64,000 bases of DNA. Source: an uncultured Alphaproteobacteria bacterium (GTDB lineage Bacteria; Pseudomonadota; Alphaproteobacteria; HIMB59; GCA-002718135). Made by a program: the position numbers and the translations under genes. Location of the stretch: positions 611,127 through 675,126 of the forward strand of contig CACMJS010000001.1 of assembly GCA_902614085.1 (NCBI GenBank), read 5' to 3'. Of this stretch, positions 1 to 64,000 are shown piece by piece. The stretch's first letter is position 1. Every line of letters starts with the position of its first letter. The notes below the pieces were generated by a model. The model worked only from the letters and a program-made list of their open reading frames with translations, made no database searches and was not told where the DNA came from.

Positions 1-324
1 GCAACTTCTGAAAAAAAGGCATTTGGATATTATGTTGATGGACAAGTTACGGCAGTTTTAGGTACACATACTCATGTGCCCACGGCAGACAGTGTTATTT
101 TACCTAAAGGTACAGCCTATCAAACAGATGTTGGAATGTCAGGTGATTACAATTCAATAATTGGTTTCGATATAAATAATCCAATCCATGGATTTGTTAA
201 GGGATACAGGGCTGAAGGTAGATTTACACCTGCATCTCAAAATATAACTATATGTGGAGCTTTGATAGAAATCGATATTAATAATGGTTTAGCCAAAAAT
301 ATTACCCCAATTCAAGAGACATAA
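1..324 (+). CDS. ymdB: YmdB/TIGR00282 family metallophosphoesterase, 3' part only
   Basis: The reading frame is open from base 1, so the gene is cut by the window edge and only the last 107 residues are seen. The motif GTHTHVPTAD (near bases 61-90) followed by DVGMSGDYNSIIG is the signature of the YmdB/TIGR00282 calcineurin-like phosphoesterases, whose bacterial members hydrolyse cyclic nucleotides or related phosphodiesters with a two-metal centre; the histidines of GTHTH are metal ligands in the family. The gene ends 79 bases before yebC, the common alphaproteobacterial order. The internal ATG at 76 is not the start, because conserved family sequence continues upstream of it. Family assignment is firm; substrate is unknown. 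Confidence 0.88.
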   Translation, partial: ATSEKKAFGYYVDGQVTAVLGTHTHVPTADSVILPKGTAYQTDVGMSGDYNSIIGFDINNPIHGFVKGYRAEGRFTPASQNITICGALIEIDINNGLAKNITPIQET

Positions 325-331
325 TTTACAT

Positions 332-355
332 ATATTAGACACATTTATCTAATAT
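332..355 (+). terminator. Weak AT-rich hairpin after ymdB
   Basis: ATATTAGA (332-339) and TCTAATAT (348-355) form an 8-bp perfect stem with an 8-base loop, followed by TTTTATATCTTT. It lies 7 bases after the ymdB stop and 48 bases before yebC. The stem is almost all A-T, so termination would be weak; it may only mark the 3' end of ymdB. Confidence 0.4.
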
Positions 356-403
356 TTTATATCTTTACTAACATCGGATAAAATATTTATAAATCTACTC
401 GAA

Positions 404-1153
404 ATGGCAGGACACTCAAAGTTTAAAAATATTATGCATCGAAAAGGTGCTCAAGATAAAAAAAGAGCAAAAGTATTTTCAAGACTTGGAAGAGAAATAT
501 CTGTTGCAGTAAAAGTCGGTGGTGAAGATATTGAAAGTAATATTAGATTAAGATCTGCAATTGCTTCAGCCAAGTCGCTCAATATGCCAAAAGATAACAT
601 TGAGAGAGCAATTAAAAAAGGCCAAGGGAATGACCCTGATAGTAATTATGAAGAAGTAAGATATGAGGGGTATGGACCTGAAGGTGTTGCAATAATAGTT
701 GAGGCACTTACAAATAATAAAAATAGAACAGCTGCAGAGATTAGGTCATCTTTTAGCAAACATGGAGGTAATTTGGGTGAAACAGGTAGTGTTAGTTTTG
801 GTTTTGATAGATTTGGAAATATCACTCTTGATAAAAACTTAGTAAAAGAAGATCAGCTTCTAGAATTTCTTATTGAAAATAATAGTGAAGATTATGAAAT
901 TAATGACACTGAATATTCAATATACTGTGATCAAAATAATTTGCATGAACTTAATGACAAATTAATTAAACAGTATGGTCAGACTAACTCTGCAAATTTA
1001 ATCTGGAAAAGTAAAAATAATATAAATATTGGAAAAGATACAGCAGACAAACTATTTAAACTACTCGAAGTTTTAGAAGACAATGACGACGTTCAAGTTG
1101 TATCATCAAATTTTGAAGTTGATGATAATGTATTATCTTCACTCACAGCCTAA
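404..1153 (+). CDS. yebC: YebC/TACO1 family protein
   Basis: A 249-residue protein that opens with the family hallmark MAGHSKFKNIMHRKGAQD and carries the basic N-terminal domain and the GYGPEGVA...NNKNRTAAEIRSSFSKHGGNLGETGSV core. The family acts in the cytoplasm. Members were first described as transcription regulators, and bacterial and mitochondrial homologues have since been tied to translation of difficult (for example proline-rich) stretches. The ATG at 404 matches the family start exactly. In most alphaproteobacteria yebC is followed by ruvC-ruvA-ruvB; here a nuclease-like gene follows after 14 bases. Length is typical. Confidence 0.95.
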   Translation: MAGHSKFKNIMHRKGAQDKKRAKVFSRLGREISVAVKVGGEDIESNIRLRSAIASAKSLNMPKDNIERAIKKGQGNDPDSNYEEVRYEGYGPEGVAIIVEALTNNKNRTAAEIRSSFSKHGGNLGETGSVSFGFDRFGNITLDKNLVKEDQLLEFLIENNSEDYEINDTEYSIYCDQNNLHELNDKLIKQYGQTNSANLIWKSKNNINIGKDTADKLFKLLEVLEDNDDVQVVSSNFEVDDNVLSSLTA

Positions 1154-1167
1154 TGAAAGGAATATAG

Positions 1168-1461
1168 ATGCCTGATAAAGCCTGGAAAAAAAGAGAAAGA
1201 GATGTTGCAAATTATTTCAATGGGAAAAGGACACCTTTGAGCGGAGGTAATGGTAAAGTAACAAGAGCTGATGTAATTCACGAAGATTTATTTATAGAAT
1301 GTAAATTAAGAGCAAAGCATACAGCAATTAGTTTATGGGATGATACTGCAAAGCTTGCCAAAGAAGAGGGTAAGACACCAGTAATAGCATTATGTGAAAA
1401 AAATAGACCAGGTTTTTGGGTTATGGTTCATAGTAGTGATCTTGAAAAAATTAAAAAATAA
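1168..1461 (+). CDS. Small PD-(D/E)XK nuclease-like protein in the ruvCAB position
   Basis: A 97-residue, basic, single-domain protein with no signal peptide or membrane segment. The layout fits a PD-(D/E)XK (restriction/Holliday-resolvase fold) active site: E10 in an N-terminal helix (KKRERDVANYF), D35, then E44-C45-K46 at the end of a strand (EDLFIECK). The stretch GGNGKVTRAD before D35 is conserved, as I recall, in small phage and bacterial PDDEXK proteins. An AAAGGA ribosome site precedes the ATG. It lies 14 bases after yebC and 5 before tolQ, so it should be co-transcribed with both. In relatives this slot holds ruvC, ruvA, ruvB and often ybgC. Function as a junction resolvase is an inference from fold and position only; a repair or phage-derived nuclease is equally possible. 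Confidence 0.7.
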   Translation: MPDKAWKKRERDVANYFNGKRTPLSGGNGKVTRADVIHEDLFIECKLRAKHTAISLWDDTAKLAKEEGKTPVIALCEKNRPGFWVMVHSSDLEKIKK

Positions 1462-1466
1462 TTATT

Positions 1467-2180
1467 ATGGCAGATATAAATAGTACTAATTTATCGACTG
1501 AAGCTCCAGATTTTTCAATGCTTGCGTTATTTATGCAAGCTGACCTTGTAGTTAAATCTGTTATTATAATTTTAATCCTAGCCTCTCTTTACTCTTGGAA
1601 TGTAATAATTTCAAAAATTTTAAGAATTAGACAATTAAAAAAACTTGAAAAAGAATTTGAAGACATTTTTTGGTCTGGAAATTCATTTGAAGATTTATAT
1701 GAAACTTTAAATTTTAATAATACAGATCCAAAATCAAAATTATTTTGTGCAGCAATTTTAGAATGGAAAAAAAGTAAAACTCAGTTTGAAAATGATACAT
1801 CTGATATTAATTCTTTAAAAGATAGAATGATGAGATCAATGACTGTTGTTTTTAATAAAGAAAGTGAAAATGTTGAAAGAAATTTAACATTTCTCGCAAC
1901 TGCTGGATCAACTGCACCTTTTATTGGGTTATTTGGAACAGTCTGGGGTATAATGAATAGTTTTAAATCTATTGCAATAGCTCAAAATACAAACTTAGCA
2001 GTAGTTGCACCAGGAATTGCTGAGGCCCTTTTTGCAACTGCATTAGGTCTATTTGTGGCTATACCTGCAGTAGTTGCATACAATAAAATTTCAAACGACT
2101 TATCAAAATATTTTATATCCTTGGAAACATTTATGGATGAATTCTCAACAATTTTTTTTAGGCAATTAGAGAAAAAATAA
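1467..2180 (+). CDS. tolQ: Tol-Pal system proton-channel subunit TolQ
   Basis: TolQ (237 residues) is an inner-membrane MotA/ExbB-type protein. It forms a proton channel with TolR that energises TolA and so constricts the outer membrane at division. Three membrane segments are visible: about 26-48, 140-165 and 175-200, with the conserved TAGSTAPFIGLFGTVWGIMNSF in front of the second and GIAEALFATALGLFVAIPAVVAYN in the third. Length matches the family. The TolR start lies one base after the stop, so translation is probably coupled. The usual upstream ybgC thioesterase is missing. Confidence 0.95.
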   Translation: MADINSTNLSTEAPDFSMLALFMQADLVVKSVIIILILASLYSWNVIISKILRIRQLKKLEKEFEDIFWSGNSFEDLYETLNFNNTDPKSKLFCAAILEWKKSKTQFENDTSDINSLKDRMMRSMTVVFNKESENVERNLTFLATAGSTAPFIGLFGTVWGIMNSFKSIAIAQNTNLAVVAPGIAEALFATALGLFVAIPAVVAYNKISNDLSKYFISLETFMDEFSTIFFRQLEKK

Positions 2181-2181
2181 A

Positions 2182-2610
2182 TTGATTACCTCAAATAATT
2201 TAAACAAACGAAAAAAGCAAAGGTACACTCAAATGAGTGAAATTAACGTTACACCTTTTGTAGATGTTATGCTTGTTCTACTAATTGTTTTTATGGTTAC
2301 CGCACCTCTTCTAACGGTTGGTATTAAAGTTGATTTACCAAAGGTTAAAGCCACTGCATTAACTGATATTAAAGATCCAATTGAGATAACCGTTAAGTTA
2401 GACGGAGAAGTCTACATTGGAGAATCAAAAGTTGAAGTAGAAAATTTAATTCCGCGACTAAATGCTATTACTGAACAAAACACAGAAGCAAGAATTTATA
2501 TACGAGGTGATAGAGTAGTAGCTTATGGAAGGATTATGGAAATTATGTCCATAATAAATTCAGCAGGATATATTAAAGTTGCATTAATTACTCAAAATCT
2601 TGAGCAATAG
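2182..2610 (+). CDS. tolR: Tol-Pal system protein TolR
   Basis: TolR (142 residues), ExbD/TolR family, has one membrane helix at about 28-47 with the channel aspartate D28 in MSEINVTPFVDVMLVLLIVF, and a periplasmic domain after it. I use the TTG start at 2182: it adds the basic cytoplasmic segment (NKRKKQRYTQ) that relatives have before MSEINVTP, and it sits one base after the tolQ stop. The alternative ATG at 2233 would remove that segment. The gene abuts tolA with no gap. The unusual TTG may keep the level below that of TolQ; this last point is inference. Confidence 0.93.
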   Translation: MITSNNLNKRKKQRYTQMSEINVTPFVDVMLVLLIVFMVTAPLLTVGIKVDLPKVKATALTDIKDPIEITVKLDGEVYIGESKVEVENLIPRLNAITEQNTEARIYIRGDRVVAYGRIMEIMSIINSAGYIKVALITQNLEQ

Positions 2611-3681
2611 ATGGATCGTATAAGCTATAATAGTTTAAAAATTATAAACTTTTTTGAAAATTTAAATCCTAAAACATCAGGAGTTATTTTTTCAACACTA
2701 ATACATTTAATTATCCTTTTGTTTATGGTCGGCTTACCAAATTTTTTTTCTACAAAAGAAATCTACGTTCCAAACGTAATACCTATTGAAATACTTAACG
2801 TTGATGAAAATACAAATTTGAAAAAATCTGATACTAAAAAACTAGAAAATAAAAATAAGGAAACAATTACTAAACAAAAAAAATTTAATTCATCAGATCA
2901 ATTAGAAGTAAAAAAAAATGTTGAAATAAATAAAACTGAAATTGAAGAAAAAACTAATCCAAATCAACCAGTTTTGGAAATGAAACAAACTCCAAATTTA
3001 GAAGTTAAAGAAACAAAAAAAGTAGTTATCAAAGAAAAGGAAATTTTAGAGGTTAAGAAAAAAATAGAGACAATTAAAACTGATATAATTAAACCAAAAC
3101 TCAAGCCAAAGCCAAAAATTATTAAGAATGAAAATGTTAAATCAGATTTAGATGTTGAAACAAACATAAAAGATAAACCAAAGTTGGAAAATGATAAAAC
3201 CGTATCTAAACCAAAGCAGAAACCTGAAAAAGATTTTAGCATAGCATCAATGCTTAAAGATTTAAGAAATGAAAAAACAAAAATGGTTCAAAATGAAGTT
3301 AAGGAAGAAATTGAAGAGGTTGATAATAAAAGTACAGATGATACTGATGAAAATATCATGCTATCAATATCAGAAATAGACATTTTGAGGCAGCAATTAT
3401 CTTCTTGTTGGAATGCTCCAGCAGGTGCAGTTATAGAAAGAGGAGACAAAGTAACAATTTCAGCAAAAATTTTACAAAATATGAAGGTTTCACCAAATAG
3501 TATCCGCATTGTTGACACAAATATAGCTAAAACTAACCCATTTTATGGGCCAATTACTGATAGTGCGATGAGAACTTTATTAAATCCAGAATGTACACCA
3601 TTAAAACTTCCTAAAGATAAATATAATCTATGGAAAAATCTTACAATTACTTTCGATTATAGTATTATGAAAGGGTACTGA
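2611..3681 (+). CDS. tolA: Tol-Pal system protein TolA
   Basis: A 356-residue protein with the three-part TolA design: one N-terminal membrane anchor (about residues 24-44), a long Lys/Glu-rich, Pro-sprinkled linker (about 60-235) that should span the periplasm, and a C-terminal TolA/TonB-like domain from ISEIDILRQQLSSCWNAP onward. Two cysteines in that domain (SSCWN and NPECTP) could form the disulfide seen in this family. TolA links the TolQR motor to TolB and Pal. Start is immediately after the tolR stop; the stop overlaps the tolB ATG by one base. Confidence 0.9.
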   Translation: MDRISYNSLKIINFFENLNPKTSGVIFSTLIHLIILLFMVGLPNFFSTKEIYVPNVIPIEILNVDENTNLKKSDTKKLENKNKETITKQKKFNSSDQLEVKKNVEINKTEIEEKTNPNQPVLEMKQTPNLEVKETKKVVIKEKEILEVKKKIETIKTDIIKPKLKPKPKIIKNENVKSDLDVETNIKDKPKLENDKTVSKPKQKPEKDFSIASMLKDLRNEKTKMVQNEVKEEIEEVDNKSTDDTDENIMLSISEIDILRQQLSSCWNAPAGAVIERGDKVTISAKILQNMKVSPNSIRIVDTNIAKTNPFYGPITDSAMRTLLNPECTPLKLPKDKYNLWKNLTITFDYSIMKGY

Positions 3682-4997
3682 TGAAAAAAGTTTTTTTTAT
3701 AACCTTTTTTATATTTTTTAGTTTTAAAGTCTTTTCTTTAGAAGTGACTCTAACACAAGGTAGCGTGAAGCCAACTCCAATAGCTGTAACAGAGCTATAC
3801 TCAAAAAATTCACAATTAACTAAAGTAGGTAAAAATATTTCAACTGTTATTTCAGATAATTTAGAAAGGTCTGGACTTTTTTTACCAATAGATAAAAGAT
3901 CATTTATTCAAGATAATCAATCTCTATCTAATAAACCTAGATTTGAAGATTGGAAGTTAATAAAAGCACAACATTTAGTTTCAGGAAAAATTTCATCTAA
4001 TAATGGAAAAATATCTGTCGAATTTAGATTGTATGATGTGTTTCAACAAAAACAAATAGTTGGAAAAAAATATGAAACTAGTGAAAAAAATTGGAGAAGA
4101 GTTGCTCATATTATTTCAGATTCCATTTTTAAAAATATAACTGGGGAAGGTGGTTACTTTGATACAAGGATAGTTTATGTTGCTGAGACAGGCCCAAAAG
4201 AAAATAAACAAAAAAGATTAGCAATCATGGATCAAGATCAATCAAACCATCGTTTTTTAACAGACGGATCCTATCTAGTTTTAACTCCAAGGTTCTCACC
4301 AAATTCTCAAAAAATAACTTATATGTCTTATGTAAATAGAAATAATCCGCGAGTTTATATTTTTGATATTGAAACAGGCAAACAAGAAATTGTAGGTGAG
4401 TTTCCTGGAATGACATTTGCTCCACGTTTTTCACCTGACGGTAATCAAATCGTTATGTCCTACACTGATCCAGAAATTGGCAATTCCGAAATTTATATTC
4501 TTGATCTCAAAACAAGAATTTCTAAAAGAGTTACTAATAATTCTTCAATAGATGTTTCTGCTAGTTTTTCACCTGACGGAAAAAAAATAGTTTTTAATTC
4601 AGATAGAAGTGGACGAAGGCATTTGTATGTAAGTGATAATAATGGAAAAAATATTAAAAGAATTAGCAGGGAAGCAGGAAGTTACTACACACCAGTCTGG
4701 TCTCCAAGAGGTGATATGATTGCATTTACTAAACAAGAAGGTGGACAGTTTTATATAGGTGTTATGGAAATTGATGGCTCTAATGAAAGAATGATTGCAA
4801 AATCATTTCATGTTGAGGGGCCAACATGGGCTCCAAATGGTAGATTTCTAATGTATTTTAAAGAAGAAAGGACTGCTGAGGATGGATCTGGGGGTGAATC
4901 AAGTCTGTATTCTATTGATTTAACTGGTTTTAATGAAAGAAAAGTAATAACCCCATTAGGAGGGTCTGACCCAGCTTGGTCTCCTTTGATGCATTAA
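3681..4997 (+). CDS. tolB: Tol-Pal system beta-propeller protein TolB
   Basis: TolB (438 residues) is a periplasmic protein that binds Pal and is pulled on by TolA. It begins with a signal peptide (MKKVFFITFFIFFSFKVFS, cleavage about residue 19). An N-terminal alpha/beta domain follows, then WD40-like/PD40 repeats, recognisable by recurring FSPNSQKI, FSPDGNQI, FSPDGKKIVF and WSPRGDMIAF units from about residue 200 to the end. Length is normal. Start overlaps the tolA stop by one base. A 101-base gap separates it from pal, long enough to hold a promoter or processing site for the abundant lipoprotein. Confidence 0.96.
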   Translation: MKKVFFITFFIFFSFKVFSLEVTLTQGSVKPTPIAVTELYSKNSQLTKVGKNISTVISDNLERSGLFLPIDKRSFIQDNQSLSNKPRFEDWKLIKAQHLVSGKISSNNGKISVEFRLYDVFQQKQIVGKKYETSEKNWRRVAHIISDSIFKNITGEGGYFDTRIVYVAETGPKENKQKRLAIMDQDQSNHRFLTDGSYLVLTPRFSPNSQKITYMSYVNRNNPRVYIFDIETGKQEIVGEFPGMTFAPRFSPDGNQIVMSYTDPEIGNSEIYILDLKTRISKRVTNNSSIDVSASFSPDGKKIVFNSDRSGRRHLYVSDNNGKNIKRISREAGSYYTPVWSPRGDMIAFTKQEGGQFYIGVMEIDGSNERMIAKSFHVEGPTWAPNGRFLMYFKEERTAEDGSGGESSLYSIDLTGFNERKVITPLGGSDPAWSPLMH

Positions 4998-5098
4998 TTC
5001 AATATAATACAAAAAAAATATACGAAATTTTAAAAAAAATGTTAAGGATTTCAGATTATTTAGTATATCTACTCAAAGTATTAAGGGAGCAATTTTTT

Positions 5099-5620
5099 AT
5101 GTTTTACAAGTTTTTTATCTCTATATTTATGGTTTTGTTTGTTGCAGCTTGTGCAACGACGCCAAAAGACTCAGCTGACTCTTCAGGTTCAGGATCAAGT
5201 AGTTCTGGAAGTGATGTTGCTTCAGAAGGAAGTATTACTGAAACTGCAGGTAGCGGAATAGTTTCTGGATCACAGGAAGATTTAATCGTTAATGTTGGTG
5301 ATAGAGTATTTTTTGGATATGATAGTTCGGATTTAGACTCAGATGCTCTGGAGTTACTTCAAGATCAAGTTGCATGGCTTAAGCAGAATAGCGATGTTAC
5401 TGTCACAATTGAAGGACACTGTGATGAAAGAGGAACTAGAGAGTACAACTTAGCTCTTGGTGAAAAAAGAGCTCAAGCTGTTAAAAATTACCTAATTGGA
5501 TTAGGGATCAACCCAGATAGAGTTTCAACTATAAGTTATGGCAAAGAAAGACCAGCTGTTGTTGGATCTAATGATGGAGCATGGGCTCAAAATAGACGTT
5601 CAGTAACTATAGTTAACTAG
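5099..5620 (+). CDS. pal: Peptidoglycan-associated lipoprotein Pal
   Basis: Pal (173 residues) anchors the outer membrane to peptidoglycan. I place the start at ATG 5099: AAGGGAG lies 9 bases upstream, and the protein then opens with a lipoprotein signal ending in VAAC, so C18 is the lipidated residue. The frame is open further upstream, but that extension would bury the signal. A Ser/Gly-rich linker (about 25-60) precedes an OmpA-like domain with VFFGYDSSDL and GHCDERGTREYNLALGEKRA, which carry the Asp and Arg that hold diaminopimelate. It sits between tolB and cpoB as in most proteobacteria, and a strong hairpin follows. Confidence 0.95.
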   Translation: MFYKFFISIFMVLFVAACATTPKDSADSSGSGSSSSGSDVASEGSITETAGSGIVSGSQEDLIVNVGDRVFFGYDSSDLDSDALELLQDQVAWLKQNSDVTVTIEGHCDERGTREYNLALGEKRAQAVKNYLIGLGINPDRVSTISYGKERPAVVGSNDGAWAQNRRSVTIVN

Positions 5621-5639
5621 TCTACTTTCCTTAATACTT

Positions 5640-5663
5640 TGGCGCTATAGAAATATAGCGCCA
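5640..5663 (+). terminator. Strong hairpin after pal
   Basis: TGGCGCTATA (5640-5649) pairs perfectly with TATAGCGCCA (5654-5663) around a GAAA tetraloop, a very stable form. It lies 19 bases past the pal stop and 34 before cpoB. The downstream bases are CATTTTAATC, with only a short T run, so it may act as a partial terminator and as a 3' stabiliser that raises pal mRNA over cpoB. Confidence 0.6.
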
Positions 5664-5697
5664 CATTTTAATCTCAATTAGAAATTAAAACCGGTTA

Positions 5698-6615
5698 ATG
5701 TTAAAGTACAGTCTCACAGTTTTAGTTTTATTTTTTTCAAGCTACGCCTTCTCTAATGAAAGTGATCTAACAATTTCACAACAATTAGAAAGATTACAAA
5801 GAGAAGTTTCAGATCTTTCCAAAGAAGTATTTTCAAATCCATCAAATCAATCAAGTGGAACAAATAATGATTTTGTTAAAAACCTTTCTGCTATTGATTT
5901 GCGAATATATGATATTGAAAATGATATAAAAAATTTAACTTCTAATTTAGAAGAATTGTATTTTCAATTAGACGATATCTTTAACAAATTAGAAAATTTA
6001 GAATTAGTTATTAATAATTTACAATCAGTTTCTTTAAATAATATCGAAGTAAATACTGATCAAACTTCACAAAATAGTTCTGAAGTTAAAAGCAATACTT
6101 TAAGTGATAATGAAACTGAAAATACACTTGGAACATTAAATATTTCAAAAAACACAAATGATACAAGTGAAGAAGTTATATCTGGGGATCAGGAAGTAAA
6201 TTCTAATGAAAAAGAAGAGGTCTTATCACCTGAAGATCAATTTCAAAAAGCATTTGATAATATTAGAGATAAAAAATGGCAGGATGCTAAAACTTCATTC
6301 GAACAGTTTATTTCAGATAATCCTGATAATCAACTATCAGGTTCAGCACATTATTGGCTTGGAGAATTATATATTCTAGAAAAAAATTATAGAGAAGCAG
6401 CACTTATATTTGCTGAAGGTTTTCAAAAATTTCCAGATAGTATTAAAGCTGCAGAAATGCTTTTCAAACTTTCTCAGTCATTATATCAAGTTGAAAAAAC
6501 TACTGAGGCTTGTAAAACTATGGAAAAATTAATTATTGATTTTCCAAAAAATAAAATCATTCCTCAAACCAAAAAACAAATTGTTGAGTATAATTGTTTA
6601 GAAAATAATGAATGA
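5698..6615 (+). CDS. cpoB: Cell division coordinator CpoB (YbgF)
   Basis: A 305-residue periplasmic protein. It has a signal peptide (MLKYSLTVLVLFFSSYAFS), a coiled-coil region with heptad-like leucines (about 25-110), a low-complexity Asn/Ser/Glu stretch (about 115-180), and a C-terminal TPR domain whose repeats (FQKAFDNIRDKKWQDA, AHYWLGELYILEKNYREA, EMLFKLSQSLY) match the YbgF family. In E. coli CpoB tunes PBP1B activity and links it to Tol-Pal constriction. It follows pal as usual. The stop overlaps the tilS ATG by four bases. Confidence 0.9.
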   Translation: MLKYSLTVLVLFFSSYAFSNESDLTISQQLERLQREVSDLSKEVFSNPSNQSSGTNNDFVKNLSAIDLRIYDIENDIKNLTSNLEELYFQLDDIFNKLENLELVINNLQSVSLNNIEVNTDQTSQNSSEVKSNTLSDNETENTLGTLNISKNTNDTSEEVISGDQEVNSNEKEEVLSPEDQFQKAFDNIRDKKWQDAKTSFEQFISDNPDNQLSGSAHYWLGELYILEKNYREAALIFAEGFQKFPDSIKAAEMLFKLSQSLYQVEKTTEACKTMEKLIIDFPKNKIIPQTKKQIVEYNCLENNE

Positions 6616-7583
6616 AGCTCACAAATAAAGAATTCATTAAAAACTTAGAAAATAAATATACTTTTGAAAAAAAACCTTCTGTCGCTGTAGCAGTTTCTGG
6701 TGGCCCAGATAGCATGTCATTATTATTCCTTGTAAATGCTTTTATAAAATACAAAAAAGGGAAATTGATGGCTTTAATTGTAGATCATCGTATTAGAAAA
6801 AACTCTAAAGAGGAAGCTAAGTTTATTTCTACCTACTTGGAAAAAAACAACATTCACTCTCAAATTCTAACTGCAAACAAAGATAAAGTGAGTAAGAAAA
6901 GTATGAATGAGGCTAGAAATAATCGTTATAATTTACTTACAGATTTTTGTATTAAAAATAATATTTTGCATTTATTTATTGCTCATCAAAAAGATGATAA
7001 TTTAGAAACTTTTTTGAATAGAAAGATCGCTGGCAGTGATTTTTATGGTTTAAAATCAATGTCTGAACTGTCATTTTACAATAGAGTTAACATAATAAGG
7101 CCGCTTTTAAATTTCTCCAAAGAAAACTTATTAGGCTACAATAAGCAAAATAAAATAGAATATATTAATGATCCATCAAATTTTAATTTAGATTATACTC
7201 GTCCTTCAATAAGAAATTTTCTTAAAAAATCTGATCAAAAAACAATTAAAGAAATAAATAGAGATTTTGAGAATATACTTTTTTATTCACCATATTTCAT
7301 TCAAATGATATTTGAGATACTTCTTAAAAATATTGTTGATGTCGACAGTAAACAAATTGTTGTTAGCCTTCATAATATAAAAAATTTAAATGAAATTACT
7401 TCTGAAAATATTATACGAAGAATATATCAGTTTTTATTTTATCAATCTAACCCTCCTCGATCGAAAAAAACTAGAATCTTAATACGTGAAATAAAGAAAT
7501 TAAATTTTAATATCTTTAATGTCAAAGGTATGATTGTTAAAAAAAATGATAATTTTCTAACTTTTTCAAGAAAATCTGTTTAA
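6612..7583 (+). CDS. tilS: tRNA(Ile)-lysidine synthetase TilS
   Basis: TilS (323 residues) attaches lysine to C34 of the tRNA-Ile that carries a CAU anticodon, so that it reads AUA. The PP-loop ATP pyrophosphatase motif SGGPDS is at residues 29-34, followed by IVDHRIRKNSKEEA and the conserved AHQKDDNLETFLNR and RPLLNFSKENL segments. The C-terminal part is reduced compared with the E. coli enzyme (about 430 residues), in line with the shorter alphaproteobacterial forms. The start overlaps cpoB by four bases. It stands directly before ftsH, the ancient tilS-ftsH pair. Confidence 0.92.
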   Translation: MKLTNKEFIKNLENKYTFEKKPSVAVAVSGGPDSMSLLFLVNAFIKYKKGKLMALIVDHRIRKNSKEEAKFISTYLEKNNIHSQILTANKDKVSKKSMNEARNNRYNLLTDFCIKNNILHLFIAHQKDDNLETFLNRKIAGSDFYGLKSMSELSFYNRVNIIRPLLNFSKENLLGYNKQNKIEYINDPSNFNLDYTRPSIRNFLKKSDQKTIKEINRDFENILFYSPYFIQMIFEILLKNIVDVDSKQIVVSLHNIKNLNEITSENIIRRIYQFLFYQSNPPRSKKTRILIREIKKLNFNIFNVKGMIVKKNDNFLTFSRKSV

Positions 7584-7607
7584 TTTTTTACAAAACTATT
7601 GTGTTTT

Positions 7608-7613
7608 TATAAT
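7608..7613 (+). promoter_or_regulatory. Possible -10 element upstream of ftsH
   Basis: A perfect TATAAT lies 21 bases before the ftsH start, in the 51-base gap after tilS. The best -35 candidate, TTTACA at 7587-7592, is only 15 bases away, so the promoter is not optimal by sigma-70 rules; in this A+T-rich sequence a TATAAT alone is weak evidence. Confidence 0.3.
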
Positions 7614-7634
7614 AAATTCCTATGTATTAATTAG

Positions 7635-9536
7635 ATGAAAAACATCAGTAAAAACGTCGTATTATGGATTATAATTGGATTGCTCTTAATTGTGCTTTTC
7701 AATCTCTTCCAAGGAAGTTCTAACAATAGAAATACTTCAAAAATATCCTTTTCTGACTTTATTGCTGCAACAGAAAGTGGAAATGTTTCTGAAGTAAATA
7801 TAAATGGAAGCAATGTTACAGGATTTCTAAACGACGGACGATCATTTAGCACATATGTACCTAATTATCCTAATTTGGTAGATAAATTAAATGAAAGTGG
7901 TGTGAAAATTACTGCTGAGCCCTCTGAAAGATCAATGCATCCACTTTTAAGTGTATTACTATCGTGGTTTCCAATGCTTCTATTAATTGGAGTTTGGATT
8001 TTCTTTATGCGCCAGATGCAAGGCGGTGGTGGAAAAGCAATGGGCTTTGGTAAATCTAAAGCTAAATTATTAAATGAAGCAGTTGGTAAAGTTACATTTG
8101 ACGATGTAGCAGGTATTGATGAAGCTAAACAAGAATTAGAAGAAGTTGTTGAATTTTTAAAAGATCCTTCAAAATTTTCTAGATTAGGTGGTAAGATTCC
8201 ACGAGGCGCACTTCTAGTTGGTCCTCCAGGTACTGGAAAAACCTTGCTTGCAAGAGCAATTGCAGGAGAAGCAAATGTTCCTTTCTTTTCTATTTCAGGA
8301 TCAGATTTTGTAGAAATGTTTGTAGGTGTTGGAGCTAGTAGAGTTAGAGATATGTTTGATCAAGGTAAAAAAAATGCACCTTGTATAGTTTTTATCGATG
8401 AAATTGATGCTGTTGGAAGACACCGTGGCGCTGGTCTTGGTGGCGGGAATGATGAAAGAGAACAAACTCTTAATCAACTTCTTGTCGAAATGGATGGGTT
8501 TGAAGCAAATGCAGGTGTAATTATTATTGCCGCAACAAATAGACCAGACGTTCTTGATCCAGCATTGCTTAGACCAGGAAGATTTGATCGTCAAATAACA
8601 GTTAATAACCCTGATGTAATGGGAAGAGACAAAATACTTAAAGTTCATATTAAAAAAATTAAAGTTTCGCCAAAATTTGACTCAAAAATTATTGCAAGGG
8701 GAACACCAGGTTTTTCTGGAGCTGATTTAGCAAATTTAGTTAATGAAGCAGCATTATTAGCGGCTAGAAAAAATAAAAGAATGGTTACTCTTGAGGACTT
8801 TGAAAGCGCTAAAGATAAAGTGATGATGGGTGCTGAAAAAAGATCTATGGTCATGTCAGAAGATGAAAAGAAACTTACAGCTTATCATGAAGCTGGTCAT
8901 GCGGTAGCAACTCTTCACTCACCAGCCTCTGATCCAATACACAAAGCAACCATAATTCCAAGAGGCAGGGCCTTAGGAATGGTCATGAGACTTCCTGAAA
9001 AAGATCAGTTGTCTATGAGAAAAGATCAAATGAAAGCGCATTTATTAATAGCTACTGGGGGAAGAATTGCAGAAGAAATGATTTTTGGTAAAGATAAAAT
9101 TACAAATGGTGCAGCAAGCGATATACAAATGGTAACAAATCTATCAAAAAAAATGATTACTGAATGGGGTATGAGTGAAAAACTAGGACGTTTGAGATAT
9201 AACAGTGACAGTGAGGAGGTTTTCCTCGGGCATTCTGTTGCACAATCAAAAAATTTATCTGACTCTACTGCAAAATTAATTGATGAAGAGGTTAGATCTC
9301 TTGCAGAAGAAGCTGAAAATAATTGTAGAAAAATTCTTCAAGATAATATTGAAGAACTGCATATAGTTGCTAAAGGGCTTTTAGAGTACGAAACACTATC
9401 AGGTGATGAAATTAAAGATTTAATCAAAGGTATCAAGCCAACTCGTGACGATTTTGATAATGATATAGACACACCAAAAAAACCAGCTACATCCGTTCCT
9501 AAAACAGGTGGATCTGCTGCTGCACCGGCAAACTAA
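7635..9536 (+). CDS. ftsH: ATP-dependent zinc metalloprotease FtsH
   Basis: FtsH (633 residues) is a membrane-bound AAA+ protease that degrades misfolded membrane proteins and regulators such as RpoH. Membrane segments at about 8-26 and 102-124 flank a small periplasmic domain. The Walker A motif GPPGTGKT is at 196-203; [13 protein letters not shown] (Walker B) and the second region of homology [21 protein letters not shown] follow. The zinc site HEAGH is at 418-422. The C-terminal tail is rich in Pro, Ala and Lys. It sits between tilS and glmM. Its likely substrate RpoH is encoded about 4 kb downstream. Confidence 0.98.
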
Positions 9537-9580
9537 TTTAATTACTTCACTTTATTTATTTTTTTGAATAAAAGACAGAA

Positions 9581-10928
9581 ATGTCTAAAATATTTGGTAC
9601 CGATGGTATACGGTGCTTAGTTAATGAGGAACCTCTTTCTGCTGAAACTTGTCTAAAAATTTCAAAAACGGTTGCATTCCTTCTAAAAAAGAAAAATTCT
9701 AAAAATAGCAGGGTTGTGATCTGCAAAGACACTAGATTATCTGGTTACTTATATGAACCACTTGTGACGGCTGGATTTATTTCTATGGGTATGGATGTAA
9801 TTTTAGTCGGCCCCCTTCCAACACCAGCTGTACCATTAATGATAAAAACTTTAAGAGCAGATATTGGTGTAATGATCACAGCTTCTCATAACACATATGA
9901 ATATAATGGGCTTAAATTTTTTGATAGTTCTGGAACAAAGCTAAGTTCATTAATAGAGCAAAAGGTAGAAAAAATAGTTTTAGATAATAAAAAATATTCT
10001 AAAATTTCAAACAACACATTTGTATCTGGAAATGCAAAAAGACTGGAAGATGCCTCAGGTAGATACTCAGAATTTTTAAAAAGCACTTTGAATAAAACAT
10101 CTTCTAATAGAAAATTAAAAATTGTTTTAGATTGTGCAAATGGAGCCACATACAATATAGCTCCAAATTTATTCTGGGAATTAGGTCATAATATAATCGC
10201 CATAAATAATAACCCAGATGGATTAAATATTAATAAAAATTGTGGAGCAGTTGATGTTAAATCACTCTCAGCAAATGTAATAAAAGAAAAAGCTGATATT
10301 GGATTTGCATTTGATGGTGATGGAGATAGATTAATAGTTGTAGATGAAGAAGGAAAAGAAGTTGATGGTGATAAAATTATAGGATTGTTATGTAAAAGTT
10401 ATGTAAAACCTAAGAAAAAATCTAATCAACATGATGTTATTATAACGGTTATGTCCAATATGGGATTAGAAAATTATCTCACAAACAAATTAAAATTAAA
10501 GATTAAACGCACAGCTGTTGGAGATATAAATGTTATAAATCAAATGAAAAAATCCAAATCTATAATAGGTGGCGAACAATCAGGGCATATAATATTGTCA
10601 GAACATTCTAATACAGGCGATGGAATTTTAGCAGCTTTAAAAATTACTGAAATTTTGATATCAAATAAAAATAAGGCGAGTAAACTTTTTGATTTGTACA
10701 GTGATTTTGCTCAAGAAAAAATTAACTTAAGTTATAAAACAAAGAATACAAAACTATTAAAAATTCTTGGCAAGTTAAAAAATGATAAACTATACAATAA
10801 TAAAAAAATAAGATCTCTTGTTAGGCTATCTGGAACTGAACCATTATTAAGAATACTTGTTGAAGGTCAAGAAATTAGCGAGGTTAAAAAGAAATCTTTA
10901 GAAATAAAAAAATTAGTGAGGCCTTATC

Positions 10929-10936
<8 letters not shown>
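9581..10936 (+). CDS. glmM: Phosphoglucosamine mutase GlmM
   Basis: GlmM (451 residues) interconverts glucosamine-6-phosphate and glucosamine-1-phosphate on the way to UDP-GlcNAc for peptidoglycan and LPS. The start FGTDGIR, the active-site TASHN loop with the phosphorylated S102, the metal loop DGDGDR, the sugar-binding GGEQSGH and the phosphate-binding RLSGTEPLLRI are all present. Length is typical. It ends in an 8-base overlap with hisZ, whose TTG start lies inside the last glmM codons. Confidence 0.97.
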
Positions 10937-14164
<3,228 letters not shown>

Positions 14165-14194
14165 AATACGCCTATATCACAAATAAAATATAAT

Positions 14195-15166
14195 TTAATA
14201 TTTAAGCAATAATTCTATTAAATTCTTAAAATCTTCAGGAATTTCAATATCAAAATTCATCCTTTTTTTTGATGTAGGATGATCAAAGCCTAGATGATAG
14301 GCATGCAAAGCTTGTCTTTCAAAATTTTTTAAAATCATAAATTTATTAAATGTATTTTTATCTTTTCCAAATTGATTAATTTTACTTTTTCCATAGATCT
14401 TATCACCAATTATAGGAGAATTTTTAGAAGTTAGATGAAGTCTAATTTGATGCGTTCTTCCAGTATGTAAATGACAGTCAACTATACTAGCAATACCAAA
14501 AGTTTTTTCTAATTTAATATCGGTTTTAGAATATTTTCCAAAACCCTTATTATTTAAACTCATTTTTTTTCTATTTTTTCTATTTCTCTCTATATACCCT
14601 TCAATTGATTGATTATCAGGTGTTCCCCAAACTATTGCTTTATATCTACGAGATATCGTATGTTCTTTGAATTGTTTTGCTAAATTAATATGAACATTAT
14701 TATTTTTTGCAACAACAAGAATTCCACTAGTATCTTTATCTAAACGATGGATTATTCCTGGTCTAGCATTATCATCTAAATTACTTAATTGATTATTAGT
14801 GTAATGTATGAGAGCATTCACTAGAGTGCCGCTTTCATTTCCGGGAGCTGGATGCATTACTAAATTTGGAGGTTTATTTATAACGATTAAATCTTCATCT
14901 TCAAAAATAATGTTTAGGTCAATATTTTCAGCTGAATGTTTTGTTTCTTGTTTCAAGATAATATTTACAAAGTAATTTTCATTTTCTTTAGTTATGTAAG
15001 ATGGATCTTTTATTTCCTTTTCATCAAGGGTTACATTACCATTTAATATTAAAGTTTTTATTTGTGTTCTTGAATATCCTTCCAATTTTGAAACGAGCAC
15101 TTTATCTAATCTTTGTGAACTTAATTGTTTATTTATAGTTAATTTAAGATTATAGAATTCGTTCAT
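14195..15166 (-). CDS. rluD: RluD-type 23S rRNA pseudouridine synthase
   Basis: A 323-residue RluA-family enzyme with an N-terminal S4 RNA-binding domain (LDKVLVSKLEGYSRTQIKTLI, about 18-65) and the catalytic core: DEDLIVINKPPNLVMHPAPGN, then HRLDKDTSG with the catalytic aspartate. Position before rpoH supports RluD, which makes the three pseudouridines of helix 69 in 23S rRNA. The ATG on the minus strand (15164-15166) shares bases with the ATG of the divergent gene at 15165, so neither has a 5' intergenic region on its own. Confidence 0.88.
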   Translation of the reverse strand: MNEFYNLKLTINKQLSSQRLDKVLVSKLEGYSRTQIKTLILNGNVTLDEKEIKDPSYITKENENYFVNIILKQETKHSAENIDLNIIFEDEDLIVINKPPNLVMHPAPGNESGTLVNALIHYTNNQLSNLDDNARPGIIHRLDKDTSGILVVAKNNNVHINLAKQFKEHTISRRYKAIVWGTPDNQSIEGYIERNRKNRKKMSLNNKGFGKYSKTDIKLEKTFGIASIVDCHLHTGRTHQIRLHLTSKNSPIIGDKIYGKSKINQFGKDKNTFNKFMILKNFERQALHAYHLGFDHPTSKKRMNFDIEIPEDFKNLIELLLKY

Positions 15167-15458
15167 GTCTCAAAAAATTCTTAAATTTATTGTAATATTT
15201 TTAGGTATATTAATTGTTATTTGTTTTTTAGCTCTAGTTTATGGTTTGTATATAAAAACAACAAAAAAACAAAGTAATTTAGAAACAAATTTAATTGAAT
15301 ATAATTTAAATTTAGAAAAAGGGCACAAAATTACAGATATAGATATGATTGATAATAATCGGATTTTGTTTACAATAAAAAGTAATGATAAAGTTTATGC
15401 TTTAATATATGATATAGAAACATCAAATGTTACAAAAATAGATACGTCTAATGAATAA
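15165..15458 (+). CDS. DUF6476-like small membrane-anchored protein
   Basis: A 97-residue protein with one strong membrane helix at about 8-29 (FIVIFLGILIVICFLALVYGLY) and a short domain behind it (GHKITDIDMIDNNRILFTIKSNDKVYALIYDIETSNVTKID) that looks like a single propeller-type beta unit. The size, topology and place opposite rluD match the DUF6476 family of alphaproteobacteria, from memory and not by search. The orientation (short N-terminus, domain in the periplasm) is inference. Function unknown. It overlaps xseB by 8 bases. Confidence 0.68.
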   Translation: MSQKILKFIVIFLGILIVICFLALVYGLYIKTTKKQSNLETNLIEYNLNLEKGHKITDIDMIDNNRILFTIKSNDKVYALIYDIETSNVTKIDTSNE

Positions 15459-15669
15459 AGATAATAATTTTGAAAATAATTTAAAAAAACTTGAGTCTAT
15501 TGTAGAGAAATTAGAAAATGGTGAAGTTGATTTAGAAGAATCTGTAAAACTTTACGAAGAAGGAATGAATTTAAAAAAAGCATGTGAGGAAAAATTAAAA
15601 AGTATTGAAAGCCAAATTAAAAAAATTAAGCAAGAAAACAATAAAGTTACAAAAGAAGATTTTAAATAA
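15451..15669 (+). CDS. xseB: Exodeoxyribonuclease VII small subunit XseB
   Basis: A 72-residue helical protein with the XseB pattern FENNLKKLESIVEKLENGEVDLEESVKLYEEG, followed by CEEKLKSIESQI. XseB binds the long C-terminal helix of XseA to form exonuclease VII, which trims single-stranded DNA from both ends. It starts inside the end of the previous gene (8-base overlap). In many alphaproteobacteria xseB is followed by ispA-dxs-tlyA; here tlyA follows directly after 9 bases. XseA is not in the window. Confidence 0.9.
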   Translation: MNKDNNFENNLKKLESIVEKLENGEVDLEESVKLYEEGMNLKKACEEKLKSIESQIKKIKQENNKVTKEDFK

Positions 15670-15678
15670 TTTTCAAAT

Positions 15679-16428
15679 TTGAGTAAAAATCTAAAAATAA
15701 GACTTGATCAGCTTTTAATGGATAGAAACTTAGCTGATACTAAATCAAAGGCCCAATCTATGATTATGGCCGGTCAAGTTTATGTAAACGATAAAATTAT
15801 TACCAAAAGTGGTAACAGTTTTAATGAAAACTCAAAAATAAAAATTAAACAACTTCATCCTCCATGGGTATCAAGAGGTGCATTCAAATTATTGAAAGCG
15901 ATTGATTATTTTAAGATTGATATTAAAAATAAAATTTGTCTAGATATCGGTTCATCAACTGGTGGATTCACAGAAGTTCTTTTAAAAAAAAACGCTAAAA
16001 AAATATATTCTATTGATGTTGGTACAAATCAACTTCATGAAAAATTAAAAAAAGAAAAAAAAATTATAAGTATAGAAAATTTTAACGCTAAATATTTAGA
16101 TAACTCAATAATTCATGAAAAAATTAATTTGGTAGTCTGTGATGTTAGTTTCATTAGTCTAACAAAGGTTATAGAACCTAGCTTAAAGCTTTTATCAAAT
16201 AAAGCTGAGATTATTTCACTAATTAAGCCGCAATTTGAAACTAATAAAATAAATTTAAAAAAAGGTATTGTGAAAGATCCATTGATTCATGAACAAGTAT
16301 GTAATGATATATCTAATTGGTTTAAAAAAACAATTAAGGCTGAAGTTGTAGGTTTAGTCGAAAGTCCAATAACTGGACCAAAAGGAAATAAAGAATTTTT
16401 GATTTATAGTATTTTAAAGAAATCTTAA
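15679..16428 (+). CDS. tlyA: TlyA family rRNA 2'-O-methyltransferase
   Basis: A 249-residue protein with an N-terminal S4 domain ([30 protein letters not shown], about 7-40) and an FtsJ-type Rossmann methyltransferase domain ([16 protein letters not shown], then VCDVSFISL and SLIKPQFE). TlyA proteins methylate ribose in 16S and/or 23S rRNA; some are annotated as hemolysins, probably wrongly here. The start is TTG at 15679, nine bases past xseB; no ATG precedes the S4 domain. Its last 15 bases overlap convergent aroC. Confidence 0.9.
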
Positions 16429-17484
16429 ACAATGATCAGCTATAGTTGTGGCAACCATTGCTTCACCGACAGGAACAGCTCTTATACCAACACATGGATC
16501 ATGACGACCTTTAGTAGATATTGTTGTTTCTTTTAATTTTGTATTAATTGTTTTTTTTGGAGATAATATTGAGCTTGTAGGTTTTACTACAAATCTAGTA
16601 ATTAATTCTTGGCCTGTTGTAATACCCCCAAGAACTCCACCATTATTATTTGAAAGAAATAAAGGTTTTTTATTTTTTATTCTCATTTCATCAACATTAG
16701 AAATTCCAGTTTCATAAACACTGCTAAATCCATTTCCCATTTCTACTCCCTTAACAGCATTAATAGACATCAATGCCTTAGCAATATCAGAGTCTATTTT
16801 TTCATAAATTGGTTCTCCTAATCCAGCTGGCAAACCTTTCACTCTAATTTCAATTATTGCACCTAAAGAGGAACCAGATTTTCTTGCAGTTTGTATTTCG
16901 TTTTCCCATATTTTAATAATTTCTTTATCAGGACTCCAAAAATTATTTTTTGGAATAAAATTATAATTCCAATTATCATAATTAATTTTATGATTACCTA
17001 TTTGAATTAATGCACCTGTTATTACAACTTGATTTTTAATTTTATTTTTTATGATTTTTCTTGCTATTGCCCCTGCTGCTACTCTCATTGCAGTTTCTCT
17101 AGCACTAGATCTACCACCACCCCTATAATCTCTTATGCCATATTTTTTCCAATATGTATAATCTGCATGACCTGGTCTAAATTTACTTTTGATATCACCA
17201 TAATCTTTTGATCTCTGATCTTGATTGTAGATAATTAGAGAAATAGGATGACCTGTTGTTTTTCCTTCAAACGTTCCAGATAGTATTTCAACTTTATCCT
17301 CTTCTTTTCTTTGAGTTGTAAATTTTGACTGACCAGGTTTTCTTTTATCTAAATAGGGTTGAATATCTTTTTCAGTTAAATTTATGTTTGATGGCACTCC
17401 ATCGACAACACAACCAATAGCTTTGCCATGGCTTTCTCCCCATGTGGTAAAGTTAAAGATTTTTCCTATTGAATTAGAAGTCAT
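16414..17484 (-). CDS. aroC: Chorismate synthase AroC
   Basis: AroC (356 residues) makes chorismate from EPSP, using reduced FMN, as the last step of the shikimate pathway. Signatures: [20 protein letters not shown] at the N-terminus, [45 protein letters not shown] and the C-terminal [16 protein letters not shown]. Length is typical. It overlaps the end of fabI by four bases, so the two form a minus-strand operon; its tail overlaps tlyA by 15 bases. Confidence 0.97.
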
Positions 17485-18308
17485 TTTTTAGAATTTGTAA
17501 ATTCACCTAATAATTCTGAAACATTTTCACTCTCATCAACTGCAACCATTCCTACGGTATGATAGCCACAATCGACATGTTGTATCTCACCAGTAACGGC
17601 ACTGCCAAGATCACTTAAGAGATACAAAGCTGAATTTCCAACATCTTGTTGATTTACATTTCTTTTAAGTGGAGCATTAAGCTCGTTCCATTTTAGAATA
17701 AATCTAAAATCACCTATTCCGGATGCTGCCAAAGTTTTAATTGGCCCAGCACTAATAGCATTAACTCTTATATTTTTTTCTCCCAAATCAACTGCTAAAT
17801 ATCTAACACTTGCCTCTAAAGCTGCTTTTGCAACTCCCATAACATTATAATGAGGCATAACTTGTTCTGATCCATAATATGTTAAAGTTAAAATTGATCC
17901 ACCATTATTCATTAAAGGTTCTGCTAGCCTACAAGCCTCTGTAAAAGAATAACATGATATATGCATAGTTTGTTTAAAATTATCAGAAGATGTATTGTAA
18001 TATTTACCTCTTAATTCATCTTTGTTGGAAAAACCAATTCCATGAACAAGAAAATCTAATTCACCCCATTTATTTTTAAGTGTTTCAAAAACGTTATTCA
18101 TACTTTGTGAGTCTGAAACATCACAAGGAATAATAGTGTTAGACCCTATTTCTTCTGCAAGTGGCTGTACTCTTTTCTTAAGAGCTTCTCCTTGATAAGT
18201 AAGTGCAATTTCTGCTCCTTGTTCTGCTAATTTTTTTGCAATACCCCAAGCAATAGATCTGTCATTTGCCACTCCCATAATCAGACCTTTTTTATTTTGC
18301 ATCAACAT
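17481..18308 (-). CDS. fabI: Enoyl-[acyl-carrier-protein] reductase (NADH) FabI
   Basis: FabI carries out the last reduction in each cycle of fatty acid elongation. The coenzyme loop [21 protein letters not shown] is near the N-terminus and the catalytic pair is in [19 protein letters not shown] (Tyr, then Lys seven residues on). The C-terminus has [16 protein letters not shown] start at ATG 18308; ATG 18302 is equally possible. The frame is open to 18452, but that extension is low-complexity Tyr/Ile sequence and would overlap pdxH, so I reject it. The gene is divergent from pdxH, with a 68-base AT-rich gap that must hold both promoters. Confidence 0.95.
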
Positions 18309-18376
18309 ATTGTAAATCAGTGTTTTTTTATAAATATAGATATATATACTTATAAAATAATATTCATATCTATAAT

Positions 18377-18982
18377 ATGCAATCAAACCAAAAATTAATA
18401 AATTCTGATAAAAAACCAATTGAACTTTTTCAAGAATGGTTTGAAGAGGCAAAGAAAAGTGAAATCAATGATCCAAATGCTATGAACCTTGCTACTATAT
18501 CTTCTGATGGCAAACCCAGCTCGCGAATTGTTTTACTTAAATCATATGATGATAAAGGGTTTGTTTTTTACACAAATTCAAATAGCAAAAAAGGTAGAGC
18601 AATTAAAAACAACGATAGTGTAGCTTTAAATTTTCATTGGAAAACACTTCAAAGACAAATAAGAATAGAAGGTAATGTTTCACAAATTTCAAACGCTGAA
18701 GCTGATGAATATTATAATTCAAGGCCACTAGGAAGTAGAATAGGAGCTTGGGCTTCATTACAGTCAGAAGAACTAGATGATAGATCGACATTAACTAAGA
18801 GAGTAGAAGAGTTTGAAAAAAAATTTTCAGATAATGATGTACCAAGACCTTCACATTGGAATGGTTACTTAGTATCACCTATATTAATTGAATTTTGGCA
18901 AGATATGCCATTTAGATTGCATGACAGACTTGAATTCCGTAGGGAAAATGATGGTTGGGTTACAAGAAAATTATATCCTTAA
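18377..18982 (+). CDS. pdxH: Pyridoxamine/pyridoxine 5'-phosphate oxidase PdxH
   Basis: PdxH (201 residues) oxidises pyridoxamine- or pyridoxine-5'-phosphate to pyridoxal phosphate with FMN. The motifs AMNLATISSDGKPSSRIVLLKSYDDKGFVFYTN, QIRIEGNVSQIS, YYNSRPLGSRIGAWAS and the C-terminal FWQDMPFRLHDRLEFRRE...WVTRKLYP are standard. It is a one-gene plus-strand unit between divergent fabI and a convergent nucleotidyltransferase gene, whose stop codon shares the TTAA at 18979-18982. Confidence 0.97.
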   Translation: MQSNQKLINSDKKPIELFQEWFEEAKKSEINDPNAMNLATISSDGKPSSRIVLLKSYDDKGFVFYTNSNSKKGRAIKNNDSVALNFHWKTLQRQIRIEGNVSQISNAEADEYYNSRPLGSRIGAWASLQSEELDDRSTLTKRVEEFEKKFSDNDVPRPSHWNGYLVSPILIEFWQDMPFRLHDRLEFRRENDGWVTRKLYP

Positions 18983-19413
18983 TTATTTTCTTTCCATTTT
19001 TGTAAAATCCATGAACTAGAATTTGATTTATTGTCACCACCTATACCCCAAAGTAACTGTATATTGTTTTTTTCACAGAATATTGATTCTGGTGTTGTAC
19101 TATTATTTCTATCACCTCCATTTGCAAATTTAATAATTGATTTTGGATATTTATTTTTTACTTTTTTAAGACCATCGATGCACGTCTTATCTCCGTCATC
19201 AAATTCTATAACATCAATAACATTTTTTAACTCATTCATAATTATAGTTCTTTCAATAAAAGGAAGAAATTCCTTACCCTTCTTTTTTTGAAGCCATAAA
19301 TCAGAATTTAGCAAAACTACAACTTCACCATGTTTAGCAGCTTCTTTAATTAATTTTATATGGCCACTGTGAATTGGGTCAAAACCTCCACTGACAACAA
19401 CTATTTCACGCAT
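18979..19413 (-). CDS. HxGH-type nucleotidyltransferase (cytidylyl/adenylyl transferase-like)
   Basis: A 144-residue single-domain protein with the nucleotidyltransferase signature GGFDPIHSGHIKLIKEA at the N-terminus and a VVLLNSD...KKKGKEFLPFIERTIIMNEL segment. These place it with the glycerol-3-phosphate cytidylyltransferase, RfaE C-domain and PPAT group. The late motif FANGGDRNNSTTPE also fits. The last part of the usual ISSTKIR motif is not clear, so substrate cannot be given. It overlaps pyrE by 8 bases and is the last gene of a minus-strand run. Involvement in a sugar, alcohol or cofactor nucleotide is possible. Confidence 0.75.
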   Translation of the reverse strand: MREIVVVSGGFDPIHSGHIKLIKEAAKHGEVVVLLNSDLWLQKKKGKEFLPFIERTIIMNELKNVIDVIEFDDGDKTCIDGLKKVKNKYPKSIIKFANGGDRNNSTTPESIFCEKNNIQLLWGIGGDNKSNSSSWILQKWKENN

Positions 19414-20041
19414 ACTTGCTTCTCCATTTTTCTGGATCTTCTAAAAATTCTTTTAAGTTTGAAACCTTATCTTCAGAATATATTTTTTCACTTTCAATAT
19501 AATTTATTACATCTTTCCAAGTACACAGTGAGTGCATATTTACATTCAATTTAAATAATTCTGATTCATTGAAATTAAAAATATCATAATAAAATATTAC
19601 AAATATATCTTTAACTTTTAATCCAGCTTCACGCATTGCGTTAATAAAAATTATTTTACTACCACCATCAGTAGCTAGATCTTCAACTAAAAGAGCTTTT
19701 TGATTTTTTTCAAATTCACCTTCAATTTGTTTGTTTTTTCCAAAACCTTTTGTTTTTTTTCTAATATAAATCATTTGTTTATCTAATTTTTGAGAAATAA
19801 AAGCAGCATAGGGAATTCCAGCGGTCTCTCCACCAGCAATAATTTCTGTCTGAATATTATTTTTAGTTAAATAATCTAAAGCTTTATCAATTATAAAATT
19901 TCTTTCTTTTGTAAAAGAAATAATTTTTCTACAATCAACATAAACAGGACTAGCCAAGCCAGATGTAAGAGTAAAATATTTATCAAATGAAAAATTAATA
20001 GACTTTATATCTACTAATATTTTAGCTATCTCTTTAGACAT
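19406..20041 (-). CDS. pyrE: Orotate phosphoribosyltransferase PyrE
   Basis: PyrE (211 residues) joins orotate to PRPP to give OMP in pyrimidine synthesis. The PRPP-binding motif is ALLVEDLATDGGSK, preceded by IAGGETAGIPYAAFISQKLDKQMIYIRKKTKGFGKNKQIEG; N-terminal FTLTSGLASPVYVDCRKIISF fits the alphaproteobacterial type. It lies three bases after usp and overlaps the next gene by 8 bases, so expression seems tied to both. Confidence 0.94.
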   Translation of the reverse strand: MSKEIAKILVDIKSINFSFDKYFTLTSGLASPVYVDCRKIISFTKERNFIIDKALDYLTKNNIQTEIIAGGETAGIPYAAFISQKLDKQMIYIRKKTKGFGKNKQIEGEFEKNQKALLVEDLATDGGSKIIFINAMREAGLKVKDIFVIFYYDIFNFNESELFKLNVNMHSLCTWKDVINYIESEKIYSEDKVSNLKEFLEDPEKWRSKYA

Positions 20042-20044
20042 TTT

Positions 20045-20518
20045 TTAAGTTATTTGCGCAATATGTTCAAATGATAAATTTCCAGGGACAATCATTATTG
20101 GTATTCTTAGGTTTGTTATTTCATTACTCACCAGAGAAGTTATTATTGGACCAGGGTTTTTACTATTTGGATCAGTATTGGCAGCTAAAACAAGAACATT
20201 AATATTTTTTTCCTCATCTAATAGTTGTTTTAATTCAGATATAGTATCCCCCTCTCTTAAAGAGAGAGCAGGATAATCACCTGTTCTTTCTTGGACAAAT
20301 GAGGCAGCTTTCTTAAGAATTGTTTCCGCTTCTTCTCTAGCTTCCTCTTTCATAATATCTGTAACTCCCTTGGTTGTTAGAACATCCAAAGGCTCTATGA
20401 ATGTTGCAATTATAATCTTTCTTCCTGTTTTTTTTGATCTTGCACAAGCATACTCAAGGGCTGTATTCATTTCTTCTGAATTATCTGCAACAACTAGAAT
20501 ATATCTATCATCACTCAT
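20045..20518 (-). CDS. Universal stress protein family (UspA-like)
   Basis: A 157-residue alpha/beta protein of the UspA fold: N-terminal strand RYILVVADNSEEMNTALEYACARSKKTG, then IIIATFIEPLD, and C-terminal VLVLAANTD...NLRIPIMIVPG. The ATP-binding GxxG-9x-G(S/T) pattern is not clearly present, so it may be a non-ATP-binding member. It overlaps the TIGR02186-type gene by four bases. Association with the anion-exporter cluster, not with pyrimidine genes, is seen in other alphaproteobacteria from memory. Confidence 0.8.
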   Translation of the reverse strand: MSDDRYILVVADNSEEMNTALEYACARSKKTGRKIIIATFIEPLDVLTTKGVTDIMKEEAREEAETILKKAASFVQERTGDYPALSLREGDTISELKQLLDEEKNINVLVLAANTDPNSKNPGPIITSLVSNEITNLRIPIMIVPGNLSFEHIAQIT

Positions 20519-21279
20519 TTACTTCTCCTAAATAAAGCAGCAGCAATACAACCTGAAAATATTGAAAAGATAATTACAAAAACTCCGTATGTGGCTGCAT
20601 TTTCATTAGCAAAGTCAAATATTTGACTTCCTATACCAGTTTTTTTTATAACTATATTTTTTTGATCAGTACTCATAATTGTATTATTTCTTATATAGTA
20701 AATATCAACATTATAAATCCCTGGTATTGTATTTGTTGGAAAAAAAACACTAGTTTGAAATAATTTATCTTTGATCTTTTTCATTTCAAAACTTTTATAA
20801 AATGATTGTTCTTTTTTTATTCTAACAAAATTTTCATTCCAATTTTTTTGGTCATTTTTAAAAATAAAATTTTGATTAAAAGTCTTATTATTTAAAATTT
20901 TTTCAAAACTTAGATCCTCATTAATTAATATCGATTCAGGCAAGATTTCGTTAATCTCTTTTGAGGATGATAAAAAGAATAAAGATGGAATGTTACTATA
21001 GGTAACGTATTTATTATTTATCCATATTCCAAAATATCTCTCTTTTTTTTGTATTCTCATTTTTGATGGCGGCCCTTTTATTGTCAAAAGTGTCTCATGA
21101 TCATTTTTTAGTAATCCAAAAATAATAATTTCTTTTCCATTAAAATCTGTTTTTAATTCAATACTATCCTCAGATAAGTCAAAGTAAATTTCTTCAGCAT
21201 TAAGAAAGTTATAAAAAAAAATTATAGTCAATAAAATTGTTAGATTAAAAGCAAACTTTATATTTAAATTTTTAATCAT
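20515..21279 (-). CDS. TIGR02186 family membrane-anchored periplasmic protein
   Basis: A 254-residue protein with an N-terminal signal/anchor (FAFNLTILLTIIFFYNFLNA, about 9-28), a long periplasmic region rich in beta strands, and a C-terminal membrane helix at about 227-248 (YGVFVIIFSIFSGCIAAALF) ending in RRSK. The phrase GKEIIIFGLL and the closing GIGSQIFDFANENAATYGVFV match my memory of TIGR02186, a family found next to TauE/SafE exporters in alphaproteobacteria. Function is unknown; an accessory role in anion export is possible. It overlaps neighbours on both sides. Confidence 0.72.
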   Translation of the reverse strand: MIKNLNIKFAFNLTILLTIIFFYNFLNAEEIYFDLSEDSIELKTDFNGKEIIIFGLLKNDHETLLTIKGPPSKMRIQKKERYFGIWINNKYVTYSNIPSLFFLSSSKEINEILPESILINEDLSFEKILNNKTFNQNFIFKNDQKNWNENFVRIKKEQSFYKSFEMKKIKDKLFQTSVFFPTNTIPGIYNVDIYYIRNNTIMSTDQKNIVIKKTGIGSQIFDFANENAATYGVFVIIFSIFSGCIAAALFRRSK

Positions 21280-21679
21280 CTATTTTTGTCACTTCTAAAA
21301 TATAAAATTCTAAATAAAATCCAATTAATGCAAAAATTGATACTAATAAAAAAGATGCTTTCTCAATCAATATATCAATAACTAATATATCTTTTTGCAT
21401 AAGCATATAAATTGGAATTACAGTGGATAGAATAACTATACTTAGTTTTGCAAATGAATCATTAAATAATATGTCTTTAAATATTTTATTTAGATCTTTT
21501 TTAATAAATACTCTGAAATTTGACCAAATATAAATTTTGTTAAATGAATTTATAACAATTATCAGAATTAAAAAATATTCAATATTCTCCGGATTAAAAC
21601 CAATGGTTGTAAATATAAAATATATGAAGAGACAAACTACGATCAATAAATTAATTGAAAAATTAAATATTGATATCAT
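21272..21679 (-). CDS. Small multi-pass membrane protein, unknown
   Basis: A 135-residue, very hydrophobic protein with about four membrane helices (roughly 7-28, 33-50, 77-95 and 105-128). I do not recognise the family. It starts in a four-base overlap with the end of the tauE/safE-like gene and ends in an 8-base overlap with the TIGR02186-type gene, so it belongs to that operon. The acidic tail EVTKIDD is probably cytoplasmic or periplasmic; topology cannot be fixed. A partner of the exporter is a reasonable guess only. Confidence 0.6.
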   Translation of the reverse strand: MISIFNFSINLLIVVCLFIYFIFTTIGFNPENIEYFLILIIVINSFNKIYIWSNFRVFIKKDLNKIFKDILFNDSFAKLSIVILSTVIPIYMLMQKDILVIDILIEKASFLLVSIFALIGFYLEFYILEVTKIDD

Positions 21680-22590
21680 ATCATTACCAATGAAAATAAA
21701 TCATTAGGTCTTAAAACTAGATCTGTAAAAATTTTACCACAGACACCCAGTACTAATATAGCCAATATACCTCTCAAATATTCTGCTTTTAATTTAGACC
21801 CAAAAATTACACCAATTTGTGCACCAATTACTCCTCCAAATATCATTAGCGCAGACAGCACAATATCTACATTATAATTTATGTAGGATTGAAAGAATGT
21901 TGCATTAGCGGTAACAAAAATGATTTGAAATAAAGATGTCCCAACTACTATACTTGTTGGCATTCCAAGTATGTATACCATTGCCGGTATCATTATAAAT
22001 CCTCCTCCAACTCCCATCATTGCGGACATTACACCAACTGCGAACCCTATCAGTACAGGTGGTATCGCACTTATATAAAGTTTTGATCTATGAAAGCGAA
22101 CTTTGAATGGAAGTCCGTGAAACCAAGAATGTTGATGCAGTTTTGTTCTTTTAGTGTTTCTTGCTCTATAGTGTTTTATTGTAGTTTTTGCACTTTCAAA
22201 AGCCATACTAAAACCAATAAAACCTAAAAAGAAAAGAAATAATAACTGAATAACTAAATCTATTTGCCCAAAGTTTTTTAGATAACTGAAAATATTTACA
22301 CCAACTGTGGAGCCAATTAAACCTCCTATTAAAAGGAATATACCCATCTTTATATCAACATTTCTTTTTCTCCAGTGAGCAATAAAACCTGAAACTGAAG
22401 TTGCTAAAACGTGTGGAGCTTCAGAGCCAACAGCTACAACTGGAGGTATGCCTAAAAAAATTAATAGTGGTGTCATTAAAAATCCACCACCAACACCAAA
22501 AATTCCTGAAAGTATCCCTATACTCATACCAATAAAGATAATAAGAAAAATATTGACGTTCATTTCAGCTATTGGAAGGTAAATTGACAT
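21676..22590 (-). CDS. TauE/SafE family anion exporter
   Basis: A 304-residue inner-membrane protein with two related halves, each marked by the same motif: GIFGVGGGFLMTPLLIFLGIPPVVAVGSE near the start and AMMGVGGGFIMIPAMVYILGMPTSIVVGTS in the second half. This duplication is the hallmark of TauE/SafE (DUF81) proteins, which export sulfite, sulfoacetate or related organic anions in characterised cases. A basic loop (KHYRARNTKRTKLHQHSWFHG) lies between the halves. It leads a five-gene minus-strand operon with usp and pyrE. Substrate cannot be read from sequence. Confidence 0.88.
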   Translation of the reverse strand: MSIYLPIAEMNVNIFLIIFIGMSIGILSGIFGVGGGFLMTPLLIFLGIPPVVAVGSEAPHVLATSVSGFIAHWRKRNVDIKMGIFLLIGGLIGSTVGVNIFSYLKNFGQIDLVIQLLFLFFLGFIGFSMAFESAKTTIKHYRARNTKRTKLHQHSWFHGLPFKVRFHRSKLYISAIPPVLIGFAVGVMSAMMGVGGGFIMIPAMVYILGMPTSIVVGTSLFQIIFVTANATFFQSYINYNVDIVLSALMIFGGVIGAQIGVIFGSKLKAEYLRGILAILVLGVCGKIFTDLVLRPNDLFSLVMI

Positions 22591-22653
22591 ATTTTTGTAC
22601 GAATTTTATATAATTATTACTTAATAAGTACAAATTATATTTATTTTAGAAAA

Positions 22654-23748
22654 TTATATAAAATTATTTAGTACTATGATTCCGATATAACTTACAATTC
22701 CAACACAACAAGCTGCAGAAAAACCAACATAAAATGGTCTTATGCCTAAGCTTTTTAAAGAAACTAAATTTGTACTTATGCCAACAGCTGCCATTGCTAT
22801 TGCTAAAGAATACTCAGCAATAGATTTAATAATATTGATTATTAATTGCCAGTTATTATTGGTTAATATTTCAAAAGCTAAATTACCATTTTGAATTCCA
22901 TAATCTCCAATTGATCTTACAAGACCCATAAAAATAAAACCAATTATGAAAATTGGAAACATAGATATTATTGATGGTTTGCTATTATTTTCACCAATAT
23001 TATTTCTTAGATACATATAGCTTATTGTAGGAATGACGATTATCATACTGACATTTCTTACTAATTTTGTAATTGTCGCTATATCCATAGTTTTCGGTGA
23101 ATTGAATTGTTCAGCATATATCAATCCAGCTCCAGCAACTTGAGCAGTTTCATGTATTGAAGTTCCAAGAAATAATCCTGATGCTAACTCATCTCCACTG
23201 AAAAGATAATATGCCATAAATGGATAGAGGAACATTGCAATGATTCCAAATATTGTAATATTAGCTATGGCATAAGCAACTTCCTCTTTATCAGCATTAA
23301 TTGCAGGACTAGTTGCTACAATTGCAGATGCTCCACAAATACTTGTTCCAACTGCAATTAATGATCCCATTTTTGAAGAAACATTTAATAACTTGCATAA
23401 ATAATTTACAACCAAGATTGATATAATAATACACGCAACAATAAGAGGTATTCCAACTATTCCAACTTTAAAAATATCTAAAAGCCCTAGTCTAATACCA
23501 AGACATATTATTCCTAATCTTAGAATAAATTTTAAAGAGAACTTAATTCCTTCTAATAAAAAATTATTAACATGAAATATATTTCCTATCAAAAGACCAA
23601 ATATTATTGATAGCATTATTGGTGATATTGGACTTTTATTTAAACTTAAAATTTCTTTTCCAATAAAATCACTTAGGTATATGCCTGAATAAGCAATTAC
23701 AAAACAAAATATAATTCCTGGAAATTTTTTATATATTGAGCTTACCAT
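22654..23748 (-). CDS. YeiH/UPF0324 family putative sulfate exporter
   Basis: A 364-residue membrane protein with about ten helices. Family motifs: FGLLIGNIF, GIICLGIRLGL, AVGTSICGASAIVATSPAINADKEEVAYAIANITIFG, FLGTSIHETAQVAGAG and the final AMAAVGISTNL...GIRPFYVGFSAA. Members are annotated as putative sulfate exporters on thin experimental ground. It sits 63 bases upstream of the TauE/SafE-like gene on the same strand, so two predicted anion exporters stand together. The far end of the gene faces mobA across 51 bases. Confidence 0.85.
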   Translation of the reverse strand: MVSSIYKKFPGIIFCFVIAYSGIYLSDFIGKEILSLNKSPISPIMLSIIFGLLIGNIFHVNNFLLEGIKFSLKFILRLGIICLGIRLGLLDIFKVGIVGIPLIVACIIISILVVNYLCKLLNVSSKMGSLIAVGTSICGASAIVATSPAINADKEEVAYAIANITIFGIIAMFLYPFMAYYLFSGDELASGLFLGTSIHETAQVAGAGLIYAEQFNSPKTMDIATITKLVRNVSMIIVIPTISYMYLRNNIGENNSKPSIISMFPIFIIGFIFMGLVRSIGDYGIQNGNLAFEILTNNNWQLIINIIKSIAEYSLAIAMAAVGISTNLVSLKSLGIRPFYVGFSAACCVGIVSYIGIIVLNNFI

Positions 23749-23799
23749 TTAAAATATTCTTTATACAAAAAAAATATTTTTTACATATTTATATCAAAT

Positions 23800-24402
23800 T
23801 TAGATATTTTTTGCAGTATTCCATTCTTCTTGAGTATTAACATTGAAAAAATTTTTTTCTTGGCTTTTGTCAAATTCAACAAATTTATATTTGTGCTTTT
23901 TAACCCAAAACATAATTTTACTATTTTTTAATATTAACTCATTTTCTAAACTAGTTATTAATGATATATGCCACATTGCTATCACAGGATGATGTCTACT
24001 ATTTGATCTTGCAATCAATATTTTTATATTTTCATCATATGCTTCTAAAAACTTATCAAAAAGATTATCGGGTAAAAATGGAGTATCACTTGGAACAGTA
24101 AAAACCCATTCTTTGTTTGTGTAATTTTCTTTAGCCCACAACATTGATGTGTGAATTCCTGCTAAAGGCCCCACAAAACCTTTGAATCTATCTTCAATTA
24201 TTGGGTAATTAATTTTCTTAAAACTTTTTAAGTCATTAGCATTTATTATTATTTCATTACTATATTTTTTAAGCTTGTTTATTATTTTGTCTAAAATTGT
24301 AATTCCATTTATTTTAGCAAAAGCTTTAAATCCACCTCCAAATCTTTTTGATTGACCTCCAGCAAGTATGGCAAACAAAATTTTTTTCTTATTAATGGTC
24401 AA
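23800..24402 (-). CDS. mobA: Molybdenum cofactor guanylyltransferase MobA
   Basis: A 200-residue MobA-like nucleotidyltransferase: AILAGGQSKRFGGGFKAFAKING at the N-terminus (the GGxSxRxGxxK loop) and VPSDTPFLPDNLF. It transfers GMP to molybdopterin-Mo (or -W) to give the dinucleotide cofactor used by DMSO-reductase-type enzymes such as formate dehydrogenase. The start is TTG at 24402, within the last codons of fdhD (11-base overlap); no ATG precedes the conserved loop. Its place next to fdhD supports service to the formate dehydrogenase coded 3.5 kb away. Confidence 0.88.
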   Translation of the reverse strand: MTINKKKILFAILAGGQSKRFGGGFKAFAKINGITILDKIINKLKKYSNEIIINANDLKSFKKINYPIIEDRFKGFVGPLAGIHTSMLWAKENYTNKEWVFTVPSDTPFLPDNLFDKFLEAYDENIKILIARSNSRHHPVIAMWHISLITSLENELILKNSKIMFWVKKHKYKFVEFDKSQEKNFFNVNTQEEWNTAKNI

Positions 24403-25207
24403 TTCTATGTTCTCCAGAAAGTGCTAAATATTTTTTTCCCTTTGCTCGTCCAATAAGTGTTAAATTCGAGCCTCTTGCCAGCTCTACACCCCATGCTGTG
24501 AATCCTGATCTAGAAATTAATATTGGAATACCCATTTTTATAGTTTTAATAACCATTTCACTAGTTAGTCTTCCTGTAGTGTAAAAAATTTTATTTGAAG
24601 AGCTAATTTTTTTTAAAAACATAAAACCAGCAATTTTATCTACAGCATTATGTCTCCCTACGTCTTCCATATAAATCAATGGTTTATTATTATGGATAAT
24701 TGCACAACCATGTATTGCTCCTGTTTCTAAATATAAGCTCGGTGTTAATGTAATTTTTTTTGAAATTTCATAAATCCATTTATGTTTAATTTTCTTTTTG
24801 GATTTTAATTTTGATTTTTTTATTTCCGCATAGATATCTCCAAATACTGTACCTATTGCACAACCACTAGTTGTTATTTTCTTTCTTAATTTGTTTTCAT
24901 AATTTGTTTTACGTTTTGTTCGTATAACAACCACACCTAAATCTTTATCAATTTCAACTTTTCTAATTATGTCATTTTTCTTAAGCATATTTTGATTTAA
25001 TAAATAACCAACTGCAAGATATTTTGGGTGATCACTAATAGACATTAGCGTTACTATTTCTTGATTATTAAGAAAAATTGTAAGAGCTTTTTCATTAATA
25101 ACTTTAGAAATTATTTTATTCCCTTTCTCATCAAAACCATTTAGTTTTGTAATTAAGGACTTATTATTAATATCAGGTGAGACTAAATATTTCTCTTTTT
25201 TTGCCAT
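24392..25207 (-). CDS. fdhD: Formate dehydrogenase accessory sulfurtransferase FdhD
   Basis: FdhD (271 residues) passes sulfur from a cysteine desulfurase to the Mo/W-bis-MGD cofactor before it enters formate dehydrogenase. Recognised by TTSGCAIGTVFGD, ETGAIHGCAI, MEDVGRHNAVDKIAG, TTGRLTSEMV and PILISRSGFTAWGVELA. The loop that in E. coli has CxxC has one cysteine here (C116); the position three residues on is glycine. It overlaps mobA by 11 bases and is divergent from the tupB-like gene across only 26 bases, so the two operons likely share a control region. Confidence 0.93.
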   Translation of the reverse strand: MAKKEKYLVSPDINNKSLITKLNGFDEKGNKIISKVINEKALTIFLNNQEIVTLMSISDHPKYLAVGYLLNQNMLKKNDIIRKVEIDKDLGVVVIRTKRKTNYENKLRKKITTSGCAIGTVFGDIYAEIKKSKLKSKKKIKHKWIYEISKKITLTPSLYLETGAIHGCAIIHNNKPLIYMEDVGRHNAVDKIAGFMFLKKISSSNKIFYTTGRLTSEMVIKTIKMGIPILISRSGFTAWGVELARGSNLTLIGRAKGKKYLALSGEHRIDH

Positions 25208-25233
25208 ATGTTGTAATTAAACTAATAATATAA

Positions 25234-25926
25234 ATGAACATATTAGATATTTTAACAAATTCCATACTATTAATTATTACTTTAGATAATGAACTATGGG
25301 ATATTATACTTTTATCATTATTTGTAAGTTTTACCGCCCTAATTATTGCATCATTATTAGGGTTTATAGTAGGGTATTATTTTGCAATCTATAATTTTTA
25401 TTTCAAAAAAATTATTTTAATAATTATAAACTCATTGATGGGAATTCCTCCAGTTGTAGTTGGTTTAATTGTTTATTTTATTTTTGCATCAGGTGGACCT
25501 TTAGGTATCTTACAACTTCTATACACACCCTCTGCGATGATTATTGCTCAAACTATAATAATTTTTCCAATAATTGCTTCATTATCTCATGAGATATTTT
25601 CTAAAAATTGGTTTGAATTTAAAGATCAGATAAGATCCTTAAATATTCCCTTTTGGGGTTCTGTTAAACTTCTATTTAACCATAGTTATTTTTTATTAAT
25701 TACAACATTATTATCTGCTTTTGGAAGAGCAATTTCAGAAGTTGGTGCAGTTATGATTGTGGGTGGTAATATTGATCATTATACACGAGTAATGACTACT
25801 GCTATATCGTTAGAAACTAGAATGGGAAATTTAGAATACGCTATGGCATTAGGTTTAGTTTTAATATCAATAACAATAATTATTTACTCGCTTGTATATT
25901 TATTAAATAATAGATCTATTAAATGA
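25234..25926 (+). CDS. tupB: Tungstate-type ABC transporter permease (TupB-like)
   Basis: A 230-residue permease with five to six membrane helices. The cytoplasmic EAA-like loop reads AFGRAISEVGAVMIVGGNIDHYTRVMTTAISLETRMG, the typical sequence of the TupB/WtpB tungstate permeases. It is the first gene of a plus-strand run tupB-mobB-moeA (four-base and one-base overlaps). The binding protein (TupA) and ATPase (TupC) are not found beside it. Molybdate uptake cannot be excluded, but the loop and the formate dehydrogenase type favour tungstate. Confidence 0.82.
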   Translation: MNILDILTNSILLIITLDNELWDIILLSLFVSFTALIIASLLGFIVGYYFAIYNFYFKKIILIIINSLMGIPPVVVGLIVYFIFASGGPLGILQLLYTPSAMIIAQTIIIFPIIASLSHEIFSKNWFEFKDQIRSLNIPFWGSVKLLFNHSYFLLITTLLSAFGRAISEVGAVMIVGGNIDHYTRVMTTAISLETRMGNLEYAMALGLVLISITIIIYSLVYLLNNRSIK

Positions 25927-26405
25927 AAATAGTAGGAATTGTTGGCTGGAAGGACTCAGGGAAAACAACAATTGCAACTAAAATTATAAATAAACTTAGT
26001 TCTAAAAATTTTCGTGTTGCTTCAATTAAACATGCACATCACGAGTTTGATATAGATCATGAGAATACAGATAGCTTTAAGCATAGATCAGCGGGATCCT
26101 CTCAAGTAATAGTTAGTTCATCGAAGCGATGGGTTAAAATATCAGAGCTAAACAATTCAAAAGAAAAAACATTAGATGAATTAATAAATCAACTATCAGA
26201 AATTGATATAGTAATAGTGGAAGGGTTTAAAAATGAAAATCACCCAAAAATTGAAATAATTAAAAATGATAATGAAAATTACTTATTTACCAAAATTAAA
26301 AATATAAAAGCTATTATTTCAAATAATATACTTGAAACTGACTTGAGAATTTTTAAGAATGACGAAATTGATAATATAGTCCATTTTATTTTGACAGAAT
26401 TTTAA
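25923..26405 (+). CDS. mobB: Molybdopterin-guanine dinucleotide biosynthesis protein MobB
   Basis: A 160-residue P-loop protein: IVGWKDSGKTTIATKII at the N-terminus (Walker A GWKDSGKT), then FRVASIKHAHHEFDIDHENTDSFKHRSAGSSQVIVSS, typical of MobB, and IVIVEGFKNENHPKIEI. MobB binds GTP and assists MobA in making the guanine dinucleotide form of the cofactor. It starts in a four-base overlap with the permease gene, and its stop overlaps moeA by one base. Confidence 0.92.
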   Translation: MKIVGIVGWKDSGKTTIATKIINKLSSKNFRVASIKHAHHEFDIDHENTDSFKHRSAGSSQVIVSSSKRWVKISELNNSKEKTLDELINQLSEIDIVIVEGFKNENHPKIEIIKNDNENYLFTKIKNIKAIISNNILETDLRIFKNDEIDNIVHFILTEF

Positions 26406-27619
26406 TGAATAAATCACCTCTCACCAAAAAACAAATTGTTAATTTATTTAAAAAACAAAAGATTGTAATTTATAACTCTGAAAAAGTTAATTTAGAAAAT
26501 TCAGAGGATAGATTTCTTTATGAAAATATAAAAAGTAAAATTAATTTACCTCCTTTTAATAATTCTGCTGTAGACGGTTATGCTATTTTAAAAACAGATT
26601 TAAAAACAAAAAAAGTTTTTTTTTGTAATAGACGAATAGCAGCTGGAGATGACAAAAATATAAAAGTAAAACCTGGTGAAGCAGTTAGAATTTTTACTGG
26701 TGCAAAAATGCCTTCGAATTCATCAACTGTAGTTATGCAGGAAAATACATACAAAAAAGGAAATAAAATTCATTTAATTAAAATTCCTAAATTTGGAGAT
26801 AATTATAGATTAAAGGGTGAAGATATAAAAAAAAACCAAAAAATATTGGAAAAGGGTTCTAAATTAAATCAACAAAATATAAATTTAATTGCTGCTACTG
26901 GTATTAGTAAAATAAAAGTATTTAAAAAAATTAAAATTGGTTTTTTTACAAGTGGTAATGAATTAAGAAAACCAACTAAAAATTTAAAAAATTCTGAAAT
27001 TAATAATTCAAATTATTATAGTTTAAATAATTTACTTGATAAAAACTTTATAGAAAAAAAATATTGTGGAAATCTCAAAGATAATTTTAAATCTATTAAA
27101 AACAAAATTTTTAATACTTCAAAAAAATTTAATGTAATAATAACTGCTGGTGGTGCATCTGTTGGTGATGAAGATCATTTAATTAAAGTTTTATCTGAAT
27201 TAGGTAAGGTATATTTTTGGAGAGCAGCAATAAAACCAGGAAGACCAATTGCAGTTGGAAAAATAAATAAGTGCTACATAATTTGCTTACCAGGTAACCC
27301 AGTTTCTGTTCAATTACTATATGCTATGTTAGTAAAACCATTAATAGAAAAACTATCTGGTGGAAATTTTAAGCTCCCATCTTCAAGTAAAATTATAGTA
27401 AATTTTTCTATGAAGAAAAAAACAAAAAGAATGGAGTGGTTACGTGTAAATAAAGAAACTATAAATAATAAAAATATTGCAAATAAATTTCCTAAACAAG
27501 GTTCTGGTATGATTAGTTCAATATCCTATTCAGATGGTATAATTGAAATTGATGAAAATATTTCTAAAGTAAACAAAGGAGATATATTTGATTTTTATAA
27601 TTATGAGAGTCTATTTTAA
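26405..27619 (+). CDS. moeA: Molybdopterin molybdenumtransferase MoeA
   Basis: MoeA (404 residues) inserts molybdate (or tungstate) into adenylylated molybdopterin. Motifs: PPFNNSAVDGYAI, FTGAKMPSNSSTVVMQE, GEDIKKNQKIL, FFTSGNEL, TAGGASVGDEDHLIK and KPGRPIAVGKI...LPGNPVSVQLLYAML. Length is normal. It overlaps mobB by one base and shares a TTAA stop region (27616-27619) with the convergent tusA-like gene. The gene is unusually Lys/Asn rich, as expected for the A+T bias. Confidence 0.95.
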   Translation: MNKSPLTKKQIVNLFKKQKIVIYNSEKVNLENSEDRFLYENIKSKINLPPFNNSAVDGYAILKTDLKTKKVFFCNRRIAAGDDKNIKVKPGEAVRIFTGAKMPSNSSTVVMQENTYKKGNKIHLIKIPKFGDNYRLKGEDIKKNQKILEKGSKLNQQNINLIAATGISKIKVFKKIKIGFFTSGNELRKPTKNLKNSEINNSNYYSLNNLLDKNFIEKKYCGNLKDNFKSIKNKIFNTSKKFNVIITAGGASVGDEDHLIKVLSELGKVYFWRAAIKPGRPIAVGKINKCYIICLPGNPVSVQLLYAMLVKPLIEKLSGGNFKLPSSSKIIVNFSMKKKTKRMEWLRVNKETINNKNIANKFPKQGSGMISSISYSDGIIEIDENISKVNKGDIFDFYNYESLF

Positions 27620-27867
27620 TTACTAATTTTAAATCTATAACGAATTATAATTTTATCTTTTATTTTTTCACAACTTAAATATTCGTAATTAGATTGATCA
27701 CAATAATGTTCAAAGTCTGCTTCAGCCAAAGGATCAGTTGCAATAATTTTAATAACTGTGTCTTTGTTTAATTCTGACGCAAGTTTCCTAGCCTTAAGTA
27801 CTGGTATAGGACATTCTGTACCACTAGTATCAAGAACTAATTCTTCATTTTCAACTGAATCTTTCAT
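27616..27867 (-). CDS. tusA: TusA/SirA family sulfur carrier
   Basis: An 83-residue protein with the motif CPIP (C19-P-I-P22) after VLDTSGTE, then VLKARKLASEL and a C-terminal beta strand region (KIIATDPLAEADFEHYCDQ). TusA-type proteins carry sulfur as a persulfide on that cysteine and feed tRNA thiolation and molybdenum cofactor synthesis. Here it stands between moeA and the formate dehydrogenase genes, on the opposite strand, which suggests a role in sulfur delivery to the cofactor. Other SirA-like roles remain open. Confidence 0.85.
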   Translation of the reverse strand: MKDSVENEELVLDTSGTECPIPVLKARKLASELNKDTVIKIIATDPLAEADFEHYCDQSNYEYLSCEKIKDKIIIRYRFKISN

Positions 27868-27876
27868 AGTTTTCTG

Positions 27877-27897
27877 ATACTTAATATATAGTATAAT
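27877..27897 (+). promoter_or_regulatory. Inverted repeat and -10-like element before the formate dehydrogenase operon
   Basis: In the 40-base divergent gap between tusA and fdhB, ATACT (27877-27881) and AGTAT (27890-27894) form an inverted repeat with an 8-base spacer, and a perfect TATAAT follows at 27892-27897, eleven bases before the ATG. A start site there would give a nearly leaderless mRNA. The repeat arms are short and A+T rich, so chance is not excluded. Confidence 0.28.
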
Positions 27898-27907
27898 ATT
27901 AATTTGA

Positions 27908-29611
27908 ATGAATAAATTTGTTTCTCAAACAGAAACTTCTTTAAAAAAGAAGAAAAGACGTTGGACTCCAAAAGGAAGACAAGTCGAAGATAAATATTTA
28001 GATGAAGTTTCTAAATTGTTTTCAGGATTAATATTTAAGCGAGATGAATTAATAGAATATTTGCATATATTGCAGGATAAATTTGGTGTTTTGTATGATA
28101 AGCATCTAGTAGCTTTATCAACTATTATTAATTTACCACTTTCTGAAATTTATGAAGTTGCAACTTTTTACGCTCACTTTAATATTGTTAAAGATAGTAA
28201 AGATTATAACCCAGTGAATGTTGTAAGGGTATGTGAAAGTTTAACTTGTGAATTATTTGGCGCACACAAATTACTTCAAGATATAAAGAAATTAGAAAAT
28301 AAAAATATAAAAGTCGTACCTGGGCCATGCATGGGAAGATGCAATGTTGCTCCTACTGTCTGCGTAGGAAAAAATTATGTTGATGAGGCTAATTTTGATA
28401 AAGTTAAAAAAACAATCGATGAAAAAACTTTTGACCCATTCATTCCAGATTATATAAATTTATCTTCTTATAAAAAAAATGGCGGTTATGAAATTGCGGA
28501 TAAAATAAAAAAAGGTGTGATCTCAAAAAAACAAGTTTTGGATTCATTAAATGAAAGCGGATTGAAAGGTAAGGGTGGTGCTGGATTTCCTACAGGAAAA
28601 AAATGGGAAATTGTTTCAAATTACAATGGTAAAAAATATGTTGCTGTTAATGGTGATGAAGGTGAACCAGGAACATTTAAAGATAGGTCATATTTAGAAA
28701 GTGATCCACATAGATTTTTAGAAGGAGCTTTAATTGCTTCCTATTTTATAAATGCTCAAAAAGTTTACATTTATATGAGAGATGAATATCCAACGGTTAT
28801 AAAAATTTTACTTGATGAAATAAATAAAATGGAAGATGAAGAAATAATTCCAAAAGACTTTTTCATAGTAAGAAGAGGGGCAGGAGCCTATATTTGTGGA
28901 GAAGAGTCAGCAATGATAGAAAGTATTGAAGGCAAGAGAGGATTGCCAAGACACAGACCACCTTATGTGGCTGAAATTGGTTTATTTGGATGTCCTACTT
29001 TAACAAATAATTTAGAAACTCTTTTTTGGGTAAGAGATATAATTGCAAAAGGAGCAAAGTGGTTTGCTAACAAGGGGTCCAATGGAAATAAGGGTTTTCA
29101 TAGTTTTTCAGTATCTGGAAGAGTAAAGAACCCAGGAGTAAAAGTTGCCCCAGCCGGTATAACAGTTCAACAATTAATTGATGAGTATTGTGATGGTATG
29201 GCAGATGGACATATTTTTAAAGGATATCTTCCGGGAGGTGCATCTGGTGGTATTCTACCCGCTACTATGAATGATATTCCACTTGATTATGGATCGAAAG
29301 AATTAATGGATGCTGGATGTTTTTTAGGCTCAGCGGCAGTAGTTGTATTATCGGATCATGATAATATGAAAGATGTTGCACTTAATTTACTAAAATTTTT
29401 TGAAGAGGAAAGTTGTGGTCAATGTACACCATGTCGTTCCGGTACGGAGAAAACTGTAAAATTAATGCAAGAAAATAATTGGAACAAGGAAAAATTAAAA
29501 GATTTAAGTGAAGTTATGGCTCAAGCATCCATATGTGGTTTAGGACAAGCTGCAACAAACCCATTAAATTCTGTTTTAAAATATTTTAGCAATGAAATAA
29601 CTTATGACTAA
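27908..29611 (+). CDS. fdhB: NAD-linked formate dehydrogenase beta subunit, fused NuoE/NuoF-like
   Basis: A 567-residue fusion. The first part (about 25-180) is NuoE-like with a [2Fe-2S] cysteine set C109, C114, C141 and C145. The rest is NuoF-like: FMN/NADH region GLKGKGGAGFPTGKKW (about 219-233), VNGDEGEPGTFKDR, GAGAYICGEESAMIESIEGKRG, an SLBB-type segment, and C-terminal [4Fe-4S] ligands C503, C506, C509 and C543. It accepts electrons from the alpha subunit and reduces NAD. The same fused layout is known for tungsten formate dehydrogenase 1 of Methylobacterium; separate FdsG and FdsB subunits occur in the Rhodobacter and Cupriavidus type. It overlaps fdhA by 8 bases. Confidence 0.93.
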   Translation: MNKFVSQTETSLKKKKRRWTPKGRQVEDKYLDEVSKLFSGLIFKRDELIEYLHILQDKFGVLYDKHLVALSTIINLPLSEIYEVATFYAHFNIVKDSKDYNPVNVVRVCESLTCELFGAHKLLQDIKKLENKNIKVVPGPCMGRCNVAPTVCVGKNYVDEANFDKVKKTIDEKTFDPFIPDYINLSSYKKNGGYEIADKIKKGVISKKQVLDSLNESGLKGKGGAGFPTGKKWEIVSNYNGKKYVAVNGDEGEPGTFKDRSYLESDPHRFLEGALIASYFINAQKVYIYMRDEYPTVIKILLDEINKMEDEEIIPKDFFIVRRGAGAYICGEESAMIESIEGKRGLPRHRPPYVAEIGLFGCPTLTNNLETLFWVRDIIAKGAKWFANKGSNGNKGFHSFSVSGRVKNPGVKVAPAGITVQQLIDEYCDGMADGHIFKGYLPGGASGGILPATMNDIPLDYGSKELMDAGCFLGSAAVVVLSDHDNMKDVALNLLKFFEEESCGQCTPCRSGTEKTVKLMQENNWNKEKLKDLSEVMAQASICGLGQAATNPLNSVLKYFSNEITYD

Positions 29612-32357
29612 TGAGAAAACAAAATTTTATTTAAACGAAAAGTTAGTTGAAGCAAATGCTGATGAAACTATTTGGCAAGTTGCAAATAGACTTGGAACAG
29701 AAATTCCACACTTATGTTATTCCGATAAACCTGGCTATAGAGCAGATGGAAATTGTAGAGCATGTATGGTTGAAATTGAAGGAGAACGTGTGTTGGCAGC
29801 CTCTTGTATTAGAAAGCCAACTGATAGTATGAAAGTAAAGACTTCTTCAGATAAGGCTAAAAAATCTAGAGAGTTAGTTTTTGAATTACTTCTTGCAGAC
29901 CAGCCAAAAAAAGAAATTGCTCATGATAATAATTCTGACTTTTGGAAATGGATAGACAAAGTTGAAGTTAAAGAAAGTAGATTTCCAAAAAAAACTTCAT
30001 GTGAGGCAGATGTTTCTCATCCTAGTATGGCTGTAAATTTAGATGCATGCATCCAATGTAATCTTTGTGTAAGAGCATGCAGAGAAGTTCAGGTCAACGA
30101 TGTCATCGGAATGGCATATCGAGGAGAAAATTCTAAAATTGTATTCGATTTTGATGATCCAATGGGTGATAGCACATGTGTGGCATGTGGTGAATGTGTA
30201 CAGGCTTGTCCAACTGGAGCATTAATGCCTGCATCCATTGTAGATAAAGATGGTGTTGGCCATAGTAATGTAGATAAAAAAATTGATAGCGTTTGTCCTT
30301 ATTGTGGTGTGGGTTGTCAGATAGAATACAATGTAAAAGATAACAAAATTAAATATGTTAATGGTGTTGATGGTCCCGCAAACAAGAATAGATTATGTGT
30401 AAAAGGAAGATTTGGTTTTGATTATGTAAATAATCCAGAAAGACTTACAAAGCCATTGATTAGAATTAAAGATAAACCAAAAGACTTACACCCAAGTATT
30501 AATTTTTCGAATATTCATGAATATTTTAGAGAAGCATCTTGGGATGAAGCTTTAGATTATGCTGCACAAGGATTTTTAAAACTTAATAAACAAAGAAATG
30601 GTAAGAGTAATCTTGCAGGTTTTGGATCAGCTAAATGTTCAAATGAAGAAGCTTATTTATTTCAAAAATTAATCAGAACTGGTTTTAATACAAATAATGT
30701 TGATCATTGTACAAGACTTTGCCATGCGTCTTCTGTAGCTGCTTTATTGGAAACTATTGGTTCAGGAGCTGTTACTGCTCCATTCTATGAAGTTGAACAT
30801 TCTGATGTGATAATAGTCATTGGAGCAAATCCTACTGAAAACCATCCTGTTGCGGCAACTTTTTTTAAGAATGCAGCTAAAAAGGGTTCTAAATTAATTG
30901 TGATGGATCCTAGAGGTCATTCCTTAAAAAAACATGCAACTCATATGTTGCAATTTAAACCAGGATCTGACGTTGCTCTCTTAAATTCAATAATGAATGT
31001 TATTGTCGAAGAAAATTTATTTAATTCCGAATATATTAAAAAACAAACTGAAGGATTTGAAAAATTAAGAAAACATTTAATGAATTACTCACCTGATATA
31101 ATGGAAAAAGAAACAGGTATTGATCCAGAACTTATAAGAGAAGTAGCACGCTTATATGCCAATACAAATAAAGGTATAATTTTTTGGGGGATGGGGATTT
31201 CTCAACACACACATGGCACCGACAATGCTAGATGTTTAATTTCTTTAGCTTTAATGACAGGAAATGTTGGAAAAAGAGGATCTGGTTTACATCCTTTAAG
31301 AGGACAAAATAATGTTCAAGGAGCGTCGGATGCCGGTCTTATACCAATGATGTATCCTGATTACCAATTAGTTGATAAAGATAATAATAAAGAATTTTTT
31401 GAAAAACTCTGGAACACTCCTTTAGATGATAAAAAAGGCCTAACTGTTGTTGAAATTATGGATGCTGTTCACGAGGATACAATTAAAGGTATGTATATAC
31501 TTGGCGAAAATCCAGCAATGTCCGACCCTGATCTGAATCATGCAAGAGAAGCTCTACAAATGTTAGAGCATTTAGTTGTTCAAGATATTTTTTTAACTGA
31601 AACAGCAACATATGCTGATGTTATTTTCCCTGCTTCAGCATGGCCTGAAAAAAATGGAACAGTTACTAATACTAATAGACAAGTACAGATGGGTAGAAAA
31701 GCTTTAGACTCTCCAGGTGAAGCTAAAGAAGATTGGTGGATAACAAACGAACTTGGAAAAAGAATGGGTTTAAATTGGAAATATAATCATCCCAAGGAAA
31801 TTTATGAAGAAATGTCACTAACAATGCCTTCATTAAACAATATTTCTTGGGAGAGATTAGAAAATGAAAACTCTGTAACTTATCCAAGTAAGTCTCCAAC
31901 TACACCAGGAGATGAAATTGTTTTTGGTGATAAATTTCCAAACGAAAATGGTAAAGGTAAATTTGTTCCAGCTAGTGTTACTGCACCAGATGAAGTACCT
32001 GATAAAGAATTTGCAATGATACTAACCACAGGAAGGCAATTAGAGCATTGGCATACTGGAGCTATGACTAGAAAGGCATCAAATCTAGATGCCATTGAAC
32101 CAGAACCTTCTGTTTCAATATCACCTAAAGATATAATTAAAAATAATATGAAAGCTGGTGATAAAATAAAAGTCACAACTAGAAGAGGCTCAATAAATAT
32201 CAGAGTAAGGCAAGACAGAGCGATTCCTGATGGAGTCATATTTATTCCATTTTGTTATAATGAGTCTGCCGCTAATCTTTTAACTAATCCAGCTTTAGAT
32301 CCATATGGAAAAATTCCTGAATTTAAATATTGTGCAGCAAAAATTGAGAAGTTATAA
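29604..32357 (+). CDS. fdhA: NAD-linked formate dehydrogenase catalytic (alpha) subunit
   Basis: A 917-residue Mo/W-bis-MGD enzyme that oxidises formate to CO2. In order: N-terminal [2Fe-2S] domain (C38, C51, C54, C68); two [4Fe-4S] sets in a ferredoxin-like domain (C149, C152, C155, C159 and C192, C195, C198, C202); the catalytic domain [4Fe-4S] (C231, C234, C238, C265); and the metal ligand C373 in TRLCHASSV, where selenocysteine stands in E. coli FdhF. H374 follows as in the family. No His-Cys3 cluster motif is seen between C68 and C149. The C-terminus has the molybdopterin-binding GRQLEHWHTG region. With fdhB it should form a soluble heterodimer. No small FdsD subunit follows. Confidence 0.95.
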   Translation: MTNEKTKFYLNEKLVEANADETIWQVANRLGTEIPHLCYSDKPGYRADGNCRACMVEIEGERVLAASCIRKPTDSMKVKTSSDKAKKSRELVFELLLADQPKKEIAHDNNSDFWKWIDKVEVKESRFPKKTSCEADVSHPSMAVNLDACIQCNLCVRACREVQVNDVIGMAYRGENSKIVFDFDDPMGDSTCVACGECVQACPTGALMPASIVDKDGVGHSNVDKKIDSVCPYCGVGCQIEYNVKDNKIKYVNGVDGPANKNRLCVKGRFGFDYVNNPERLTKPLIRIKDKPKDLHPSINFSNIHEYFREASWDEALDYAAQGFLKLNKQRNGKSNLAGFGSAKCSNEEAYLFQKLIRTGFNTNNVDHCTRLCHASSVAALLETIGSGAVTAPFYEVEHSDVIIVIGANPTENHPVAATFFKNAAKKGSKLIVMDPRGHSLKKHATHMLQFKPGSDVALLNSIMNVIVEENLFNSEYIKKQTEGFEKLRKHLMNYSPDIMEKETGIDPELIREVARLYANTNKGIIFWGMGISQHTHGTDNARCLISLALMTGNVGKRGSGLHPLRGQNNVQGASDAGLIPMMYPDYQLVDKDNNKEFFEKLWNTPLDDKKGLTVVEIMDAVHEDTIKGMYILGENPAMSDPDLNHAREALQMLEHLVVQDIFLTETATYADVIFPASAWPEKNGTVTNTNRQVQMGRKALDSPGEAKEDWWITNELGKRMGLNWKYNHPKEIYEEMSLTMPSLNNISWERLENENSVTYPSKSPTTPGDEIVFGDKFPNENGKGKFVPASVTAPDEVPDKEFAMILTTGRQLEHWHTGAMTRKASNLDAIEPEPSVSISPKDIIKNNMKAGDKIKVTTRRGSINIRVRQDRAIPDGVIFIPFCYNESAANLLTNPALDPYGKIPEFKYCAAKIEKL

Positions 32358-32364
32358 ATATTTT

Positions 32365-32487
32365 ATGATTAAAAAAACATTAATAATTTTATTTCTTGTA
32401 TTTAGTCCAATCACAGCATGCTCTACTTTAAGTGAATTAAACGAAAGAGTAAAAGGTGATGGAGTTCCTTATATTCCTGGAATTTAA
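32365..32487 (+). CDS. 40-residue predicted lipoprotein after fdhA
   Basis: A tiny reading frame of 40 codons. Residues 1-18 are a lipoprotein signal (MIKK, a hydrophobic run, then ITAC), so C19 would be lipidated and only about 22 residues remain (STLSELNERVKG, then GDGVPYIPGI). I start at ATG 32365, seven bases past fdhA; the frame is open upstream inside fdhA, but a start there would hide the signal. No clear ribosome site is seen. The gene is co-directional with fdhBA and may be in its operon. I do not know the function; it is not similar in position or length to FdsD. Confidence 0.6.
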   Translation: MIKKTLIILFLVFSPITACSTLSELNERVKGDGVPYIPGI

Positions 32488-32537
32488 TTTATAAAATTCT
32501 TGTCGAATTTATAATTTAATATAAATGCAAAAATGAT

Positions 32538-32613
<76 letters not shown>

Positions 32614-32625
32614 CCTTAATAATAT

Positions 32626-33387
32626 TTAAGTTGAGTAAAACTGATATAAGGCAATCGATGTTGCATTAGAAACATTCAAACTATCTATTTCAAATTTTAA
32701 ATTATTTTTCATTTTTATCTGTATTATTTCATCGCATTCCTTTTTTACTAATTCTCTAATACCTTTTCCTTCAGAACCAAAAACTAATACTGATTTTTGT
32801 GAAAAATTTAATTTTGAATTTTTATTTTTCGAACTGTCAAAGCCATAAATCCAATAATTATTTTTTTTAAGAAAAGAAATAGCTCTTCTAATATTTGTCA
32901 CTCTAATATAATTTACAATTTCTGCAGCACCAGAAGCTGATTTATAAAGTGATGAAGTTAATTCTGGTGAATTATCTTTACCAACTATAATTCCTGCACA
33001 ATCAAATAATGCACATGATCTCATTATTGAACCAATATTTTGAGGGTCTGTTACTTGATCTAAAATTAATATTACTGATTTTAATTTTTTACTTTCTACT
33101 TTTACAAATTCTTCAAAACCTAGCCTAGAATAATCTTTTGTTTTTAGAACTACTCCCTGTGTTGTGTTCTCATTTCCAAATCTCCTTGTAAATTCATTTT
33201 GAGGAAGAATGGTAATTTTTTGTATTTTAGATTCATATTTTTTGGCAAAATTAATATGATTTTTACTAATTATAAGCTCAATATGCTCTCTTTTATCATT
33301 TTGGAGGGCTGCTTTAACAGAATGTTGGCCAAAAATTGTATGAATTCCTTGATTTTTAGTAGATTTATTATTTCTAAACTTACTCAT
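32626..33387 (-). CDS. rlmB: 23S rRNA (guanosine-2'-O-)-methyltransferase RlmB
   Basis: A 253-residue SPOUT methyltransferase of the TrmH family. The N-terminal substrate-binding domain (IFGQHSVKAALQN) precedes the knot: motif 1 LDQVTDPQNIGSIMRSC, motif 2 LVFGSEGKGIRELV and motif 3 SLNVSNATSIALYQ. RlmB methylates the ribose of G2251 (E. coli numbering) in the P loop of 23S rRNA; other TrmH members act on tRNA, so a small doubt remains. It lies on the opposite strand between tRNA-Thr and tRNA-Tyr, as in many alphaproteobacteria. Confidence 0.88.
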   Translation of the reverse strand: MSKFRNNKSTKNQGIHTIFGQHSVKAALQNDKREHIELIISKNHINFAKKYESKIQKITILPQNEFTRRFGNENTTQGVVLKTKDYSRLGFEEFVKVESKKLKSVILILDQVTDPQNIGSIMRSCALFDCAGIIVGKDNSPELTSSLYKSASGAAEIVNYIRVTNIRRAISFLKKNNYWIYGFDSSKNKNSKLNFSQKSVLVFGSEGKGIRELVKKECDEIIQIKMKNNLKFEIDSLNVSNATSIALYQFYST

Positions 33388-33512
33388 GATTTAATATCAC
33401 AGATTTATCTAATTAATACAATCTAGATATGTACAAAATGGCATTTTTTGTCTAAAAGGCCGTTGCTTTTACGAGTATACGTATTTTGCAAAGGTGAAGT
33501 TGCTGTTTTAGA

Positions 33513-33542
33513 TTGACATATATACTAATTTATTAGTATTGG
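33513..33542 (+). promoter_or_regulatory. Promoter of the tRNA-Tyr/tRNA-Gly/tuf operon
   Basis: TTGACA at 33513-33518 is a perfect -35. The -10 is less clear: TAGTAT (33534-33539, spacing 15) or TATTGG (33537-33542, spacing 18). The start site would fall just before tRNA-Tyr at 33558. This stands in a 170-base gap from rlmB; the rest of that gap (33388-33512) holds no gene or structure I can name. A strong promoter is expected here because tuf is among the most expressed genes. Confidence 0.5.
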
Positions 33543-33557
33543 CCAATTTCTTCAAAC

Positions 33558-33643
33558 GGAGGGGTGGTCGAGTGGTTAAAGGCAGCGGACTGTAAATCCG
33601 CCCGCGTGAGCGTACGTAGGTTCGAATCCTACCCCCTCCACCA
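33558..33643 (+). tRNA. trnY: tRNA-Tyr (anticodon GTA)
   Basis: A class II tRNA of 86 bases. Acceptor stem GGAGGGG/CCCCTCC is perfect; the anticodon arm GCGGA/TCCGC encloses CTGTAAA, giving GTA. A long variable arm (about CCGCGTGAGCGTACG) and T arm GTAGG/CCTAC with TTCGAAT follow, and CCA is encoded. First product of the tRNA-Tyr/tRNA-Gly/tuf transcript. Confidence 0.97.
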
Positions 33644-33701
33644 TTATGGAGGTAATGGGATAAAAGCATTAAAGTGAGTGTGTGAAGCAGTCAGTTTAGT
33701 T

Positions 33702-33775
33702 GCGGGTGTAGCTTAGTGGTAAAGCTCCAGCCTTCCAAGCTGGCTACGAGGGTTCGATTCCCTTCACCCGCTCCA
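33702..33775 (+). tRNA. trnG: tRNA-Gly (anticodon TCC)
   Basis: Acceptor stem GCGGGTG/CACCCGC, anticodon arm CCAGC/GCTGG around CTTCCAA (anticodon TCC), T arm AGGG/CCCT with TTCGATT, discriminator T and encoded CCA. It lies 58 bases after tRNA-Tyr and 27 bases before tuf, the same Tyr-Gly-tuf order as in E. coli. Confidence 0.97.
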
Positions 33776-33802
33776 TAACAAAATATTATTGGGGTAAAAA
33801 AA

Positions 33803-34993
33803 ATGGCTAAAGCAAAATTCGAAAGAAACAAACCGCATTGTAACATAGGTACTGTTGGTCACGTTGACCATGGTAAAACAACATTAACTGCTGCTATAAC
33901 AAAAATATTAGCAGAGTCAGGTGGAGCAGAATTTACAGATTACGCAAACATTGACAAAGCGCCTGAAGAAAGAGAACGTGGCATTACAATATCTACCGCG
34001 CACGTTGAATATGAAACTGAAGCAAGACATTATGCTCACGTAGATTGTCCTGGACACGCAGATTATGTAAAGAACATGATTACTGGTGCTGCGCAAATGG
34101 ATGGTGGTATTTTAGTTGTTAATGCAGCTGACGGACCAATGCCTCAAACAAGAGAACACATACTTTTAGCAAGACAGGTAGGTGTCCCTGCTCTTGTTGT
34201 ATACATGAACAAAGTTGATCAAGTAGATGACAAAGAGCTAATTGATCTAGTTGAAATGGAAATTAGAGAACTTCTGACTTCATATGAATTCCCTGGTGAT
34301 ACTATCCCAATCATTAAGGGTTCAGCTTTAGCAGCTCTTGAAGGTAGAGACGATGAAATTGGAAAAAATTCAATTATGGAATTAATGAAAGCAGTTGATG
34401 AACATATACCACAACCTAGCCGACCAGTAGATCAGCCTTTCTTAATGCCAGTTGAGGATGTATTTTCAATTTCTGGTAGAGGTACAGTTGTAACTGGAAG
34501 AATTGAGCAAGGTCAAGTTAAAGTTGGAGAGGAAATTGAAATTTTAGGAATAAGAGATCCTCAAAAAACCACTTGTACTGGAGTTGAAATGTTTAGAAAA
34601 CTTCTAGACTCTGGTGAGGCTGGAGACAACGTTGGTGTTCTTCTTCGTGGAACAAAAAGAGAAGAAGTTGAGCGTGGTCAAGTATTAGCAAAGCCTGGTT
34701 CTATAAAACCTCATACAAAATTTAAAGCAGAAGCATATGTATTAAAAAAAGAAGAAGGTGGAAGACACACCCCATTCTTTTCAAACTACAGACCTCAATT
34801 CTACTTTAGAACAACTGATGTAACTGGAACAATTAAATTACCAGAGGGAACCGAAATGGTAATGCCTGGTGATAATATTGCTATGGAAGTTACTCTTTTA
34901 TCTCCAATTGCAATGGACAAAGGTCTAAAATTTGCAATTAGAGAAGGTGGAAGAACAGTTGGCGCCGGAGTTGTTGCTGAAATTATTGAATAG
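33803..34993 (+). CDS. tuf: Elongation factor Tu
   Basis: EF-Tu (396 residues) carries aminoacyl-tRNA to the ribosome. GTPase motifs [11 protein letters not shown] (P-loop), [20 protein letters not shown] (G3) and NKVDQVDD (G4) are intact; domains 2 and 3 follow ([35 protein letters not shown]). A GGGG run precedes the ATG. It stands between tRNA-Gly and tRNA-Trp. No second tuf is found after fusA in the str region, so this may be the only copy. Confidence 0.99.
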
Positions 34994-35028
34994 TTTTAGA
35001 GACCGCTCTATCTGTTAGCCAATACTTT

Positions 35029-35104
35029 AGGAGTGTAGCTCAACTGGTAGAGCACCGGTCTCCAAAACCGGGGGCTGCGGGTTCAAGTCCTGCCACTCCT
35101 GCCA
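35029..35104 (+). tRNA. trnW: tRNA-Trp (anticodon CCA)
   Basis: Acceptor stem AGGAGTG/CACTCCT, D arm GCTC/GAGC, anticodon arm CCGGT/ACCGG around CTCCAAA (anticodon CCA), T arm GCGGG/CCTGC with TTCAAGT, discriminator G, CCA encoded at 35102-35104. It lies between tuf and secE, which is usual for alphaproteobacteria. Confidence 0.97.
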
Positions 35105-35118
35105 AAAGAAAAGAAAAT

Positions 35119-35334
35119 ATGAATATTGAAAAAAAGAAAACATCACCAGCTCTTTTTGTAAGACAAGTTAGACAAGAATTACAAAAAGTAACTTGGCCCC
35201 AAAGAAGAGATACTTTTATTTCTTCTGCAATAGTCATATTGTTAATAATATTATTCTCATTATTTTTTCTTTTAACTGATCAAATATGGTCTTTTTCAAT
35301 AAGAAAAATAATTGAGATAGGTTCTGGTTTTTAA
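35119..35334 (+). CDS. secE: Preprotein translocase subunit SecE
   Basis: SecE (71 residues) is the clamp around SecY in the inner-membrane translocon. It has the short single-helix form: an amphipathic segment with RQELQKVTWPQRRDT (the conserved VxWP motif) and one membrane helix at about 36-58. It starts 14 bases after tRNA-Trp. Its stop overlaps the nusG ATG by one base (TAATG). Confidence 0.95.
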   Translation: MNIEKKKTSPALFVRQVRQELQKVTWPQRRDTFISSAIVILLIILFSLFFLLTDQIWSFSIRKIIEIGSGF

Positions 35335-35867
35335 TGAATAAAGCAAGATGGTACGTTCTTCATGCCTATTCAGGATATGAAAAAAAAGTTGCTGACAGCA
35401 TTCTAGACCAATCAACAAAACTTGGTGTTAAAGAAAATATTGAAGAAATCTCTGTTCCTATTCAAAATGTTGTTGAAGTAAAAAGAGGTGTCAGGGTTAA
35501 TACTGAAAGAAAAATTTTTCCTGGCTACATACTTATCAAAATGATCTTAAATGATGATACTTGGCATATTATTAAAACAACTCCAAAGCTAAGTGGTTTT
35601 TTAGGTAACAAAGGTAAGCCAGTTCCTATTAGTAATGCTGAAGCAAAAAGAATATCTGAGCAAGTAATTGATGGTGTTGAAAAATCAAGACCGGCAATAA
35701 TGTATGATATTGGTGAACAAGTAAAAGTTATTGATGGACCTTTTGCTTCGTTTAATGGAGAGATCGAACAAATAGATGAAGATAAAGCAAGATTAAGAGT
35801 GGCTGTATCAATTTTTGGAAGATCAACACCTGTTGATTTAGAATATTCTCAGGTAGAAAAGGTATAA
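35334..35867 (+). CDS. nusG: Transcription antitermination factor NusG
   Basis: NusG (177 residues) binds RNA polymerase and joins it to Rho or to ribosomal S10. The NGN domain reads KARWYVLHAYSGYEKKVADSI and RKIFPGYILIKM; the C-terminal KOW domain reads GEQVKVIDGPFASFNGEIEQID. Start overlaps secE by one base; rplK follows after three bases. Confidence 0.97.
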   Translation: MNKARWYVLHAYSGYEKKVADSILDQSTKLGVKENIEEISVPIQNVVEVKRGVRVNTERKIFPGYILIKMILNDDTWHIIKTTPKLSGFLGNKGKPVPISNAEAKRISEQVIDGVEKSRPAIMYDIGEQVKVIDGPFASFNGEIEQIDEDKARLRVAVSIFGRSTPVDLEYSQVEKV

Positions 35868-35870
35868 ATT

Positions 35871-36299
35871 ATGGCAAAAGAAATCTTAGGTTTAATTAAA
35901 CTACAAATTCCTGCTGGAGGAGCCAACCCCTCACCTCCTGTTGGTCCAGCACTTGGACAAAGAGGTCTTAACATAATGGATTTTTGTAAAGCATTTAATG
36001 ATAAAACAAAAGATTTAGAAAAAGGAGCACCAATTCCAGTTATTATCACAGCATATAAAGATAGAAGTTTCGATTTTACTACAAAATTACCACCCGTGAG
36101 TTATTATCTAAAAAAAGCTGCGAAAATAAAAAAAGGCAACTCAACTCCAGGAAGAACTCTTGTTGGAAAAGTTTCAGTTCAAGATATTGAAAAAATTGCA
36201 AAAGAAAAAATGCAAGATTTAAATGCTATTGATCTAAAAGGTGCGATGAATATGGTTAAAGGATCTGCTGTTTCTATGGGTATGGAGGTAGTGGGTTAA
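35871..36299 (+). CDS. rplK: 50S ribosomal protein L11
   Basis: L11 (142 residues) forms the GTPase-associated region with the 23S rRNA 1070 loop. The N-terminal [35 protein letters not shown] motif with its proline-rich hinge is typical; the C-terminal RNA-binding part ends [18 protein letters not shown]. Its stop overlaps the rplA ATG by one base, so L11 and L1 are translated together. Confidence 0.98.
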
Positions 36300-36988
36300 T
36301 GAAAATAACAAAAAATAGAAAACAAATGTTAAATGATTTTGACACTTCAAAGGTATACGAACCACTTGAAGCAATCAAAATTTTAAAAGAAAAATCATAT
36401 GTAAAGTTTAACGAGACTATTGATATTTCTATTAATTTAGGGATTGATAGTAATAAAACAGATCAAAATATTAAAGGAGTTGTTAATCTTCCTAAAGGAT
36501 CTGGTAAAACAGTTAAAGTTGCAGTAATTGCTAATGAAGACAAACATGACGACGCTAAAAGTAATGGGGCTGATTTAGTAGGAAGTGATGATTTGATTGA
36601 AACAATTTCTAAATCAAAAATTGAATTTGATGTTTTAATTGCTACTCCAGATATGATGCCTAAATTAGGTAAAGTAGCAAAAATACTTGGTCCAAAAGGA
36701 TTAATGCCAAATCCTAAACTTGGAACTGTAACTAACGAAATTTCTCAATCAGTAAAAGACGCTAAGTCAGGTCAAGTCAAATTCAAAAATGATAAATCTG
36801 GTATCGTTCATGCTGGTGTTGGCAAATTAGATTTTAGTGAAGAAGATTTGTTAGAAAATATTAAAACATTTTATTCTTCAGTTAGTAAAAGTAAACCTGA
36901 TGCTGTTAAGGGTTCTTTTATAAAAAAGGTTACCATAGCTTCAACTATGGGAGTTGGATTAAATATTAACCAAGCTAGCTTGCGTTAG
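36299..36988 (+). CDS. rplA: 50S ribosomal protein L1
   Basis: L1 (229 residues) binds the L1 stalk of 23S rRNA and, in many bacteria, represses its own rplKA mRNA. The two-domain protein shows the family motif GPKGLMPNPKLGTVT and SVKDAKSGQVKFKNDKSGIVHAGVGK. It is followed by a 184-base structured leader before rplJ. Confidence 0.98.
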   Translation: MKITKNRKQMLNDFDTSKVYEPLEAIKILKEKSYVKFNETIDISINLGIDSNKTDQNIKGVVNLPKGSGKTVKVAVIANEDKHDDAKSNGADLVGSDDLIETISKSKIEFDVLIATPDMMPKLGKVAKILGPKGLMPNPKLGTVTNEISQSVKDAKSGQVKFKNDKSGIVHAGVGKLDFSEEDLLENIKTFYSSVSKSKPDAVKGSFIKKVTIASTMGVGLNINQASLR

Positions 36989-37172
36989 TTAATCCAAAAG
37001 ATGATCTTAGATCATCACCTGTCAAAGACTGCAGGAGCTTTTAGCTTAATTTCCTGCATAGACTGAAGCGAGTTATTGATTTGCTTCTTGACAGGCTTTA
37101 AATTAGTTTGATGGGCAAACTAGTTTTAGCTAATATTGGATTTAATTGGATCCAATTAAAACCGAGGTTGAC
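36989..37172 (+). promoter_or_regulatory. L10-type autoregulatory leader before rplJL
   Basis: The gap between rplA and rplJ is highly structured. First a 7-bp hairpin, GATGATC (37000-37006) with GATCATC (37010-37016), loop TTA. Then a long-range stem, CCTGTCAA (37018-37025) with TTGACAGG (37088-37095), enclosing an inner stem GCAGGA (37031-37036) with TCCTGC (37052-37057). Then a hairpin TAGTTTG (37104-37110) with CAAACTA (37116-37122) followed by GTTTTAG. The ribosome site GAGG (37164-37167) closes the region. Position and architecture match the L10 leader, by which the L10(L12) complex represses rplJL translation. The pairing is seen directly; the function is inferred from the known family. 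Confidence 0.68.
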
Positions 37173-37694
37173 GTGAAACGTTCTGAAAAAAAAGATTTTG
37201 TAAGTAATCTCAAAGAAGACTTTTCTAATGCTACTTCTGTAATTGTGGCTGAATATTCTGGTCTAACAGTTAATGAAACAGAGCAACTCAGAAAAGAAAT
37301 GAGAGATAACGGAGCAAAATTTAAAGTAACTAAGAACAGACTTACTAAACTTGCTATTTCCGATACTCAATTTAAAGAAATTTCTGAATTTTTCAAAGGA
37401 CCAACAGCAATTGCTTATTCTGATGATGCGGTAGCACCAGCTAAAGTAGCTGTTAATTTTGAAAAAAAATTTGAAAATTTCAAAATAATTGGTGGGGGCT
37501 ATAACGGGGAAAAAATTGATAGAGATAAAATTGATTTTCTTGCCAAGTTACCTTCACTTGATGAGTTAAGAGGAAAAATTATTGGGTTAATATCTGCACC
37601 TGCTCAAAAGATAGCTTCAATTACAATTGAACCTGGGGCTCAGATTGCAAGATTAATTAGCTCAAATAGTAGCAATAAACAAGAGTCGAACTAG
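37173..37694 (+). CDS. rplJ: 50S ribosomal protein L10
   Basis: L10 (173 residues) is the base of the L7/L12 stalk. I start at GTG 37173: GAGG lies five bases before it, and the protein then opens VKRSEKKDFVSNLKEDF, matching family N-termini. An upstream TTG at 37146 in the same frame would add nine residues without a ribosome site and would cut into the leader. Core motifs: AEYSGLTVNETEQLRKEMRDNGAKFKVTKN and PTAIAYSDD. The C-terminal helix that holds L12 dimers (IEPGAQIARLISS) is present. Confidence 0.95.
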   Translation: MKRSEKKDFVSNLKEDFSNATSVIVAEYSGLTVNETEQLRKEMRDNGAKFKVTKNRLTKLAISDTQFKEISEFFKGPTAIAYSDDAVAPAKVAVNFEKKFENFKIIGGGYNGEKIDRDKIDFLAKLPSLDELRGKIIGLISAPAQKIASITIEPGAQIARLISSNSSNKQESN

Positions 37695-37712
37695 GTAAAT
37701 AAGGAGAAATAA

Positions 37713-38090
37713 ATGGCTGATTTAAATAAAATTGTTGAGGACCTTTCTTCCCTTACTGTTCTTGAGGCTGCTGAATTAAGCAAGCTGCTTGAAGATAAAT
37801 GGGGTGTGTCTGCAGCTGCACCAGTCGCAGTCGCAGCAGCTCCTGCAGCAGGAGGCGGCGAAGCTGCTGCTGAGGAAAAAACAGAATTTGATCTTGAATT
37901 AACAGAATCTGGATCGAATAAAATTGCTGTAATTAAGGAAGTAAGAACTATTACAGGATTAGGTCTTAAGGAGGCAAAAGATCTTGTAGAGGGAGCTCCT
38001 AAACCATTGAAACAGGGTGTTAAAAAAGAAGAAGCTGAGGAAATGAAAAAAGCATTAGAAACAGCTGGCGCAAAAGTTACACTTAAATAA
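37713..38090 (+). CDS. rplL: 50S ribosomal protein L7/L12
   Basis: L7/L12 (125 residues) recruits GTPase factors to the ribosome. N-terminal dimer domain ([29 protein letters not shown]), an Ala-rich hinge ([19 protein letters not shown]) whose DNA is much more G+C rich than its surroundings, and the C-terminal domain [33 protein letters not shown] lies before the ATG. An inverted repeat follows the stop. Confidence 0.98.
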
Positions 38091-38097
38091 AACAAAA

Positions 38098-38118
38098 TGT
38101 AGGCCTTCAAGGCCTACA
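38098..38118 (+). terminator. Hairpin between rplL and rpoB (partial terminator or processing site)
   Basis: TGTAGGCC (38098-38105) pairs with GGCCTACA (38111-38118) around TTCAA. It lies 7 bases after rplL and 30 before rpoB. There is no T tract behind it (TAATACTAAA), so full termination is unlikely. The E. coli rplL-rpoB gap holds an attenuator and an RNase III site in the same place; a similar role, lowering rpoBC against rplJL, is inferred. Confidence 0.5.
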
Positions 38119-38148
38119 TAATACTAAATATTATATGAAGGAGAAAAA

Positions 38149-41100
38149 GTGAGTTTAGACCATATAAATTTCAAAAAAATAAGAAAATCTTTCGGCAAAA
38201 TCCCTCTAGTTACGTCATTACCCAACTTAGTTGAGGTTCAAAAAAGATCTTTTGATAGTTTTTTACAGCTAAACATCGATCATGAAAAAAGAGAAAATAT
38301 TGGTCTTCATTCAGTTTTTAAATCTGTATTTCCAATACATGATTATACGGAGAGAGCTACAGTAGATTATGTAAGTTATAATTTAGGAGTTCCAAAATAT
38401 GATGTTGAAGAGTGCTCACAAAGAGGTATGACTTATGGCACTCCTCTTTTAGTAAACTTTCGACTTATAATTTGGGATATAGATGAGATTGCTGGTACAA
38501 AGTCAGTGAGGGATATAAAAGAACAAGAAGTGTACATGGGTGATATTCCTCTTATGACCAAAAATGCAACTTTTGTAGTCAATGGTACAGAGAGAGTTGT
38601 AGTAAGTCAAATGCATAGATCTCCAGGAGTTTTTTTTGATCATGATTTTGGAAAGACTCATACAAGTGGCAAATATTTATTTAATGCTAGAATAATTCCG
38701 TACAGAGGATCTTGGTTAGATTTTGAGCATGATGCTAAAAATAATATTCATGCAAGAATTGATAGAAAAAGAAAGTTTCCAGTAACAACTTTATTTAAAT
38801 GTCTATTAAGTAATCAATCTGAAGAATACATCCAAGAATGTGAAAAAAATAAAATAGAGCCAGACCCTAAAAGAATTCTTGGTATGACTGGAGAAGAGAT
38901 ACTATCTTTATTTTATGAAAATATATCTTATAAAAAAAATGAATTTGGGTGGTCATTCAAATCCGATTTATCTTTTTTTAAGGCTAAAATTTTGAATTAT
39001 GACCTTCTTGATTCTAAAAATGGTAAACTGCTTGTAGGCAAAGGTACAAAAGTAAATCAAAAGGTAATTAATGATTTAAAAAAGAAAAATATAACAAACG
39101 TATCTATTAGTGAAGAATCTCTTATGGGTTTTTACTTGGCTTCAGATATTATAGATGAAAAAACAGGAAAAATTTTCTTTGAAGCAGGATATGAAATAGA
39201 TGAATTATTTATTGATTTTATTAAGGAATACAAATTAAACAAAATTGATATCTTAAAAACTGATAATATTGAAATAGGTTCTTATTTAAGAAATACACTT
39301 CAGTTGGATAAGGCAAGATCCAGAGAAGAGGCATTATTTGAAGTTTTCAAAATATTAAGACCAGGAGAACCTCCAACAATTGAAACTGCAGAAAATCTTT
39401 TTAATAACCTTTTTTTTAATGCAGATAGATATGATTTATCATCAGTGGGTAGATTAAAAATAAATGCTAAATTTAAAAGTAACACTTCTATTGAAAAAAG
39501 AGTTCTCGACAAAAAAGATATTTTAGATGTTGTGCAACATATGCATAATCTTATTGATGGTAAGGGTGAGATAGACGATATTGATCATTTAGCTAATAGA
39601 AGAGTAAGATCAGTTGGTGAATTGTTAGAAAACCAATATCGTATAGGTCTTTTAAAAATGGATAGGGCAATTAAAGAAAGACTAAGTTCCTTAGAAGTTG
39701 ATAACATAATGCCTCAAGATGTTGTTAATGCAAAACCAGTAGTATCCTCTATAAAAGAATTTTTTGGATTAAGCCAACTCAGTCAATTTATGGATCAAAC
39801 AAATCCATTAAGTGAGATTACACATAAAAGAAGAGTATCGGCATTAGGTCCAGGTGGTCTTAATCGAGAAAGAGCCGGTTTTGAAGTTAGAGATGTTCAT
39901 CAAACTCATTACGGTAGAATATGTCCGATAGAGACTCCCGAGGGAGCAAATATTGGATTAATAAACAGTCTTGCATCTTATTCTAGAATAAACAAATATG
40001 GATTTATTGAAACGCCTTACAGAATAGTCAACTCAGGTAAGGTGACAGAGAAAGTAATTTATCTAAGTGCAATTGATGAAGAAGATTTTGTAATTGCTCA
40101 AGCGAACGCAGAAGTTGATCCAAAAGGTAAGTTTGCAAATCAAATTGTCAGCTGTAGAAAAAATGGAGAATTTATCAATGTTGATGTTGATGCAATAGAC
40201 CTGATGGATGTCTCTCCACAGCAATTAGTATCAGTAGCATCTTCATTAATTCCTTTTCTTGAAAATGATGATGCAAACAGAGCTTTAATGGGATCTAATA
40301 TGATGAGACAAGCTGTTCCACTCATTAACCCCAAAGCTCCTCTTGTAGGTACAGGTATGGAGTACACAGTAGCTAAAGATAGTGGTTCTACTATTGTTGC
40401 AAAAAGAGAAGGAGTAGTTGATCAACTTGATGCAAATAGAATAGTAATTAGAATCACTGATAAACATGATAAATCGTTAAATAAAATTGACATTTATAAT
40501 TTAGCAAAATTTCAAAGATCAAATCAGAACACATGTATAACTCAACGACCTCTTGTAAATGTTGGTGATAAAGTTGCCAAAAACCAAGTAATTGCTGACG
40601 GTCCAGCAACTGATTTAGGTGAGCTTGCATTAGGAAGAAATGTATTAGCTGCGTTTATGCCTTGGAATGGATATAATTTTGAAGACTCAATTCTAATATC
40701 CGAAAAAGTTGTTCAGGATGATGTTTTTACATCAATTCATGTTGAGGAGTTTGAGGTAATGTCAAGAGACACAAAACTTGGACCTGAAGAGATTACTAGG
40801 GATATTCCAAATGCCAGTGAAGAAATGCTTGTTAATTTAGATGAGACAGGTATTGTTTATGTGGGTGCAGAAGTTAATTCAGGTGACATACTAGTTGGAA
40901 AGGTAACACCTAAAGGAGAATCTCCAATGACACCTGAAGAAAAACTCTTAAGAGCAATTTTTGGTGAAAAAGCTGCAGATGTTAAAGACACAAGTCTAAG
41001 AGTACCTCCGGGTGTTAAAGGAACTATCGTTGAAATAAGAGTCTTTTCTAGAAGAGGTATAGAAAAAGATGAAAGAGCGATAAGTATAGAAAATCATCAA

Positions 41101-42354
41101 ATTGAAGTAATTGCTCGTGACAGAGATGATGAACTAAAAATATTAGAAAAAAGTTTTGGCAACCATTTACGTGAATTATTAAGTAACCAGACTTTTGTCT
41201 CAGGTATTCAAGGGTTTACAAAAAATTCTACTATTAATTACGAAGAAATAGAAAATTTATCACTAAACGACTTGTTAAAAATAAATATTAAAGATGAAAA
41301 AAGAACTGATCAAATAGATTCTCTTGTTAAAAACTATGAAAATCAACTTGGAAACATAAAACAGAAATTTGAGAATAAGATAGATAAAATTCAAAGTGGA
41401 GATGAGCTGCTTCCAGGTGTTCTTAAATTAATAAAAGTATTTATTTCAGTTAAAAGAAAACTCCAACCGGGAGATAAAATGGCTGGAAGACACGGTAACA
41501 AAGGAGTTATTTCCAAAATTTGTCCAGTTGAAGATATGCCTTATCTTGAAGATGGAACTCCAGTTGATATTGTTTTAAATCCCCTAGGTGTTCCAAGCAG
41601 AATGAATATTGGTCAAATTTTAGAAACTCATTTAGGATGGGCATCAGCATCATTAGGTAGACAAGTTAATGATATGTTAAATAAATTAAAATCTGAAGGT
41701 CAGACTGATAACTTGAGAGAAAAATTATTAGATATTTATAGTGCAGAAAAACATCACAAGGTTATAAAAAATATGAATGATGATGAAATTCTTGAGTTAG
41801 GCAATAATTTAAAAGAGGGTATACCTTTTGCGACTCCAGTATTTGATGGTGCTAAAGAAAAAGATATAACAAATTTATTATCCAAATCAGGTGTTTCCAA
41901 AACTGGTCAAGAAACTTTGTATGATGGTATAACTGGTAAAAAATTTGAGAGACCTGTTACAGTTGGTTATATGTATATGTTAAAACTCCATCATTTAGTT
42001 GACGAAAAAATTCACGCTAGATCTATTGGCCCTTATAGTTTAGTAACTCAACAACCATTAGGTGGAAAAGCACAGTTTGGAGGACAAAGATTTGGTGAAA
42101 TGGAAGTGTGGGCTTTAGAAGCATATGGTGCTGCATATACTCTTCAAGAAATTTTAACAATTAAATCAGACGACGTTGCTGGTAGAACTAAAGTTTATGA
42201 ATCAATTGTTAAAGGTGATAATAATTTTGAATCAGGTACTCCTGAATCTTTCAATGTTATGGTAAAGGAACTAAGATCTCTTGGTTTAAATTTAGATTTT
42301 AAAGAAAATCTAAAAGAAAATAACTTAACTAATTTAATAGGATCAAATGAATAA
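38149..42354 (+). CDS. rpoB: RNA polymerase beta subunit
   Basis: RpoB (1401 residues). GTG start at 38149 with AAGGAG at 38138-38143. The rifampicin pocket reads [33 protein letters not shown] and keeps the wild-type Gln, Asp, His and Ser residues, so the enzyme should be rifampicin sensitive. Other marks: [25 protein letters not shown] and C-terminal [34 protein letters not shown]. The protein is slightly long, with a lysine- and aspartate-rich insert at about 250-400. Overlaps rpoC by 8 bases. Confidence 0.99.
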
Positions 42355-45300
42355 AGAATTAACAAATATATTTAATCAAAATCTTGGTGTTCAAAACTTT
42401 AACAGTCTTAAAATATCTATCGCAAGCCCTGAAGATATTAGATCTTGGTCATTTGGAGAAATAAAGAAACCTGAAACTATAAATTATAGAACATTTAAGC
42501 CAGAGAAAGACGGTCTTTTTTGTTCAAGAATTTTTGGCCCTGTAAAGGATTATGAGTGTCTATGCGGTAAATATAAAAGAATGAAGTTTAGGGGTATAAT
42601 TTGTGAAAAATGTGGAGTAGAAGTTACACTTTCTAAAGTTAGAAGGGATAGAATGGGGCATATAGAATTAGCTGCTCCAGTATCTCACATATGGTTCATG
42701 AAATCTTTACCAAGCAGAATTGCTACTTTGTTAGATATGACCATAAAAAATCTTGAGAAAGTTTTATATTTTGAACAATTTATAGTTGTTGAACCAGGTC
42801 TAACTGACCTTAAAAAAGGTGAGATAATTTCTGAAGAGCAATATATTGATTATCAAGATGAGTACGGGGAAGACTCCTTCAGTGCCGCAATTGGAGCTGA
42901 AGCAATTGAGCAGATGCTTATTAGTATTGATTTAGAAACAGACTATAATCAATTAAAAATTGACCTGACTGAAACTAAATCAGAATTAAAAAAAACAAAA
43001 ATAACGAAGAGATTAAAACTAATTGAATCATTTTTATCTTCAAAAAATAAACCCGAATGGATGATTCTAAGAGTTTTACCTGTAATACCTCCCGAGTTAA
43101 GACCTTTAGTTCCTTTGGATGGAGGTAGATTTGCAACTAGTGATCTAAATGATCTTTATAGAAGAGTAATTAACAGAAATAATCGTTTAAAAAGACTAAT
43201 TGATCTGAGAGCACCTGATATAATTATTAGAAATGAAAAAAGAATGCTTCAGGAATCCGTAGATGCACTATTTGATAATGGCAGAAGAGGTAGGGTAATA
43301 ACTTCAACAAATAAAAGACCTCTAAAGTCTCTATCTGACATGCTAAAAGGAAAACAAGGCAGATTTAGACAAAATCTTCTTGGAAAAAGAGTGGATTATT
43401 CAGGTAGATCAGTAATAGTTGTTGGCCCAAATCTTAAATTACATCAATGTGGAATTCCAAAAAAAATGGCACTTGAACTTTTTAAACCATTTATTTTCCA
43501 TAAATTAGACATATACGGGTGGGCTAACACAATTAAAGCTGCAAAAAAATTAGTTGAAAAAGAGGATCCCAGAGTATGGGACATTTTAGAAGATGTAATT
43601 AGAGAACATCCAGTTTTACTAAATAGAGCACCTACTTTGCATAGGTTAGGAATACAAGCATTTGAACCAATTTTAATAGAAGGAAAATCTATTCAACTTC
43701 ACCCTTTGGTTTGTACAGCATTTAATGCAGATTTTGATGGTGATCAGATGGCTGTACACGTGCCTCTAAGTCTTGAAGCACAGCTTGAAGCAAGAGTACT
43801 TATGATGAGCACAAATAATATTCTACATCCTGCAAGCGGCAAACCAATTATAGTTCCTTCTCAAGATATTATTTTAGGAATTTATTATTTATCAATAATG
43901 AGAGAAAAACAAATTGGAGAAGGTCGAAGTTTTATAGACCTTAATGAAATATTAAAAGCATTAGAAAATGGCGATGTAAGTCTTCATACTAAAATTAATG
44001 CCAGAGTTATAAATAGTGATGGTGATAATTTGAAAGTAACAACTACTCCAGGAAGAATGATTTTAGGAAACATTTTACCAAAGAATAAAAACATAAGTTA
44101 TGAAATGATAAACAAAATATTAACTAAGAAAGAAGTTAGTAATATTATTGATTCAGTTTATAGGTTTTGTGGACAAAAGGAGACTGTTTTATTTGCAGAT
44201 CATATTATGCAAATAGGGTTTAAGTATGCTGCAATTGCAGGTATTTCTTTTGGAAAAGATGATTTAATTATACCATCTGATAAAGATAATCTTCTAAACG
44301 CAACCCAAGAAAAAGTTCAAGAGTATGAAAATCAATACCAAGATGGATTAATTACACAAGGTGAGAAGTACAATAAAGTAGTGGATGCATGGTCAGAATG
44401 CACAAATAAAGTTGCTGATAAAATGCTTGACGTTATATCTTCACCTTCAGATGATCAACCAATCAACTCTGTGTATATGATGGCCCACTCTGGAGCAAGG
44501 GGATCAGCCGCACAATTAAAACAACTTTCAGGAATGAGAGGTTTAATGGCTAAACCTTCTGGTGAAATCATTGAGAATCCAATTAAATCCAATTTTAAAG
44601 AAGGCTTATCAGTTCTCGAATACTTTACCTCCACCCATGGAGCGCGCAAAGGTCTAGCTGATACCGCATTAAAAACTGCAAGTAGCGGTTATTTAACCCG
44701 TAGATTAGTTGATGTTGCTCAAGATGCTGTTATTAGAGAAGTTGATTGTAATACAGATAATGGTGTTATTGTTGAAGAAATAGTTGAGTCTGGAAATATT
44801 ACATCACCGCTTACAGAGAGAGTATTAGGCAGAACTCCTGTTAGTGAAATAATTGATGAAAATAACAACGTTATTGTTAAAGCTGGTGAAATAATCTCTG
44901 AAAAACATTTGGATCCGATTGCAAAACTAGGCATCAGATCATTAAAAATTAGATCAGTTTTAACCTGTGAAACTGAGGATGGCATTTGTTCAAAATGTTA
45001 TGGTAGAGATCTTGCTAGAGGTACTCCAGTTAATCTTGGAGAAGCAGTAGGTATTATTGCGGCTCAATCCATCGGAGAACCTGGAACACAACTTACAATG
45101 AGAACTTTTCATATCGGAGGTGCAGCAAGTTCATCAGTTGAGCAGTCAAACGCAACTTCTCCAATCTCAGGAAATGTTAAACTAGAAAATATTCAAATTA
45201 TTGAAGACAAATTTAAAAATAAAATCGTTTTAAGCAGGAATGGTAAAATAAAAATTGTTGATGAAAATTCTGATAAGTATTCATCAAATATTCCTTTTGG

Positions 45301-46465
45301 TTCTAAGCTTCTTGTAAATGAAGGAGACAAAGTTGAAAATAATCAATTATTGGCTGAATGGGATCCATATACCTTACCAATAATAGCTGAAAAAAATGGA
45401 TATGTGAGATATGTTGATTTAAAACAAGGTATTTCTTTTAGAGAATCTATTGATGATACGACAGGAATATCTAGTAAAGTAGTAATTGATTGGAGTCAAA
45501 ATCAGAAGAGCAAAAATTTCAAACCAGCTATTAATATTGCAAGTGAATTATCTGACTTAAAAGATGATGACTTAAATATTTCTAACTATCCTATGTCGAT
45601 TGATTCAATACTTGGAGTAGAGGATGGTCAAGAGGTATCAGCAGGGCAAGTTATTGCAAGAATTCCAAAAGAATCTTCAAAAACAAAAGATATTACAGGA
45701 GGATTACCAAGAGTTGCTGAGTTATTTGAAGCAAGAAAACCTAAAGATCCAGCAATAATGTGTGAAATTGATGGCAAAATTTCTTTTGGTAAAGATTACA
45801 AAAATAAAAGAAGGGTCATTATTACTTCTTTAGATGAAAAAGATACTTTCGAATTACTAATTCCAAGATCAAAATACTTAAATGTTCAAGAAGGAGATTT
45901 TGTTAAGAAAGGTGATGTTCTTGTAGAAGGCACGCCCGTTCCTCATGATATATTAAGAATATTAGGCGTTGAGGAGCTAGCTAGGTATCTTGTTAAGGAG
46001 GTTCAATCAGTTTATAAACTTCAGGGTGTTTATATAAATGATAAGCATATTGAAACAATAGCTAGACAAATGCTTCAAAAAGTTCTCATTAAAGATCCAG
46101 GTGAATCTAATTTAATCGCTGGAGAACAAATTCAAAGAAGAGATGTACTTAAATTAAATAAAATTTTGAATGAAAGAGGAAAAAAAGTAGTTGAATTTGA
46201 ACCTGTTTTACTAGGTATTACCAAAGCTAGTTTACAAACCGGTTCTTTTATTTCTGCTGCATCTTTCCAAGAAACAACAAAAGTGTTAACCGATGCTGCT
46301 ACACTAGGTAAGATTGATCCGTTAAATGGCCTAAAGGAGAACGTAATTGTCGGAAGGCTAATTCCTGCTGGAACAGGAAAAATGACAACAGACTATGAAA
46401 ATCTTGCAATTGAAAGAGATAATGAAGTAATTAGTAATAATCAGGCAGAAAATATCGAAAATTAG
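42347..46465 (+). CDS. rpoC: RNA polymerase beta' subunit
   Basis: RpoC (1372 residues) carries the polymerase active site: N460-A-D-F-D-G-D466 binds catalytic magnesium. The N-terminal zinc site is [20 protein letters not shown]; the second zinc site is [19 protein letters not shown]. The trigger loop and bridge helix regions ([33 protein letters not shown]) are normal. ATG lies inside the end of rpoB (8-base overlap). The following 108-base gap holds the promoter for rpsL. Confidence 0.99.
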
Positions 46466-46485
46466 TAATTTTTTCTTATATATGC

Positions 46486-46514
46486 TTGACTTTATCCTTA
46501 TCAATTAATAAAGA
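46486..46514 (+). promoter_or_regulatory. Promoter of the str/S10/spc ribosomal operon
   Basis: TTGACT at 46486-46491 (within CTTGACT) and TAAAGA at 46509-46514 with a 17-base spacer fit an alphaproteobacterial housekeeping promoter. It is the only clear gap before a block that runs without break from rpsL to adk (46574-60102). Downstream, CTACGATT (46518-46525) and GGTCGTGG (46533-46540) form a G-T-containing hairpin in the 5' leader of rpsL, with possible regulatory use. Confidence 0.5.
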
Positions 46515-46573
46515 CCCCTACGATTTGTTAAAGGTCGTGGATTAATTTCCAAACACTTAACTAAAAGGACAAA

Positions 46574-46945
46574 ATGCCAACTATTAATCAACTTGTTAGA
46601 AAAGGTAGATCTGCAGTTAAAAAAAGGAATAAAGTTCCTGCATTAGATAAGAGTCCTCAAAAAAGAGGTGTTTGCACTAGAGTGTACACCACAACTCCAA
46701 AGAAACCTAATTCTGCATTACGTAAAGTAGCAAGAGTAAAACTGACTAATGGTCAGGAGGTTTCTGCATATATTCCAGGAGAAGGCCATAACCTTCAAGA
46801 ACATTCGGTTGTTTTGATTAGAGGTGGAAGAGTTAAAGATCTTCCCGGTGTAAGATACCATATTTTAAGGGGAACACTTGATACACAGGGTGTTTCTTCA
46901 AGAAAACAAAGGCGCTCACTTTATGGAGCCAAACGTCCTAAATAG
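46574..46945 (+). CDS. rpsL: 30S ribosomal protein S12
   Basis: S12 (123 residues) shapes the decoding centre. The loops [12 protein letters not shown] (K43 and K44) and [13 protein letters not shown] (K88, D89) keep the wild-type residues at the positions where streptomycin resistance changes occur, and D89 is the residue that RimO thiomethylates in E. coli. First gene after the 46486 promoter, with AAAGGA before the ATG. rpsG follows after two bases. Confidence 0.99.
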
Positions 46946-46947
46946 TC

Positions 46948-47418
46948 ATGTCTAGAAGAAGAGCAGCTGAAAAAAGAACCATATTACCAGATCATAAATA
47001 TAAGGATTTGGTTCTGGCAAAATTTATGAACAGAATTATGTTGGATGGAAAAAAATCGACTTCAGAAAAAATAGTATATGGAGCTTTTGATATTGTTTCA
47101 AAAAAAACAGATAAAACTCCAATTGATTTTTTTCATGAAGCTTTAAATAATGTTAAACCTGCACTAGAAGTTAGATCTAGAAGAGTTGGTGGGGCAACAT
47201 ACCAAGTTCCAATGGAAGTAAGGCCAAAAAGAGCACAGACTTTAGCAATGAAATGGATTGTTGATTCTGCAACAAAAAGAAATGAGAAAACTATGCGAGA
47301 AAGAGTTGCAAATGAAATAATCGATGCATTTAATAACAAGGGTAACGCTGTAAAGAAAAGAGAAGAGACTCATAAAATGGCTGATGCTAACAGAGCCTTC
47401 TCACATTTTAGGTGGTAA
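46948..47418 (+). CDS. rpsG: 30S ribosomal protein S7
   Basis: S7 (156 residues) nucleates assembly of the 30S head. [17 protein letters not shown] at the start, [48 protein letters not shown] and the C-terminal [13 protein letters not shown] are family motifs. In E. coli S7 represses its own operon; a similar site was not identified here. fusA starts eight bases on. Confidence 0.98.
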
Positions 47419-47425
47419 TGAAATT

Positions 47426-49504
47426 ATGACCAGATCTCACGAATTATCTAAATACAGAAACATAGGCATTATGGCTCACATTGATGCAGGAAAAACTACA
47501 ACTACGGAAAGAATTTTATATTATACAGGTAAATCTCATAAAATTGGAGAGGTTCATGATGGTGCTGCCACTATGGACTGGATGGAGCAAGAGCAAGAAA
47601 GAGGTATTACAATTACTTCTGCTGCAACAACCTGTTTTTGGAATGACCACAGAATAAATATTATAGATACACCAGGTCATGTGGATTTTACAATTGAAGT
47701 TGAAAGATCATTAAAAGTTTTAGATGGAGCAGTAGCAGTATTTGATGGAGTGGCTGGGGTTGAGCCTCAATCAGAAACTGTATGGAGACAGGCTGATAAA
47801 TATAAAGTTCCTAGAATGTGTTTTGTTAATAAATTAGATAGAACTGGTGCCAATTTCTTTATGTGTGTTGATATGATTTCAGAACGTTTAGGATCTTATC
47901 CTCTTGTTACTCAGCTTCCAATAGGGATTGAAAGTAGCTTAAAAGGTGTTGTTGATTTGGTTTCTAACAAAGCAATTGTTTGGCAAGATGAAAGCTTAGG
48001 AGCAAAGTTTGATACAGTTGATATACCTGATGATCTTAAAGATCAATCTGAAGAATACCGATTAAAATTGATTGAAAAAGCTGTTGAAGAAGATGATACA
48101 ATTATGGAAAAATATCTTGAAGGTAATGAACCATCTATTGAAGAATTAAAATCATGTATAAGAAAAGGTACATTAAAAGGATCATTTGTTCCTGTTCTAA
48201 CTGGATCAGCTTTTAAAAACAAAGGTGTTCAACCGCTTTTAGACGCTGTTATTGATTACATGCCATCTCCAACTGATGTTGCTAACGTTAAAGGTGTTGA
48301 TGTCAATGATGATACTAAAGAATTAACGAGAAAGTGCGAAGATGATGAACCATTTAGCGCACTAGCTTTTAAAATAATGACAGATCCTTTCGTAGGAAGT
48401 TTAACATTCGCCAGAATTTATTCTGGTACAATTAATACAAAAGATTCAGTTCTAAATTCCAACTCTGGTAAAAAAGAAAATATTGGTAGAATGTTATTAA
48501 TGCATGCAAATAATAGAGAGGAAATAAAAACTGCTAATGCTGGAGATATAGTGGCTTTGGTAGGCTTAAAAGATGTTACAACTGGAGAAACTTTATGTGC
48601 ATCAGATAATCCAATTGTACTAGAAAAAATGGATTTCCCTGATCCTGTTATTGAAGTAGCAGTTGAACCAAAAACTAAAGTTGATCATGAAAAGATGGGT
48701 CAGGCACTTGGCAGACTCGCACAAGAAGACCCTAGCTTTAGAGTAACAACTGATCATGAAAGTGGACAAACTATTATAAAGGGAATGGGCGAACTTCATC
48801 TTGAAATACTAGTCGATAGAATGAAGAGAGAATTTAAAGTAGAGGCAAATGTTGGTGCTCCACAAGTTGCATACAGGGAAACTATTTCAAACTCATATGA
48901 TGTCGATTATACACATAAAAAACAATCAGGTGGCGCTGGTCAATTTGCTAGAGTAAAAATAAAATTTGAACCAGGAGATCCAGGAAGTGGATATGAGTTT
49001 ATAAATCAAATTAAAGGTGGTAATATTCCAACAGAACACATACCTGGTGTTGAGAAAGGGTTGATTGCTCAACAACAAACAGGAGTTATTGCAGGTTTCC
49101 CATGTATAGATTTTAAAGCTACACTATACGATGGAGCATATCACGATGTTGACTCAAGTGTTTTAGCTTTTGAAATAGCTGCTAGGGCTGCATTTAGAGA
49201 AGGTATTTCTAAGGCAAAACCAGTACTTCTTGAACCTATGATGAAAGTTGAAGTTGTAACACCGGAGGAGTATATGGGTGATGTTATCGGAGATCTTAAT
49301 AGTAGAAGGGGTCAAGTTCAAGAAATGTCAACAAGAGGTAATGCAAATGTTGTGGATGCAATGGTACCCCTTGCAAATATGTTTGGCTACGTAAATAATC
49401 TTAGATCTTTATCTCAAGGAAGGGCTAACTATACAATGCAATTTGATCATTATGAAGAAGTTCCTTCTAATGTTGCAGAAGAAGTAAAGGCTAAATTAGC
49501 ATAA
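47426..49504 (+). CDS. fusA: Elongation factor G
   Basis: EF-G (692 residues) drives translocation. I start at ATG 47426 ([20 protein letters not shown]), eight bases past rpsG with AGGTGG upstream; an in-frame upstream start at 47384 would lie inside rpsG and is rejected. GTPase motifs [20 protein letters not shown] and NKLDRTGA, domain IV ([24 protein letters not shown]) and domain V ([28 protein letters not shown]) are complete. rpsJ follows directly (1-base overlap), without the tuf gene usual here. Confidence 0.98.
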
Positions 49505-49812
49505 TGGATAATCAAAATATAAGAATTAGATTAAGAGGATTTGATAATTCTTTATTAGATACAAGTACTTTAGATATTATTAATACAGCAAAAAGAACTG
49601 GAGCTAAAGTCAAAGGACCCATTCCTCTTCCAACAAGGTTTGAGCGATTCACAGTTAACAAGTCGCCTCATATTGATAAAAAAAGTAGAGATCAGCTTGA
49701 AATTAGGACACATAATCGTCTTTTAGATATTATTGATCCAACACCACAAACTGTTGATGCATTGATGAAGTTAGATTTATCTGCAGGTGTAGAAGTGGAT
49801 ATAAAAATTTAA
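49504..49812 (+). CDS. rpsJ: 30S ribosomal protein S10
   Basis: S10 (102 residues) is a 30S head protein that also works in antitermination with Nus[20 protein letters not shown] at the start and [36 protein letters not shown] are canonical. Begins the S10 gene set; its ATG overlaps the last base of fusA, so no separate S10 promoter or leader exists here. Confidence 0.98.
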
Positions 49813-49813
49813 T

Positions 49814-50458
49814 ATGCAAAGATCAGGTTTAATTGCTACAAAAATAGGTAATAGCTCCTATTTTCAAAATGATGGCACCAATACTCACGTAACTATTCTA
49901 AAAGTTGATGAGTGTATAGTATCTAAAATTAAAACAACCGAAAAACACGGATACAATGCAGTCCAGATTGCTGCTATAGAAACAGGAAAAGATATTTCAC
50001 ATGTTAATAAACCTCAAAGAAAATTATTTTCTTCAATAAAAATAAAACCTAAAAAAATTTTAAAAGAATTTAGAGTTGATAGGGATAATATATTAGACGT
50101 TGGAACAAAACTTAACGCAGATCATTTTAAAGCTGATCAATTTATTGACGCAAGTAGTTATTCAATTGGTAAAGGATTTGCAGGTGTAATGAAAAGACAT
50201 AATTTTGGTGGATTAAGAGCTTCACACGGAGTTTCTATATCGCATCGATCTCATGGTTCAACAGGTCAAAACCAAGATCCAGGAAGGGTCTTCAAAGGAA
50301 AAAAAATGGCTGGAAGAATGGGTCACACAAAAGTGACTAAACAGAATTTAAAAATAATTGAAGTCGATAATATAAATAATATTTTGATTGTTAAAGGTTC
50401 GGTTCCAGGAAAAAAAAATTCAGTTATTTTTTTAAAGGATGCAATCAAAAGGTCTTAA
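49814..50458 (+). CDS. rplC: 50S ribosomal protein L3
   Basis: L3 (214 residues) sits near the peptidyl transferase centre. RSGLIATKIGNSSYF at the start, then KGFAGVMKRHNFGGLRASHGVSISHRSHGSTGQNQDPGRVFKGKKMAGRMG, whose Gln in GQNQDPG is methylated by PrmB in other bacteria. Starts one base after rpsJ and abuts rplD. Confidence 0.98.
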   Translation: MQRSGLIATKIGNSSYFQNDGTNTHVTILKVDECIVSKIKTTEKHGYNAVQIAAIETGKDISHVNKPQRKLFSSIKIKPKKILKEFRVDRDNILDVGTKLNADHFKADQFIDASSYSIGKGFAGVMKRHNFGGLRASHGVSISHRSHGSTGQNQDPGRVFKGKKMAGRMGHTKVTKQNLKIIEVDNINNILIVKGSVPGKKNSVIFLKDAIKRS

Positions 50459-51082
50459 ATGAAAAAAACAATTTTAAATCTAAAAAATAAATCTGTTGGA
50501 GATATAGATCTAGATAACACTATCTTTGGTATAAAAAAACTTCCTGATCTTATCCATCAGTATATTAGATATCAAAATGCCAAATCAAGACAAGGTTCTC
50601 ACAAAACTAAATCAAGATCTGAAGTAAGTGGTCGTAGTAAAAAACCATTTTCACAAAAAGGTACAGGTAATGCCCGACAAGGAAGTAACAAACCGCCAAA
50701 CTTCAGAGGTGGTGCAGTTTCAATGGGGCCAGTTAACAGAGATCATTCTTTTAATCTAAATAAAAAAGAAAAAAAATTGGCTCTAAAATCAGCTTTGTCC
50801 GTTAAAGCTACTCAGGATAAAATTTTTATTATTGATACTTTTGAAGTTAAAAGTTTAAAAACTAAAGATTTATTTACTGATTTGAAAAATTTTGATTATG
50901 AAACAGCTTTATTTATTTATTCTGAAAAAGGTCTAGATAATAATTTTAAACTAGCATCTTCCAATATTCCTAGAATATCAACGATAAATCAAAAAGGAAT
51001 TAACGTAAAAGATCTTATCACTTTTGATAAAATATTTATTGAACAAAAATCTATAAATGAAATTACTAAGAGGCTTTCATGA
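50459..51082 (+). CDS. rplD: 50S ribosomal protein L4
   Basis: L4 (207 residues). The exit-tunnel loop is seen as SRSEVSGRSKKPFSQKGTGNARQGSNKPPNFRGGAVSMGP, and the globular part as LNKKEKKLALKSALS. In E. coli L4 represses the S10 operon through its leader; since rpsJ has no leader here, that loop is unlikely. Overlaps rplW by four bases. Confidence 0.96.
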   Translation: MKKTILNLKNKSVGDIDLDNTIFGIKKLPDLIHQYIRYQNAKSRQGSHKTKSRSEVSGRSKKPFSQKGTGNARQGSNKPPNFRGGAVSMGPVNRDHSFNLNKKEKKLALKSALSVKATQDKIFIIDTFEVKSLKTKDLFTDLKNFDYETALFIYSEKGLDNNFKLASSNIPRISTINQKGINVKDLITFDKIFIEQKSINEITKRLS

Positions 51083-51396
51083 AAAATATCAAAGAAAATA
51101 TTTCTCTAGAAAGGGCATATAATATTATTAAAAAACCTATAACAACTGAAAAATCTACTAATTTACAACAGTTCAATCAATATTCATTTGTTGTTTCAAA
51201 AGACTCAAATTCTTTAGAAATTAAAAGTGCAATTGAAAAAATTTTTAAAGTTAAAGTAAACAAAGTTAATACATCTATAACAAGAGGAAAAGGCAAAACA
51301 TTTAAAGGCCAATACGGTTTCAGAAAAGATACAAAAAGAGCTATAGTAACGTTGGTAGAGGGTAACACTATCGACTCCTCACTGGAGATTAAATAA
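51079..51396 (+). CDS. rplW: 50S ribosomal protein L23
   Basis: L23 (105 residues) lies at the tunnel exit and docks trigger factor and SRP. The N-terminal IIKKPITTEKSTNLQQFNQYSFVVSKDSNSLEIKSAIEKIFKVKVNKVNT segment and TFKGQYGFRKDTKRAIVTL are typical. Starts in a four-base overlap with rplD and abuts rplB. Confidence 0.96.
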   Translation: MKNIKENISLERAYNIIKKPITTEKSTNLQQFNQYSFVVSKDSNSLEIKSAIEKIFKVKVNKVNTSITRGKGKTFKGQYGFRKDTKRAIVTLVEGNTIDSSLEIK

Positions 51397-52218
51397 ATGC
51401 TTATTAAATTTAAACCAACCACACCAGGATTAAGAGGCACGGTATTAGTATCCAAGAAAGAACTATCAAAAGATAAACCTCATAAATCTCTTACAAAAAA
51501 AATCAAATCAACCGGCGGTAGAAATAATCAAGGTAGAATTACATCTAGAAGAATGGGCGGTGGTGTAAAAAGAAAATATAGGTTGATAGATTTTAAACGA
51601 GCTAAAACTAATATTGTTGCTGAAGTTATAAGAAATGAATATGACCCTAATAGAACAGCATTTATTTCATTACTAAAATATGAGGATGGAGAACATAGAT
51701 ATATTATTTCACCTAAAAATATTAAAATTGGAGAAAAAATTATTTCTGGAGATAATGTTGCTATTAAAAATGGAAATTGCTTACCAATTAATAATATACC
51801 AGTTGGTACAAATGTTCATAATATAGAACTTAAGCCAGGAGCTGGTGCACAACTAATTAGATCAGCAGGTACGTCTGCCCAAATTGTTTCAAAAGAACAA
51901 CCTTACGTACAAATCAAATTAATTTCTGGTGAAATAAGACATATTAATAAAAATTGTAAGGCGACTATAGGAGAGGTGTCTAATTCTGATCAAAAGAATA
52001 TAAAATTAGGAAAAGCTGGTAGAAAAAGATACCTGGGTTTCAGGCCTAAAGTCAGAGGAGTTGTAATGAATCCTGTAGATCATCCTCATGGAGGTGGTGA
52101 AGGTAGAACCTCTGGAGGAAGAGATCCCGTCACACCGTGGGGAGTATCCACTAAAGGTAAAAAAACAAGAAATAACAGAAAAACAGATATATTTATAATT
52201 AAGAGGAAAAAGAAATAA
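51397..52218 (+). CDS. rplB: 50S ribosomal protein L2
   Basis: L2 (273 residues) is a primary 23S rRNA binder close to the peptidyl transferase centre. [10 protein letters not shown] at the start, [19 protein letters not shown], and the essential C-terminal [25 protein letters not shown] with its conserved His. Basic tail KRKKK. Length standard; overlaps rpsS by one base. Confidence 0.99.
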
Positions 52219-52499
52219 TGACAAGATCTATTTGGAAAGGGCCATTTGTTGATAATAGCTTAATCAAAAAAGCAGAAAAATTATCACAATCTGGAAGAAA
52301 AGAAGTTTTAAAAACATGGTCAAGAAGATCTACAATACTTCCACAGTTTGTAGGCCTAACATTTGGTGTTTATAATGGACAAAAATTTGTTCCTGTTACT
52401 GTAAATGAACAAATGGTTGGGCATAAACTTGGAGAATTCTCTCCTACAAGAACATTCAAAGGGCATACAGCTGCGGATAAAAAAGCGGAACAAAAATGA
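52218..52499 (+). CDS. rpsS: 30S ribosomal protein S19
   Basis: S19 (93 residues) forms part of the 30S head with S13. [45 protein letters not shown] and [14 protein letters not shown] are the family motifs. Overlaps rplB by one base and rplV by four. Confidence 0.99.
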
Positions 52500-52864
52500 A
52501 TCAAAATTTAACAGCAATAGCAAAAGATAATATGGTAAGAATTAGTCCTACAAAATTATCCTTATTAGTTAATAGTATAGTTAATATGAAAGTTAACTCT
52601 GCTATTAATCAATTACAATTTTCTTCAAAAAGAATTTCTAGAGTAATTCTTAAAGTTTTAAATGCTGCTATTGCAAATGCTGAAAATAATAAACAATTAG
52701 ATATAGATAAACTTTTTGTTAAGGAAGTGTATGTAGGAAAAAGTTTAAGAATGAAAAGATGGAGACCAAGAGCAAAAGGTAGAGCTGCTTCCATAATAAA
52801 ACCATTTAGTAAAGTTACAATTGTTGTAGAAGAGAGAACTAAAACAAAAAAGGAAATTAAATAA
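52496..52864 (+). CDS. rplV: 50S ribosomal protein L22
   Basis: L22 (122 residues) lines the exit tunnel with a long hairpin. [33 protein letters not shown] and the hairpin [29 protein letters not shown] identify it. Start overlaps rpsS by four bases, and the N-terminus is a few residues longer than in E. coli. Confidence 0.97.
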
Positions 52865-53541
52865 TGGGACAAAAAGTTAATCCTTACGGTATTAGACTTG
52901 GTATTAATAAAACTTGGTCTTCAAGATGGTTTTCAAAAAACGAATACACAAAATTATTACACCAAGATTTAAAAATCAAAAATTACGTTGAAAAAAAATT
53001 AAAAAATGCAAGTATTTCTAAAATTAACATTGAACGTGCTGCAAAAAAACTAAGATTATCTATTTACAGCTCAAGACCAGGAATAATTATTGGTAAAAAA
53101 GGTGCTGATATTGAAACTCTAAAAAATGATTTATCAAATATGTCAAATCTAGAAGTCTTTTTAGATATCAAAGAAGTTAGGAAGCCTGAAGTTGAAGCAA
53201 AATTAGTTGCAGAAAACATAGCTTCACAACTTGAAAAAAGAATCTCATTTAGAAGAGCCATGAAGAAGGCTGTTCAATCTGCAATGAGACTAGGTGCAAA
53301 AGGTGTTAAAGTTGTTTGTAGTGGAAGACTGGGTGGTGCAGAGATTGCTAGAACTGAGAAGTATCATGAAGGTAGTGTTCCTTTGCACACATTAAGAGGT
53401 GATATAGACTACTCAACTGCAGAAGCAGAAACGACATATGGTATTTGTGGAATTAAGGTATGGATTAATAAAGGTGAAATATTATTGAAAGATCCATATG
53501 CAAGTGAAAAAAAACAAATTGATCAGGGGAGTGTTAGATAA
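52864..53541 (+). CDS. rpsC: 30S ribosomal protein S3
   Basis: S3 (225 residues) lies at mRNA entry. [23 protein letters not shown] at the start; KH domain with [19 protein letters not shown]-terminal [34 protein letters not shown]. Overlaps rplV and rplP by one base each. Confidence 0.99.
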
Positions 53542-53957
53542 TGAACATGTTATCCCCGAAAAAAACTAAGTACAGAAAACAATTTAAAGGTAGAATACAT
53601 GGAAATTCAAAAGGAAATTTTTCACTTAATTATGGAAGTTTTGGCCTAAAAGCAATGGAACCAGAAAGAGTAACTTCAAGGCAAATAGAAGCTGCAAGAA
53701 AAGCAATTACCAGATATTTAAAAAGAGCTGGTAGAATGTGGATTAGAATTTTTCCTGATGTACCCGTTTCTAAAAAACCTGCTGAAGTTAGAATGGGTAA
53801 AGGAAAAGGATCTATAGAGTATTGGGCCTGTAGGGTTAAGCCAGGAAGAATTATGTTTGAGGTTGATGGTGTTGATGTTAACGACGCAAGAAAAGCAATG
53901 ACCTTAGCAGCTGCTAAGTTGCCAATTAAATGCAAATTTGTTGAGAGAAATATTTAA
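53541..53957 (+). CDS. rplP: 50S ribosomal protein L16
   Basis: L16 (138 residues) helps place tRNA in the A and P sites. [26 protein letters not shown]-like [29 protein letters not shown] and [19 protein letters not shown] are typical. The ATG at 53541 overlaps rpsC; the ATG at 53547 would give the more common MLSPK start and is an alternative. Confidence 0.98.
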
Positions 53958-54151
53958 TGAATAAAAAAATAGACATTGAAAACAAAAAAATTCAAGAAGA
54001 AATTTTAAACTTAAAGAAAACACTATTAAATCTTAATTTTCAAAAATATTCTGGTCAACTTGAAAAAACATCTCAAATTAAAAACGCAAAAAAACAGATT
54101 GCTAGATTAAAAACAAAATTATCAAATGTTGGTGGAGAAAACAATGCCTAA
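53957..54151 (+). CDS. rpmC: 50S ribosomal protein L29
   Basis: L29 (64 residues) is a two-helix protein at the tunnel exit. [43 protein letters not shown] fits the LxxLxxELxxLRFQxAxGQLEN pattern. It overlaps rplP by one base and rpsQ by 8. Confidence 0.93.
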
Positions 54152-54389
54152 GAGAATCTTATCTGGAGTCGTAATATCATCTAACTTAAATAAAACTATA
54201 ACTGTCAATGTTACAAGAAGAATAAAACATAAACTTTACAAAAAAATTATTAGACAAACGAAAAAATATCATGCACACGATGAAAACAACGAATTTAAAG
54301 TAGGCGATACTGTGTCAATAATTGAATCAAAGCCTATATCAAAATTAAAAAAATGGAAGGTAATAGCAAACACAGGAGTAAAATCATGA
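54144..54389 (+). CDS. rpsQ: 30S ribosomal protein S17
   Basis: S17 (81 residues). I start at ATG 54144 ([19 protein letters not shown]), with GGTGGAG upstream; the frame is open from 54126, but that extension lies in rpmC and adds non-family residues. [49 protein letters not shown] is the OB-fold core. Overlaps rplN by four bases (ATGA). Confidence 0.97.
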
Positions 54390-54754
54390 TTCAAATGCAG
54401 TCTAAACTTTTTGTAGCTGACAATTCTGGAGCAAGAAAAATTCAGTGTATAAAAGTTTTAGGTGGATCAAAAAGAAGATCTGCATCAATTGGAGATATTA
54501 TAGTAGTATCAATTAAAGATGCTCTTCCAAGAGCAAAGGTTAAAAAAGGTGATGTTTATAAAGCCGTAATTGTTAGAACTTCTAAAGATTTTAAAAGATC
54601 TGATGGAACTGCTATTAGATTTGATAAAAATGCAGCCGTTTTGTTAGATAAGCAGGAAGAGCCCATAGCAACAAGAATATTTGGACCTGTAACAAGAGAG
54701 CTTAGAAGTAAAAAATTTATGAAGATTATAAGTCTAGCACCTGAGGTATTGTAA
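54386..54754 (+). CDS. rplN: 50S ribosomal protein L14
   Basis: L14 (122 residues) contacts 16S rRNA across the subunit interface. [20 protein letters not shown] is the exact family N-terminus, so the start is ATG 54386 and not the open frame from 54353. [25 protein letters not shown] and [24 protein letters not shown] follow. Confidence 0.98.
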
Positions 54755-55068
54755 TGGTTAAAAAATTTAAACTAAAAAAAGGTGATGAAGTTATTGTGAC
54801 TACGGGTAAAGACAAAGGTAAAACAGGTAAAATACTAAAGATGCTCCCAAAACAAATGAAAGCAATAGTATCTGAAATAAATAGAGTTAAAAAAAACCAA
54901 AAGCCAGACAACAATCAGCCAGGCGGGATTATTGATAAAGAAATGCCTATTCACGTTTCAAATCTTTCATTTTATGACCGAGAGCAAAATAAAGGAATAA
55001 AAGTTGGATTTAAAATAAGCAATAATAAAAAAGTAAGAATAATTAAATCATCTGGTAAGGAAATTTAA
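54754..55068 (+). CDS. rplX: 50S ribosomal protein L24
   Basis: L24 (104 residues) starts 50S assembly. A KOW motif is clear (KKGDEVIVTTGKDKGKTGKILKMLPK), followed by NRVKKNQKPDNNQPGGIIDKEMPIHVSNL. Overlaps rplN by one base and abuts rplE. Confidence 0.97.
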   Translation: MVKKFKLKKGDEVIVTTGKDKGKTGKILKMLPKQMKAIVSEINRVKKNQKPDNNQPGGIIDKEMPIHVSNLSFYDREQNKGIKVGFKISNNKKVRIIKSSGKEI

Positions 55069-55620
55069 ATGAGTAGATTGCTAGAACAATATAACAATGA
55101 AATTAAACAAGATTTAAAATCAAAACTTGGACTAAAAAATATTTTTGAGGTTCCTAAAATTAAAAAGATAATTTTAAATATGGGTATAGGCGAGGGAAAG
55201 GATGATTCAAAACTAATTGATAAAGCTCTCGAAGATTTAACTCTAATTTCAGGACAAAAAGCTGTCAAAACAAAATCTAAAAAAGCTATTTCAGGTTTTA
55301 AAATTAGGGAAGGTATGCCTTTAGGTGTTAAAGTTACCTTAAGGAATAAAATAATGTACGAGTTTCTTGATAGATTAGTTAATATAGCTATCCCAAGAAT
55401 AAGAGACTTTAGAGGACTAAATTCAACAAGTTTTGATGGCAATGGTAATTTTTCAATGGGAATAAAGGAACACGTAATATTTCCTGAAATCAACTTTGAT
55501 AAAGTTATAAAGACTACGGGTATGGATATAACAATTTGTACTTCAGCAAAAAGTAATGATGAGGCTATAGAGCTATTAAAAAGTTTCAATATGCCTTTTA
55601 AAAATAAACAAATTAATTAA
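55069..55620 (+). CDS. rplE: 50S ribosomal protein L5
   Basis: L5 (183 residues) binds 5S r[62 protein letters not shown] and [15 protein letters not shown] are the family signatures. Length standard. rpsN follows after 8 bases, with AAGAGG as its ribosome site. Confidence 0.98.
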
Positions 55621-55628
55621 GAGGTAAA

Positions 55629-55934
55629 ATGGCAAAACTAAGCTCAGTCCAAAAAAACTTATTTAGGCAAAAACTTATAAAAAAATTTAAGACAAAACGT
55701 GATATTCTAAAGTCTAAAATTAAGGACAAAAATATTTCATTGGAAGAAAGAATTTCTTATCAAAATAAGTTAAACGATCTTCCTAGAAATGGTTCTGCCA
55801 TTAGATATAGAAATAGATGTGAAGTCACTGGTCGACCTAGAGGAAATTATAGAAAATTTGGTTTATCAAGAATTAAATTGAGAGAATTATCAATGTCTGG
55901 TGATTTGCCAGGTGTTGTTAAGTCAAGTTGGTAG
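55629..55934 (+). CDS. rpsN: 30S ribosomal protein S14
   Basis: S14 (101 residues) is the long, zinc-free (C-minus) form: [40 protein letters not shown] holds one Cys only. It belongs to the 30S head. rpsH follows after nine bases. Confidence 0.98.
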
Positions 55935-55943
55935 GAGAATATT

Positions 55944-56342
55944 ATGGCTTTTAATGATTCACTTTCGGATATGCTAGCAAGAATAAAAAATGCGCATCAA
56001 GCAAAAAAAGTATCAACTATTTGTCCTAAATCAAAACTAAATATGAATGTGTTAAATGTACTTAAAGATGAAGGCTATATTAGAGATTTTAGAGATGTAC
56101 AAGAAAGAAAAGGAGTCGATACAATAAAGATTGAGTTAAAATATTTTAATGGAAGTCCTGTAATAAAGAAAATAAAAAGAATTTCAAAACCTGGTATTAG
56201 AAAATATTCTAAAATAAGCGAGTTAAGTAGACCATATGGAGGATTAGGCATATCAATTCTTTCAACACCAAAAGGTGTAATGTCAGATCAAGAAGCTAAA
56301 AGAAATAATGTTGGCGGCGAAGTTTTATGTGAGGTATTTTAA
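55944..56342 (+). CDS. rpsH: 30S ribosomal protein S8
   Basis: S8 (132 residues) binds helix 21 of 16S rRNA and, in E. coli, represses the spc operon at rplE. DSLSDMLARIKNAHQA, KISELSRPYGGLGISILSTPKGVMSDQEAK and GGEVLCEVF are typical. Overlaps rplF by one base. Confidence 0.98.
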   Translation: MAFNDSLSDMLARIKNAHQAKKVSTICPKSKLNMNVLNVLKDEGYIRDFRDVQERKGVDTIKIELKYFNGSPVIKKIKRISKPGIRKYSKISELSRPYGGLGISILSTPKGVMSDQEAKRNNVGGEVLCEVF

Positions 56343-56872
56343 TGTCAAGAATAGCTAAAAACCCAATTAAAATCTCAAAAGATATTGAGTGTAGCTTTAA
56401 TGAAGGAATTTTTTCTGTAAAAGGTAAATTAGGTAAAATTGAAATTCCTGTAAATTCTAATTTTAACATCAATATCAAAGAAGAAGAGGTTCAGGTTGTT
56501 CCGTTAAACGAGAATAACAAAGATCCAAATTGGGGAACCACACGTTCTTTAATTTCAAATTCAATAAATGGTGTAACCGATGGTTTTAGTAAAACATTAG
56601 AACTAAATGGAACTGGATATAGGGCTAGTGTCTCAGGATCTAAACTAAAATTGGAACTTGGGTATAGTCATGATATAAATTTTGAAATTCCAAATGATGT
56701 AAAAATTGAGTGTCCAAAACAAAATTTAATTAAGTTAACAAGTATTAATAAAGAAAAATTAGGTGCTGCAGCTGCAAAAATACGTTCATTTAGAAAGCCA
56801 GAGCCTTTTAAAGGTAAAGGAATTAAGTATATGGATGAATATATTTTCAGAAAAGAAGGTAAAAAGAAATAA
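56342..56872 (+). CDS. rplF: 50S ribosomal protein L6
   Basis: L6 (176 residues) has two similar domains. SRIAKNPIKISKDIE at the start, TRSLISNSINGVTDGFSKTLELNGTGYRASVSGSKLKLELGYSH, and the C-terminal IRSFRKPEPFKGKGIKYMDEYIFRKEGKKK. rplR follows after three bases. Confidence 0.98.
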   Translation: MSRIAKNPIKISKDIECSFNEGIFSVKGKLGKIEIPVNSNFNINIKEEEVQVVPLNENNKDPNWGTTRSLISNSINGVTDGFSKTLELNGTGYRASVSGSKLKLELGYSHDINFEIPNDVKIECPKQNLIKLTSINKEKLGAAAAKIRSFRKPEPFKGKGIKYMDEYIFRKEGKKK

Positions 56873-56875
56873 TTT

Positions 56876-57208
56876 ATGAAAGATAGAAAACAAAGAGTGA
56901 GATACAAAAGTAAAAAGGTATCTAGTAGAAATAGACTAAGTGTATTTAGATCAAATAATCATATCTATGCTCAACTAATAGATGACTCTAAGGGACTAAC
57001 CCTTGCTAGTTCATCTTCTGTTGAACAAAATATAAAAAATATGAATCTTTCTAGAAAAGAAACTGCTGAAATGATTGGAAAGAATATCGCAAAAAAAATT
57101 ATATCAAAAGGTATTAATGAAGTGGCATTTGATAGAGGTAAATACAAATATCATGGTTTAATAAAAATACTTGCAGATGCTGCAAGAGTGGAAGGTCTAA
57201 ATTTTTAA
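56876..57208 (+). CDS. rplR: 50S ribosomal protein L18
   Basis: L18 (110 residues) binds 5S rRNA with L5. [45 protein letters not shown] and [28 protein letters not shown] are the family ends; length is on the short side of the bacterial range. rpsE follows after 8 bases. Confidence 0.97.
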
Positions 57209-57216
57209 AGGAAATT

Positions 57217-57723
57217 ATGTTTGAAAATGAAAAAAATGATTTGAGTGAACATTTAGTAACAATTAATAGGGTTGCTAAGGTTGTAAAAGGAGGAAGAAGG
57301 TTTGGTTTCGCAGCAATTATGATTGTTGGAGATAATAAAGGAAGGGTAGGTATAGGAACAGGTAAAGCAAAGGAAGTTCCTGAAGCTGTAAGAAAAGCAA
57401 CTGAAAATGCAAAAACCAAAATGATTAGAGTTCATTTAAAGGAAAATAGAACGATACATCACGACACTGTTGGCCGATTTGGAGCAGGAAAAGTAATCCT
57501 CCGAGCCGCTGCCCCTGGAACTGGAATTATTGCTGGTGGACCTATGAGAGCTCTATTTGAATCTCTTGGCATCAAAGATGTTGTCGCGAAATCTACTGGT
57601 ACTTCAAACCCTCATAATATGCTCAAAGCTACACTTAATGCTTTTAAAATGTCTGAGTCTCCAAAATCAGTGGCAGAGAAGAGATCAAAAAAAATTAGCG
57701 AAATTAATAAAAAACAAAATTGA
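57217..57723 (+). CDS. rpsE: 30S ribosomal protein S5
   Basis: S5 (168 residues) influences decoding accuracy. [53 protein letters not shown], then [42 protein letters not shown]. The next gene is rplO after six bases; rpmD (L30), usually between them, is missing. Confidence 0.98.
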
Positions 57724-57729
57724 TTAAAT

Positions 57730-58188
57730 ATGAAAATTAACGAATTAAAATCATCACTAACCTCTAATAAAAAAAATAAAAGAAGAGGTAGAGGCTCTGG
57801 ATCTGGTCTTGGTAAGACCTCAGGAAGAGGTGTGAAAGGTCAAAAGTCAAGATCTGGAGTATCAATTAATGGTTTTGAGGGCGGTCAAATGCCATTGTAT
57901 AGAAGATTACCTAAAAGGGGGTTTAAAAATCCTTTTAAATTAAAAATTCAAAATATAAGCTTTAAGATGATTAATAATATTATTGAAAAGTATAAAATTA
58001 ATCCTGAACAAATTAGTGAAAATGAACTTTTTGATAAAAAAATATTTAAAAGATCTAAAGGTAATTTAAAACTTCTCAATGTAGGAGAATTGGAAAAACC
58101 AATTAATTTACAAGTATCTTATGCTTCAAAAACAGCAATTGAAGCTATAGAGAAATTTGGTGGAAAAATTAAACTTACTAAGAAATAA
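57730..58188 (+). CDS. rplO: 50S ribosomal protein L15
   Basis: L15 (152 residues) is a late-binding 50S protein. The N-terminal basic tail RRGRGSGSGLGKTSGRGVKGQKSRSGVSINGFEGGQMPLYRRLPKRGF is canonical. It lies where rpmD would precede it. Overlaps secY by one base. Confidence 0.97.
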   Translation: MKINELKSSLTSNKKNKRRGRGSGSGLGKTSGRGVKGQKSRSGVSINGFEGGQMPLYRRLPKRGFKNPFKLKIQNISFKMINNIIEKYKINPEQISENELFDKKIFKRSKGNLKLLNVGELEKPINLQVSYASKTAIEAIEKFGGKIKLTKK

Positions 58189-59528
58189 TGGCTTCAACAG
58201 CAGACAGACTAGCAAATAATCTAAATTTTGGAGCTTTAGGAAAAGCTACAGAACTAAGACAAAGACTTCTTTTTACTTTAGGGGCATTAATTGTTTTTAG
58301 ATTAGGTACATTTTTACCAATTCCAGGAATAAACCCTCTTGCTTTACAGCAATTTTTTGAACAGCAATCATCAGGTATTTTAGGAATTTTTGATACTTTC
58401 TCAGGTGGAGCTTTAGGAAGAATGGGTATTTTTGCACTAGGGGTTATGCCATACATATCTTCTTCCATTATTATGACATTAATGCAATCAGCCATACCTC
58501 ATCTTAAATCTCTTAAAGAACAAGGTACTAAAGGCAGAAGACAATTACTTCAATACACAAGATATGTGACAGTAGTTATTGCTGCTGTTCAGGGATATGG
58601 GGTATCAATTGGTTTAGAGTCTATGCAGACGACATATGGAAATATAGTTTTTGATCCTGGTTTATTTTTTAGACTCACAACAGTAATAACATTAGTTGGT
58701 GGAACTGTTTTTTTGATGTGGTTAGGTGAGCAGATTTCATCAAGAGGTGTTGGGAATGGGATTTCCCTAATTATTACAGCAGGCATAATTGCTAATTTAC
58801 CCAGTGCATTTGTTAGTACTCTTCAATTAGGAAGAACAGGAGAACTAAGTATTGCATTTATATTAGGAATATTAATACTTATATTGTTATTGATAATTTT
58901 TATTGTTTTTGTTGAAAAAGCTCAGAGAAGACTGCCTGTTCAATATCCAAAAAGACAAGTTGGTAACAAAATTTATGGTGGTCAAAGTTCTCACTTGCCA
59001 TTAAAAATTAATACAGCTGGAGTTATTCCAGTAATTTTTGCTTCTTCTATTTTACTTCTTCCAAATACAATGTCTGGTTTTGGCGCTGGTTCTTCAAGTG
59101 ATATTTTTATTTTAATTTCTAGTTACCTAGGAAGAGGCCAACCTCTTTATTTAGCTCTTTATGCTGCAATGATTATATTTTTTGGCTTTTTTTACACTTC
59201 AATTGTTTTTAATCCAGATGAACAAGCTGAAAATTTAAGAAAATATGGCGGTTTCATACCTGGAATAAGACCAGGCAATAATACTGCAGCTTATATTGAG
59301 TTTGTGTTAATTAGATTAACGACTATAGGAACAATATATTTGACTTTTGTTGCACTCCTACCCGAATTTTTATTATCTAGAACCTCTATACCTTTCTATT
59401 TAGGTGGCACTGCTCTACTTATAGTAGTGGTTGTGATGATTGACTTTATAACACAGGTTCAATCACATTTATTCCAACATCAATATGAAGGATTACTTAA
59501 AAAAACTAAATTAAAAGGTAGAAGATAA
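58188..59528 (+). CDS. secY: Protein translocase channel SecY
   Basis: SecY (446 residues) is the ten-helix channel for protein export and membrane insertion. Signatures: GIFDTFSGGALGRMGIFALGVMPYISSSIIM, TRYVTVV, WLGEQISSRGVGNGISLII and PEEQAENLRK-like PDEQAENLRKYGGFIPGIRPG. The C-terminus ends LKKTKLKGRR. Overlaps rplO by one base; adk follows one base later. Confidence 0.99.
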   Translation: MASTADRLANNLNFGALGKATELRQRLLFTLGALIVFRLGTFLPIPGINPLALQQFFEQQSSGILGIFDTFSGGALGRMGIFALGVMPYISSSIIMTLMQSAIPHLKSLKEQGTKGRRQLLQYTRYVTVVIAAVQGYGVSIGLESMQTTYGNIVFDPGLFFRLTTVITLVGGTVFLMWLGEQISSRGVGNGISLIITAGIIANLPSAFVSTLQLGRTGELSIAFILGILILILLLIIFIVFVEKAQRRLPVQYPKRQVGNKIYGGQSSHLPLKINTAGVIPVIFASSILLLPNTMSGFGAGSSSDIFILISSYLGRGQPLYLALYAAMIIFFGFFYTSIVFNPDEQAENLRKYGGFIPGIRPGNNTAAYIEFVLIRLTTIGTIYLTFVALLPEFLLSRTSIPFYLGGTALLIVVVVMIDFITQVQSHLFQHQYEGLLKKTKLKGRR

Positions 59529-59529
59529 A

Positions 59530-60102
59530 TTGAGTAACATAATTTTTTTTGGCCCACCTGGAGCAGGCAAGGGTACTCAAGCTAAAATAATATCTGAACA
59601 CTTAAACATTTCGCATCTTTCAACAGGGGATATATTGAGAAAAAAATTATTAGAAAATGATAATTTGGCAATTGAATTAAAAAAAATTATGGCTGCTGGT
59701 AATTTAGTTTCCGATGATATTTTGAATTCAATTGTATCCTCAAGACTAACTAAAGAAACTTCTAAAGGTTTTATTTTAGATGGCTATCCAAGAACTTTGC
59801 ATCAGTCAGAATTTCTCATTAATTTTCTCTCTGAAACTTCTAGCTCAATAGATTATATTTTTGATATTCAAATAAATTTTGAAACTTTAAAAAATAGGAT
59901 ACTAAAAAGATCATCAGAAGAAAGCAGAGATGATGACAATATTAATGTTGTTGAAACAAGATATAATGAATATCTAAATTCAACACAAAAGGTATCGAAC
60001 TTTTACAAAGATAAATATAGTACCAAATTCTTCGAAATAGATGGATCTTTAGAAATTGAAGAAATTACACAAAATATCAAACAAATTTTGAAAAAATCAT
60101 GA
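59530..60102 (+). CDS. adk: Adenylate kinase
   Basis: Adk (190 residues) interconverts ATP + AMP and 2 ADP. The P-loop FFGPPGAGKGTQAKII is at residues 6-20, then HLSTGDILR and LDGYPRT. The LID (KRSSEESRDDDN) is the short form seen in many alphaproteobacteria, without the Cys zinc site. The start is TTG 59530: no ATG lies before the P-loop and the protein then begins with the usual short M-S-N-I-I. Last gene of the long rpsL-adk run. Confidence 0.97.
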   Translation: MSNIIFFGPPGAGKGTQAKIISEHLNISHLSTGDILRKKLLENDNLAIELKKIMAAGNLVSDDILNSIVSSRLTKETSKGFILDGYPRTLHQSEFLINFLSETSSSIDYIFDIQINFETLKNRILKRSSEESRDDDNINVVETRYNEYLNSTQKVSNFYKDKYSTKFFEIDGSLEIEEITQNIKQILKKS

Positions 60103-60131
60103 AAAACAGCCAAAATTTAGCACATCTCCAC

Positions 60132-60161
60132 TTGACTACCTGTATGATTTTCATGTATTCA
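60132..60161 (+). promoter_or_regulatory. Promoter of the rpsM-rpsK-rpoA-rplQ operon
   Basis: In the 87-base gap between adk and rpsM, TTGACT (60132-60137, within CTTGACT) and TATTCA (60156-60161, spacing 18) fit the same pattern as the promoter before rpsL. The start site would be about 20 bases before the rpsM ATG. The rest of the gap is featureless. Confidence 0.48.
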
Positions 60162-60189
60162 CCCTCATTCATTTTTTTTAGATATATTT

Positions 60190-60570
60190 ATGGCTAGAAT
60201 ATCAGGTGTTAACATTCCAACTAATAAAAAGGTAAATATCGCTCTAACCTATATTTTTGGTATAGGAAGAAAGTTTGCCTTAGATATATGTAAAAATGCT
60301 TCAATAGATATCTCTAAGCGAGTGAGTGAATTAAATGAAGATGAAGTAAATAAAATCAGAGACTTAATTGATAAAGATTATTCTGTAGAAGGTGACTTAA
60401 GAAGAAAAATATCTCTAGATATTAAAAGATTAAATGATTTAGGTTGCTACAGAGGTCTTAGACATAGAAAAAAATTACCTGTTAGAGGTCAAAGAACACA
60501 TACAAATGCTAGAACAAGAAAAGGTAAAGCAGTCGCAATAGCAGGAAAGAAAAAAGTTACAAAAGGATAA
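60190..60570 (+). CDS. rpsM: 30S ribosomal protein S13
   Basis: S13 (126 residues) is a 30S head protein touching L5 and the P-site t[31 protein letters not shown] at the start and the tail [25 protein letters not shown]. First gene of the alpha operon; rpmJ (L36) and infA, which precede rpsM elsewhere, are not here. rpsK follows after one base. Confidence 0.99.
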
Positions 60571-60571
60571 A

Positions 60572-60952
60572 ATGGCTGAGAAAAAAAAATCAAAAGTTAA
60601 AAAAAAAATATCTTCGGGTGTTGCTCACATCCTTTCATCATTTAATAATACAATAATTACTATATCAGATGAAAATGGAAATGCATTAGCATGGTCATCA
60701 TCTGGTCATAAAGGTTTTAAAGGATCTAGGAAATCTACACCTTATGCAGCACAAATTGCTGCTGAAGACGTTGGTAATAAAGCAAAAGAATACGGTTTAA
60801 AAAATCTTAAAGTAGAGGTCTCTGGTCCAGGTTCTGGAAGAGAGTCTGCTCTTAGATCATTGCAATCTATTGGATACGTGATTACTTCAATTAAAGATGT
60901 AACACCAATTCCTCATAATGGATGCAGACCAAGAAAAAGAAGAAGAGTTTAA
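60572..60952 (+). CDS. rpsK: 30S ribosomal protein S11
   Basis: S11 (126 residues) is on the 30S platform. [50 protein letters not shown] and [44 protein letters not shown] are full family matches. rpoA follows after 15 bases, with AAGGAG between. Confidence 0.99.
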
Positions 60953-60967
60953 AAAAGGAGCATCTAA

Positions 60968-61990
60968 GTGTTACAAAAAAATTGGAGTGAATTAATTAAG
61001 CCTACAAAAATGGAAGTCAATGTAGATGAAACAAATGGTAGAATAGGTAAACTTACGGCTGAACCCCTTGAGCGAGGCTTTGGTTTAACTTTAGGTAACT
61101 CTATAAGAAGAATTCTTCTTTCATCATTACAGGGAGCAGCAATAACATCAGTAAAAATAAAAGGTGTCGTTCACGAATTCTCTACTATTCCTGGTGTAAA
61201 AGAAGATTTGACAGAAATATTATTAAACTTAAAATCAATAGCTGTTAAAGTACACTCACCTGGATTAAAAAAAATGTATCTGAAGTCTACTGGCTCCGGT
61301 GAATTAAGAGCTGGAAATTTTGAAGCAGACTCTGAAACAGAAATAATGAATCCTGATCAACTAATAATGACATTAGACTCTAATGCAGATGTTGAAATTG
61401 AAGCTAATGTTGAAACTGGCAAAGGTTATGTCTCAGCCGAAGTAGCTGAAGATGAAGACAAATTGATTGGTGAGATTAAATTAGATGCAATGTTTAGTCC
61501 TGTTATTAAAGCTACATACAAAGTTGAAAACAGTAGGGTGGGACAAGTAACAGATTTTGATAAATTAGTTTTCGAAGTTGAGACAAATGGTGCGATGGCA
61601 CCAGATGATGCTATTGCTTTAGCTGCTAGAATATTGCAAGATCAATTACAACCATTTATTAATTTTGATGAACCAGAGGTATTGCCTGATCAATCTCAAA
61701 TTGAAACATTATCATTTAATTCAAACTTACTTAAAAAAGTAGAGGAATTAGAATTATCTGTACGATCTGCTAATTGTCTTAAAAATGATAATATAATTTA
61801 TATTGGAGATTTAGTTCAAAAATCTGAATCAGAAATGTTAAGAACTCCAAATTTTGGTAGAAAATCTCTGAATGAAATTAAAGAAGTGCTTCAACAAATG
61901 GAATTAAATCTTGGAATGTCTGTTCCTGATTGGCCTCCAGAAAATATTGATGAACTTGCAAAAAAATATGAGGATCCTTTTAATAAATAA
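60968..61990 (+). CDS. rpoA: RNA polymerase alpha subunit
   Basis: RpoA (340 residues). The start is GTG 60968, with AAGGAG at 60955-60960, seven bases upstream. N-terminal dimer domain: [39 protein letters not shown]; linker; C-terminal DNA-binding domain [47 protein letters not shown], with the UP-element-binding helix-hairpin-helix. rplQ follows two bases later. Confidence 0.99.
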
Positions 61991-61992
61991 AT

Positions 61993-62430
61993 ATGAAACA
62001 TAATATTAAAAACAAAAAATTAAATAAGACTTCATCCCACAGGAAAGCAATGTTTATGAATATGTCTAATGCTCTTATAAAACATGAGCAAATAACTACA
62101 ACTTTGGCGAAAGCAAAAGAACTTAAAAGATTTGTTGAAAAAATTGTTACACTAGGAAAAAAAGGAGATTTATTTTCACGAAGAAAAGCAGTTTCCATTC
62201 TACAAGATCAAAAAATCTCAAAGAAAGTTTTTGATGTTCTTGCCGAAAGATATAAGTCTAGGGCTGGTGGATATACAAGAATTGTTAAGTTAGGTAATAG
62301 ATACGGTGATAATGCACCAACTGCTGTTATCGAATTTGTTGATAGAGATGAGGCAGCTAAGGGATTAGATAGTGGTCCAGTTATTGAAAAAAAATCTACT
62401 GAAGAAGTAGAACAACAACCTCCAGTTTAG
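61993..62430 (+). CDS. rplQ: 50S ribosomal protein L17
   Basis: L17 (145 residues) is at the 50S tunnel exit. [58 protein letters not shown] and [32 protein letters not shown] are typical; the C-terminal acidic tail (about 20 residues) is a mild extension. Ends the alpha operon; crcB follows after six bases. Confidence 0.98.
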
Positions 62431-62436
62431 AAAATA

Positions 62437-62805
62437 TTGATTAATTTAATTTTTGTAGCTGCAGGTGGAGCAACTGGAGCAATACTAAGATATATTCTAA
62501 CAAACTTAAGCAAAACTATATTTACCTCAAGTATTTATGGAACTCTTACAGTAAATATTATAGGCTGTTTTTTGATTGGATATCTTGTAACTTCGGATTT
62601 CTCAAAAAATATTAACGAAAATTTTGTTAAATTTTTTTTAATTATAGGTTTACTTGGATCATTCACTACTTTTTCCGCATTTTCCTATGAAGTTGTTAAT
62701 TTAATTATTTCTAAAAAAATCCTTATAGCATTTATATATATTTCTATTTCAATATTCGTCTGCATTTTATTTGCATACTTTGGAATGTTAATTAATAAGT
62801 TTTAA
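62437..62805 (+). CDS. fluC: Fluoride ion channel FluC (CrcB)
   Basis: A 122-residue membrane protein with four helices. Family motifs: AAGGATGAILRY, TLTVNIIGCFLIGYL and GLLGSFTTFSAFSYEVV, where the conserved Asn, Gly, Thr and Ser line the fluoride path. FluC works as a dual-topology dimer. TTG start at 62437; no riboswitch is possible in the six-base gap after rplQ, so it is not controlled by a fluoride riboswitch here. rluC follows after one base. Confidence 0.92.
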   Translation: MINLIFVAAGGATGAILRYILTNLSKTIFTSSIYGTLTVNIIGCFLIGYLVTSDFSKNINENFVKFFLIIGLLGSFTTFSAFSYEVVNLIISKKILIAFIYISISIFVCILFAYFGMLINKF

Positions 62806-62806
62806 T

Positions 62807-63721
62807 TTGATAAAAAAAATACATATTAAGAAAGATTACGAAGTTAGGCTTGATAAATATTTAAAGAACTTATTTACCTCTCTTACACAAAGTTTTATTG
62901 AAAAAAATATTAGAAAAAAAAATATTTTAATTAATAACGCTCGTACAAAAGCAAATTATGTTGTCAAATTAAATGATAATTTAATTATATTAAATTTCCA
63001 TGAAGAACTTTACAAAAATAAAATAATTTATAAGAGAAATATTAACATATCAGATAATGATTTAAAAAAGTTTAATAAATCAATTATTTTTCAAAATAAC
63101 AATTTTTTAGTTATCAATAAGTGGTCAGATATTGCAACACAAGGAGGTAGTAAAGTAAATGTTTCGATTGACCATATAATAAAAAATATTAACCCCGATT
63201 ATAGACTCGTTCACAGACTTGATAAAGAGACATCAGGTTTGCTTTTGATTTCAAAAAATTTAAAATATGCAAGATATTTTTCAACACTTTTTAAACAACA
63301 TTTAATTACAAAGTTTTACATTGCTATATGTGAGGGAAGTCCAAAAAATAAAAATTCTAAAGTTCTTTTAAATATAAAAAATAAAAATCAGGAAATTGAG
63401 AAAACTATAACTAACTACGTTGTTATAGGTAACAAAAATAACATAACACAAATTCTATATAACCCTGAGACTGGCAAAACTCATCAATTAAGAAAAGTTT
63501 CTAAAAATCTTGGTTGCTCAATAATAGGTGATCAAAAATATAATATCAATTCTAAGTACAATAATGAAAAACTAATGTTACATGCCTTTGCTCTGAAATT
63601 TACAATTTATGAAGAAAAATTTAGTTTTATTTCAGAATTACCCAATTATTTTCATACTTTTATTAAAAAAAATAAATTAAAATTTAAAGAAAATTTAGAA
63701 AAAGAATTAAATAGTTTTTAA
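62807..63721 (+). CDS. rluC: RluC-type 23S rRNA pseudouridine synthase
   Basis: A 304-residue RluA-family enzyme: S4 domain at the start (DYEVRLDKYLKNLFTSLTQSFIEKNIRKKNILIN), then VINKWSDIATQGG and the catalytic HRLDKETSG with its Asp. RluC-type enzymes make pseudouridines at 955, 2504 and 2580 in 23S rRNA (E. coli numbers). Start is TTG 62807, one base past crcB. This is the second RluA-family gene in the window. Its last 15 bases overlap convergent lipB. Assignment to RluC, not another RluA type, rests on the S4 domain and place. Confidence 0.85.
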   Translation: MIKKIHIKKDYEVRLDKYLKNLFTSLTQSFIEKNIRKKNILINNARTKANYVVKLNDNLIILNFHEELYKNKIIYKRNINISDNDLKKFNKSIIFQNNNFLVINKWSDIATQGGSKVNVSIDHIIKNINPDYRLVHRLDKETSGLLLISKNLKYARYFSTLFKQHLITKFYIAICEGSPKNKNSKVLLNIKNKNQEIEKTITNYVVIGNKNNITQILYNPETGKTHQLRKVSKNLGCSIIGDQKYNINSKYNNEKLMLHAFALKFTIYEEKFSFISELPNYFHTFIKKNKLKFKENLEKELNSF

Positions 63722-64000
63722 TTTGTCTAAAAAAATTTTTTTAAAACCTTCATCAAATTCTTTTTGATCTATTTTAATACCTAACTCATTCAATGAAGTA
63801 TTTTTATACTCTTTTAATCCACATGAATGAATAGAATTATAATATTTTAAATCAGGATTAATATTAAAACTCATTCCATGATAAGTAATCCATTTTTTAA
63901 CTCTAAGACCAATAGCGCTAATTTTTTTTTCCTTATCAAGTGTCATTTTATTATTCTTAATTACCCAAATACCGACTCTATCTTTAAATGCTCTTGCTTC
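63707..64000 (-). CDS. lipB: Octanoyltransferase LipB, 3' part only
   Basis: The minus-strand frame stays open to the window end, so the N-terminus is missing. The visible 97 residues include KDRVGIWVIKNN, KKISAIGLRVKKWITYHGMSFNINPDL and CGLKEYKNTSLNELG, which match the C-terminal half of LipB, where the cysteine and lysine (AIGLRV and CGL) are catalytic. LipB transfers octanoyl from acyl-carrier protein to lipoyl domains. The internal ATG at 63946 is not the start. Overlaps rluC by 15 bases at the 3' end. Confidence 0.9.
   Translation of the reverse strand, partial: EARAFKDRVGIWVIKNNKMTLDKEKKISAIGLRVKKWITYHGMSFNINPDLKYYNSIHSCGLKEYKNTSLNELGIKIDQKEFDEGFKKIFLDKLKTI

Follow-up and report, generated by a model that had tools for sequence, protein, structure and literature searches.

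A small nuclease gene, here called X, lies in the ruvC slot between yebC and tolQ of an uncultured alphaproteobacterium. Judging from its sequence and predicted structure, it probably encodes a working Holliday junction resolvase that takes the place of RuvC, at a probability of roughly three in four. A phage-type resolvase has most likely replaced RuvC in place. The window, meaning the whole 64,000-nucleotide stretch of DNA that was analysed (contig CACMJS010000001.1, positions 611,127 to 675,126), comes from an order, presumably marine and free-living, which we take to be HIMB59/AEGEAN-169. RuvABC is a core recombination machine, and none of it was found in the genomes searched across this order of presumed free-living ocean bacteria. 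These organisms offer a natural test of whether the coupling of RuvAB to a resolvase is needed. X would also exemplify how an enzyme of phages can assume a core function of the cell, and phages and cells may have this tool in common.

X starts with ATG, runs for 97 codons and is the sole open reading frame of the yebC-tolQ gap (Table 1). A preliminary description of this DNA had placed a single small gene of 97 residues there, and this is borne out, with NCBIfam models backing both neighbors. YebC, TolQ and TolR each score above the cut-off of their model; for TolR, two ExbD models outscore TIGR02801, yet both remain below their own cut-offs. The interval given there (1154-1466) is that of the entire gap, and X itself occupies 1168-1461. 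There is no ybgC in this gap. The four residues proposed as the nuclease site (E10, D35, E44 and K46) are correct, and they are unchanged in all 78 aligned X proteins, a set thinned for tree building that includes the window's protein and reaches down to about 43% identity. The full list of invariant residues in this alignment is W6, K7, E10, R21, S25, G26, T32, D35, E44 and K46.

Table 1. Features of the X locus, in window coordinates.
Feature	Position	Strand	Evidence
yebC, left border of the slot	404..1153	+	NCBIfam TIGR01033, 305 bits
Putative ribosome-binding-like site before X (AAAGGA)	1156..1161	+	sequence
X, 97-aa PD-(D/E)XK nuclease gene, proposed Holliday junction resolvase	1168..1461	+	ORF, PHROG, model, conservation
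E10 codon, first acidic residue of the site	1195..1197	+	same in 78/78
D35 codon (D of PD)	1270..1272	+	same in 78/78
E44-C45-K46 codons, (D/E)XK motif	1297..1305 (E44 1297-1299, K46 1303-1305)	+	E44 and K46 78/78; C45 67/78
tolQ, right border of the slot	1467..2180	+	NCBIfam TIGR02796, 269 bits
tolR, next gene of the Tol-Pal operon	2182..2610	+	NCBIfam TIGR02801, 129 bits (cut-off 127)

The gene is encoded in 91 of the 110 genomes of the window's family, including all 10 that are at least 90% complete, and the 19 family genomes without it are 53-87% complete. Measured against the window, its pN/pS is 0.057 (80 named contigs), with 0.134 for yebC and 0.030 for tolQ (57 contigs). Because of this wide presence and a pN/pS of 0.057, X is no chance reading frame. 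All 125 bacterial loci of the window's kind have X next to yebC, and in 123 tolQ follows, these loci overlapping between genome releases and so not being independent. The two loci in which tolQ does not follow seem to represent a single site of one assembly (G073). The order yebC-X-tolQ is kept in all seven loci of families f2 and f25. In G073, a second X copy (L124:7315-8217, and L099) is in frame with what we read as an orotate phosphoribosyltransferase-like sequence and is probably an assembly chimera. One genome of the window's genus, G033, carries a much more divergent X in the same slot (L122:7989-8288; 70-74% to its relatives). The YebC of this genome groups with that of the window, which points to either an in-place exchange of X or fast evolution.

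X matches PHROG 2002 (E 2.5e-10, residues 3-94 on positions 16-112 of the 130-position profile), whose name, “Holliday junction resolvase,” is an annotation only. The f2, f25, G033 and viral-contig copies match it as well, at 2.7e-9 to 2.7e-6. No Pfam or NCBIfam family reaches its cut-off, Pfam listing one unrelated model at E 0.13, so the protein is easily left as “hypothetical.” Pfam gives no match to RuvC (PF02075), RusA (PF05866) or Hjc, and neither database gives one named RecU, which is presumably also a PD-(D/E)XK protein. Sequence-profile searches of the PDB with two X alignments found no chain at E<=10. A first structural model (pLDDT 70) has its elements in the order H-E-E-E-H-E-E-H, with a tRNA-splicing endonuclease as its top fold match and Hjc just behind. 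The second, made from a wider alignment of 34 sequences, reaches pLDDT 85.8 and pTM 0.79 with the same order, two of the strands being just two residues long. The PD-(D/E)XK core expected by the preliminary description (alpha-beta-beta-beta-alpha-beta) is present in these predictions, and their nearest folds belong to this superfamily. When the second model is run through Foldseek against the PDB, the top six chains (four entries) are all archaeal Hjc, with E 0.02-0.04 and probabilities of 0.92-0.97. Hjc is thus the nearest solved fold, at a weak E of about 0.02, and E is never below 0.019 for either model in the PDB. By VIA, the X model superimposes on the archaeal Hjc 1gef with Z 7.8, an rmsd of 3.6 and 87 aligned positions, a Z below 8 being one that alone may mean just a common arrangement. 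Other nucleases of the fold trail Hjc, at Z 6.6 and below. Among the 50 viral models listed, 11 match at E<=0.001, one of which is named Holliday junction resolvase, and five further models of this name have probabilities of 0.98-1.00; five models so named stand at 1.00.

Close copies of X are found on viral contigs. Scanning IMG/VR with a 14-row X alignment returned 140 viral stretches, the best 80 of which are 66-83% identical to X. In 81 of 83 viral loci (78 of 80 contigs), X is followed within 0.7 kb, and often directly, by the start of a large terminase gene, and the remaining two loci end 2 and 15 bases past the X match. By our own reading, a TerS-like frame stands before X in L159, L182 and L225, and not directly so in L119. 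Upstream of the TerS-like frame is an HNH-like one of 100-124 aa (L182:820-1194, L225:961-1317, L159:360-662), which is presumably Ref-like. The L182 terminase has its closest relative in Pelagibacter phage EXVC032P Baldr (77%), in which the gene before TerL is not X. Out of 50,697 phage records, only two hold a clear relative, both from gut or sewage phages and at 45-47%. In Bacteroides phage BS162P1 (L120:5323-6315), the X-like stretch lies in the C-terminal part of a CDS of 330 aa whose first domains are NUMOD4 and HNH_3, a homing-endonuclease-like fusion to a resolvase. Streptococcus phage Dp-1, for which RefSeq has a Holliday junction resolvase at the match, reaches E 0.3 and is not considered a clear relative. 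A viral scan seeded with the gut-phage copy alone found no relative. The PHROG 2002 phage resolvases (those of IMG/VR and BS162P1) thus resemble X in family, length and catalytic residues. They differ from it in location, as X sits in the chromosome, flanked by yebC and tolQ and with no visible phage genes nearby, whereas the viral-contig copies lie near the large terminase gene.

In a tree of 55 proteins, the f1 (the window's family, without G033), f2 and f25 hosts each form one group, with phage copies in between. This tree has 100 columns and keeps 16 of 39 viral rows (below 93% mutual identity), identical rows among the 22 wide ones having been dropped; for an earlier X tree, identical cores and the truncated viral rows L227, L228 and L229 were removed. 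Forcing all hosts into one clade is rejected at AU p 0.011, on 100 columns with long branches. Outside their own group, f2 and f25 (one representative each) have their nearest relative among the phage copies, at 73.7% and 75.8% respectively, and the nearest phage copy to the window's X is at 83%. The YebC tree, made without L145 (which has no yebC match), places f2 beside f99, yet the X hosts as one clade are not rejected (p 0.315). The X protein tree suggests several exchanges, and the single slot shared by all hosts suggests either one entry followed by in-place exchange or phage capture. X might still have the proposed function and be cellular at its origin, with phages taking it from these hosts. 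One old insertion would give the identical slot seen in three host families, and the f1 copies do group with a few phage copies. However, the phage copies reach far past the host range (43-71% to X) and occupy basal branches, a single host clade is rejected, and only 9 of 385 genomes drawn from the class carry X, so no wide cellular pool is seen. We therefore consider a cellular origin doubtful, and these sequences make a phage origin the probable one. The preliminary description had called X possibly phage-derived, and this is strengthened by PHROG 2002, by the close copies on 80 viral contigs and by the interleaved tree.

RuvC (PF02075) is found by profile search in none of the 110 family genomes and in 8 of 14 controls. 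In f2, the order's second family, three genomes were searched for RuvC and X; X is present and RuvC was not found. RuvB (TIGR00635, E<=1e-20) was found in none of the 162 genomes of the order searched, the 20 high-quality ones included (in the 20 listed genomes, 13 first-look candidates were scored each), and present in 10 of 14 controls. For RuvA (TIGR00084), no match is above the cut-off in any of 17 X-bearing genomes, the best having 18.5 bits versus the 85 required. Overall, 6 of 28 genomes pass, including four RuvC-bearing comparison genomes, as do 10 of 14 controls. The order-wide sampling in which the genes were not found stands at 162 genomes for RuvB, 113 for RuvC and 13 for RuvA. In the window's own genome (G000; 96% complete, 11 contigs), no RuvC, no RuvB and no RuvA above the cut-off was found, and its 18.5-bit RuvA match falls inside a 926-aa frame and is not taken as RuvA. 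In G110, a single-contig f2 genome, all three were likewise not found. The suggestion that the window's genome may lack the RuvAB motor is thus supported, and profile searches located no ruvA, ruvB or ruvC elsewhere in it. The RuvB_N model (PF05496) does match in all 110 family genomes, 95 of them above its low 27-bit cut-off. These matches are not taken as RuvB: the best has 32.4 bits, most lie either in frames with a length of about 420 or 540-610 aa or in short ones, of which several contain stops, and all 14 controls, archaea included, match the model too. Going by length, we read them as other AAA ATPases, probably ClpX- or FtsH-like.

Other junction enzymes that the preliminary description had brought up are present in G000 (RecG and YqgF) or were not found there (RusA). 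RecG matches in 28 of 28 genomes, 11 of them, including G000, above the curated cut-off; the G002 match ends at a contig end. YqgF is in 27 of 29 genomes, with 128 bits in G000, and in all four RuvC-bearing comparison genomes. RusA (PF05866) is found in none of the 17 X-bearing genomes, and of 40 genomes searched only G180 is positive. This assembly (L339; 390 contigs, 91% complete) has no RuvC match; it does encode RuvA and, at 95.5 bits, a member of the RusA family, which may be a further replacement.

Among the 385 alphaproteobacteria drawn from the class, RuvC is present in 353, X in 9 and both in none. Of the nine X-bearing genomes, two belong to f1, three to f2 in the same order, and four to another family, f25. 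All show yebC-X-tolQ, where L138, by comparison, has yebC-ruvC. A RuvC match is absent from all nine and from all 91 X-bearing family genomes; seven of the nine are listed as RuvC-less, and the other two (G412, G490) are not among the RuvC match rows. The hypergeometric probability that nine X genomes all fall by chance among the 32 RuvC-less ones is 6e-11, uncorrected for kinship, and since the nine belong to two or three lineages it is not a count of events.

The remaining 23 RuvC-less class genomes do not have X. Their yebC was located in 16 and not found in 7, and in 8 of the 16 the next gene after yebC is a different phage-type resolvase. In f99 (four genomes, all single-contig: L320, L321, L322, L324) and f119 (L335), this is a RuvC-like protein of 164-166 aa belonging to phrog_1770 (four were scanned, with E from 7.7e-22 to 4.9e-37; L320, the fifth, is nearly identical to L321) and without a Pfam RuvC match. 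In f50 (L323, L325, L326), it is a 168-aa protein matching Pfam PDDEXK_15, “Phage putative PDDEXK endonuclease” (E 2.7e-22 and 2.3e-21 in the two scanned, L326 being 88% identical to L325), and phrog_244. X and the f50 protein are not claimed as one family, as an hhalign probability of 37% denotes a weak likeness. Both other slot types have viral relatives (14 contigs at 23-46%; 23 at 45-63%), and 94 and 25 named phage records have relatives of the two. RuvA is above the cut-off in none of the three tested among these eight genomes (G258, G209, G333), which gave two strays of 18-20 bits, and it was not found in any of 20 genomes tested with X or another slot resolvase. In the other eight, inspection by eye shows no resolvase beside yebC: in G192 and G248 the contig breaks off, and G294, G330, G357, G368, G371 and G460 have none within 1.0-1.5 kb. 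In the single-contig L333 (G460) and L334 (G371), the 1.5 kb after yebC contain no ATG-started frame of at least 60 aa on either strand. As these eight show none by yebC, the loss of RuvC does not visibly call for a replacement each time. Repeated replacement at one slot may nonetheless be a wider pattern. We lean slightly toward a general model for small-genome alphaproteobacteria, in which the ruvC slot beside yebC would be a docking place where phage resolvases replaced RuvC several times independently, from at least three families (PHROG 2002 PD-(D/E)XK; PDDEXK_15/phrog_244; RuvC-like phrog_1770). The cell would then share its resolvase with phages, and perhaps exchange it with them, and free-living ocean bacteria could do without a branch-migration motor that is coupled to their resolvase.

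Several points count against X as a resolvase. At 97 aa it is short, PD-(D/E)XK proteins have many different roles and others of the fold come close behind Hjc. The genome also has YqgF, which could act as an alternative resolvase, and the nine genomes that link X to RuvC loss stand for two or three lineages rather than for nine independent events. X could instead be a nuclease of different function, for example one that cleaves the DNA of infecting phages, processes the ends made in recombination or cuts forks, and be in the ruvC slot by accident of entry. The fold is indeed common to repair, restriction and tRNA-splicing nucleases, all of which are in the same fold lists. We find this unlikely given the PHROG 2002 match, the Hjc fold and the coincidence of X with RuvC absence. 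X is also a single-copy gene under strong conservation that almost every fairly complete genome carries, unlike variable defence genes, and different phage-type resolvases hold the same slot in eight other RuvC-less genomes. It is more improbable still that YqgF (RuvX), or RecG alone without any resolvase, handles the junctions while X merely helps. Both genes are widespread here, eight RuvC-less genomes show no resolvase by yebC, and in Deinococcus RuvC and YqgF are described as putative junction resolvases that are both essential (in the part of PMC9601230 available). However, YqgF is also in all four RuvC-bearing comparison genomes, and therefore explains neither X nor its slot. A prophage remnant is rejected because no phage genes are seen near X in the window's list of reading frames (by eye) and the arrangement is constant across loci. 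Replacement of RuvC by X thus remains the preferred reading, and the non-orthologous replacement in a core recombination pathway put forward in the preliminary description is supported by the slot, by the Hjc-like fold and by RuvABC not having been found.

A mechanism can be proposed by analogy with Hjc. X would be a small PD-(D/E)XK endonuclease of the PHROG 2002 type, dependent on metal, that took over junction resolution from RuvC in an order of marine alphaproteobacteria with streamlined genomes. Two 97-aa subunits would bind a four-way junction as a dimer, and the E10, D35, E44 and K46 of each, together with Mg2+, would introduce nicks in opposite strands, so that two duplexes ready for ligation result. 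With no RuvAB motor available for coupling, branch migration would be done by RecG or occur spontaneously. In phages, where the gene comes shortly before that of the large terminase, the enzyme would resolve branched concatemers ahead of packaging, and the gene probably passed from phage to host.

Among the known systems, archaeal Hjc/Hje share with X the predicted fold and the E...D...ExK pattern, which we take to be that of archaeal Hjc. X is shorter, and has no sequence match in the PDB or to the Pfam Hjc model. We found no report of this RuvC replacement in searches of the open-licence PMC literature, and “ruv” and “Holliday” are absent from the main texts of three papers on HIMB59. The recruitment of phage recombination genes by bacteria has been described (PMC8987985), and the available part of that account does not mention an X-type case. 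Fewer than 2% of the bacteria sequenced by 2012 had neither RuvA nor RuvB, and these were mostly parasites, according to the portion of PMC3403352 at hand. The same portion reports that yebC lies near ruvC and has links with YbgC and TolQ. The RuvC-like resolvases of jumbo phages and poxviruses work without a RuvB motor (PMC7824862, in part), as proposed for X. Unlike X they are of the RuvC type and viral; the f99 and f119 slot genes are RuvC-like too. SPP1 G44P is a phage resolvase of which a variant partly replaces the host RecU in the laboratory (PMC3485210, in the part available); unlike X, it is RusA-like, has 236 aa and is not a natural replacement. In Firmicutes, RecU is, like X, another resolvase standing in for RuvC, but RuvAB is present alongside it and is encoded far from the recU gene (same portion of PMC3403352), whereas here RuvAB was not found and X is in the ruvC slot itself. 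That RuvC can be replaced by another resolvase is thus already known from RecU. What is new is a phage-type enzyme in the ruvC slot of genomes where RuvAB was not found, and the same slot holding other phage-type resolvases elsewhere.
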